Shown: positions 1-35,018 of the stretch, in pieces
How the letters are laid out: each line of letters begins with the position of its first letter
Position numbering within the stretch: the stretch's first letter is position 1
DNA from: a virus
DNA length: 35,018 nucleotides
Virus record (IMG/VR): IMGVR_UViG_3300014502_000541
Span: 1 to 35,018 of that record
Reading direction: 5' to 3' (one strand)
Notes under the pieces: model-generated
What the model saw: the letters and a program-made list of their open reading frames with translations, nothing else
The model's database searches: none
What the model was told of the DNA's origin: nothing
Made by a program: the position numbers and the translations under genes

Positions 1-2
1 TG

Positions 3-1046
3 GGCTATGATACGCCGGAACAACGGCAAAGAAAATATGATTTCTACCAGAAGAACGACAACTTCAAGGATAGAAATTCTATCGGCCACGAGGACTATCG
101 CCATCTGGTTGATGTCAACGTGGTGCTCAAAAAGTATCATGCTAAAAACGACATCAGCGTCATCCTGATGGTGAAAAACGAGGCGGACTTCATGAAGCAG
201 TGCCTCGAAAGTATCGAACCGGTCGCGGGAGAGTACGTGATTGTGGACACCGGCTCGACCGACATGACAAAGGAAATAGTCCAGGACTTCGCGGCGCGTA
301 GCCGCGTACCGGTGAAGCTTTTGGACTATCCGTGGTGCGATAATTATTCCATTCCCAGGAATTTCGGCAAAGAGCACGCGACGTGCCGGTGGTGCCTGCA
401 TCTCGACCCCGATGAGAAGTTCATGATGGAGGATTTGCGCACGCTATGGAGCATGACTGAAGAAGACGCGGACGGATACGTGTTTCACGTGGTTAATTAT
501 TTTGAGAAATCGGTCTCTGGGCAGAAGGCGAAATACGGCTCCTCAGAGTCGATAAGGCTGTTCAGGAATATACCGGAACTTTATTACACCGGCATCCTGC
601 ACGAGACCTTCGACGATGCTCTGGGCGCGATACGGATGCGACGCGAACCGAAAATCACGCGCTCTCCGGTCATACTGCACCACTACGGGTACCTGCGCGG
701 GGTGGAACGGACACGCGGCAAAATGGACTACTACGAAAAGCTGAACAATATTCAGGTCGAGATTACCGAAGGCAAGGACCCTCGGCCGTATTTCAATCTG
801 GCTATGCACTACATGAATGACAATAAGAAATCCGACGCGCTCCGTTACTTCCAGAAGGCGCTTGAAATAAACCCGAAGTTCTGGCATGCGAACCAACAGA
901 TGGCCATTCTGAACCTGGACAGCGCGATTCACTACTTAACCTCTACGATGGGGTGTCTTTCGGACAACCATCCTTTTCGGGAACGCGGGGAAGCAATACT
1001 AAAGTACCTACAAGAAAACAGACTGGGAACGGTCAAGGTGTGCTGA
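3..1046 (+). CDS. Glycosyltransferase family 2 with C-terminal TPR (5' truncated)
   Basis: The frame is open to the window edge, so the true start lies upstream; 347 codons are visible, and the GTG at 120 is an internal codon because plausible protein sequence precedes it. The GT2 fold is shown by ILMVKNEADF, VDTGSTD (nucleotide-sugar binding) and LDPDEKF (the DxD-like metal site). The last ~90 residues (YFNLAMHYMNDNKKSDALRY, then KALEINP) look like one or two TPR repeats. Known GT2-TPR enzymes move sugars onto protein or surface glycans; the acceptor here is unknown. It sits directly before the head-tail connector genes and overlaps the next start (TGATG), so it belongs to the late operon. 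A virion-glycosylation role is inference only. Confidence 0.85.
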   Translation, partial: GYDTPEQRQRKYDFYQKNDNFKDRNSIGHEDYRHLVDVNVVLKKYHAKNDISVILMVKNEADFMKQCLESIEPVAGEYVIVDTGSTDMTKEIVQDFAARSRVPVKLLDYPWCDNYSIPRNFGKEHATCRWCLHLDPDEKFMMEDLRTLWSMTEEDADGYVFHVVNYFEKSVSGQKAKYGSSESIRLFRNIPELYYTGILHETFDDALGAIRMRREPKITRSPVILHHYGYLRGVERTRGKMDYYEKLNNIQVEITEGKDPRPYFNLAMHYMNDNKKSDALRYFQKALEINPKFWHANQQMAILNLDSAIHYLTSTMGCLSDNHPFRERGEAILKYLQENRLGTVKVC

Positions 1047-1534
1047 TGCCTATAACGGGACAAGAGACAGTGCTGAAGAATATCACGAAGGTCGGCGGGG
1101 GATTTTTAAAACACACTAACTCTGTAATGGAGAAGGTGCGCAAGCGGCTGGATGCTCAGGTTTCCTTGAATATCCTGCTCGCCGACCACGGGCCGCGCGA
1201 GTTGGCGAAACTTGACCACCCCTACGCGGCACGCCATGGCGGTAGGGGATTGGCTATTCACGAACCCTATTGGCAGGTTCACGCGCAGACCGGCAGGCTG
1301 GTTTCTTCCAAGGGGTCGGGCGTAGTGGAGGCCACGTTCAGCGTGGGCAAGGTTGCCGCGAAGGCGTGGGTGAGGATAGATGAAGGGGTCGCGCCGCACG
1401 CGCTTTATGTTATCTACGGCACGACCAAAATGATACCGCGTCCTTTCCTTATCGGAAGCTTGGAGCAGGTTCGGGAAGAACTTTACTCCATGATACGGAA
1501 CGGACTGAAAGGCGCGGTAATACAGGCGGGCTAA
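1046..1534 (+). CDS. HK97 gp10-like head-tail connector protein
   Basis: This 162-aa protein starts at the ATG overlapping the preceding TGA; the open frame runs further upstream but that part is antiparallel to the glycosyltransferase coding and is not needed. The C-terminal pattern GTTKMIPRPFL followed by a helix (LEQVREELYSM) is typical of the HK97 gp10 / neck family, which joins the head completion ring to the tail. An amphipathic N-terminal helix (MEKVRKRLDAQ) is also usual for it. It is followed six bases later by the tail-terminator candidate, the normal order in siphoviruses. Function is by motif and synteny, not by full alignment. Confidence 0.7.
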   Translation: MPITGQETVLKNITKVGGGFLKHTNSVMEKVRKRLDAQVSLNILLADHGPRELAKLDHPYAARHGGRGLAIHEPYWQVHAQTGRLVSSKGSGVVEATFSVGKVAAKAWVRIDEGVAPHALYVIYGTTKMIPRPFLIGSLEQVREELYSMIRNGLKGAVIQAG

Positions 1535-1539
1535 ACCAT

Positions 1540-1938
1540 ATGACTCCTGAGAAAAAAATACTCGAGATTTTGAGAAAAGCACTCGTGGAAAGCGCGGCGG
1601 TACAAGCTTATGTGGGTGATAGGGTTTACGCTCAGCATATTTCGACGATGGAAAATCCCACCTATCCCGCCATCTCATTCTTTATTTTGATTTCAAAACC
1701 CGGCGCGTACGTGCCTCTTTCCAGAATGGTGGTACAGATTGATTTTTGGTTCAAGGACGGGCCGGTGGACGTTATGATGGAATGCCGTGAAGCGGTGCGG
1801 ACGGTTTTGCATAACAATCCTACGCTGGATTCCTCTATCAAGTGCATTCTGGAAGAGGACGTCGGACCGATGCTGTACGAGCAGGAGACCCAGGTGTACC
1901 ATTTGCCGATGCGCTACAACATTATGGAGATTGTATGA
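1540..1938 (+). CDS. Tail terminator / tail completion protein (DUF3168-like)
   Basis: This is a 132-aa protein with the usual size and plan of tail-terminator proteins: an N-terminal helix (ILEILRKALVESAAVQAYVG), a YPAISFF strand near residue 45, a central YVPLSRMVVQIDFWF strand pair and a helix MECREAVRTVL. DUF3168/gpU-type proteins cap the tail tube and dock it to the head. It lies between the gp10-like gene and the tail tube gene, where such a protein is expected. Its stop overlaps the next ATG (TATGA). The family assignment is pattern-based and moderately sure. Confidence 0.6.
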   Translation: MTPEKKILEILRKALVESAAVQAYVGDRVYAQHISTMENPTYPAISFFILISKPGAYVPLSRMVVQIDFWFKDGPVDVMMECREAVRTVLHNNPTLDSSIKCILEEDVGPMLYEQETQVYHLPMRYNIMEIV

Positions 1939-2159
1939 GCGTGGTCAAAAAGTGGCTTTGCATATACACGGAGTGCCGTGCGCTTCTGGGATTCGACGAG
2001 GACAACGTGGTACGGATAAAGCGCAAAGACCTTTACGTGGAGATAAAGAACGCGGAGGAAATTTCCGTTACTTGCTACAAGTGTGGCAAGCGGAACACCA
2101 TAACAAAAGAGGCCCCTGAGGCACTGAAAGAAAATTCGGACGCAGTCCGAAAGGAGTGA
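1935..2159 (+). CDS. Small hypothetical protein with one CxxC pair
   Basis: A 74-aa protein whose ATG overlaps the preceding TGA. It opens with VVKKWLCIYTECRALLGF and has VTCYKCGKRN near residues 45-55, a single zinc-ribbon half, then a charged tail. With only one CxxC pair it could bind metal as a dimer. A Com-like translational regulator is conceivable from the position before the tail tube gene, but nothing in the sequence shows it. A GAAAGGAGTGAAGGGG stretch at its end supplies the SD of the tail tube gene. Confidence 0.6.
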   Translation: MSVVKKWLCIYTECRALLGFDEDNVVRIKRKDLYVEIKNAEEISVTCYKCGKRNTITKEAPEALKENSDAVRKE

Positions 2160-2166
2160 AGGGGTT

Positions 2167-2712
2167 ATGAATATACCAAGTTATGACACGAGCAGGTTCT
2201 CTTTTGGCCCAGGGATACTTTACATGGGCGCGCCTGGGGAGACTCCGGTGTTGGACATCGGCGCGATTAAGGGCGGCGCGGAGTTCACCGTCGAGCGCAA
2301 AAAACTCGAGGTGAAGCAGGGTTCGCCGAAGACGTTGGTGAAACAGTACGTCATCGAAGAGACTTTGTCGATTAAGTGTACCGGTTTGGAATGGAACCTC
2401 AACAACCTGGCTTATTGCATGGGTGCAGGCCAGACTATGCTGGGCGGCTTCTCGGAGACTCTCGAATTCGGCGGCGATATGACCATCAGCGAACGGGCCT
2501 TGAAGTTCGTACATATCATGCCGGACGGCTCCACGATTGAGATTGATATATGGAAGGTGCAGAGTTCGGGCAAAATCCCTATCAATTTCAATGACGCGGA
2601 TATGCACGAATTCCCGTACGAGTTCAATGCGTTGGTCGGAACTTCGAACTTCGCAAATCAGGTACCGGGTACGACTAGCAAGCTCTTTAAGATTATCAGA
2701 GTCAAGAAATAA
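2167..2712 (+). CDS. Major tail tube protein
   Basis: A 181-aa protein with a good upstream AAGGAG. The start PSYDTSRFSFGPGILYMG, then VLDIGAIKGGAEF and EVKQGSPKTLV, is the characteristic opening of tail tube subunits of non-contractile phages, which stack into hexameric rings forming the tail lumen. The middle (TLSIKCTGLEWNLNNLAYCMG) and the C-terminal FPYEFNALV fit the same fold. It is followed by a GNRA-loop hairpin before the tail assembly chaperone, a place where transcript attenuation would give high tube-protein dosage. Confidence 0.8.
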   Translation: MNIPSYDTSRFSFGPGILYMGAPGETPVLDIGAIKGGAEFTVERKKLEVKQGSPKTLVKQYVIEETLSIKCTGLEWNLNNLAYCMGAGQTMLGGFSETLEFGGDMTISERALKFVHIMPDGSTIEIDIWKVQSSGKIPINFNDADMHEFPYEFNALVGTSNFANQVPGTTSKLFKIIRVKK

Positions 2713-2739
2713 GAACCCGTGAGGTTTCGACCCACGGTC

Positions 2740-2772
2740 GCGGGTGGTGGCGAAAGCCGCCTCCCTGCTTTT
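2740..2772 (+). terminator. GAAA-loop hairpin after the tail tube gene (attenuator candidate)
   Basis: Arms at 2740-2751 and 2756-2768 pair over about 11 bp (one bulge) around a GAAA tetraloop at 2752-2755. Only a short CTTTTACT follows, so termination would be partial. It lies in the gap between the tail tube stop and the chaperone start, so it could attenuate downstream genes or stabilise the upstream mRNA 3' end. Confidence 0.45.
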
Positions 2773-2801
2773 ACTAACCGTTCAAAGAAAGGAGTCATGA
2801 G

Positions 2802-3185
2802 ATGACTGACGAAAAGATTCTGTACCCGGATGGAAAGGAGCTGACAATTGCCGGTAAAAAATTCACAATCAAGCCGTTCGTTCTCAGCAAGCGCATCAAG
2901 GTTCTGAAAATCGTATCCGACGCAATCAGGGAGGCCTTGATAGACCGACCCGGACTGGATGTTAACCAGATAACGACCGGGGTCAAATTTATCGAAATCG
3001 CATCCGGCCCGAAACTGGTCGAGTTCTATGAAATCATACTGGACGAAAAAGCGGAATGGCTTAACAACAACGTCATGATGAAAGACGAAGTGAATATTAT
3101 TGAAGCCGTCGTCGAGGTGAACGACATCCCTTTTTTGTTCCGGCAGGTAAAAAACCTGCTAAGCAAAAGCAAAAAAACGAACTAG
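2802..3185 (+). CDS. Tail assembly chaperone, upstream part (gpG-like)
   Basis: A 127-aa protein preceded by AAAGGAGTCATGAG. It lies between tail tube and tape measure, the invariant place of tail assembly chaperones, which coat the tape measure protein before tube polymerisation. An N-terminal beta region (ELTIAGKKFTIKPFVLSKR) and a helical rest fit known gpG-type proteins. The end of the frame runs through seven consecutive A (3171-3177) just before the TAG stop, and the -1 frame continues as coherent protein, so a second longer product made by ribosomal frameshift is likely. Confidence 0.75.
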   Translation: MTDEKILYPDGKELTIAGKKFTIKPFVLSKRIKVLKIVSDAIREALIDRPGLDVNQITTGVKFIEIASGPKLVEFYEIILDEKAEWLNNNVMMKDEVNIIEAVVEVNDIPFLFRQVKNLLSKSKKTN

Positions 3186-3211
3186 CCGATGCCGTGGTTT
3201 TTTTGGCACGG
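3170..3211 (+). other. Probable -1 programmed frameshift site
   Basis: Zero-frame codons here are AGC AAA AAA ACG AAC TAG, giving a C AAA AAA ACG slip region with an A7 run at 3171-3177. The -1 frame is open across the run and has no SD-supported start of its own. A small stem can form downstream (CCGTG at 3192-3196 with CACGG at 3207-3211). The heptamer is not the ideal A AAA AAG or G GGA AAG, so efficiency is unknown. Slippage during transcription on the A run is an alternative. Confidence 0.6.
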
Positions 3212-3478
3212 GAGTGCGGCTGGACGAAAGAATATATCGCGGACAATCTCACTCTTTCCCAGATTCAATTGTTCTGTGAGAAAATTCAAGTTCAAAAAAT
3301 GCAGGACGCGCGACTACAGGCTATCGTGATTTTTAACGCGACAGCGACGGCTTTCGGTTCGGTAAAGAACGAGCAATTTCAGGAGTTCTTAGAAATCTTA
3401 TCGGGAGTTAAAAAGGATATAAACGAGGTTTTGGACGAACTGAAAAATAAAGGACTACCGGTGGAAGACCATGGCTGA
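3173..3478 (+). CDS. Tail assembly chaperone, frameshift extension (gpT-like)
   Basis: The -1 frame from the A7 run reads KNELADAVVFLARECGWTKE and continues with IADNLTLSQIQLFCEKIQ to residue ~100. Downstream chaperone parts often carry 'LAxECGWT' and 'LTLxQI' helices, so this is taken as the T part of a G-GT fusion of about 226 aa. A GTG at 3194 could start a separate 94-aa protein but has no SD, and the residues upstream of it fit the family. The end overlaps the tape measure start by 8 bases. Confidence 0.7.
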   Translation, partial: KNELADAVVFLARECGWTKEYIADNLTLSQIQLFCEKIQVQKMQDARLQAIVIFNATATAFGSVKNEQFQEFLEILSGVKKDINEVLDELKNKGLPVEDHG

Positions 3479-5621
3479 CAGTTTAGGAAACTTAATCGTA
3501 TCAATCTCAACCGACCTTACCAACTTCAATGTTGGCCTGAAAAAAGCGGAAGAAGATATCCGCAATACTTCCGGCAAGATAACGGAGTACGCGAATAAAA
3601 TAGGTTTCGGTATGGCCGCCGTTGGCGGGGTCGTGGTCGGCGCGATGACTATGATGGTTAAATCCACCGTCGAGTATGGCGACCAACTATACGAAACAAG
3701 TCAACGAACCGGTATCGCGGTTGAGACTCTAAGCAAACTCAAGTACGTCGCGGAGCAGACTGAGTCCTCGTTCGAGGCGATAACGATGGGGTTGCGTTTC
3801 CTGAGCCGGAATCTATACCAGGCCGGTGAAGACAATAAGGCTCTTCAAGAAGCTTTCACAAAACTGAACATCGAGATACGAGACGCCGAAGGAAATCTAA
3901 TAAAGACCGAAGATGCATTCTACAAAATTGCCGACCGGTTCAAACTCCTAACAAACGAAACAGAAAAGACCGGTCTCGCGATGCAGATTTTCGGCAGAAA
4001 CGGAACCGCGCTCATTCCGGTGCTGAACCTCGGCTCGCAGGGTATCAAGGAACTTTCCGATACCGCGCAGAGGCTCGGTATAGTTCTCTCGACCGAAAAC
4101 GCAAAGGCGATAGATAAGTTTAGCGACGACTTGAAGTCATTGAAGGCCTCGTTCGGCGGGTTACAGCTTACCATTTCTTCCCAGATAATCCCAGCGCTTA
4201 ATTCTTTCACCCAGAAAACTACAGAAGTCATTGTTAAGATTCGCGAATGGGCCGAAGCGAATCCAAAACTTTCTAGGTCGTTGACAGAGATGATTGGCCA
4301 GTTCGGGGTATGGTCGTTGGTGCTGGGAACACTGATTATTGCATTGGGGAATTTGATTAGCAATTGGAAAGTCCTATCTTTTCTATTCACTCCAATGCTA
4401 CCCGTTATCCTATCCATAGGCGTAGCATTTGCCGGTTGGCAGTTGGGTTCTATCATTGCCGACGTTACCGGCCTGGGAAAGGCGATACAAGATGCCACTG
4501 AAGCTCTTTACAAATTCTATAGCGCAAGCGACCGCGCTATCGTGTCTTCCGAAAGTTACCTGAAAGCCGGTAGAGTCGCGGGGTCGGTGAAGACCAAAGC
4601 TGGAGGCGGCGAGACAGGTTCGAATGCGACTGAAACTCTAAGAGACGAAAGATGGAAAAACGTTTCTATGCCGAATTATGGTGGCCCTGAATACGGCGGT
4701 AAAGGGTACGCCGGTTCCGATAACGCGACGATGGGCGCGGTACAAAAAGAGATGGACACGTCGGCGATAGAGAAACATATACAGAAAGTCAACGAGCTCA
4801 ACGCGCTCTACGTGAATGGGAAAATAAATTTCGAAGATTACTCACGCTTAATGAAACAGACCACGCAGGACGGCATCGAGGCCCGTCAGCACGACATCGA
4901 TATGTACAAGGAAGTCTCCGTCGAAGAAGAAACCAATATGACTTTGATGGAGTACCGAAGCAATTTCATGGACGAGCTGGACACGAAATACCGTGCCGGT
5001 GCGATATCCGCGCGTGAATACTATGACCAGTTAAATGAGCTGACTCAGCGGAGTATAAATGCGATAGGCGATGAAGACGCCATGAAAGAGATGGCGGCAC
5101 TGAATGACCGGAAGCGAAAGCAGAAGGCGCTCGTCACAGACGCTGGTTATTTCGCGGGCGCTCTGGGAAATCTCGGAAGCTACCTCACCCAGGCCGGAGA
5201 AAAGAACAAGGCGTTCGCGATAACGGCGAAGGTCGTGAACACGGCGGAGGCGATAATGAATACCGCCGTCGGAGTCACCAATGCGTTAGCGATTCCGCCT
5301 CCGTGGTTCGGCATAGCCTTGGCCGCCGTCATGGGGGCCGCTGGCGCGTTGCAGATTGGAATAATCCAGGGCGCGTTCGCGGCGGGAACGGACAGCATCC
5401 TTGCGGCGGTTTCCCCTGGGGAGATGATTTTTCCCAGAACCATGGCCGACGCGATACGGGCGGGAGACATTTCCGTCAGCGGAAGGGAAGGCCGTTCGAT
5501 GACCGGTGCTGTAGAGTTGAATATCAACATAGGGCCGGTGGAAATCAAGAACGATATGGACGTGAACGACCTGGCGGAGAGACTCGGAGACCACATACAG
5601 GAGAAACTAAGGAGAGTGTAA
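3471..5621 (+). CDS. Tape measure protein
   Basis: A 716-aa protein starting MADSLGNLIVSISTDLTNFN, the usual opening of tail-length tape measure proteins, followed by a long helical part (GLKKAEEDIRNTSGK). Hydrophobic segments lie near 45-65, 275-300 and 305-330 and again near 590-640 (AMNTAVGVTNAL, ALAAVMGAAGALQ). The end, AAVSPGEMIFPRTMADAIRAG, is typical of the C-terminus of this family in siphoviruses. By the usual ~0.15 nm per residue the tail would be about 105 nm (inference). It may also act in membrane passage of DNA. It is directly followed by the Dit-like gene with a one-base overlap (TAATG). Confidence 0.85.
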   Translation: MADSLGNLIVSISTDLTNFNVGLKKAEEDIRNTSGKITEYANKIGFGMAAVGGVVVGAMTMMVKSTVEYGDQLYETSQRTGIAVETLSKLKYVAEQTESSFEAITMGLRFLSRNLYQAGEDNKALQEAFTKLNIEIRDAEGNLIKTEDAFYKIADRFKLLTNETEKTGLAMQIFGRNGTALIPVLNLGSQGIKELSDTAQRLGIVLSTENAKAIDKFSDDLKSLKASFGGLQLTISSQIIPALNSFTQKTTEVIVKIREWAEANPKLSRSLTEMIGQFGVWSLVLGTLIIALGNLISNWKVLSFLFTPMLPVILSIGVAFAGWQLGSIIADVTGLGKAIQDATEALYKFYSASDRAIVSSESYLKAGRVAGSVKTKAGGGETGSNATETLRDERWKNVSMPNYGGPEYGGKGYAGSDNATMGAVQKEMDTSAIEKHIQKVNELNALYVNGKINFEDYSRLMKQTTQDGIEARQHDIDMYKEVSVEEETNMTLMEYRSNFMDELDTKYRAGAISAREYYDQLNELTQRSINAIGDEDAMKEMAALNDRKRKQKALVTDAGYFAGALGNLGSYLTQAGEKNKAFAITAKVVNTAEAIMNTAVGVTNALAIPPPWFGIALAAVMGAAGALQIGIIQGAFAAGTDSILAAVSPGEMIFPRTMADAIRAGDISVSGREGRSMTGAVELNINIGPVEIKNDMDVNDLAERLGDHIQEKLRRV

Positions 5622-6352
5622 TGTTTACCCTTATATTCGGAACCTATACATTTCCCAACCAGACATTCGAGGTGACGGAGTTTCCACTCAACCGCGACGT
5701 CATAGAGACCAGCGTTCCGCGCGTCCACGGGACCATCATCCAGACGCCTTATATGAAGTCCCGCACGATACGCATCAAGGGGATGTTGCACAGTTCGGTG
5801 AAGGCCGATACCGAAGGCCAGTGGCAGGACATGTGCAGTATCGCATGCCAGGGAAACCAGTCATTTTATTCCCGCACAGACCGCTATTTGGACTGCGAGG
5901 TCAAGTTCGTGAGGCCCAGTCCGGTGGACGGTTCAGACGGAAAAATTCTGGAAATAGAGATAGAGGCCGTGGCCGCCGACCCGTTCTATTACGCGGCGGG
6001 GGCGTCTCGCGCCGTGGTGGCCAATGCCCCAGGCGTGACGTTTTTCGACGTCTCCAATTACGGTACCGCCTATTCGGAACCGATAATATCGTTCGTCCCA
6101 GGCGCGAATTTTTCCGATGCCGTATACCTTCTCAACCAGCGCTCCGGGCAGGCCTTCTCCTACTCAGGGCCGATGGTGAACGGCCAGACTCTGGTAATCG
6201 ACACCAAAAAATTACTGGTAGAGAACGGGGGAGTGGACGGGATGAGTTGGATGTCAGGAAATTTTCCAATGCTGGTTCCTGGTTCCAATACCTTCGCGTT
6301 CATAGGCTCGACATGCTCTGTAAGGGTGGAATACAAGGACAGGTGGTACTGA
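5621..6352 (+). CDS. Distal tail (Dit-like) protein
   Basis: A 243-aa protein beginning at the ATG that shares a base with the tape measure stop, preceded by AAGGAGAG. The N-terminal part (GTYTFPNQTFEVTEFPLNRD then RVHGTIIQTPYMKSRTIRIKG) is the belt-like beta domain of distal tail proteins. A middle VAADPFYYA and a C-terminal galectin-like beta domain (PIISFVPGAN to CSVRVEYKDRW) complete the usual plan. Dit hexamers connect tube and baseplate hub. The position between tape measure and Tal supports it. Confidence 0.75.
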   Translation: MFTLIFGTYTFPNQTFEVTEFPLNRDVIETSVPRVHGTIIQTPYMKSRTIRIKGMLHSSVKADTEGQWQDMCSIACQGNQSFYSRTDRYLDCEVKFVRPSPVDGSDGKILEIEIEAVAADPFYYAAGASRAVVANAPGVTFFDVSNYGTAYSEPIISFVPGANFSDAVYLLNQRSGQAFSYSGPMVNGQTLVIDTKKLLVENGGVDGMSWMSGNFPMLVPGSNTFAFIGSTCSVRVEYKDRWY

Positions 6353-6353
6353 T

Positions 6354-6584
6354 ATGGCGCGTTCGACAGATTTTAACGAAGAGGCGATGGAACGCAAGGT
6401 GAAAAAGAACAACGAGGCCGGTTACGACAATAAGGAAATCGTCAAGTTTTTGAGAAAAGAACTTATTAAGGTTCATGAGGACACGCTCCACCTTGAAAAA
6501 ACAATTTTGCTGTACGAGAAAAGGGCCGTCGAACTTTCCGACCAGCTCGACTATATGAGGGAAAAGTATGGTGCAGACAACTAA
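6354..6584 (+). CDS. Small charged coiled-coil protein
   Basis: A 76-aa, highly charged protein with a predicted coiled coil over residues ~25-70 (LRKELIKVHEDTLHLEKTIL). It starts one base after the Dit-like stop and overlaps the Tal-like start by 17 bases, so it is translationally coupled with both. No known family is recognised. Its place in the baseplate cluster suggests a minor structural or assembly role, without direct evidence. Confidence 0.6.
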   Translation: MARSTDFNEEAMERKVKKNNEAGYDNKEIVKFLRKELIKVHEDTLHLEKTILLYEKRAVELSDQLDYMREKYGADN

Positions 6585-8154
6585 GACGTCCACGGTTTTT
6601 GCCAACGTCACGAATGGAGTCGGCAGTACCCGTTACTGGGTCACAGACAGACATGTATGGGCCTATGCCAACGATTATGCCACCACCAACACTCACTACC
6701 TGAATACTACCGGATTCGGTTTGAATGTTCCTGTTACGAAAAAAATATATGGTATAAAAGTAGAACTACCGTACAACGAATCAACATTTGCTTTGGCCGC
6801 AGATGTCCAGGTTTATCTCACGCTCAACGGGGCCATGATAGGGAGCAATAAAGCCTTGAACCAACTTCTTGAAAACCAAGACACCCCGAGGGTATACGGC
6901 GGAGAGAACGACACGTGGGGAGCGGAGCTCACACCACAGATGCTGAACGACCCGACATTCGGGGTGATGCTGATGGTGCGGTTGATGGGAACTTCCGTGC
7001 CGACCTGGTTTAGCGTGACCCCTTTTTCCATGACCGTATATTACGACTATATTCCGAACACGGCAGACAAAGCCTCCGTGACACTCGGCAACGTCGTACT
7101 CTCAAAAGTTTTTAAGAGTCTGTCTTGGAACTGGAACCGGATAGGCGGGTGCGGGGATTGTTCGGTGATAGTCAGCGCGGACAATACGGTCCTGGACGGA
7201 ATAACGGCTGATAGTGAATTGAAAATAATGCTGAATGACAATGACGATACCGGGTTGAAAACGGTATACAGGGGTTTTCTCGTGTCGCATAAGCCGGTGA
7301 GAAATTTGTCCGATACGATAGAACTCACACTCTCTGGATACGTTTCCCAACTTCGAAGGGTGCGGATAAAGCACACGTATGCCGGTATGGAAGTGAGTGC
7401 AATCGTGAAAGACATTCTCGACAACTATGTGCTTCCCATAACCGATATCTTGTACGACGTGGCAGACATAGAAAACACCAACTACGTAGTTGATACCATA
7501 ACCTTCGACGAGATGGCAGATTCCGCGATAAAGACCCTGGCCGATATCGCTGGCATGAGGGAGTGGGGCGTGGACGTCAACAAAAAATTCTTCTTCAAGG
7601 CGCGTTCGAGCGAGATACTCCACTACCTTCGGTACAAGGAAGTGGTGGTCAAATACGATACGCTGAACGACTGGGACAATATAACCAACCGCATATACCT
7701 AAAGGGCGCGGATGCTTTTGAAAAAGAGGCGAACAACTCGGAGAGTCAGAGCCTATATGGGATACGCGAAAAAATACTCCAGGTGTCTTCACTGTCGACC
7801 AACAGCGTCGCCAACCGATACTGCACAATGTATTTCGCGGACAACGCGAAGGTGACAAGGCGCGTGACTATAAAGCTCGAACGCAATAAGACCTTCTTTG
7901 AGAATACCGTACCTCTGGGGAAGATATGTGTGATTGACAACTCCATCACGCGCGCCAAGAAGTATGGGGAGGCTTCCGCCATCTACGGGGCATTCAAATA
8001 TGGTGGGTTGCCTTCTTTCCAGATAGACAGCATCAAGTACACGTTGGACAACGAGGGAACGACCGTTAACATTTCCGCAGGGCAGGCCAGACCGGACCTG
8101 GCCGAATCGATAAAAAGACTGGAATTCGAACTCGAACAACTGCGAAACGCGTGA
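6568..8154 (+). CDS. Tail-associated / baseplate hub protein (Tal-like)
   Basis: A 528-aa protein. Residues ~1-160 form a beta-rich, jelly-roll-like domain (YWVTDRHVWAYANDYATT), and residues ~180-400 resemble the hub fold of Gp37/Tal-type proteins: VYRGFLVSHKPV, IELTLSGYVSQL, VSAIVKDILDNYVLPITDI and TLADIAGMREWGVDV. The end is a short coiled coil (LAESIKRLEFELEQLR). The start at 6568 lies in AGGGAAAAGTATGG. In siphoviruses the gene after Dit encodes the hub through which the tape measure and DNA exit. No peptidoglycan hydrolase domain is seen. Confidence 0.65.
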   Translation: MVQTTKTSTVFANVTNGVGSTRYWVTDRHVWAYANDYATTNTHYLNTTGFGLNVPVTKKIYGIKVELPYNESTFALAADVQVYLTLNGAMIGSNKALNQLLENQDTPRVYGGENDTWGAELTPQMLNDPTFGVMLMVRLMGTSVPTWFSVTPFSMTVYYDYIPNTADKASVTLGNVVLSKVFKSLSWNWNRIGGCGDCSVIVSADNTVLDGITADSELKIMLNDNDDTGLKTVYRGFLVSHKPVRNLSDTIELTLSGYVSQLRRVRIKHTYAGMEVSAIVKDILDNYVLPITDILYDVADIENTNYVVDTITFDEMADSAIKTLADIAGMREWGVDVNKKFFFKARSSEILHYLRYKEVVVKYDTLNDWDNITNRIYLKGADAFEKEANNSESQSLYGIREKILQVSSLSTNSVANRYCTMYFADNAKVTRRVTIKLERNKTFFENTVPLGKICVIDNSITRAKKYGEASAIYGAFKYGGLPSFQIDSIKYTLDNEGTTVNISAGQARPDLAESIKRLEFELEQLRNA

Positions 8155-8162
8155 GGTGAAAA

Positions 8163-8684
8163 ATGGCAGAGTATCCGAATGCAATAAAAAACTTCCTACA
8201 ACTTGAAGACGGGGTGGACACGGTAATTGCACTCCACCCGAACGAGCGCGGCGACGAAATAACCGCCATCGAAACGGAACTCGGAACGAACCCTAAAGGG
8301 GCCGCCGCAGACGTCGCGGCTAGGCTGGCCGCCGCACTGAACGACGACGGTACTTTGAAAAATGTCTACGATAGCGACTGGTTCGCGGTGGGGTTGAACA
8401 CTACCTACCAGAAAAACCACGACCTTAACACGGTGAATTTTCTACATATCTTGCTGTTCAACTCCACGGCCTCGGACACGAACGCTCAGATTATCTCGTC
8501 GAACGTCGCCAAGACGAATCCGGACAACAACGAGTGCGCCTCGGTGGGGATACGCATCGACGACGTGGACAACGTGTCTCTTCATACCGGCGAACAGGCG
8601 TGCGCTTTCACGATGAATTTTTCCGACGGGGAACCAGTATACAGTACTTCGGGATACATGCGTCTAATAATCATTGCACTATAG
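8163..8684 (+). CDS. Tail fiber-like protein
   Basis: A 173-aa protein with GAGGTGAAAAATGG start region. Residues 3-60 (EYPNAIKNFLQLEDGVDTVI, then ITAIETELGTNPKGAAADVA) are a helical motif found near N-termini of many phage fibers and receptor-binding proteins. The rest is beta-rich and Asn/Asp-rich with a C-terminal YMRLIIIAL strand. It is short for a complete fiber, so it may be a tip or adaptor. It follows the hub gene, the normal place for fibers. Confidence 0.6.
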   Translation: MAEYPNAIKNFLQLEDGVDTVIALHPNERGDEITAIETELGTNPKGAAADVAARLAAALNDDGTLKNVYDSDWFAVGLNTTYQKNHDLNTVNFLHILLFNSTASDTNAQIISSNVAKTNPDNNECASVGIRIDDVDNVSLHTGEQACAFTMNFSDGEPVYSTSGYMRLIIIAL

Positions 8685-8697
8685 GGGAGGGAGGACT

Positions 8698-9345
8698 ATG
8701 AAAAACTTTTTTAAGCGGTTCACGTTCTTGGAGTTGGGTATCATATTTTTACTGGCGGCGGCCATTCCGGTCGCGGCGGGAGTCCGGATTGACGGCGGAC
8801 TGGTGGAGAAATTCAAACGCATCACTGCGAAGACCGCGACGATAACTACACTGAACTACGGCACGCTGAATCCGGCGATTGACCTGAGCTCACGCGTACC
8901 CACCTCGACTACTGTAAACGGACACGCTCTTTCAGCGAATGTTACCGTAATAGTTGCTGACTTGGCCGCCGGTGCGTTAGCCGACGGAATGACCGCGACC
9001 AATCAAACTGCTGGGGACAACACAAATAAATTGGCGACAGATGCTTTTGTGCAATCGGCGACGCGACTTGGTTCTTGGGTTGACAAATCAAGTAACTACA
9101 CGGCACAGCAAGCACCTACTGACGGTTTTGTTGTCGCGTATAGTTATAAGACTGCCGCGATAGCAGAATTAACCATTTTTACTGACGGAAACGCTAATCC
9201 TACGACTGAACGTTTCCATAATTCCTGTCCTATCGGTGAATATGTAGGAGCGATGTGCCCGGTTAGAAAGAATGATTATTGGAAGTTAGCGGCCTCTGGT
9301 TCTGCGACAAACGTAACTGTTTTTTGGATTCCTTCGGGGAATTAA
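8698..9345 (+). CDS. Fiber-like protein with N-terminal pilin-like/signal segment
   Basis: A 215-aa protein; the ATG at 8698 follows GGGGAGGGAGGACT. Residues 1-28 are MKNFFKR followed by FTFLELGIIFLLAAAIPVAA, a membrane or export segment resembling type IV prepilin N-termini (Phe+1, Glu+5) but with Arg instead of Gly before the putative cut. A signal peptidase I site after VAA is the simpler reading. The middle contains common fiber phrases, TTVNGHALSANVTV and QTAGDNTNKLATDAFV, and the C-terminal ~90 residues are beta-rich. An export signal on a fiber-like protein is unexpected because virion proteins assemble in the cytoplasm. Confidence 0.6.
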   Translation: MKNFFKRFTFLELGIIFLLAAAIPVAAGVRIDGGLVEKFKRITAKTATITTLNYGTLNPAIDLSSRVPTSTTVNGHALSANVTVIVADLAAGALADGMTATNQTAGDNTNKLATDAFVQSATRLGSWVDKSSNYTAQQAPTDGFVVAYSYKTAAIAELTIFTDGNANPTTERFHNSCPIGEYVGAMCPVRKNDYWKLAASGSATNVTVFWIPSGN

Positions 9346-9358
9346 ATCAAGGAAAAAA

Positions 9359-9748
9359 ATGAAAAAATTTATCTTACTCTTACTTTTGGCTATGCCTATC
9401 GTCTGTTTCGCCAACAGACAGGACAATGATTTTTCCTACAAGGACGGCATAAGTCTAAAAGAGTATATCGACCTTAGAGTGCTTAATATGAAGGAGGGTG
9501 TCGCGCTTGCCCACGCGGCCCTGGAAAAACGGCTTGACAGTATGAATGAGTTTCGTGATACTTTACGCGACCAGGCGTCTGGTTTTGCCACCAAAACAGA
9601 CTACATCTATACCCAAAAAGAAATCGAGGACTTGAAATTATCGAGGGCAGAACTGAAGGGCGGGGCCTCGAGAGTGGAAGTTTACATTGCGTATCTCATA
9701 TCGTTCATAGGTATTGCCCTACAATTCTTAAAAAGAAATGAAAAATGA
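9359..9748 (+). CDS. Exported coiled-coil protein with C-terminal membrane anchor
   Basis: A 129-aa protein with a classic signal peptide (MKKFILLLLLAMPIVCFA), a charged helical middle (VALAHAALEKRLDSM, IYTQKEIEDLKLSRAELKG) and a C-terminal hydrophobic helix (YIAYLISFIGIALQFLK). This gives a periplasmic coiled coil held in the inner membrane. It opens the lysis region, so a spanin-like or holin-accessory role is possible. The Cys in PIVCFA is not in a good lipobox. An AAGGAAAAA precedes the ATG. Confidence 0.55.
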   Translation: MKKFILLLLLAMPIVCFANRQDNDFSYKDGISLKEYIDLRVLNMKEGVALAHAALEKRLDSMNEFRDTLRDQASGFATKTDYIYTQKEIEDLKLSRAELKGGASRVEVYIAYLISFIGIALQFLKRNEK

Positions 9749-9909
9749 CACACAGACGAGTGATGGAAGAGATAGAGATAATTTGGTGCAAAAGAATACC
9801 AGAAAAAAGAAAGTCTTGTCTATGCGTTTTGCTAATAAGAAGGTATCAGAAAAAACACCATATCAAAAATCATTATTACGGGAAGGTTGGTACTAAGAGA
9901 GGTGACTAG
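9745..9909 (+). CDS. Small basic protein, unknown
   Basis: A 54-aa frame starting at an ATG that overlaps the preceding TGA (AATGA) and ending in a TAG whose last base begins the next gene's GTG (CTAGTG). It is strongly basic (RRVMEEIEIIWCKRIPEKRK). No family is recognised. The neat overlap at both ends is the main support; the composition is less protein-like than its neighbours, so it could be only a spacer. Confidence 0.4.
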   Translation: MTHRRVMEEIEIIWCKRIPEKRKSCLCVLLIRRYQKKHHIKNHYYGKVGTKRGD

Positions 9910-10130
9910 TGGAAAAAAATAAACTATCGGCAAGGTTCATCATGGCGGTCATGTTTACGGTTACGTATTGCGGCGTGATGTTCGGTTGCACCTTAGCCAT
10001 GCTCCAGAAAACAATTCCGATGGACACGTACATCGCGGTGCTGGCTACGTTCGCCTTGATAGTCAGGGAGATTACGGACGCGTACTTCAAGAGGGAAGAC
10101 AGAAAAAAGGAGGGTAACGACAATGCGTAA
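9909..10130 (+). CDS. Holin candidate (two membrane helices)
   Basis: A 73-aa protein with GTG start after AGAGAGGTGACTA. Two hydrophobic helices (RFIMAVMFTVTYCGVMFGCT, residues ~10-30, and TYIAVLATFALIVREIT, ~40-57) are followed by a short, highly charged tail (KREDRKKEGNDNA). This fits a class II-type holin, which makes inner-membrane lesions that start lysis. It lies upstream of the transglycosylase gene. Assignment rests on topology and place only. Confidence 0.55.
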   Translation: MEKNKLSARFIMAVMFTVTYCGVMFGCTLAMLQKTIPMDTYIAVLATFALIVREITDAYFKREDRKKEGNDNA

Positions 10131-10581
10131 GATACTTTTAACTTTGGGGATTATGGTGTTTCTTTCCGGTTCTTTGGGTGGCTTGTGTCTTGCAGACGGC
10201 AGTGGAAGTGTTGACGGACTGCATGACGTCGCGGTTGTCGAAGATGCGTTGAAAGCTATCCCGGCGTTGAAACAGGGTTTAATGTACAGTGTACCGGAAC
10301 ATTTATTGCGGTATATTTCCACGGCGCAGGTTCTGGAGTACAAGGGTTTTTCCCTGGAAATCGGATACTCCCAGACCGCATCCTTGATAGGCGTGGTTTC
10401 TTTCCAGCTTTTGAACCTAAAAAAACTGGGCGTGAACGTACCTATCATCGATTTGATTGAGTGCAATATCGGGTACGGCGTAGGCATAAGCAAAATCAGT
10501 ACGGCCGGAGCGGGCGAGGACAACGAACGGAATAAACTGCAACACGGCCCGACGGTGACTCTAATCAACTTGAAGTTCTGA
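10123..10581 (+). CDS. Secreted protein, unknown
   Basis: A 152-aa protein with a signal peptide (MRKILLTLGIMVFLSGSLGG, cut near LCLA-D). The mature part has a helix (VVEDALKAIPALKQG) and then alternating beta-like segments (FSLEIGYSQTASLIGVVSFQ, IECNIGYGVGISK, PTVTLINLKF) resembling an outer-membrane or periplasmic beta structure. Start overlaps the holin candidate by 8 bases, with AAGGAGGGTAACGACA before it. A role in outer-membrane disruption or superinfection exclusion is possible but unproven. Confidence 0.55.
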   Translation: MRKILLTLGIMVFLSGSLGGLCLADGSGSVDGLHDVAVVEDALKAIPALKQGLMYSVPEHLLRYISTAQVLEYKGFSLEIGYSQTASLIGVVSFQLLNLKKLGVNVPIIDLIECNIGYGVGISKISTAGAGEDNERNKLQHGPTVTLINLKF

Positions 10582-10593
10582 GGGAGGGTACAC

Positions 10594-10815
10594 ATGAGCG
10601 GATTCTGGGACGGTGTCGGTAAAGTTTTCGGGAAGATAGCAGACAATATTCAAGGTAGGACAGAAAGGAACAAGAACGAACTCGAGGCACTTAAGCGTGA
10701 GGATGAGGCCTTGACCAAGGGAGAATGGGATGAGAAAAAATCTAAAAGGCTTGGCGTTGTTCGCGCTCGCATTGACGTTCTTAATGGGTTGCTCAAAAAT
10801 TCGGCCAAAGACTGA
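10594..10815 (+). CDS. Small helical protein overlapping the lipoprotein gene
   Basis: A 73-aa protein with SD GAGGGAGGGTACAC. The first ~18 residues (SGFWDGVGKVFGKIADNI) are an amphipathic helix and the rest is a charged coiled coil (RNKNELEALKREDEALTKGE). Its 3' end overlaps the lipoprotein gene by 86 bases in another frame, like Rz over Rz1, but it lacks the N-terminal membrane anchor of an inner spanin. It may be a divergent partner of the lipoprotein. Confidence 0.55.
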   Translation: MSGFWDGVGKVFGKIADNIQGRTERNKNELEALKREDEALTKGEWDEKKSKRLGVVRARIDVLNGLLKNSAKD

Positions 10816-10930
10816 ACTGCCGCTCGAGCCGATTCGGTTCTACTGGGGAAACAAGTCCGCGTGCGTGGAGTTTTTGCAGTCCGACCGCGCAAGGTCCGAA
10901 TGGTGGCTGGTCGAGGCCATGGGGAACTGA
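10730..10930 (+). CDS. Small lipoprotein (outer spanin candidate)
   Basis: A 66-aa protein with a clear lipoprotein signal: MRKNLKGLALFALALTFLMG followed by Cys21 (LMGC lipobox). The mature part is ~46 residues and includes a short Pro-containing segment (RPKTELPLEP). The ATG is preceded by GGGAGAATGGG. It starts inside the preceding gene in another frame, as Rz1 does in Rz. Rz1-type lipoproteins sit in the outer membrane and fuse membranes at the last lysis step; the assignment is by lipobox and place. It supports a diderm host. Confidence 0.55.
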   Translation: MRKNLKGLALFALALTFLMGCSKIRPKTELPLEPIRFYWGNKSACVEFLQSDRARSEWWLVEAMGN

Positions 10931-10936
10931 CTGAAG

Positions 10937-11293
10937 ATGGAAGTCAACCTGAGAAAAATAGTCACCATAGAGTCCGGCTGGAACCCGCTCGCGGAAAACA
11001 AAAGTTCCGATGCGCGTGGTCTGGCCCAGATTACGAAGGTCTGCCTGGAGGACTACAACCAGTTCAATCCGGTCAAGTTCGAGTGGGACGATATGTTTAA
11101 CCCACTCAAGAACCTCATCGTTGCGAACTGGTATCTCAATACGCGCATCCCGTGGATGCTAGCGCACTACCGCCACCCGGTCACGCTCGAGAATATTTTA
11201 GTCGCCTACAATGCCGGAATCAGTTGGGTAGGTAAAGAATCCCTACCCGCCGAAACCGTCAACTATATTCGGAAGTTCAAGGAGGGCGCGTGA
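10937..11293 (+). CDS. Lytic transglycosylase endolysin (SLT-type)
   Basis: A 118-aa single-domain protein with the soluble lytic transglycosylase signature: catalytic Glu12 in TIESGWNPLA, then DARGLAQIT near residue 26, FNPLKNLIVANWYLNTR, and LVAYNAG near residue 92. Such enzymes cleave the MurNAc-GlcNAc bond of peptidoglycan forming 1,6-anhydro ends. No signal peptide is present, so release would depend on the holin. It lies directly after the lipoprotein gene in the lysis cassette. Confidence 0.8.
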   Translation: MEVNLRKIVTIESGWNPLAENKSSDARGLAQITKVCLEDYNQFNPVKFEWDDMFNPLKNLIVANWYLNTRIPWMLAHYRHPVTLENILVAYNAGISWVGKESLPAETVNYIRKFKEGA

Positions 11294-11469
11294 GAATTAC
11301 CACCAGCAATGGTTGCTCCTGCGTATTGAGTGTCAACGACACCAAGAAAGAACGGAAGAAAGAATTTTGGATTGATTTCGACTTGGGCGGAGGCGCGGCT
11401 GATGGCATAGCTATTTCGGCAGATGAGTTATATGCTATGTTGGAAAAATACTATAGAGAGGCCAAATGA
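11290..11469 (+). CDS. Small acidic protein, unknown
   Basis: A 59-aa frame with a GTG start overlapping the preceding TGA (GTGA) after AAGGAGGGC. It has NGCSCVLSV near the N-terminus and a DFDLGGGAADGIAISADELY region that looks like a compact beta-hairpin plus helix. The next small gene starts at the overlapping ATGA. No family recognised; support is SD, coupling and protein-like composition. Confidence 0.55.
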   Translation: MRITTSNGCSCVLSVNDTKKERKKEFWIDFDLGGGAADGIAISADELYAMLEKYYREAK

Positions 11470-11570
11470 AACCTTGGGAATGGATAATTGTTGCTATCGC
11501 GGGGTTTGCGGTTTTGGTAGGGGCTATATTACTTTTTATCTTTATGCAAAATCTTGGGAGACTATCATGA
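11466..11570 (+). CDS. 34-aa single-span membrane protein
   Basis: A very short gene linked to both neighbours by ATGA overlaps. Residues 5-27 form one membrane helix (EWIIVAIAGFAVLVGAILLF). AGAGAGGCCAA precedes the ATG. Small membrane peptides in lysis regions can be holin regulators, but no function is shown here. Confidence 0.5.
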   Translation: MKPWEWIIVAIAGFAVLVGAILLFIFMQNLGRLS

Positions 11571-12028
11571 GCGAAAAAAAGGAAATACCTAAAATTCTGG
11601 GAAGAGTGGGCATCATCGTCGCCTTCGCGCTTCTTTATTGCTGGGGTGGGATGGAGATGAAGTGGCTCCGGAGGTTCCTGGCCCCCGCGATTCTCTGCGG
11701 CGGGATGTTTTTCTATTCCAGAAACTGGCGGGCCTTAGTGCAGTTTCCGGTGATGTGCGCGGCCCTCTGCCTTGGGTACGGCGGCACGGATTTGGAATGG
11801 TTAAAGATAGTCAAGCGCGGGGTATTCGGTCTGGCCAATGGCGCGGCCTCAAGTGTTTCCAATTTCTGGAACAAAAGACTTTTGCTCGGGGTATTCCAGG
11901 TTGTTTTAGTGACCGGCGCGACGATATGCTTCGGGGTGTGGAATCCTTTTCCGAACGCTCGCATCGAGGAGTTTGTGATTGGTCTATTGATAGCAGTTGT
12001 ACCCGTGATGTCTGAAAGGGCCGCTTAA
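11567..12028 (+). CDS. Multi-span membrane protein
   Basis: A 153-aa protein starting at the ATG that overlaps the previous TGA. About five hydrophobic helices are visible: IIVAFALLYCWGG, FLAPAILCGGMFFY, LVQFPVMCAALCLGY, LLGVFQVVLVTGATICFGVW and VIGLLIAVVPVM. It is the last rightward gene before the convergence hairpin at 12080. Role unknown; a lysis accessory or host-membrane function is possible. Confidence 0.6.
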   Translation: MSEKKEIPKILGRVGIIVAFALLYCWGGMEMKWLRRFLAPAILCGGMFFYSRNWRALVQFPVMCAALCLGYGGTDLEWLKIVKRGVFGLANGAASSVSNFWNKRLLLGVFQVVLVTGATICFGVWNPFPNARIEEFVIGLLIAVVPVMSERAA

Positions 12029-12079
12029 TTGGCCCTTAATGAACGCTGGAAACAAGTTCTAGGGGGGTTAAAACCAGAA

Positions 12080-12133
12080 AGCGGGAAAGCCTAAGGGGGT
12101 AAAAAGGCCCTTTAAGTTTTCCCGCTTTTTACT
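12080..12133. terminator. Bidirectional terminator at the late/early convergence
   Basis: Arms AGCGGGAAA (12080-12088) and TTTTCCCGCT (12117-12126) can pair around a ~28-nt loop that holds a second small stem (GGGGGT...GGCCC). The right side runs into TTTTTACTTT for rightward transcripts, and the leftward side ends in T-rich sequence too. It closes the rightward late operon and overlaps the last codons of the leftward gene at 12112. Confidence 0.65.
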
Positions 12134-12324
12134 TTCTCCTTCGCATCTTCCGAAAACAACCCCTCAATATCCTTACAATCCTTGAACAGATTGTAGAGGT
12201 CGCGCTCAAGTGCTTCTGCCTGCCCAAACTTTTTACAATATTCCCCACACTCTGAGCAACAACTTACCGGGCAAGGTAGAAACCATTTTCCTAACAATTT
12301 AAACACCTTACTCATTGGGGGCAT
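12112..12324 (-). CDS. Small Cys-rich protein
   Basis: A 70-aa protein. The ATG at 12324 is chosen because AGGAGAAAATAAA lies before it and the upstream gene stops at the adjoining TAA. Residues ~17-32 contain a dense Cys run (CPVSCCSECGEYC) that could bind zinc or form disulfides, then an acidic helix (EALERDLYNLFKDCKD). The C-terminus (KVKSGKT) is encoded inside the terminator hairpin. It is the last leftward gene. Function unknown. Confidence 0.55.
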   Translation of the reverse strand: MPPMSKVFKLLGKWFLPCPVSCCSECGEYCKKFGQAEALERDLYNLFKDCKDIEGLFSEDAKEKVKSGKT

Positions 12325-12325
12325 T

Positions 12326-12529
12326 TTATTTTCTCCTAAATATCGGGGATTCGGCATACGCCCAAAAAAAGACTATGGCTATGCTTAAAGCCCCTAAACC
12401 AAACATTATTAAATCACGTTGGAGTAACCCGGTAGACAAGGTTAAATGACGAGTGATAGTGTCGTTAATATCAACAACACAAATACCAATAAGAAAAATT
12501 ATATAAATTGAAAAGTGTTTTAAACTCAT
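12326..12529 (-). CDS. Small two-span membrane protein
   Basis: A 67-aa protein; start at 12529 is preferred for its strong GGGAGGGGAGGG, though an ATG at 12556 overlapping the previous TAA would add nine residues. Two hydrophobic helices are visible (FSIYIIFLIGICVVDI and IMFGLGALSIAIVFFWAYA), with a short charged end. It shares a small cassette with three other tiny genes between two hairpins. Function unknown. Confidence 0.55.
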   Translation of the reverse strand: MSLKHFSIYIIFLIGICVVDINDTITRHLTLSTGLLQRDLIMFGLGALSIAIVFFWAYAESPIFRRK

Positions 12530-12555
12530 CCCTCCCCTCCCTGGGATTTTACCCA

Positions 12556-12717
12556 TTATTTAAAAGTGCTGTAACTCATTGCATACAAAATAACCGCAAA
12601 AATTGGTAGTAGGGCGGTGAATATATGTATGGTATTTTCTTCTATATATTCATACACACAAATTATAAACCCACCTGTAAAGCATATAGTGGATAGTGTC
12701 AGCATTAAAATAGGCAT
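12556..12717 (-). CDS. 53-aa two-span membrane protein
   Basis: The frame starts at an ATG overlapping the upstream gene's stop (TAATG) and is preceded by GGAGGGGAGA. It encodes two hydrophobic stretches (ILMLTLSTICFTGGFIICV and IFTALLPIFAVILYAMS) joined by an acidic turn (YEYIEEN). It ends at a TAA overlapping an ATG of the next frame. No family is recognised. Confidence 0.5.
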   Translation of the reverse strand: MPILMLTLSTICFTGGFIICVYEYIEENTIHIFTALLPIFAVILYAMSYSTFK

Positions 12718-12908
12718 TATCTCCCCTCCAACTTTTTTATCCGTTCATCTTGGGATTTGATGTGGGCGTTGAGAGCGTTGATTCTTTGGCATAGAGTAAG
12801 TTTTTCACAGTCTTTGCCATAATCCACCAACCCCGGCAGGTCTTGTTTCTCGCCAGTCCATTCCGGGGCGCGGCGTAAAATAAAACGGGAAAATCTATTA
12901 AGCGACAC
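12717..12908 (-). CDS. Small helical protein
   Basis: Up to 63 aa from the GTG at 12908, which has no clear SD; an internal GTG at codon 28 would give 36 aa. The C-terminal half is a coiled coil (RINALNAHIKSQDERIKKLE). Its first codons lie inside the 12882-12930 hairpin, so translation from 12908 may be blocked by the structure. The stop overlaps the next start. Function unknown. Confidence 0.4.
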   Translation of the reverse strand: MSLNRFSRFILRRAPEWTGEKQDLPGLVDYGKDCEKLTLCQRINALNAHIKSQDERIKKLEGR

Positions 12909-12933
12909 TGCTTTTAGGTTTTCCCGTTTTTTT
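12882..12933. terminator. Bidirectional terminator after the replication operon
   Basis: Arms AAAACGGGAAAA (12882-12893) and TTTTCCCGTTTT (12919-12930) are perfect 12-bp complements with a 25-nt loop. Both sides give U-rich tails (TTTTTTT rightward; TTTTATTTTA leftward). It overlaps the end of the gene at 12914 and resembles the hairpin at 12080 in sequence and in lying over a C-terminal GKT-stop. Confidence 0.65.
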
Positions 12934-13078
12934 CGAACAGTCTTGTCAGTTCTTCCCTCTTAAACTCGTCAAGGCATCTTCCTGGTCCGTCTTGCGTGCA
13001 CCATCTTTCGACCGCGACGGCAAGAGCGCCCATGACCCTGTCAACTATGGATTTGTTTTTTATGACCAGCTTTTTCAT
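12914..13078 (-). CDS. 54-aa protein, unknown
   Basis: The ATG overlaps the primase stop (ATGA). The product is a basic helix pair (KKLVIKNKSIVDRVMGALAV and CLDEFKREELTRLFEKNGKT) with two Cys. The last codons (NGKT) are inside the 12882-12930 hairpin. It is the last gene of the replication operon. No family is recognised. Confidence 0.5.
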   Translation of the reverse strand: MKKLVIKNKSIVDRVMGALAVAVERWCTQDGPGRCLDEFKREELTRLFEKNGKT

Positions 13079-15267
13079 CCGTTTTTCCTGAGCACAAGTC
13101 TCGAGTGCCTGCCTTCTTCCGTCTTGCTCCGCTTCAGGCGCACATCGGGATTTTTCCTATTTTTTGTTTCTTCGTCGTCGTAAAGTTTGGCCTCCTTGAC
13201 TATCCCCAGCATTTGTTCAGACAGTCTGTAAAAGTGTTTCCTTCCGACCCTGTACCTCTGGATAACATTGAGCATGCACAAATCCTCGAGGACGCATCTG
13301 ACAGTGTAGGCCGTGTATCTGCTCTCTTCCAGAATATTTTTTTTGAACGGGTTCGCGTGCTTGTCTTTGTTCAGGTAGTAGACACTCCTTATTATCTCCT
13401 CGTCCCGCTGGTTTACGGTGTCAAGTGCAATCTTCCTGAGGAGCGGGAGGTCCTCGAGTCCGGCCACATCCCTACCGTACATGAACGCCCTGACTGCGGC
13501 GACCGCAGCGAGCATCTTGGCGAACCTTATCCCGGTCTCCGTGTAGGGCGCGGACTTTATCAACTCCCTCTTATACCTGTCCCTTGACACGCAGCCCCTC
13601 ATCGACGACACGTACAAAGATATGCCTATGATAGCCTTCTCGAGTTCCTTGCTGACCGGAGGGAGCTTGTAACCGGCCTCCTCGGCCCTCCTGGCGAGGT
13701 TCTTGACGCAGCTGTACACCGTCCTGGCGCACTTGTCCTCCATCTCCTTGAACCCGTCCCGTGTCAGCATGGACTTGGATATCGCCCGCCTGCTGAACTC
13801 TATGTCGTTCCCCCTGCCAATGTTTATCTTTCCAAACCTCTCGCCGAGCGCCTGGAAGTTCACAGACTCATCGTATATCAGTTCCGTCACGCCGGCGACC
13901 AAGCTGAACTTGAGGCTGTTGTACTCCCGTTTCACCCCGTTACCAAAGCTCTTTATGGTGTAGCCGTCATAGGCATCCCGCAACTGCGCATATATGTCCT
14001 CCTTGTCAGTGTCGCGCATGCTCACGACCGTGGTGAAGTCCTTTATAAAGAACGCCATCTTATTGCCGTTCAACTGCCCGAACACGCTGGGGTCCCCGCG
14101 TTTCGTCTCCATCCCCGATACCAGGGAATGCGTCGTGATGTGACTGAGGAACAGGGCCATCGTGTCGTGCGGCTGCGACAGGTACCTGAACCCGGATATT
14201 ATGGCCGTCTTCCCGCTGCTCGGCGGCGCCACCAGGAAAAGCCACACCGGGTCCGTGTCGAACACGCTCGCGAGCGAAGCAATCATGCACACCTCTATCC
14301 CCATCCTGTTTGGCTCGTGAAGGTACTCGTCGTACATCCTGAATACGTCCTCTATGGTCACGGACGGGTCTATCTCCGGCGTCTTCGCACCGGCAAGGGA
14401 CTCCTCCTGGAAGGAAGACAGTTCTAATCTTGGGCGGTCCCGCATATACGATTCCAGACGCCGATATGTCTTTTTAGGCACGCTCCGGGCGACCGCGTAT
14501 TTTGATATGCAGTCCCGCAAATCGTAGCCGTTTGGAAAACCCTGCGGCCAGTGGAGGAACCTTAGGGACTTCGTCTTCTTGGCCAGCCTGTCCAGCACGA
14601 CCAGTTCGCCCTCCATGCCGGCCTTGTCGTTGTCGAAGCATACCTTCACGTCTTTCCCAGAGAAGTAGTCGGACCATTCCGGCTTGAACGTATTGGCCCC
14701 AGGCGAGCAGACCGCCCTACCCGGCTTGCCAGCCTCTTCGAGCAGCCACTGCATCGCTATCGTATCCCACTCGCCCTCGCACACATAGACCGTGCCCGCC
14801 TTCGCCTTCAGCATCTCGCCCAGCCCGAACATCCCCATCTTCACGCCGGCCGTCGACATCGCCCTCGAGCCTGGCCTGTACATGCGGAGGTCTATGAGGC
14901 CTTTATTGCAATCCCTGACGGCTATCGTGTACTGCCCTTCATGGTAGCCGAGTTCCACCCACGCGAAGGCCTTGTCCGGCAGCTTCCTCTCCTCCGCAAG
15001 CGCGCGCACGAGCTGGACGCTCAACTGCTTCTTGTTCCGCTCGTTCACTTTGGTGAGGAATGTTTTAAAGTTACCCTTTTCTCCGCACGCCTTGCAGTCC
15101 CACAGTAAATTTTCCCAGTTTATGAAGAAGTGGTCTTCTTTACCGCAGAACGGGCAGTCTCCAGTCGCCTGATTGCCAGTCAAACACTTCAGTGTCGCGC
15201 CGTGCATAGTGAATGCCCTGAGGGGCTTGAACTTCTTGTCGGACATGTCAAAGTTTTTATTCGGCAT
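13075..15267 (-). CDS. DNA primase-helicase
   Basis: A 730-aa protein; the ATG at 15267 follows AAAGGCGGAAA and overlaps the small gene at 15257. Zinc ribbon: Cys38/41 (CPFC) and Cys58/61 (CKAC). TOPRIM primase core: Glu164 in VCEGEWDT and FDND at 211-214. ATPase: Walker A APPSSGKT at 347-354, with KMAFFIKDF as a candidate Walker B. A C-terminal winged-helix-like part (EESRYTAYTVRCVLEDLCML) follows. It would unwind DNA and lay primers at the phage fork for the polymerase encoded just upstream. It lacks a RecA/DnaB-type helicase signature, so the ATPase type is left open. Confidence 0.8.
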   Translation of the reverse strand: MPNKNFDMSDKKFKPLRAFTMHGATLKCLTGNQATGDCPFCGKEDHFFINWENLLWDCKACGEKGNFKTFLTKVNERNKKQLSVQLVRALAEERKLPDKAFAWVELGYHEGQYTIAVRDCNKGLIDLRMYRPGSRAMSTAGVKMGMFGLGEMLKAKAGTVYVCEGEWDTIAMQWLLEEAGKPGRAVCSPGANTFKPEWSDYFSGKDVKVCFDNDKAGMEGELVVLDRLAKKTKSLRFLHWPQGFPNGYDLRDCISKYAVARSVPKKTYRRLESYMRDRPRLELSSFQEESLAGAKTPEIDPSVTIEDVFRMYDEYLHEPNRMGIEVCMIASLASVFDTDPVWLFLVAPPSSGKTAIISGFRYLSQPHDTMALFLSHITTHSLVSGMETKRGDPSVFGQLNGNKMAFFIKDFTTVVSMRDTDKEDIYAQLRDAYDGYTIKSFGNGVKREYNSLKFSLVAGVTELIYDESVNFQALGERFGKINIGRGNDIEFSRRAISKSMLTRDGFKEMEDKCARTVYSCVKNLARRAEEAGYKLPPVSKELEKAIIGISLYVSSMRGCVSRDRYKRELIKSAPYTETGIRFAKMLAAVAAVRAFMYGRDVAGLEDLPLLRKIALDTVNQRDEEIIRSVYYLNKDKHANPFKKNILEESRYTAYTVRCVLEDLCMLNVIQRYRVGRKHFYRLSEQMLGIVKEAKLYDDEETKNRKNPDVRLKRSKTEEGRHSRLVLRKNG

Positions 15268-15370
15268 TTTCCGCCTTTGTATTCGCAGACGTTTTGATTG
15301 TGTAATTACCATACTCGCACATATAGACTATTTGCCCGCACTCCTCGCACCAATATGGGTCTACACTCAT
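15257..15370 (-). CDS. 37-aa Cys-pair micro-protein
   Basis: The ATG overlaps the polymerase stop (ATGA) and the end overlaps the primase start by 11 bases. The product begins MSVDPYWCEECGQIVYMCEY, a CxxC plus a further Cys like a minimal zinc knuckle, then a polar tail. SD is weak; coupling to the polymerase is likely. No family recognised. Confidence 0.5.
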   Translation of the reverse strand: MSVDPYWCEECGQIVYMCEYGNYTIKTSANTKAENAE

Positions 15371-17256
15371 TCCGACTCCTTCGAATTCGCCCACCTGTCC
15401 ACTGCTATTTTCATCGTCACTGGCAGCGGAACTGGCAGTCCAATCCTTTTCGAGTCCATCTGCATTATCCTAACAATGTCTTTTTGCAACCTCTCACTGT
15501 GCTCACTCAGCGGTACCTCTATTGGGATTTCATCGTGTATCGTGAGCACGGTCCGCGACCGCATCTTCTCGTCCCTGAACTTCTTTCCAAGACGTATCAT
15601 TGCCCTCTTTATTATCTCCGCACATGTCCCCTGGACAAGATAATTCACACCTTTGTACGCGAAATTCCTGTCTATATAGTACTGTCTGCCGAATAGGTTT
15701 TCTATATATCCATGTTGTTCTATCTTCAATGACACCTGCTCTATGAATGCGTTTATCCCCGGCAATTTGTAGTCGAACTCGTCTATAGCCGCCTGCGCCT
15801 CGTACCTCGGGCAGTCCATCAACTCCGATGCCGCGAGACTCGTCCCACCGTACTGCTTCAGGAACATCATGGTCTTGCCCTTCTTGCGGTATGCCTTTTG
15901 GTTCTTGGAATAATCAGGCCTATCTCCCCATACCCACTCTGCGACTACGCCGTGTATATCTTTCCCAGAAATAAGGGCATCCATGAGCACCTTGTACTTC
16001 GCCGCGAGGGCGAATATCCAGACTTCCATCTGGCTAAAGTCCGGTAAGTACCACACACAACCAGGCCTCGGGCCTATCGCCTCCCTCGGTTTCAACCCTA
16101 TGTCGGCCTTTCTCTTCACACTGCCCTCAGCAGCCGCCTGCTGTAGGTTCGGGTCCGAGCAACTGAGCCTCGCGGTCCTCGTACCGAGCTGGTGGAAGTT
16201 CGGGTGGAGCACCCATATCCCGTTCTCAAGGCACATGAACCTCTCGTACGCGTTTATGAATTTTACAATCATGCTGTTCCCGGCCTTGTACTCAAGTATC
16301 GCTTTAGCGAGAACATCCTTCTTAGACATGCGCAGGAGTTCCGAATTGTCTATGCTCGGCTGGCCGGACGCCGTCCTCGACCTTGTCTTGTGGCCGCGCT
16401 TAACGCAAAACAGGTTGACCATCTGCTTTGGGCTGTTGAAGTTCAAATTTTTCCCGCCATTTTCCTCAGCCATCTTTTTCCACTTATTGGCATAGTTCTG
16501 GTAAAAAAGTCTCAGCCTGGCCAGGTCCTTAGGGAATACTCTCACTCCCCTACTCTCTATGCGGTAAACCTCTCTGGAAAGAGAAATCTCCATCTTGTAC
16601 GTGTCGAGGGACTTTTCCTCCTTTTCCAGTTCCTTGCGCAGGCCCATGTAAAGGAGGATTGTCCTCTCCGCATCGAGCAGGGCGTACTTCCGGCACAAGT
16701 CCCAGTTGCCGAGCCACATGTCCGACTTGACGTGTTCCGTGCCGTGCGTCTCTTTGTTCGATATCGCCCACCCCCTCTTCCTGCCCTCCCTCCTCGCGGA
16801 CTGGACGGACTTCATAAGCGCTTCCAGGTCCTCCTCACCTATGCCAAGATACAATTTTCCAAGAGGCTTCAGTTTGTAGTTGGGGAGAGACCCGCCGGTC
16901 AGGACGTGCGCCATGAGCATGGTGTCGTGTATGTTCTTCCAGTTGAAACGCATCCCTGACAGGCGGGTCATCCTTATGTCGAACATCAGATTGTGCCCTA
17001 CCTTCACGACCTCGGGGTCCCCCATTAGCTCGTCTATGGCCTTTGCCTCGCGCCGGTCGACAATCACTTTGCGCGTCTTCGGGTCCACCTCCCACCTTAT
17101 GTACGCGCAGTTTTCGTATGCGTCGTAGAGTGAAAAAGCGAACGGGCGCGCCGGCTCCATGCCATAGCGTTTATATACTTGGCTATTCCATGGATTGAGC
17201 CCGGTGGTCTCGGTGTCGTAGCCTATGAGGTTTCCCTTCAGTCGTGAAAGAGGCAT
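15367..17256 (-). CDS. polA: Family A DNA polymerase with 3'-5' exonuclease
   Basis: A 629-aa replicative polymerase preceded by AAGGAGTGCC. Exonuclease: Asp14/Glu16 (YDTETTG), Asp93 in GHNLMFDIRM and YALLDAERT near 196, so proofreading should be active. Polymerase: motif A DFSQMEVW with Asp406; O-helix with Arg457, Lys461, Phe465 and Tyr469 (KTMMFLKQYGG); motif C HDE at 574-576. Phe at the position of E. coli Phe762 predicts normal discrimination against dideoxynucleotides. There is no 5'-3' exonuclease domain. It sits between ssDNA-binding protein and primase genes. Confidence 0.92.
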   Translation of the reverse strand: MPLSRLKGNLIGYDTETTGLNPWNSQVYKRYGMEPARPFAFSLYDAYENCAYIRWEVDPKTRKVIVDRREAKAIDELMGDPEVVKVGHNLMFDIRMTRLSGMRFNWKNIHDTMLMAHVLTGGSLPNYKLKPLGKLYLGIGEEDLEALMKSVQSARREGRKRGWAISNKETHGTEHVKSDMWLGNWDLCRKYALLDAERTILLYMGLRKELEKEEKSLDTYKMEISLSREVYRIESRGVRVFPKDLARLRLFYQNYANKWKKMAEENGGKNLNFNSPKQMVNLFCVKRGHKTRSRTASGQPSIDNSELLRMSKKDVLAKAILEYKAGNSMIVKFINAYERFMCLENGIWVLHPNFHQLGTRTARLSCSDPNLQQAAAEGSVKRKADIGLKPREAIGPRPGCVWYLPDFSQMEVWIFALAAKYKVLMDALISGKDIHGVVAEWVWGDRPDYSKNQKAYRKKGKTMMFLKQYGGTSLAASELMDCPRYEAQAAIDEFDYKLPGINAFIEQVSLKIEQHGYIENLFGRQYYIDRNFAYKGVNYLVQGTCAEIIKRAMIRLGKKFRDEKMRSRTVLTIHDEIPIEVPLSEHSERLQKDIVRIMQMDSKRIGLPVPLPVTMKIAVDRWANSKESE

Positions 17257-17264
17257 GGCACTCC

Positions 17265-18074
17265 TTATTTTTTGTGGACTTTGGCCTTCGGCGATTTCTG
17301 CTTCTCGACAAGTTCCAGGTCCTCGAGCTTCACCGTATAGACCTTCTCGTCCTCGTCCTCGACCTTGACGGACTCGTCGGCCTCGAGTATCTTGATGATT
17401 TTCCCCTGGCGGTTCTTGCCGGACTTCGACACGAACTTGACCTCCATTCCTACCTCGACCGCGACCTCGTCGTCCTTGTCCGCGTCGTCGTCGCCATCGG
17501 CATCGTCGTCCGCGTCCGAATCATCGGCATCATTGTCGTCCGCGTCGTCATCCGCGTCCTTGCCCTTTTTCCCTTTTTTTTCTTTGTCGTCGTCGTCTCC
17601 ATCATCGCCATCCCCGCCGTCGTCCTCGTCCGCGAACTTTCCCGCGTCAATCTCCGACGTGACCTTGTCAATGTATACGAAACTCCCCGAATCCTTGGTC
17701 CTGACCGATATAACGAGTTCAGGTTTGGCCTCGTTGAGTATCTCGACTATCTCTTCCAGGTCCTTGCCATTCTCCGGGGCCCCTATGCCGAAGCGCCTCA
17801 AATCGCGCGCCAGCCACACCTGGTCGTCCTCCGTCTCCACGGCCTGGTACTTCCTCGCCGTCTCGCCCTTGGCCTCGCCCGCGGTCACCTTGAACGCGAA
17901 CCCGACCTGGAGTCTGCCGCTGCTCTGCGCCTCGCCGAGCGTGCACTCCGAGAGGACGGCTTTGTACTTGCCGTCCGGCAGTTCGACCCCGAACCCGCCC
18001 TCCTCCTCGGCCCTCTGCTTGGCGGTCTTGAACGTCTTCTCGAACTTCTGGAGCTTCTTCGCAAAACTGCCCAT
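17265..18074 (-). CDS. DUF669-like ssDNA-binding protein with Asp-rich linker
   Basis: A 269-aa protein with SD AGGAGGAACACC. Residues ~28-150 match the DUF669 pattern (VELPDGKYKAVLSECTLGEA, LQVGFAFKVTAGEAKG, WLARDLRRFGI), a phage ssDNA-binding family. Residues ~150-200 are almost only Asp, Gly, Ala and Lys, coded by a low-complexity GAC/GCG tract. The last ~65 residues (VEVGMEVKFVSKSGKNRQGK) look like a KOW/SH3-like barrel. The acidic tract may mimic DNA or recruit partners, as acidic SSB tails do. The next gene is the polymerase, nine bases away. Confidence 0.65.
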   Translation of the reverse strand: MGSFAKKLQKFEKTFKTAKQRAEEEGGFGVELPDGKYKAVLSECTLGEAQSSGRLQVGFAFKVTAGEAKGETARKYQAVETEDDQVWLARDLRRFGIGAPENGKDLEEIVEILNEAKPELVISVRTKDSGSFVYIDKVTSEIDAGKFADEDDGGDGDDGDDDDKEKKGKKGKDADDDADDNDADDSDADDDADGDDDADKDDEVAVEVGMEVKFVSKSGKNRQGKIIKILEADESVKVEDEDEKVYTVKLEDLELVEKQKSPKAKVHKK

Positions 18075-18109
18075 GGTGTTCCTCCTCTTCCTTGTGAAAC
18101 TATGCCTCC

Positions 18110-18946
18110 CTACCTCAGCACCAACTTTTTTCCGGAACCCTTTCCGGAATCAACTTGCACCGAGTTGTTGAAGGCGTTAATAAAATTTCTATACCCTTCT
18201 TGTGGCGAGCGCCCCATTGGTATCGACTCAATCGGTTCCCCATTCGGGTACTTGAACCTGCCGTCAACCCTGTGTCCCGCGTCAACCTCACTGCTCCCAC
18301 CTATGATGAGCGTCCTCCTCTTCCCGTCATAGTCGTAGTTCACCCAGATGTCTATTATCCCCTCTAAGGTGTCTCTCGCCTGGCCCGGCATGGACGATAC
18401 TACTTTGCTAAATGTCTCGGACGAACGCGTTTTGAATTCCTCGTCCTTTGAGTGCGAAATAAATATGGCACCCTTCCCAGAATGAAGGAGCTTCCGTATA
18501 ACCCCCGTGAACTCCTTCCTCACTGCATTCCACCCTTTACCGTACGTCTCGTCTGATGGATGGTCTATCGCCAACCTCTCGCACGTGAAAGTCATGCAGT
18601 ACTCGTAAGCGAAGTCTGCCGTGTCTATCACCACGAGTCGCGTCGCCTTGTCCTTGATGGCCAGGTCGATGTACCCCTCGAACTCTGCCCATGTCTGCAC
18701 GGCGACCTGTCGGATACTAAGGGCCTTACCACCTGGCTCACACATGAGGAACAACGCTCCCGGAAACTGCGCCGCAAGAGTAGTTTTCCCTATTTTCTTC
18801 TTACCATATAGCAAGATGGAATAGTCCTTTATGTCGTCCGACGGCACGGACTTTTCCTGGGGAAGAGACAGTTTAAACTCCTCGCTCCTCGCCTTCACAA
18901 CACCCACCCTTCCCTTCATGTTCCGTCTTAAAAGTTTTACAGCCAT
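18110..18946 (-). CDS. Sak4-like RecA-fold ATPase
   Basis: A 278-aa protein; ATG at 18946 is placed eight bases after AGGAGG (a GTG nine bases earlier is not needed). Walker A is YGKKKIGKTT (residues ~47-56) and Walker B LVVIDTAD (~104-111). LLHSGKGAIFISHSKDEEF is the sensor region. This is the pattern of Sak4-type annealing/recombination ATPases, which are typically encoded near ssDNA-binding proteins and nucleases, as here. It probably loads on ssDNA and acts with the neighbouring ssDNA-binding protein. Confidence 0.75.
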   Translation of the reverse strand: MAVKLLRRNMKGRVGVVKARSEEFKLSLPQEKSVPSDDIKDYSILLYGKKKIGKTTLAAQFPGALFLMCEPGGKALSIRQVAVQTWAEFEGYIDLAIKDKATRLVVIDTADFAYEYCMTFTCERLAIDHPSDETYGKGWNAVRKEFTGVIRKLLHSGKGAIFISHSKDEEFKTRSSETFSKVVSSMPGQARDTLEGIIDIWVNYDYDGKRRTLIIGGSSEVDAGHRVDGRFKYPNGEPIESIPMGRSPQEGYRNFINAFNNSVQVDSGKGSGKKLVLR

Positions 18947-18959
18947 ATTGTTCACCTCC

Positions 18960-19937
18960 TCAATAGTCCGACAATTCCTTGAATACCACGTTTCTTTTCA
19001 CCAGATTGCTGTAGTCCCCTCTCGCGCACGCTCCTATGTACTCGCACCTGCCATATTTTCCTATACAGTTGGTCGGATTCCTATAATGCGGAATGTCCCC
19101 GCAATGCCAATTGTAGAAATCCTGGAGTAGACCGGTAAAATCCTTTTCGAACGCGTCCATGTCGGCCTTGGTATTGGCTACCTCGAGCCGGATGAAATAG
19201 AACTCTGGACGGTCGTCCATGTCCTGCGCCACGCGTTTCGCAAATTTTGGGATTGGTTCGTTAACCTTTATCTTGAGGGATGTTTTGCGGATGATGTTAT
19301 AGAGGACGCCTGCGGGGATTTTATGGAGTTTTAACCTTTCAGCCCACAGGTATATCCTCACCTGCAGGTCGAGGGACAATGTGTCTATTAAGTCTCCCTC
19401 GTTAACCATTGACTTCGTCTTCGTCTCGAATATCCACGGCTCAGGGCCGCGGACGAACCTCCCGTCCTTCTTGCCCCTTACCTTTATAGAAACAAGGTGG
19501 TCTACCTCGGCCTTTGCCTCGAACTGTTCCTCAAGGCCCTTCCAGTTCATCTTTTTGAAGTCTTTGCCCCAGAAGTCGAAGTACCTCGGCAGGGTCTTTT
19601 CCAGGAGCGCAAGAGAAATTTCGAGCTGGAGAAGCGTGCGCACATCTGATTTTGGATTCTCTTTCAGCCATTCCACTTGCGTCCGTTTTGAATATTCCCT
19701 TGACTGCTGTTCCGTCGGTGGGTCCTTTAGTTTACCACTCATCAAATCGGTATAGGCGTATTCAAGCATGCCATGCCCAAGTGAACCGTATGTGAACGCG
19801 TCCGACGTGTACCGTGAGTTCCACCCCTTCAGGTACAACCTGGCCTTCTCCCTGCAGGCGAGGAACATCGCGAGGAGACTCTGCGTAACGCCGTCCTTGC
19901 CTATGTCGTAAAATGCTTTTTTCTTCCGTATCACCAT
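18960..19937 (-). CDS. PD-(D/E)XK nuclease with Fe-S cluster (Cas4/RecB-like)
   Basis: A 325-aa protein; the ATG at 19937 lies six bases after GGAGG and next to the upstream stop. Nuclease residues are His55 (GSLGHGMLE), Asp158 (GKKDGRF) and Glu171-Thr-Lys173 (PWIFETKTK). One N-terminal Cys28 (FLACREKAR) and three C-terminal ones (Cys291, 298, 304; C-x6-C-x5-C) match the 4Fe-4S arrangement of Cas4, AddB and related exonucleases. It lies between the Sak4-like ATPase and ERCC4 nuclease genes, suggesting end resection for recombination. No CRISPR locus is present in the window. Confidence 0.75.
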   Translation of the reverse strand: MVIRKKKAFYDIGKDGVTQSLLAMFLACREKARLYLKGWNSRYTSDAFTYGSLGHGMLEYAYTDLMSGKLKDPPTEQQSREYSKRTQVEWLKENPKSDVRTLLQLEISLALLEKTLPRYFDFWGKDFKKMNWKGLEEQFEAKAEVDHLVSIKVRGKKDGRFVRGPEPWIFETKTKSMVNEGDLIDTLSLDLQVRIYLWAERLKLHKIPAGVLYNIIRKTSLKIKVNEPIPKFAKRVAQDMDDRPEFYFIRLEVANTKADMDAFEKDFTGLLQDFYNWHCGDIPHYRNPTNCIGKYGRCEYIGACARGDYSNLVKRNVVFKELSDY

Positions 19938-20392
19938 CATCTTCCTCCCGAATTTTTCAACTTCCACTCCGCGTAGTAGTGCTGGACTATATACTCCGAC
20001 GTCTCCCGCCTGTCCTGGAGGAAAACAAAGTCCACCCCATACTTCACCTTCAGCGTGAACAGGGTCTTGACGATGCTCAGCCCCTGCGCCTTGCTGTAGC
20101 GGACTCCCTCGAGGACCCTCGTCATTCCACCCTCGATGATTATGACTATCCTCCTTTTGGAGGCCTGGGCCCTAATAATCTCCCTTTTGAATCTCGCATA
20201 CCCTGACGTCAGGCTGCCGAACAAGTCATGCAGGGATTTCCTCTCGAAGAACGTGCTTGACATGTTGCCGTCCATGAACCTGAAACCATAGTCCCCGCAA
20301 TCGAGATTCCTCACCTTGACACGTATGTCAAGCTTATGGAACGCGAGCGGCTTCTGCTCCCTTGTATCCTGGACGAGAATGTGCTTCCTCAT
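19937..20392 (-). CDS. ERCC4-type nuclease
   Basis: A 151-aa protein made of one ERCC4 (XPF/Mus81-like) nuclease domain: DTREQKPLAF near the start, LDCGDYGF near residue 32, then FFERKSLHDLFGSL (the ERKxxxD motif), RFKREIIRAQ and RIVIIIEGG. Such nucleases cut branched DNA such as flaps and forks. No helix-hairpin-helix domain is attached, so targeting must come from another protein. It overlaps the Fe-S nuclease gene by one base triplet. SD GGAGAGGG precedes the ATG. Confidence 0.8.
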   Translation of the reverse strand: MRKHILVQDTREQKPLAFHKLDIRVKVRNLDCGDYGFRFMDGNMSSTFFERKSLHDLFGSLTSGYARFKREIIRAQASKRRIVIIIEGGMTRVLEGVRYSKAQGLSIVKTLFTLKVKYGVDFVFLQDRRETSEYIVQHYYAEWKLKNSGGR

Positions 20393-20868
20393 TTAACCCT
20401 CTCCGCCTTTACCATCGGCATGCCACTTTGCCCCTTGAGTTTTCCCTGATTGTACATGCACCTGTAGGACGAGATGTTCCTGTGCGTCGGCTTCACGCCA
20501 GTGATTGAAAACAATCTGTCCGCTATCTGCTCGTCCTTCAGCGGGTCCTTCTTCAACCCGTCGAATATCCCTATGTAAACAGCCGCCGCGTTGCTCGTCC
20601 GATGCTTCGTACTCTCCGGTTCCGGCGTATGCCGTTTCGGTTTTCTTGACTCCTCCTTCACTTGCTCGGCCCTATAGACCTCATTCCTCTTGACCCTCTC
20701 GTCGTGGACTTCGCAACGGCGCTTGAGCGTGTCTAAGTAGTACGATGGAATCATGCATGCACAGTTTTTTGGATTCGGGACCTCTTTAACACAGTACCCG
20801 AAGAACATGCACCCGTTGTCCTTGAATCTTATTTCCTCTGTCTCTTTTCTTATAATAAATTTTGCCAT
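20389..20868 (-). CDS. Cys-cluster protein with helical C-terminal domain
   Basis: A 159-aa protein with SD GGAGGTGACCT. The N-terminal third has six Cys (GCMFFGYCVKE, CACMIPSYY, RRCEVHD), which could bind zinc. A basic, Pro-rich linker follows (KPKRHTPEPESTKHR). The C-terminal ~60 residues (DPLKDEQIADRLFSITGVKP, ISSYRCMYNQGKL) look like a helix-turn-helix-type domain. DNA binding is likely but unproven. It overlaps the ERCC4 nuclease start. Confidence 0.55.
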   Translation of the reverse strand: MAKFIIRKETEEIRFKDNGCMFFGYCVKEVPNPKNCACMIPSYYLDTLKRRCEVHDERVKRNEVYRAEQVKEESRKPKRHTPEPESTKHRTSNAAAVYIGIFDGLKKDPLKDEQIADRLFSITGVKPTHRNISSYRCMYNQGKLKGQSGMPMVKAERVK

Positions 20869-20908
20869 AGGTCACCTCCGCCTTGCCCACTCTTTAAGCT
20901 CGGACTTC

Positions 20909-20939
20909 AACTAAATTTTAAATATAATTTAGTTTTTTT
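20909..20939 (+). terminator. A/T hairpin with T tract on the + strand
   Basis: AACTAAATT (20909-20917) and AATTTAGTT (20926-20934) are perfect complements, followed by TTTTT. On the + strand this reads as a weak intrinsic terminator, against the direction of all nearby genes. It lies in the gap between the deaminase gene and the Cys-cluster gene. A promoter for the leftward genes may share the gap (TATAAT on the - strand at 20948-20953), but no good -35 is seen. Confidence 0.35.
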
Positions 20940-20961
20940 CTTCCTTATTATATTGTTAATT

Positions 20962-21378
20962 TTACCACCGTACTACTGGTATTTTGGCGATTCTAAGGAC
21001 TTCAAGTCCACCATCACTGTTCGTCTCCTTCACATACATGGCTCTCACACCGACCTGGACCAAAAGTCTCGCGCAAGTAATACATGGAAGGTATGAGCAA
21101 TATACCATCGACCCCTTCAATACCACTCCCCGTTTTGCTGCTTGCGCTATTGCATTCTGTTCTGCATGTATGTTCCTCGTGCATGGATTCCCGCATGTAC
21201 ATTTGTCAACCCCCATATGCCAATCACAGTGCGGGAACTTTGTCGGTGGACCATTCAGACCTGTTACAAGAATCTCATAATCCGTGTTGACGAACACGCA
21301 CCCGACCTTCCGCTTCGCGCAGTCGGACTTTTCCGCCACGACTTCGCAGATTCTGCATATGTAAGTATGCTTATCCAT
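20962..21378 (-). CDS. dCMP deaminase
   Basis: A 138-aa zinc deaminase: HAEQNAI (His71, catalytic Glu73) and PCITC (Cys99, Cys102) form the catalytic site. An extra Cys/His group (PHCDWHMGVDKCTCGNPC) matches the second zinc of phage and ComEB-type deaminases. It converts dCMP to dUMP, the substrate for thymidylate synthesis, and the next upstream gene is ThyX-like. SD GGGAGG lies 12 bases before the ATG. Confidence 0.88.
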   Translation of the reverse strand: MDKHTYICRICEVVAEKSDCAKRKVGCVFVNTDYEILVTGLNGPPTKFPHCDWHMGVDKCTCGNPCTRNIHAEQNAIAQAAKRGVVLKGSMVYCSYLPCITCARLLVQVGVRAMYVKETNSDGGLEVLRIAKIPVVRW

Positions 21379-21978
21379 TTATTTCGTTGCCTCCCAGAGT
21401 TCGGAGAGTAACGGACAATCCACCATGAACGCGTCGCAGAAGCAGCGCCACTCGTCCTTGAGCCTCTCGTTATACCGCGAGCTGAGTATGTTCAGCAGGA
21501 CCTCGTAGTTCAGGTCGACCGCCCTCTCCTGGAGGTAAGACATGGGAAGTATGTCTATTATCTCCCTCCACACGCCTTCGTCCTTCGTCCTCTGGTACTC
21601 GACTACCCGGAGGTTTATTTCTTCCAAGGTATTTTGGAATACCGGACCCCATGTCTTGACGTGGAAATCCTCCTTTGTCAGGAGCCTACTCCCCATCTTG
21701 TGCATCCTGCTCCTCGAGTTGGCGACCGTTCCGACCTTGTAAGTGTCATACTGAATCCACCAGCCAATCGGCGCGTTGATGAGCGCCTGGACGTGCACCA
21801 TCCGGAGCGCCTTCCTATGGTCCCTTCCCGCCTTCGTGAGCGCGAGTAAGAGGACCTTGTCTTTTTCTCCAGGGGAGTCCGGGGTAGAGTCGCTCAGGTG
21901 TTCCGAGTTTTTCGGCAACCTCATGCCTATCATGGCATGCAGCCAACCCATCGTTTTTATTGAGTGCACCCTCATCAT
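21379..21978 (-). CDS. ThyX-like protein (flavin thymidylate synthase family, divergent)
   Basis: A 199-aa protein. The stretch LRMVHVQALINAPIGWWIQY, DTYKVGTVANSRSRMHKMGS and the C-terminal NYEVLLNILSSRYNERLKDE resemble flavin-dependent thymidylate synthase-like phage proteins. The catalytic RHRxxS motif is not intact (DTYKVG in its place), so activity as a true ThyX is doubtful. The adjacent dCMP deaminase supports a role in nucleotide pools. Its start overlaps the previous stop (ATGATG). Family membership is tentative. Confidence 0.45.
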   Translation of the reverse strand: MMRVHSIKTMGWLHAMIGMRLPKNSEHLSDSTPDSPGEKDKVLLLALTKAGRDHRKALRMVHVQALINAPIGWWIQYDTYKVGTVANSRSRMHKMGSRLLTKEDFHVKTWGPVFQNTLEEINLRVVEYQRTKDEGVWREIIDILPMSYLQERAVDLNYEVLLNILSSRYNERLKDEWRCFCDAFMVDCPLLSELWEATK

Positions 21979-22277
21979 AATTTTTTATTGGCCTCCTCAT
22001 CCCTAAGTTCAAAGTACTTTAAAAAAAGCAAATCGCATATGGCGTGGTCGAGGTGGCTCTGTCCGGATTCCTTGTCAAACTTTTCCCCGGATTGGTGCGC
22101 CTCTATGTGCCTCTCGAGCGCGTCCATATACCGGATTTTAGGATTATTAAGCTTCTGCCAATTAAATTCCCCGTACAGCGCCTTGCCGAACATCAGTACC
22201 CTGACGGTGCCTTTCAGCAACCGCCTGGGTAATAGATGCCACTCGAGTTTTCCTTTGTCGTTCTTCCTGCCGGTCAC
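21975..22277 (-). CDS. DUF5664-like protein (dATP/dGTP diphosphohydrolase N-terminal type)
   Basis: A 100-aa protein with GTG start overlapping the previous TGA. KNDKGKLEWHLLPRRLLKGT, FGKALYGEFNWQKL, RYMDALERHIEAH and SGQSHLDHAICDLLFL are the recognisable pattern of DUF5664 proteins, annotated in phages as dATP/dGTP diphosphohydrolase N-terminal domain. The His/Asp/Glu residues in the helices could bind metal. It is part of the nucleotide cluster. Enzymatic activity has not been deduced from the sequence. Confidence 0.65.
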   Translation of the reverse strand: MTGRKNDKGKLEWHLLPRRLLKGTVRVLMFGKALYGEFNWQKLNNPKIRYMDALERHIEAHQSGEKFDKESGQSHLDHAICDLLFLKYFELRDEEANKKL

Positions 22278-22585
22278 TTTTTTCTTGCCTCGTACCGGTA
22301 GACCTCTTCTTTCCCCTTCTTGCTGACAATGACCTTGAACGGCTTTTCCTTCCTGTCGAGATACGCCTGGTTGACGTACATCTTTGCCGAATTCTCCGCG
22401 TACCCCACCTTCGAGATTATTTCGGCGAGCGTAAACGATTCCTTCCCTGACAGCAATTTAATGAGAATGCTTTCCTTTGATACCGGTTTTTCCGCAGGTT
22501 TTTCCGCGGCCTTTTTCGCAGACCCTGCGACGGTCTTCTTTTCCTTTGCCTGTCCCGCCTTTATCGTCAATTTTTTTCCCACCAT
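22274..22585 (-). CDS. Lys/Ala-rich protein with winged-helix-like domain
   Basis: A 103-aa protein with SD AAAGGAGG nine bases before ATG. Residues 1-38 are a Lys/Ala-rich tail (AGQAKEKKTVAGSAKKAAEK), histone-H1-like. Residues 40-100 (ESFTLAEIISKVGYAENSAK then VYRYEARKK) look like a small winged helix. DNA binding is likely. The first 128 bases overlap the end of the dUTPase-like gene in another frame. Confidence 0.6.
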   Translation of the reverse strand: MVGKKLTIKAGQAKEKKTVAGSAKKAAEKPAEKPVSKESILIKLLSGKESFTLAEIISKVGYAENSAKMYVNQAYLDRKEKPFKVIVSKKGKEEVYRYEARKK

Positions 22586-23006
22586 AATCCGGTTCCTCCT
22601 TTTGCCTTCTGTGGTTCTCTGCTACCTTCGCCCTGTGGTACGTGTACACGTCTTGCGCGTCCATCCCCCAAAGCATCATCATATTCAGGAGAAAGCACAG
22701 GAGGTCGATGAACTCGTACTTCAACTCTGTCACATCCACCTCCTGACACTTTTTCCAGTGCTTGAAGTTAACATGGCCAAGGACCTCGGACAGCTCGTCG
22801 AGCATATAAAGAACGTGCTCGCGAGTCCATTTTTCCCGTTCCTTCAACGTGAGCCGCCCGAACGTTATGAACTTGCCGGAAAATTCCGCCTGTCTGGACA
22901 TGATACTTTCCAGCATATCACTATCCAAGCATATTCTGCGAAGCCATTTCGCGGCCATCTTGGACCTCAATTCCTCAACCTTGGCCATGCTCTTCTTGTC
23001 GCTCAT
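22458..23006 (-). CDS. dUTPase / MazG-like NTP pyrophosphatase
   Basis: A 182-aa frame. Residues ~25-130 fit the all-alpha pyrophosphatase fold of dimeric dUTPases: LYMLDELSEVLGHVNFKHWK, ELKYEFIDLLCFLLNMMMLW, GMDAQDVYTYHRAKVAENHR, with the metal-binding Glu/Asp sets (DELSE, EFIDL). It would hydrolyse dUTP or a related nucleotide, in line with the neighbouring dCMP deaminase. The last ~45 residues overlap the next gene and are Gly/Lys/Arg-rich, so the tail is probably non-functional read-through. SD is weak (AAAGGGAT). Confidence 0.65.
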   Translation of the reverse strand: MSDKKSMAKVEELRSKMAAKWLRRICLDSDMLESIMSRQAEFSGKFITFGRLTLKEREKWTREHVLYMLDELSEVLGHVNFKHWKKCQEVDVTELKYEFIDLLCFLLNMMMLWGMDAQDVYTYHRAKVAENHRRQKEEPDYGGKKIDDKGGTGKGKEDRRRVCEKGRGKTCGKTGIKGKHSH

Positions 23007-23010
23007 GGGA

Positions 23011-23235
23011 TTATTTCATCCCTTTGAGGCGCCCGTGCTTCGCGGCCGACTTGTACCAGAAATACTGGGCCTTGTTGAACTTGGATTTCGGGTTTATGGC
23101 CTTGACCTGCTTCTGCAGTTTTTCAAACGGATAATTCTTATCCGCTTTAAAACTTACCCGAATCAGCGTGGCCACATTGTTCTTCGCCGTCTTCTCGACC
23201 TTTTTCGCTCCCTTTTTCAGCACCATCTTTTTCAT
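23011..23235 (-). CDS. Small basic protein, unknown
   Basis: A 74-aa basic protein with SD AAAAAGGAGGGCGT. A Lys-rich opening (KKMVLKKGAKKVEK) is followed by VATLIRVSFKADKNYPFEKL and KFNKAQYFWYKSAAKHGRL. The SFKADKNYP pattern with aromatic-basic C-terminus suggests nucleic-acid contact. It stands four bases before the dUTPase-like start. Confidence 0.55.
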   Translation of the reverse strand: MKKMVLKKGAKKVEKTAKNNVATLIRVSFKADKNYPFEKLQKQVKAINPKSKFNKAQYFWYKSAAKHGRLKGMK

Positions 23236-23426
23236 ACGCCCTCCTTTTTAGAGCTCTCCAATACGACGAGCGGAAACTCCTGTCTCCACCCGCAACCCTT
23301 GTTGACGCAATACATGACCCTCTTCTTCTCCACCAGCATGGACGTCCCTATCTTCTTACCGCCGTACAGTTTTATGACGGCCGACGGCTCCTTGCACCTC
23401 AGGCACCAGTAGAAAGCCTTGCCCAT
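23232..23426 (-). CDS. Zinc-ribbon small protein
   Basis: A 64-aa protein starting at the ATG that overlaps the previous TGA (TGATG), after AGGGGGAAGG. Two Cys pairs (CLRC near residue 8; CVNKGC near 42) form a zinc ribbon with the strand KLYGGKKIGTSMLVEKKRVM between them. Zinc ribbons of this size occur in many phages as transcription or translation effectors; the target is unknown. Confidence 0.6.
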   Translation of the reverse strand: MGKAFYWCLRCKEPSAVIKLYGGKKIGTSMLVEKKRVMYCVNKGCGWRQEFPLVVLESSKKEGV

Positions 23427-23617
23427 CACCTTCCCCCTGACTTGATGAACTTGTTGAGCACCCGCACCTCGGTCTCCGTCAGGACCAACACATCAAGGGG
23501 CCTGTCACTCGTTTTCCATATTCTGGAAGCGAACGACTTGCGGCATTGGCCGCAAAGCCGAACATCATGCCCGAGTGACACCTTTTCCCCGCTTATGGAT
23601 ATGGATACTTTTTTCAT
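23426..23617 (-). CDS. Small CxxC protein
   Basis: A 63-aa protein linked by ATGA overlap to the gene before it. CGQC occurs near residue 22 after a beta-like opening (KKVSISISGEKVSLGHDVRL), and the end is TETEVRVLNKFIKSGGR. It is the neighbour of another Cys-pair protein, so the two may be functionally related. No family recognised. Confidence 0.55.
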   Translation of the reverse strand: MKKVSISISGEKVSLGHDVRLCGQCRKSFASRIWKTSDRPLDVLVLTETEVRVLNKFIKSGGR

Positions 23618-23763
23618 TTAAACTTAACCCTATACAAATATTTCCTTACCTTGTCCAAGTCATGCGCCATGAGGAAGAACACCTTGTTCCACCACAACGG
23701 ATAAACTTTGTATTCACTGTTGCGCACCGCCCTCATCCTCGCCACCCATCTCGCCCTGTTCAT
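23614..23763 (-). CDS. 49-aa basic protein
   Basis: ATG at 23763 overlaps the stop of the gene at 23760 (ATGA) and has AAGGCGAGAG before it; a longer TTG-initiated form is possible but less likely. The protein is rich in Arg, Trp and Tyr (RARWVARMRAV, YPLWWNKVFFLMAHDLDK). Its 5' part overlaps the end of the gene at 23714 by 50 bases. Unknown function. Confidence 0.5.
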   Translation of the reverse strand: MNRARWVARMRAVRNSEYKVYPLWWNKVFFLMAHDLDKVRKYLYRVKFK

Positions 23764-23905
23764 CGTCTCTCGCCTTTTCCCTTTCCTGCTGAAACGCAAG
23801 TCTTACTATTTCCTTTCTTCTCGCGCACAGGTTGTCGAACCTTTCCTGGAAGTAACGCAGGGCCAGCCGGTCGAGTCCTGCCTGGGTCTTTTGCCACGAA
23901 ACCAT
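23714..23905 (-). CDS. Small helical protein in a triple-overlap region
   Basis: A 63-aa protein with good SD (AAAAGGAGGGAAA). It is helical and charged (LDRLALRYFQERFDNLCARR, LAFQQEREKARDDE) and more protein-like than the frame it overlaps, the last 146 bases of the gene at 23760. Its own end overlaps the next gene. Function unknown. Confidence 0.55.
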   Translation of the reverse strand: MVSWQKTQAGLDRLALRYFQERFDNLCARRKEIVRLAFQQEREKARDDEQGEMGGEDEGGAQQ

Positions 23906-24227
23906 TTTCCCTCCTTTTCCACCAGAGCCACGCCTCCGCGAGCTTCTCCGGCGACCTCAGAATTTCTATCGTCTTGGCTATCTGGAATATGTACTGGCTC
24001 TCCTTCTGAACCACATAGCTAATGAGTATGTCGTCGGGAATAGCGACCACGAGGTCCCATGCCGATACCGCATATGCCACTACGTTCGCCCTTTGCGCTG
24101 GACTCGGGTCTATGTGCGACACCTTTTCGCCCCTGAACCTATACCACCAATGCGTCCCCTCCTGCGGGAACCCCGCCGCCCTGAGGGCCTTCGCCGTCTC
24201 CTCCCTCACCCTGAACTCACTTGCCAT
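23760..24227 (-). CDS. Hypothetical phage protein
   Basis: A 155-aa frame; the ATG at 24227 follows AAGGAGGGCGAAG. Residues 1-105 look conserved in type: an opening TAKALRAAGFPQEGTHWWYR, then DILISYVVQKESQYIFQIAK and SPEKLAEAWLWWKR, a pattern met in uncharacterised phage proteins. The final ~48 residues (RTRPAGPALLPGKVRQPV...) overlap another gene and look like non-coding read-through, although the stop is coupled to the next ATG. Function unknown. Confidence 0.55.
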   Translation of the reverse strand: MASEFRVREETAKALRAAGFPQEGTHWWYRFRGEKVSHIDPSPAQRANVVAYAVSAWDLVVAIPDDILISYVVQKESQYIFQIAKTIEILRSPEKLAEAWLWWKRRENGFVAKDPGRTRPAGPALLPGKVRQPVREKKGNSKTCVSAGKGKGERR

Positions 24228-24486
24228 CTTCGCCCTCCTTGAACTTGAAAAGCTTAAGCACGCTGTAAACATCAAACCCCTCTTTCAGGTCCAGCATGAT
24301 TTTGTGGATGAGTATGCATTTAATCAGCCTCGGCAAGCTGTCGGCAGGCACAATGGTCCTGAAGAACCTCCATACCACCGCGTCCGCACCCTCGAGCCTC
24401 ATCTCAAGCTTCAGCAGTTCGGCCGCCGGCTTCTCCCCACTTTCCATCAACCTGATGTCCTCGGCCATTCTCTCTATCGCATCCAT
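24217..24486 (-). CDS. Helical protein, unknown
   Basis: An 89-aa protein with SD AAAGGAGG nine bases before ATG. It is predicted helical (IERMAEDIRLMESGEKPAAE, LPRLIKCILIHKIMLDLKEG). Its last 11 bases overlap the next gene, giving that gene its SD. No family recognised. Confidence 0.55.
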   Translation of the reverse strand: MDAIERMAEDIRLMESGEKPAAELLKLEMRLEGADAVVWRFFRTIVPADSLPRLIKCILIHKIMLDLKEGFDVYSVLKLFKFKEGEDGK

Positions 24487-24591
24487 GGGCGCCCACCTCC
24501 TTTTTTTATGAACACGGTCTCCGGTTCAGACGGATTCGTCAGCGGGGTTGTCCCGCTTGCCTCATACGCCACCCCTCCTATGAAAATGGAT

Positions 24592-24672
24592 GGTCTCCAC
24601 CGGCGCGGGATTCGAACCCGCAACCTCGGGGCATCCCCGCGCTCCACCTTTTGAGCTACCCGGTCGGAGACC
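24592..24672 (-). tRNA. tRNA-like element without a usable anticodon loop
   Basis: On the - strand a canonical T arm (GCGGG, TTCGAAT, CCCGC; 24605-24621) and D arm (TA, GCTC, AAAAGGTG, GAGC) are present. The anticodon arm is about four bases too short: CGGGG and CCCCG would close a three-base ATG loop. The acceptor is extended: ACCGG pairs with CCGGT, and beyond one bulged G, GGTCTCC pairs with GGAGACC, about 12 bp in all. So it is tRNA-like but not an ordinary tRNA gene. It lies in a 208-bp gap between leftward genes. Confidence 0.5.
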
Positions 24673-24694
24673 ACCGCATCTATGCGAAAGAGCC

Positions 24695-25147
24695 TCAACT
24701 GTACATTCCAGGAAAGTCCACTGACTCAAGTTCGTCGGCCGCGGCTTCTAACTCGTCCGCTACCGTCTCGATGTCGTCAATTTCACTTATTTCTTTTCCA
24801 GAAATATCTATCCCATCCAACACGTCGCACGCCTCACTGACCCTCTGACCCTTGTCCGTATTCTCGAGGTTGGTGCCGGACATATTGTCCCGCCATGACT
24901 CCATCTCAGACTTCAGGTCCTCAAACTCGCCCTCGTCCAAATCTTCGAGCGCGATTTGCGCTTCTTTCACCTTCAGCATTTCCCGCACTTCATCGTCTTC
25001 CATGTCGGGATGCGCCTTCTTGTCCGCCTTAGTTGCCGTATATTCGCTGATGCCCTTGTCCGCCACGTCCCTCAACGACTGAGCGACATCCCGCCACTTG
25101 TCCGCCGTCTCGCTTGCTCTCTTCGCCCTCGACCTGTATTTTCCCAT
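24695..25147 (-). CDS. Acidic coiled-coil protein, unknown
   Basis: A 150-aa protein; the ATG at 25147 has AGGAGG six bases before it, so the longer open frame is not used. A basic start (GKYRSRAKRASETADKW) is followed by strongly acidic helices (EAQIALEDLDEGEFEDLKSE, IETVADELEAAADELESVD). It could be a scaffold, DNA mimic or adaptor, but no family is recognised. Confidence 0.6.
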   Translation of the reverse strand: MGKYRSRAKRASETADKWRDVAQSLRDVADKGISEYTATKADKKAHPDMEDDEVREMLKVKEAQIALEDLDEGEFEDLKSEMESWRDNMSGTNLENTDKGQRVSEACDVLDGIDISGKEISEIDDIETVADELEAAADELESVDFPGMYS

Positions 25148-25157
25148 GACTGTCCTC

Positions 25158-25289
25158 CTATAAACAAAGAAAGCTTGCAGCGGAAGCGAAACCACGACAG
25201 CCGCAAAGCGTCGTAGTTCCAGTGGGCACCCAAACTCTTTCGAGGTCGGCCTCCGACTGCAAGCTATTATTTTCCATTATAGTTTCCAT
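25158..25289 (-). CDS. Candidate 43-aa ORF or structured leader
   Basis: ATG at 25289 follows CGGAGTGGGCG and the frame ends in a TAG that is part of the next gene's SD. The product would be METIMENNSLQSEADLERV followed by a Cys pair (LCGCRG). The same DNA carries a 9-bp inverted repeat (25172-25180 with 25257-25265) and inner stems with a GAAA loop, so it may instead be a structured 5' leader. The 25290-25434 gap has only A/T-rich sequence and a CCTATATATT element. Confidence 0.35.
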   Translation of the reverse strand: METIMENNSLQSEADLERVWVPTGTTTLCGCRGFASAASFLCL

Positions 25290-25434
25290 CGCCCACTCCG
25301 TTCCCTGAAGCAAAGATTCGACTAACTTTTAATGCCATAAAACAGACTTCAATATACTACCGCGATTCTGCTATTTGTAAACAACTATTCCTCCCTCTCC
25401 GCCTGGCCAGCAATATATAGGTATTATATATATG

Positions 25435-25803
25435 TTATTTAGGCCGCACCGCGCCCGGCGTCATTCCCACCGCCTCCCTTATGGCCTCCCGCCTGAACTG
25501 CACCTCATCCGCCAACGGCATGACCTTTGCAATATCCGCGACGGTATTGGCAAGGCGAAGTAGATAACTATGCCTATGAGAATACTCGAGCATTTCGTTT
25601 ACAAGGAATTCGATGGCTTGGCGACTTTTCCGCAAATACGCTCGTCCGTACTCCATTGCTACGGGAGTATAGCCCTTCATGATAATGATAGGAGCTAGCA
25701 ATACTTTTTCTGAGTGTGGCACGGCGAGGATTGCCTCGATTTCTTTCTCCAGAAAATTTAAATACCGAAGCTTTTCCACGAGTACTTCGTTAGACTGCTT
25801 CAT
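25435..25803 (-). CDS. Helical protein, unknown
   Basis: A 122-aa, largely helical protein with SD CAGGAGG eight bases before ATG, overlapping the end of the gene upstream (ATGA). It has KLRYLNFLEKEIEAILAVP and a C-terminal DEVQFRREAIREAVGMTPG. No family recognised. It is probably co-translated with the 284-aa protein. Confidence 0.6.
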   Translation of the reverse strand: MKQSNEVLVEKLRYLNFLEKEIEAILAVPHSEKVLLAPIIIMKGYTPVAMEYGRAYLRKSRQAIEFLVNEMLEYSHRHSYLLRLANTVADIAKVMPLADEVQFRREAIREAVGMTPGAVRPK

Positions 25804-26654
25804 TTCTTAACCTCCTGTTTCCGAAGTATGTTAAGAATGGTCTTCATATCTTCGGCATTAAATTTTCCGTTAATCTTTTTGATATAATAATTTCCCGCAT
25901 CCCCTTTAATAAACTGAATGCTCGAAGCTTGCCACGCGTCTGACTGCTTGTACTCATAGCACGCTTCCGAATTACATCCGCCTCTGCCGGTTGAATACCC
26001 GTGAGAACCTGCCTTGATGTCCTTGCCGAATACTGCCTGAGCATTTTCCAATCCGGTTTTCTTCGATGCGGCATAGTTAATATCGGCATCGATTTTATTT
26101 TTTGCTTCCAGAATAAGTTCTGCTACGAGTTCTGAAATCTTGGTAGTCTTGGTCGTCTTGCGCTTGTGGTCATAGTCCCTCTCAATACGGAACCATGAAT
26201 CCCTTTTTGTAACGGTCACCTTTATAGTCTGACCTTTGTAATCCTCGGTCTTGAACATATGCAACCAGCTACGGTCATAAGATTTTTCTGAAAGATATTT
26301 TTCCTTCGTCATGGATAAGGTGAGATTAAAGGACTTGGATAAAGTTTCCCACCACGTGAATATGGCGAGGTCTTTCGCGTCCTGCTCAGCTTTAGCTTTT
26401 ATTTTTAATTCAGTCTGTAACCGCGTGAACTCATTGAATATTTCCGTGGCATCTAATTCAATGCCGAGATTGTTCAGCATGGTCGAGGACATTCCCTCTA
26501 CATCTAACTTGAGGACATCCTTTCCATTTTCATACCGAACTACTATGCATGCTTTGTAATCTTTTCCATTGATAGATACGGTTACATCCGCATACGAAGT
26601 ATTATTCGATTTTAAAACTACCGGCGAAGTACGTTTGACTATAATGGTATTCAT
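25800..26654 (-). CDS. Hypothetical early protein
   Basis: A 284-aa protein with SD AAGGAGGTTCCAA. The N-terminal ~60 residues are beta-like (SYADVTVSINGKDYKACIVV), the middle is a helix pair (IFNEFTRLQTELKIKAKAEQ) and the C-terminal part has GYSTGRGGCNSEACYEYK and GNYYIKKINGKFNAEDMKTI. I do not recognise a family. A CTATATAAT promoter element lies just upstream. Confidence 0.65.
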   Translation of the reverse strand: MNTIIVKRTSPVVLKSNNTSYADVTVSINGKDYKACIVVRYENGKDVLKLDVEGMSSTMLNNLGIELDATEIFNEFTRLQTELKIKAKAEQDAKDLAIFTWWETLSKSFNLTLSMTKEKYLSEKSYDRSWLHMFKTEDYKGQTIKVTVTKRDSWFRIERDYDHKRKTTKTTKISELVAELILEAKNKIDADINYAASKKTGLENAQAVFGKDIKAGSHGYSTGRGGCNSEACYEYKQSDAWQASSIQFIKGDAGNYYIKKINGKFNAEDMKTILNILRKQEVKK

Positions 26655-26668
26655 TTGGAACCTCCTTA

Positions 26669-26684
26669 TATATTATATAGATAC
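26669..26684 (-). promoter_or_regulatory. Leftward promoter-like element (CTATATAAT)
   Basis: On the - strand TATCTATATAATATA lies directly before the SD of the 284-aa gene, giving a perfect TATAAT at 26672-26677. No good -35 hexamer is seen. The element resembles the TTACCTATATAAT copies at 27481 and 30234. Confidence 0.5.
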
Positions 26685-26710
26685 TTTTCCTATATACATG
26701 CGACCCACCA

Positions 26711-26726
26711 TTTTCTGGAAAGAGAC
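26711..26726 (-). repeat. Copy of the TTTCCTGGAAAAGAGAC-type motif
   Basis: The + strand reads TTTTCTGGAAAGAGAC, in the gap 40-55 bp upstream of the promoter of the 284-aa gene. Close copies are at 28393, 28764 and 28957. A partly palindromic core (TTTCCWGGAAA) suggests a protein binding site. Confidence 0.45.
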
Positions 26727-27455
26727 TTACCTTAAATATAATCCACTCGGCCTTGATGCGCTTATTCCACGATTCAATCCGATTGTCTGCCCTGCCTGTC
26801 TACCCGCCACATGACCGTCTTGCGTAATTGAATTACCACGACTTCTGCTTGACCTAAGATGCGGATAAAAATCCGGCATCCTTTTTGCAATTGCGTCTTT
26901 TTTTATTACCATCAAACCCGTCCCAACTATCACAGGTTTCGTAAGTCTCTTTTCAATTTCCACTGCCGCACCGAGTATAAAAGAATTTGTGAATATATAT
27001 CTCGATGCTTTTAAGTCCGGCCGTTTTCCGATTTCTTCATTCGCAAGCCTCAACAACGCGACCCGAAGGAAATCGAAAAAGTATACACAACTTAATACAT
27101 CTGTCTCATACCCTACAAAAATATATTTCCTTTTTAAAATCCTTCTACCCGTCCCAGATATAACAGGCACCTTCGATAAAATATTTTTACATTCAAAAGC
27201 TCTCGCTAAGCTTGCTGCCAAATTTTTCAAATAAATATCGTGGTCATGGGACATTTCTGGAAAAGATTCTTCCTTTGATATTCCATCCTCGATATCTTTG
27301 ACCTGAACATCTTGAAGAGTAAGGTTGTGTTCTTCAAGGATTTTCCGCACCATTGATGCCGCCGCCTCGATTTCTCCCTCACTCGCATTATTTTCTTTTG
27401 TAAATGCTAAAAGCTTCTTAATCTTTTCCATCGCCAATTTTGCTTTGTCCGTCAT
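26727..27455 (-). CDS. DUF2786-containing protein
   Basis: A 242-aa protein; ATG at 27455 follows AAGGAGGATTTT. Residues 3-48 (KLAMEKIKKLLAFTKENNAS then MVRKILEEHNLTLQDV) are the DUF2786 helical domain found in many phage proteins. Residues ~70-190 include ARAFECKNILS, RKYIFVGYETDVLSCVYFFD and LGAAVEIEKRL, matching the domain that often follows it. The tail is Arg/Ser/Gly-rich. The role of the family is unknown. Confidence 0.7.
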   Translation of the reverse strand: MTDKAKLAMEKIKKLLAFTKENNASEGEIEAAASMVRKILEEHNLTLQDVQVKDIEDGISKEESFPEMSHDHDIYLKNLAASLARAFECKNILSKVPVISGTGRRILKRKYIFVGYETDVLSCVYFFDFLRVALLRLANEEIGKRPDLKASRYIFTNSFILGAAVEIEKRLTKPVIVGTGLMVIKKDAIAKRMPDFYPHLRSSRSRGNSITQDGHVAGRQAGQTIGLNRGISASRPSGLYLR

Positions 27456-27480
27456 AAAATCCTCCTTGCTATGCCCACTC

Positions 27481-27508
27481 ATTATATAGGTAAGGAAACC
27501 CCCTTCAA
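27481..27508 (-). promoter_or_regulatory. Leftward sigma70-type promoter
   Basis: On the - strand TTGAAG (27503-27508), a 16-bp spacer ending TTACCTA, then TATAAT (27481-27486). It is 26 bases upstream of the start of the DUF2786 gene and overlaps the end of the gene before it. Confidence 0.55.
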
Positions 27509-27933
27509 ATCTCGCGGCCATTCCGTATCTTGCAAAGTGTAATCCTCTGAGGCTTGAACATTTCCACCTTGAAGGTGTCCAATAAATTCCACTCGCTCAC
27601 CGTCACCACATCCTTGATGCAGGCGGTCAAGTCGCCGTAGTAATGGCCCTGACCGATTTTCTCGTTTTCCCAACGCCATTCCCTTTCCTTGCCGAACATC
27701 GCCAAGTTGCCAAATTCTTCATGTAAACTTTTTACCATCTGTTCCACCCATTCCAGCACCACGCACCAGTCCTCGTTGAAGCCAGACTCCTTACTGCCTA
27801 TCGTCGCCTTCAGGTACTGATTGGTCGTTGCATAAAACACCACCTGCACGCCGTTGACGATGAATTCCCTTTCCCCGCGGTTCAACGCCACGACTATCTT
27901 ACCATAGCACGGAAACCTTTTATATGTTCTCAT
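27505..27933 (-). CDS. Hypothetical early protein
   Basis: A 142-aa protein; ATG at 27933 follows CAGGAGGTCTT. It begins RTYKRFPCYGKIVVALNRGE and contains FNEDWCVVLEWVEQMVKSLH and GHYYGDLTACIKDVVTVSEW. Mixed alpha/beta composition, no family recognised. The end overlaps the promoter of the next gene. Confidence 0.6.
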   Translation of the reverse strand: MRTYKRFPCYGKIVVALNRGEREFIVNGVQVVFYATTNQYLKATIGSKESGFNEDWCVVLEWVEQMVKSLHEEFGNLAMFGKEREWRWENEKIGQGHYYGDLTACIKDVVTVSEWNLLDTFKVEMFKPQRITLCKIRNGREI

Positions 27934-27986
27934 AAGACCTCCTGTTTTTTCGCGCCCACTCGACGACACATAGATAAACAACCCCC

Positions 27987-28154
27987 TTAATCATTTCCTA
28001 AAAAAACGCTAACGTCTTTCAAATCCATTTCGACCTTTGCTAAGTCTTCAAAATACATAGAAGTCGCCTTGTTAGCAAACTGCTCCGACTTCTTAACTAT
28101 CTTTGCGCACAATCTTTTAATCGCCTTGACTTTTTCTTCATATTGATTTTTCAT
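27987..28154 (-). CDS. 55-aa helical protein
   Basis: ATG at 28154 follows AAAGGGGGATGT. The product is one long charged helix pair (NQYEEKVKAIKRLCAKIVKK, YFEDLAKVEMDLKDVSVFLG). A promoter-like TTACCTATATAG lies ~90 bases upstream. Function unknown. Confidence 0.5.
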   Translation of the reverse strand: MKNQYEEKVKAIKRLCAKIVKKSEQFANKATSMYFEDLAKVEMDLKDVSVFLGND

Positions 28155-28235
28155 ACATCCCCCTTTTTTAGGTTGGCTCATCAGAACCGGCTGCCCACTT
28201 CCCCGGTTGATGGATTGTCTCATTCACTTCCTTCT

Positions 28236-28250
28236 ATATAGGTAAGGGAC
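28236..28250 (-). promoter_or_regulatory. Promoter-like element (CCTTACCTATATAG)
   Basis: The - strand repeats the TTACCTATATA element seen before other early genes, here with TATAGA as possible -10. No clear -35 is visible. It lies upstream of the 55-aa gene. Confidence 0.4.
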
Positions 28251-28299
28251 TGAGACAAACCATTTCGCCTTTTCGTCCGGACTTTTCACCCGCCAGCTA

Positions 28300-28380
28300 T
28301 CACGCTGCCGTTGCCTTGGGTACTTCGTCCTGCATGCACCGTGCCCGTTCAAACGTTTGCGACCACGATGACTCGGCCAT
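28300..28380 (-). CDS. Candidate 26-aa micro-ORF
   Basis: ATG at 28380 with GGAAAAGA before it; the peptide is MAESSWSQTFERARCMQDEV plus six residues. It starts directly after a pair of motif copies that form an inverted repeat. Too short to support from the sequence alone. Confidence 0.22.
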   Translation of the reverse strand: MAESSWSQTFERARCMQDEVPKATAA

Positions 28381-28382
28381 TC

Positions 28383-28409
28383 TTTTCCAGGATTTCCTGG
28401 AAGAGAGAC
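28383..28409. repeat. Inverted pair of the CCAGGAAA motif
   Basis: TTTTCCAGG (28384-28392) and CCTGGAAGAGAGAC (28396-28409) face each other around ATTT, so two opposite half-sites of the recurring motif form an 11-bp near-palindrome. This is the most operator-like copy in the window. It lies between two micro-ORFs. Confidence 0.5.
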
Positions 28410-28532
28410 CTAAGGGTTTTCAATGGGACCCTTTTTTTTCTTGTCAACCCACAAATTTTTCGGTCTGCTTACGCGCTGGTTTCGTCTCGGGACTTTGCGG
28501 CCGTTTTGTTCGGCCTTCCTTGTCCGGGTCAT
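28410..28532 (-). CDS. Candidate 40-aa basic protein
   Basis: ATG at 28532 directly follows the TAG of the frame upstream; the product is basic (MTRTRKAEQNGRKVPRRNQR, then KNLWVDKKKKGPIENP) and could bind RNA or DNA. SD is weak. On the + strand its last codons include a hairpin plus T8 (28412-28439). Confidence 0.35.
   Translation of the reverse strand: MTRTRKAEQNGRKVPRRNQRVSRPKNLWVDKKKKGPIENP
28412..28439 (+). terminator. Intrinsic terminator on the + strand
   Basis: AAGGGT (28412-28417) and ACCCTT (28428-28433) pair around ten bases and are followed by TTTTTT. It faces against the leftward genes and would stop rightward (antisense) transcription. Confidence 0.4.
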
Positions 28533-28739
28533 CTATTCCCGCGCTTTTCGCTTCGCCGTTTTATTTTTCAAGGAGCTTTCTTCCTTCCCTCTATATATAT
28601 TATAGCATATATTCCCGCGTTCGGGAGCCCCCCCCGGAGCGAAAATATCCCAATGCAGGCATGGCCTTTTAAAATATTTTGCTATAATCCCCGCAATTCT
28701 TCCCGAAAAGGCCCTTATTGTATATATATAATCGCGCAT
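28533..28739 (-). CDS. Candidate 68-aa protein
   Basis: A frame from the ATG at 28739 to a TAG that touches the next ATG (TAGATG). The product (MRDYIYTIRAFSGRIAGIIA ... KNKTAKRKARE) ends very basic. It has no convincing SD and contains the extended -10 promoter at 28599, and the DNA has a run of eight C. It may be non-coding leader. Confidence 0.28.
   Translation of the reverse strand: MRDYIYTIRAFSGRIAGIIAKYFKRPCLHWDIFAPGGAPERGNICYNIYRGKEESSLKNKTAKRKARE
28599..28607 (-). promoter_or_regulatory. Extended -10 promoter
   Basis: On the - strand TGCTATAAT gives a perfect extended -10 (TGn-TATAAT), which can work without a -35. It would drive the 40-aa candidate and the early genes to its left. 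Confidence 0.5.
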
Positions 28740-28763
28740 ACCTATATTATGCTTTCTGGCCCG

Positions 28764-28780
28764 TTTCCTGGAAAAGAGAC
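28764..28780 (-). repeat. Copy of the TTTCCTGGAAAAGAGAC motif
   Basis: The + strand reads TTTCCTGGAAAAGAGAC, the fullest copy of the recurring element. It lies at the end of the 47-aa membrane gene and 25-40 bases upstream of the 28739 frame. Confidence 0.5.
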
Positions 28781-28923
28781 TACCTCATTCCCATCAGCAC
28801 GCCCGCGTTGAGCAGCGCACCCCCGAGGAAGTACACGACCATCGGCCACCTCTTGTCAACGGCCGCTATCCCGGCCAGCAACACCATCGCGACTATGAAC
28901 AGCATGAAGCATGGTTTAGTCAT
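28780..28923 (-). CDS. 47-aa two-span membrane protein
   Basis: ATG at 28923 follows GGGGAGGATAGGCGT. Two hydrophobic helices (FMLFIVAMVLLAGIAAV and MVVYFLGGALLNAGVLMG) are separated by DKRWP. It is the second gene of the leftward operon, only four bases from the previous stop. Small early membrane proteins of phages often interfere with host or superinfecting phage, but no evidence for that exists here. Confidence 0.55.
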   Translation of the reverse strand: MTKPCFMLFIVAMVLLAGIAAVDKRWPMVVYFLGGALLNAGVLMGMR

Positions 28924-28927
28924 ACGC

Positions 28928-29365
28928 CTATCCTCCCCTTTTCAGCACAAACCTGGTTTTCCTGGAAGAAGACAGTCTTTCCGCCTTCCTCCTCCTGTAG
29001 TACGCCCTCGCGTATTCTGGGTGGTTCCATTTCCACAACTGCGACGCCTCATTCGCCTCCTTCCTGTGCGCCTTCCTCCACCTCCCCGCGCGCTCGTTCT
29101 TCCTCAGCCTCCTCAGCTCCGCCCTGACGGCCATCGCCCTGCCGTTTCTGGCCGCCGAGTCGACCATCCTGTCCTCCCGATACTCTTTCATTATCTCCTC
29201 GTAGCGCGCGACCACGTCTCTCAGGCTTTTTGCGGCCTTGGTTTCTCTAACGCCCTGCGGCGCCCCCGCCGCCACCCTTACGCCGGCCTCGGCCAGTTTC
29301 CTCCTCCTGTTCGCGTCAAAATCAAACCTGTCCATGTCCAGCTTCAATCTCTGAAAGACATCCAT
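28928..29365 (-). CDS. Arg-rich early protein
   Basis: A 145-aa protein with a strong SD (AAAAGGAGGTGGGATT). It is very rich in Arg, Lys and Ala (RRRKLAEAGVRVAAG, AELRRLRKNERAGRWRKAHR, YARAYYRRRKAERLSSSRK) and mostly helical, with a HPEYARAYYRRRKA motif common in HNH-like or DNA-binding phage proteins. No HNH residues are seen. It is the first gene of the leftward operon, ~105 bases after the promoter inside the large inverted repeat, so it may be an early DNA-binding regulator. Confidence 0.6.
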   Translation of the reverse strand: MDVFQRLKLDMDRFDFDANRRRKLAEAGVRVAAGAPQGVRETKAAKSLRDVVARYEEIMKEYREDRMVDSAARNGRAMAVRAELRRLRKNERAGRWRKAHRKEANEASQLWKWNHPEYARAYYRRRKAERLSSSRKTRFVLKRGG

Positions 29366-29438
29366 AATCCCACCTCCTTTTTATACAAAACCTATCAATA
29401 CACTGCCGCGCAAAACATGCCATTTTTGGCCGTTAGAC

Positions 29439-29534
29439 AGTGGCTCTATGAGCATATTACAGCCATAATATTTTAGCGCAAATTCGCAAAAAGTAAACAT
29501 TTTTTTATGGCTGTAATACTATGACAGAGCCACT
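29439..29534. repeat. Inverted repeat flanking the early leftward promoter
   Basis: The 30-bp arms at 29439-29468 and 29505-29534 share AGTGGCTCT (9 bp) and ATTACAGCCATAA (13 bp) in opposite orientation, with eight diverged bases between. The 36-bp spacer holds the promoter of the leftward operon. The layout is that of a paired operator for a dimeric regulator, or of a DNA loop or hairpin. Confidence 0.75.
29470..29497 (-). promoter_or_regulatory. Early leftward promoter inside the inverted repeat
   Basis: On the - strand TTTACT (29492-29497), a 16-bp spacer and TAAAAT (29470-29475). The start site would lie about ten bases further left, inside the left repeat arm, ~95 bases before the first early gene. 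Confidence 0.5.
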
Positions 29535-29628
29535 AACTAAGCGTTTAAAAAAACCCCTAATTTAAACCTATCTGATTCAAAAAAAGCATTGCTGGCATAG
29601 GATATATCAATGTTTCCAACGGCCGAAA

Positions 29629-29799
29629 CGATTGTTTCGAAATTCGCGCCCCTATATATATGAATGCCTTTTTTTTAATACAATGATAATAACTAATTTA
29701 TATTTTATTTTTTAATTAAAAATAAACATAAAAAGAGATAAAAAGACAAAAAGACAAAGGCAAGACATATATATAGGGGCGCATTTCGCGAAACAATCG
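29629..29799. repeat. 34-bp inverted repeat around an A/T-rich core (origin candidate)
   Basis: Arms at 29629-29662 and 29766-29799 share CGATTGTTTCG (11 bp) and CGCCCCTATATATATG (16 bp) in opposite orientation; only seven bases between these blocks differ. The 103-bp interval (TTTTTTTTAATACAATGATA, then TTTATATTTTATTTTTTAAT) is extremely A/T-rich. The left arm begins inside a perfect palindrome, CGAAAC-GATT-GTTTCG. This is the arrangement expected of a replication origin with duplex-unwinding core or of a divergent control element. A weak membrane-protein frame overlaps it. Confidence 0.75.
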
Positions 29800-29932
29800 C
29801 GGAATATCCGGGAATCAAGGCCGCTGTCACGGCAAGAGGCCAAAGCAGTATCATCTCCAGGATAGGCCAGAATTTTGCCTTCTTTCGCGTCTCCTTTTCC
29901 TTCCTTTGCGCGCGGAATCCGCAAAAAAGCAA
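29705..29932 (-). CDS. Candidate small membrane protein across the origin region
   Basis: A frame of 75 codons from a TTG, with no ATG until codon 27. Two hydrophobic segments (ILEMILLWPLAVTAALIPGY and LYICLAFVFLSFYLFLCLFL) follow a basic stretch (KEKETRKKAKFW). An AAAAGGAG lies inside, not before the start. The A/T-rich DNA would code for Phe/Leu/Ile by chance, so the gene is doubtful. Confidence 0.3.
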   Translation of the reverse strand: MLFCGFRAQRKEKETRKKAKFWPILEMILLWPLAVTAALIPGYSAIVSRNAPLYICLAFVFLSFYLFLCLFLIKK

Positions 29933-30179
29933 TCCGCCGGATGCCTCAGTGGTCGACGTAGAAACGGGCCGTGCGCGCGAATCGGGAATATGTAAAAATT
30001 AGGGGAACTAGTCGCCATTTTTTAAATATAGATTTTGTTTTCAGATTTTATCAATATGCGTGAAGAAGATATTCGGGAATTTCAAAAGGCCGTTGCATTA
30101 TCTTTTCCAGGAATTGGAATTTGTTTTTCAAGCGGAAAAATGCGGGGAATCTTGGCGTGAAAAATAGTTAAAATAAACG
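29933..30179 (+). other. Non-coding part of the control region
   Basis: No convincing gene; a 34-codon frame at 30056-30160 has no SD. Four loosely related CGGGAAT elements in the same direction (29809-29815, 29982-29988, 30074-30080, 30143-30149 as CGGGGAAT) could be weak iterons. A TTTTCCAGGAATT copy of the recurring motif is at 30104. Confidence 0.35.
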
Positions 30180-30208
30180 TTCGAAGATTTTTAATTTGCT
30201 ACTATAAT
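30180..30208 (+). promoter_or_regulatory. Rightward (late) promoter before the terminase genes
   Basis: A perfect TATAAT (30203-30208) with 17-bp spacing to TTCGAA (30180-30185), a weak -35. A TTACCTATATAAA element follows at 30235-30247. The weak -35 suggests activation by a phage or host factor. Confidence 0.5.
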
Positions 30209-30259
30209 GAAAATATAAGATATATAAGACTTATTTACCTATATAAATGCTGCAAGGAG

Positions 30260-30958
30260 ATGAGAGTGAAATCAGACCCGAAGAAAAAATCAAAAACGAT
30301 ATATCTTAAAAGACCCCCGAAACCGCCACACCCAATTCGAACCGATGTAGACCCAAAACCGATACCGATTTCCCAACAAACAATTGATGAAGTTAAAAAA
30401 GCTATGGATGGTTCTTCCATAAAGCATTTTAATTTTTGCCTTGAATATGTGAAAGACTTTAACGGGACACAGGCGGCTTTGAGGGCAAAATTAAGTGATA
30501 AACCAGATATTGCGCGGGACATGGCCAAGGAGTTTTTGCAGGATTCCTGCATTACACGGGAAGTCAGGCGGATGGTTTACGAGCGCGTCGAGCGTTCCAA
30601 GATAACGGCCGACTCCATTCTGGCCGAAATGTATGCGCTGGCCAAGGCGGACCCCGACGAGCTCCTCGACGGGGACGGGTGCCTCAGGCCGATGAAGGAA
30701 ATTCCCGAGTCCCTCCGCCGTTGCATATCCAGTGTGGAGGTGCAGGAGTTGTGGGAAGGGACGGGGAAGAACAGGGTGCGCGTGGGTACGCTGAAGCGGG
30801 TCAGGATGTGGGATAAGGGTCGGTCGCTCGAGGGGCTGGCGAAGCACCTGGACCTGATAAAGGATATGTTGCCGCCCGGCGGGAGCGGGGAAAATGCCGC
30901 GCCGGTAGTCCAATTCCTTCCGGTCGAGCCGGAGGAGGAGGGCGCGGATGGTCATTGA
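30260..30958 (+). CDS. terS: Terminase small subunit
   Basis: A 232-aa protein. The ATG at 30260 touches AAGGAG; a GTG six bases on (30266) has ideal spacing and may be the true start. After a Pro/Lys-rich opening, residues ~50-130 fit the Terminase_2-type small subunit (FCLEYVKDFNGTQAALRAKL, MAKEFLQDSCITREVRRMVY, RSKITADSILAEMYALAKAD), which recognises the packaging site and assembles as a ring. The C-terminal part (GLAKHLDLIKDMLPPGGSGE) is the usual end. The large subunit overlaps it by 11 bases. Confidence 0.82.
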   Translation: MRVKSDPKKKSKTIYLKRPPKPPHPIRTDVDPKPIPISQQTIDEVKKAMDGSSIKHFNFCLEYVKDFNGTQAALRAKLSDKPDIARDMAKEFLQDSCITREVRRMVYERVERSKITADSILAEMYALAKADPDELLDGDGCLRPMKEIPESLRRCISSVEVQELWEGTGKNRVRVGTLKRVRMWDKGRSLEGLAKHLDLIKDMLPPGGSGENAAPVVQFLPVEPEEEGADGH

Positions 30959-32279
30959 GTACCCTGCGAGGGCGAGGGACGTGCTGAGCTCAAGGGCCAG
31001 GTACAAGGTGCTGAGGGGAGGGCGCGGCTCGGCCAAGAGCTGGACATTCGCGCGCTATACGCTCGGCCGCACGGCTTATGCCAGGAAGAGGGTGCTCTGC
31101 GTAAGGGAGATACAGAACTCCATAGCTGACTCGGTGCACAGGCTGTTGAGGGACCAGATAGAGAGGAGACCGCCGCACGGGCTGGGTTTGGGAAACCTGT
31201 TCAAGATAACTGACAACTCGATAAAGGGCAGGTACGGGTCGGAGTTCATGTTCAAGGGGCTCAGGACCAACGTCGACCAGATAAAGTCGATGGAGGGGAT
31301 AGATATATGCTGGGGCTCAGAGATGCAGACGGCCAGCAAGCACTCGATAGGGATACTTACCCCGACGATAAGGAATAAGGATTCGGAGATACTCTTTGAT
31401 TACAATCCGGAGAACGAGGACGACGCGGTGCACCAACTGTATACATTGAATCAGCCGTCCGACTGCGTGAATCAGGAAATGAATTTTTATGACAACCCGT
31501 GGTTCCCGGACGTGCTGCGCAGGGAAATGGAGCATTGCAAGAAGACGGACTTCGAACAGTACGAGTGGGTGTGGCTGGGCAAGCTGAAGAAGTACGCGCA
31601 TGCGTTGATATTCAGGGGCAAGTACAGGGTCGAGGCGTTCGAGACGCCCGCGGACGCAATACTCAGGTTCGGGGCGGATTGGGGGTTCAGCGGCAATCCG
31701 ACGTGTCTGGTGAGGATGTTCGTGGTCGGGAATACGTTGTACATTGACAGGGAGTTCTACGACTTCCATGTCGAGCTCAACGACCTGCCTTTCAGGTTTG
31801 ACGAGGTGCCGAGGAGCAGGCGCCACCTGATATACGGTGACTGCTCGCGGCCGGAGACGATAAGCCTGATGCAGTCGGCCGGGTTCGTGATAGAGGGCGC
31901 GAAGAAGTGGGCGGGGAGTGTCGAGGACGGGATATCGTTTCTGCGCTCATTCGACGCGATAGTGATACACCCCAGGTGCAAGGGTGTCAGGCACGACTTC
32001 GAGAACTACAGGTACAAGGTGGACCCGCGGACGAAAAAGCCGATGTCCACGCCGGAGAAGAGGAACGACCACGCGCCGGACGCGGTGAGGTATGGGTTGC
32101 ATGAACTTATTTATACTCCAGAGGTGCAGGCCGAGGAGACAGTCACGGAGAGGGACGTCGGCATCAGGAGGGTCAAGATAGGACAGGACGACGGCAGGCA
32201 GGCATCGCCGGCCGAGGACAGGGAAGAATCGCAGGAAGCGGACGTGGGCGAAGAGGGCGTGAAAATAGGAGACTATTGA
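30948..32279 (+). CDS. terL: Terminase large subunit
   Basis: A 443-aa protein with SD GGAGGAGGAGGGCGCG. The packaging ATPase has Walker A GGRGSAKS at 24-31; GIDICWGSEMQTAS near 125 is the Walker B region, with Gly-Ser-Glu where most relatives have a Glu-Glu pair. The RNase H-type nuclease has Asp in RFGADWGFSGNP (~240), YGDCSRPETI (~297) and RNDHAPDAVRYGLHE (~375). It belongs to the PBSX/Terminase_3 type. It cuts concatemers and pumps DNA into the prohead. The last ~45 residues are acidic and variable. Confidence 0.92.
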   Translation: MVIEYPARARDVLSSRARYKVLRGGRGSAKSWTFARYTLGRTAYARKRVLCVREIQNSIADSVHRLLRDQIERRPPHGLGLGNLFKITDNSIKGRYGSEFMFKGLRTNVDQIKSMEGIDICWGSEMQTASKHSIGILTPTIRNKDSEILFDYNPENEDDAVHQLYTLNQPSDCVNQEMNFYDNPWFPDVLRREMEHCKKTDFEQYEWVWLGKLKKYAHALIFRGKYRVEAFETPADAILRFGADWGFSGNPTCLVRMFVVGNTLYIDREFYDFHVELNDLPFRFDEVPRSRRHLIYGDCSRPETISLMQSAGFVIEGAKKWAGSVEDGISFLRSFDAIVIHPRCKGVRHDFENYRYKVDPRTKKPMSTPEKRNDHAPDAVRYGLHELIYTPEVQAEETVTERDVGIRRVKIGQDDGRQASPAEDREESQEADVGEEGVKIGDY

Positions 32280-32280
32280 T

Positions 32281-34506
32281 ATGAGGATATTCGGGGTTGA
32301 TATAATCGCTTCAAAGGAAATCACGCGGCTGCGCGAGGAAAACTCAGTCTATGCGCGGACGCTCGAGGACATAGGATGGAATAACTTGTCCCTTGATACG
32401 AGTCAGAAAGACATCTTCCCCCAGGGGTTCAAGAAGGTCCTGAGCGAGTGCAAGAAGTTCTTTTACCTCAACCCGCTCGCGGGCCATTGGGTCCATCTTA
32501 CGACCGACTTCGTTTTTGGCGAGGGCATATCCGCGCCGAAGTGCGAGAACGAGCTGGTTCAGGCGGAGATAGACTCCTTTTGGAACGACCCCGACAATGC
32601 GATGGCCCTTACGTCTTATTCTTCCCAGAAATTCCTTTCCGATAAACTGCAGTATGAAGGCAACCTGTTCTTCGTCCTATTCACGGATACCGTGGGCAAC
32701 GTGCGCGTCCGCGTGCTGAATGCGGCCGAGGTCGGCGACATCATAAACGATGACGAAGACCGGATGCGCGTGAACTTCTACAAAGTCGCGAACGTGAAAA
32801 GGAAATACAACTTCGCTTCGGACGGGTTCGACGTAGGCAATGTCGAGTTCATATATTACCCGGACGTTTCAAACATCAACCTAGGAGATTTCGGGGTTCC
32901 GGCCTCCAAGCTCGTTGACGCATCAATCCTGCACATCAAAGTGAACTGCGACATCAACGACAAGTTCGGGGTGCCGGAACTCTATCGTGGTATAGACTGG
33001 ATAAGGGCGCATAAAAATATGGCTGAAGATATGGCCACACTGGTCAAGTCGCTCAGCACACTGGCCTGGAAAAAGAAGATAAAAGGGACCCCCGCGCAGG
33101 TCGCGACGCTGAGGGCGGCTGCGCACTCGAAGGCGGACTTTTCCAACCGCAATCCCTCGGCTGGTTCGACTCAATACGAGAACGAAGGGGTCGACACCAC
33201 GCCGATAAACACGCCGACGGGCGGGGTCGTGATAGGGGAGAAGGGAATGCGCCAGCTGAAGCTCATGGTCTGCGCGGCGTCCGGGATATTCGAGCACTAC
33301 TTCGGCGACCCGTCGACCGGCAACCTCGCAACGGCGTATTCTATGGAACTGCCCATGGTCAAGAAGTTCTCGTCGTACCAGCAACTCCACCAGGGGATAT
33401 ACAAGTCTATCCTGATGCATCAGATAAACAAGAAAATCGAACTAGGTATTCTGCCCCTGGGTAGCGTTGAATACGACGCCAAGACACGGCGTAATAAAGT
33501 CGTATACAACGAACCTATTATAATAGATGCGGACTTTCCCCCCATTGTAGATAAAGACCCCAAGGTTACCGCCGAAGCTTTGAAGATAGGCAAGGACGCT
33601 CGACTCATCGGTAACGAGAGCGCGGCGCGAGTATTCCTTTCGGCCCTCAAGATAAACAACATCGACCAGGAAATTAAGGATATAGATTTCACGCCACCTA
33701 CGGTAGTTCCCTTTGGCCAGCCTCAGTCGACTCCGGTAGAGAAAATAAAACCTGAAGTACCTATTAAAGAAGCCGTGAGCAAACCGGACGTCAAGGCGGC
33801 GGCCCGTCTGGCTAAAAAGAATAACTATCTCCTTTCCAGAATGGAAGCGTACCGAAAGGCCCTGAGCCATAACTTCGGTCTGTTGAAAAGCACGGTCAAG
33901 CGCGGCGCGAAAATAGCAGGCGAAAGCGGGCGTATGGTTGGTGACATTCCGAACCTTGTCGAGGCCCTTGTGACCTTTAAGGAGAATATGCTGACGGCGG
34001 CAGAGGAGCATTTCCCTATCGCCGTGGACATCGGAGCGAAGTTCACGCAATCGCACCTCAAGAATGCGATGCTCAAGGAAGCGAAAAAGTCTACGAACCT
34101 GAACGGTCTCCTTTCCCAGAAACTGGACTGGAATCGGAAGTACGTGACCTCGAGTTTGGTGCCAGACCTGAAAGAGTCTATCGATAAGGCGTTGAAATCT
34201 TCTTACATAACGGAAAAAGAATTCGCAAAAGCGATTGATGAATCGATGAATGCATTTGATGGACGTGTCGAGCAGTATGTCGGCGCGTTCTGGAATGTGG
34301 AAGAGGCGGCGGTGAAGGAAGCGGGCGCGGGAACGGGGTTGATGGTCAACTTCGTGGGCGCGGACGACGACTCGACATGCGAGGGGTGTAACGAGGCGAT
34401 GGCCGGTAACCCGTATCCTATAGAAGATGCCCCACAACCCGGCGACCATGAATGTCACGGGAATTGTCGTCACGCACTACAAATATTGGAGGAGGCAGTC
34501 GCATGA
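32281..34506 (+). CDS. Portal protein fused to a Mu gpF-like C-terminal domain
   Basis: A 741-aa protein starting one base after the large terminase stop. Residues ~30-460 are the portal: LNPLAGHWVHLTTDFVFGEG, FLSDKLQYEGNLFFVLF, DKFGVPELYRGIDWIRAHKN and SGIFEHYFGDPSTGNLATAY. A Pro/Lys linker (~490-520) leads to a helical part and to DDSTCEGCNEAMAGNP and DHECHGNCRHAL near the C-terminus, the Cys/His pattern of Mu gpF-like minor head proteins. Usual portals are 400-500 aa, so the extra ~250 residues are an added domain. It forms the dodecameric DNA gate; the gpF-like part would lie inside the head. Confidence 0.8.
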   Translation: MRIFGVDIIASKEITRLREENSVYARTLEDIGWNNLSLDTSQKDIFPQGFKKVLSECKKFFYLNPLAGHWVHLTTDFVFGEGISAPKCENELVQAEIDSFWNDPDNAMALTSYSSQKFLSDKLQYEGNLFFVLFTDTVGNVRVRVLNAAEVGDIINDDEDRMRVNFYKVANVKRKYNFASDGFDVGNVEFIYYPDVSNINLGDFGVPASKLVDASILHIKVNCDINDKFGVPELYRGIDWIRAHKNMAEDMATLVKSLSTLAWKKKIKGTPAQVATLRAAAHSKADFSNRNPSAGSTQYENEGVDTTPINTPTGGVVIGEKGMRQLKLMVCAASGIFEHYFGDPSTGNLATAYSMELPMVKKFSSYQQLHQGIYKSILMHQINKKIELGILPLGSVEYDAKTRRNKVVYNEPIIIDADFPPIVDKDPKVTAEALKIGKDARLIGNESAARVFLSALKINNIDQEIKDIDFTPPTVVPFGQPQSTPVEKIKPEVPIKEAVSKPDVKAAARLAKKNNYLLSRMEAYRKALSHNFGLLKSTVKRGAKIAGESGRMVGDIPNLVEALVTFKENMLTAAEEHFPIAVDIGAKFTQSHLKNAMLKEAKKSTNLNGLLSQKLDWNRKYVTSSLVPDLKESIDKALKSSYITEKEFAKAIDESMNAFDGRVEQYVGAFWNVEEAAVKEAGAGTGLMVNFVGADDDSTCEGCNEAMAGNPYPIEDAPQPGDHECHGNCRHALQILEEAVA

Positions 34507-35018
34507 TGAAAAGAAAAGGCATAGGTTTTGTTGAGGGTATTATTACTTTTGCGATTTTGGTTTTAATTTGCGCGGCTCTGCTGTCCAGCGCGAAGGCGGC
34601 TGACATTGCCGATATTGCGACGCATCATTTCGACGCGGCGGTCGCGATTGGAGACGTTGACACTGGCACTGCGGTGGGAGTAGATACAAACGGGAATTTG
34701 AAAGTAATCGACGCTAACTCCGCCAACGGTATCACTTGTACGTTTGTGCGCAAGGAGAGTAGTGGGAATGTGACCAACGGCACATATAACTACTTGGCCA
34801 ATTTCACGGCCAAGACCCAACTCAAGCAGGTCGCGATTAGGTTTACCAATGCAAGTACCGAAACCGTGACCATGAGTTTCGATTCCAAAACAGGTCCGAC
34901 CTACGACACCATGCTGTTCAACGAAACGCTCGCTAATGAGAGCAACGTATGGTACGACCCTACGAATGTGGTACTGGAAGCGGGCGACCAGATAGCGGTG
35001 AATATGACCGGTACGGAA
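34503..35018 (+). CDS. Exported or pilin-like protein (3' truncated)
   Basis: Begins at the ATG overlapping the portal stop (ATGATGA) after TTGGAGGAGGCAGTCGC and runs past the window end; 172 residues visible. The N-terminus is MMKRKGIGFVEGIITFAILV followed by more hydrophobic residues and SSAKA. KRKG, then Glu at mature position +5 in a hydrophobic helix, is the type III prepilin pattern; a signal peptidase I site after SAKA is the alternative. The rest is beta-rich (VAIGDVDTGTAVGVDTNGN, VTMSFDSKTGPTYDTMLFNE) like a phage decoration or head-fiber protein. Function unknown. Confidence 0.6.
   Translation, partial: MMKRKGIGFVEGIITFAILVLICAALLSSAKAADIADIATHHFDAAVAIGDVDTGTAVGVDTNGNLKVIDANSANGITCTFVRKESSGNVTNGTYNYLANFTAKTQLKQVAIRFTNASTETVTMSFDSKTGPTYDTMLFNETLANESNVWYDPTNVVLEAGDQIAVNMTGTE

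Follow-up and report, generated by a model that had tools for sequence, protein, structure and literature searches.

We identified a long inverted repeat around an A/T-rich core in an uncultivated, tailed siphovirus, and we judge with a probability of roughly 0.5 that this 171-bp element is a twin promoter/operator region that switches early and late transcription of the virus. The window referred to below is the whole stretch of DNA that was analysed, an IMG/VR record of 35,018 bases. The element lies in a non-coding gap that heads two divergent transcription units, the leftward replication genes and the rightward terS-terL-portal genes, and our gene calls uphold its placement between them, as proposed in a first-pass annotation of the sequence. 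It most likely belongs to an ordinary kind of phage part, with like, sequence-different devices in most relatives. The element and its surroundings comprise the following features.

28928-29365, minus strand: first clear leftward gene, 145 aa, with no family match
29433-29468 and 29505-29540, minus strand: 36-nt arms of a second inverted repeat / RNA hairpin
29624-29639: dyad CGAAAC-GATT-GTTTCG, overlapping the left arm; a candidate operator, as read from the sequence
29629-29662, minus strand: left (early-side) arm, outward reading CATATATATAGGGGCGCGAATTTCGAAACAATCG
29663-29765: A/T-rich core, 103 nt, 83% A/T, with tandem AAAAAGAC units in its right part
29754-29785, plus strand: terS-side block ACAAAGGCAAGACATATATATAGGGGCGCATT, a candidate outward promoter
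29766-29799, plus strand: right (terS-side) arm, outward reading CATATATATAGGGGCGCATTTCGCGAAACAATCG
30260-30958, plus strand: terS, small terminase subunit (Terminase_2, phrog_51), first clear rightward gene
30948-32279, plus strand: terL, large terminase subunit (Terminase_3)

The leftward genes include those for a PolA-type DNA polymerase, a primase, a Sak4-like ATPase, an ERCC4 nuclease, a dUTPase and a dCMP deaminase. TerS, TerL and portal come first among the rightward genes, and the neck and tail genes lie at the opposite end of the record. No capsid gene was recognised between the portal and neck genes in the window, so the record is probably incomplete. A glycosyltransferase-like gene (120-1046) adjoins the neck genes, and an Rfam tRNA match of 39.3 bits at 24597-24665 (minus strand), absent from the ARAGORN output, is possibly a degenerate tRNA. 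The nearest gene starts are 264 nt beyond the left arm and 461 nt (terS) beyond the right arm, leaving long leaders. The second inverted repeat is independent of the main element. It is located in the leader that precedes the first leftward gene, approximately 90 nt left of the main element, and has an RNA fold z-score of -7.4 on the leftward strand; a search of it against plasmids returned nothing meaningful.

The inverted repeat around the A/T-rich core is real and non-random. Its arms are complementary at 29 of 34 positions (85%) across 103 nt, and recomputation returned the arm coordinates, the 34-nt length and the spacing originally given. Matching beyond chance had also been claimed, and this stands: the best inverted repeat of the same type reached 25/34 in ten Markov shuffles of the whole window and 26/34 in 200 dinucleotide shuffles of the local gap (29366-30259). 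Some details required correction. The first matching block is 11 bp as described; however, the second is 17 bp rather than 16, and one extra match lies between them. The core had been called almost pure A/T, which overstates the measured 83%. The dyad, described as a perfect palindrome, does have two perfect 6-bp half-sites, but its 4-nt spacer is not palindromic. In single-strand folding with DNA parameters the arms pair, and the element has a z-score of -9.9 relative to dinucleotide shuffles. The predicted fold also pairs TGCCTTT (29665-29671) with AAAGGCA (29756-29762), so that the symmetry reaches a little farther into the core. In both arms we see a TATA-like box, then GGGG, and farther outward a GTTTCG/CGAAAC half-site block.

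As a control region, the element would be common to the early unit of replication genes, transcribed leftward, and the late terminase-portal-structural unit, transcribed rightward. Each arm would combine an outward promoter and an operator. A regulator in dimeric or oligomeric form may bind both arms, forming a protein bridge. Such a regulator could also bend the A/T-rich core and so bring both units under joint control. A shared regulator requires sites at the heads of both the early and the late units of a genome; because the two heads coincide in the window, a single symmetric region would suffice for both.

The window contains six occurrences of the motif TATATATA, whereas 0.16 would be expected; they fall at five non-coding places, and the two arms are among these. 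This excess and the TATA-like boxes are consistent with promoters, although they do not prove them. No sigma-70 promoter match was found in the arms. The TATATATA boxes are not sigma-70 -10 hexamers, as A2 and T6 are present in no register. The argument for promoters is therefore one from composition and place. An archaeal host is suggested by the TATA boxes and by the best named portal match, Methanoculleus virus Blf4. Set against these are the PolA-type polymerase, the TGNTATAAT sites (four in the window versus 0.66 expected) and a portal relative, 57%, in a contig of an Omnitrophota MAG.

The best relatives share the replication module with the window at roughly 24–68% protein identity. Close relatives by sequence were not found, and searches with the first early protein and with the primase (single-sequence query) yielded none. 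One of the best relatives, G010, has 48,305 bases, is terminally redundant as assembled, and shows the same divergent gene order, with protein identities to the window of 34% for TerS, 41% for TerL and 55% for PolA. Its homologous divergent gap contains an inverted repeat (L127 4286-4407), GCGCGGAT-N7-CCCCTCTATA, facing an A/T-rich core; this repeat was equalled in 2 of 200 shuffles with 24-nt arms and 5 of 200 with 34-nt arms. The terS-side 32 nt of the window align without gaps to G010 at 24 of 32 positions in the same orientation to terS, and only 1 in 500 shuffles aligned as well. On the early side no significant alignment between the two was obtained, and the G010 gene neighbouring the repeat there encodes an HTH_3 protein. 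A second relative, G009, is nearer to the window by its early genes and, judged from its ORFs, has the same divergent order. It has no convincing inverted repeat, the best one being equalled in 12–15 of 200 shuffles. Absence of the arms where the genes are conserved had been proposed as evidence against an origin or master switch here; this is what we find in G009, but not in G010.

More distant relatives have co-directional genes. Significant long-armed inverted repeats are present in five of these (G011, G012, G013, G014 and G016) within their few long non-coding gaps, at the heads of transcription units. In G012 the repeat lies upstream of the terminase operon, and in G016 the motif GACGGTARATCGA is found near both junctions, the early and late heads. 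The arms of the G011 repeat (L132 5193-5316) have long C and G runs and enclose an A/T-rich core. G013 has like arms at both the late-to-early and the early-to-late junction, and its two inverted-repeat elements flank the early module.

L101 4686-4831, equal to G013 18113-18258: first inverted-repeat element
L137 3143-3321, equal to G013 36642-36820: second inverted-repeat element

Apart from the terS side of G010, arm sequences are dissimilar between genomes, so that common descent of the repeats as one device is conjectural. Inverted repeats of comparable strength also occur at other sites in some relatives that share only the terminase, and such repeats are thus not rare in phages. A contig of one terminase relative carries a perfect 30/30 inverted repeat (L082 2621-2867), which is possibly an effect of assembly.

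The terS-side block kept in G010 and the long-armed repeats at unit heads in five further relatives favour a control region. Several observations count against it: the full 32-nt arm module is unique in the window, no HTH repressor was recognised there, and the leaders are long. In addition, co-directional relatives need no symmetric element for divergent promotion, and G009, despite its nearer early genes, has no convincing inverted repeat.

A replication origin is a possible but less likely reading. An initiator would bind the inverted arms and melt the core, which would serve as a DNA unwinding element. The A/T-rich core with its tandem AAAAAGAC units and symmetric sites on either side would suit this role, and like elements occur in relatives with the PolA/primase/Sak4 module. 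Moreover, G012, G013 and G014 keep a common core (an A-tract and a GGTTAA-like motif) while their arms differ. In G013 a 29-nt core stretch is identical at both junctions and points in opposite ways, although the genes do not, which would not be the case for a promoter; an origin or an architectural site would better account for this opposite orientation and for the conserved A-tract. However, we did not find this core motif in the window or in G010, and no replication initiator gene was recognised in the window. Bacteriophage SPP1 has two origins, each composed of direct repeats and an A/T-rich unwinding element rather than long inverted arms (PMC6316719). The only direct repeats in the element studied here are the short AAAAAGAC units, and its main sites are inverted.

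A switch in GC skew is supportive, but not strictly defining, of a phage origin. The first-pass annotation had looked to a skew minimum at the element, and the cumulative minimum of the window does fall near 30 kb. However, skew and gene direction coincide in the window, and four relatives with co-directional genes (G011, G012, G013 and G016) have essentially one skew sign from end to end, with no reversal. Skew thus follows transcription in this lineage, and the minimum near 30 kb is not evidence for an origin; the element shows no strand-bias switch that transcription leaves unexplained. More generally, a GC-skew minimum at divergent phage units is not necessarily the sign of an origin. The annotation had left the choice between origin and master switch open. 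The origin has lost its skew test, whereas the switch is better supported by its place, the terS-side block of G010, the repeats at the unit heads of relatives and the double occurrence in G013.

Known phage regions offer partial parallels. In SPP1, pac shares sequence with the late promoters and with the beginning of gene 1, the TerS sites pacL and pacR lie on either side of the cut, and the DNA of pacL is bent (PMC6316719, PMC4856287); A/T islands mark both regulation and origins (PMC6316719). The SPP1 region upstream of gene 1 (PL1/PL2 overlapping pac) and oriL/oriR are likewise non-coding, A/T-rich and upstream of a terS-terL pair, and one stretch can be both promoter and pac (PMC6316719). 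In contrast to the window, the genes of SPP1 run co-directionally, pacL differs from pacR in sequence, the origins have direct repeats, and no two long inverted arms are described. Cluster O mycobacteriophages such as Corndog also have an A/T-rich stretch with flanking repeats in the gap between divergent operons, with divergent promoters, and the authors leave regulation versus origin open (PMC4351075). This element differs in its 39-nt core, its near base-for-base conservation in five phages and its SigA promoters, and no sequence similarity to the window is shown. Intergenic A/T-box repeats are similarly found in halovirus HF2, where they are proven promoters and include a bidirectional region (PMC8707807). 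However, HF2 is an archaeal virus whose repeats are direct, 58 and 29 bp long, and whose boxes are spaced by 15 bp; it has no single long inverted pair. The window element belongs to the same general kind as the Cluster O and HF2 regions. In view of the promoter/pac overlap and the dual use of A/T islands in SPP1, and of the core evidence from G013, we place the control region at about one half, keep the origin as a possibility and regard a pac site as unlikely.

At a pac site, rings of the small terminase subunit would bind both arms and the large subunit would cut between or near them. The element is upstream of terS, as is the pac of SPP1, and the half conserved in G010 is the terS-side half. 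However, comparable elements are found in relatives at the late-to-early junction, a long way from terS, G013 has two, and the element ends 461 nt before terS. Furthermore, pacL and pacR of SPP1 lack sequence identity (PMC4856287), whereas the arms here are 85% alike.

It seems very unlikely that the element acts as an RNA-level hairpin, whether a terminator, an attenuator or a processing site, instead of as a DNA signal. The strong single-strand fold noted above, calculated with DNA parameters, and the adjacent second hairpin (29433-29540) would agree with it, but the loop is approximately 100 nt, no T-run follows the stem, the element was not flagged as terminator-like, and it lies upstream of both units. 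A miniature transposable element with terminal inverted repeats would account for the 171-bp size, the long terminal repeats and the A/T-rich interior, but we rejected this highly improbable candidate on its single copy in the window, the lack of a target-site duplication in the flanks and its kept position in G010. A blastn search of the element against named phages gave no match. An exact search of viral contigs with the 17-nt inner arm gave one, in L083, which we judge to be chance because it falls inside an unrelated ORF.

A broader, speculative and rather doubtful proposal is that long inverted arms with an A/T-rich core at unit heads constitute a lineage-wide device of PolA/primase/Sak4 phages, of which the element would be the version in the window. 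Its arms would be remade in each genome, whereas the symmetry and the place would be kept, as would the core in one subgroup. Such a device would combine replication initiation with a transcription switch and might be paired around the early module in some members. If the control region is confirmed, the search for the regulator of early and late genes in an uncultivated siphovirus group would have a defined target of 171 bp. The element would also exemplify a symmetric cis-element that recurs across relatives and whose arms have no common sequence, so that control regions could be sought by symmetry where sequence similarity fails.

Two further sets of motifs were observed in the window. Approximately 700 nt without a clear gene (28224-28927) contain three TATATATA matches, two of which overlap, and one TGCTATAAT site per strand; this stretch is possibly a non-coding RNA or a promoter cluster. 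The repeated motif TTTCCTGGAAAAGAGAC is present at 28764 and 28393, with weaker copies at 18853, 27253, 30098 (minus strand) and 34106 (minus strand). For TTTCCAGGAAA with at most one mismatch there are nine matches versus 1.15 expected, one palindromic site being counted on both strands. In leftward non-coding stretches, some TTTCCTGGAAAAGAGAC copies are positioned upstream of TATA-like boxes, and the motif is possibly a regulator site.
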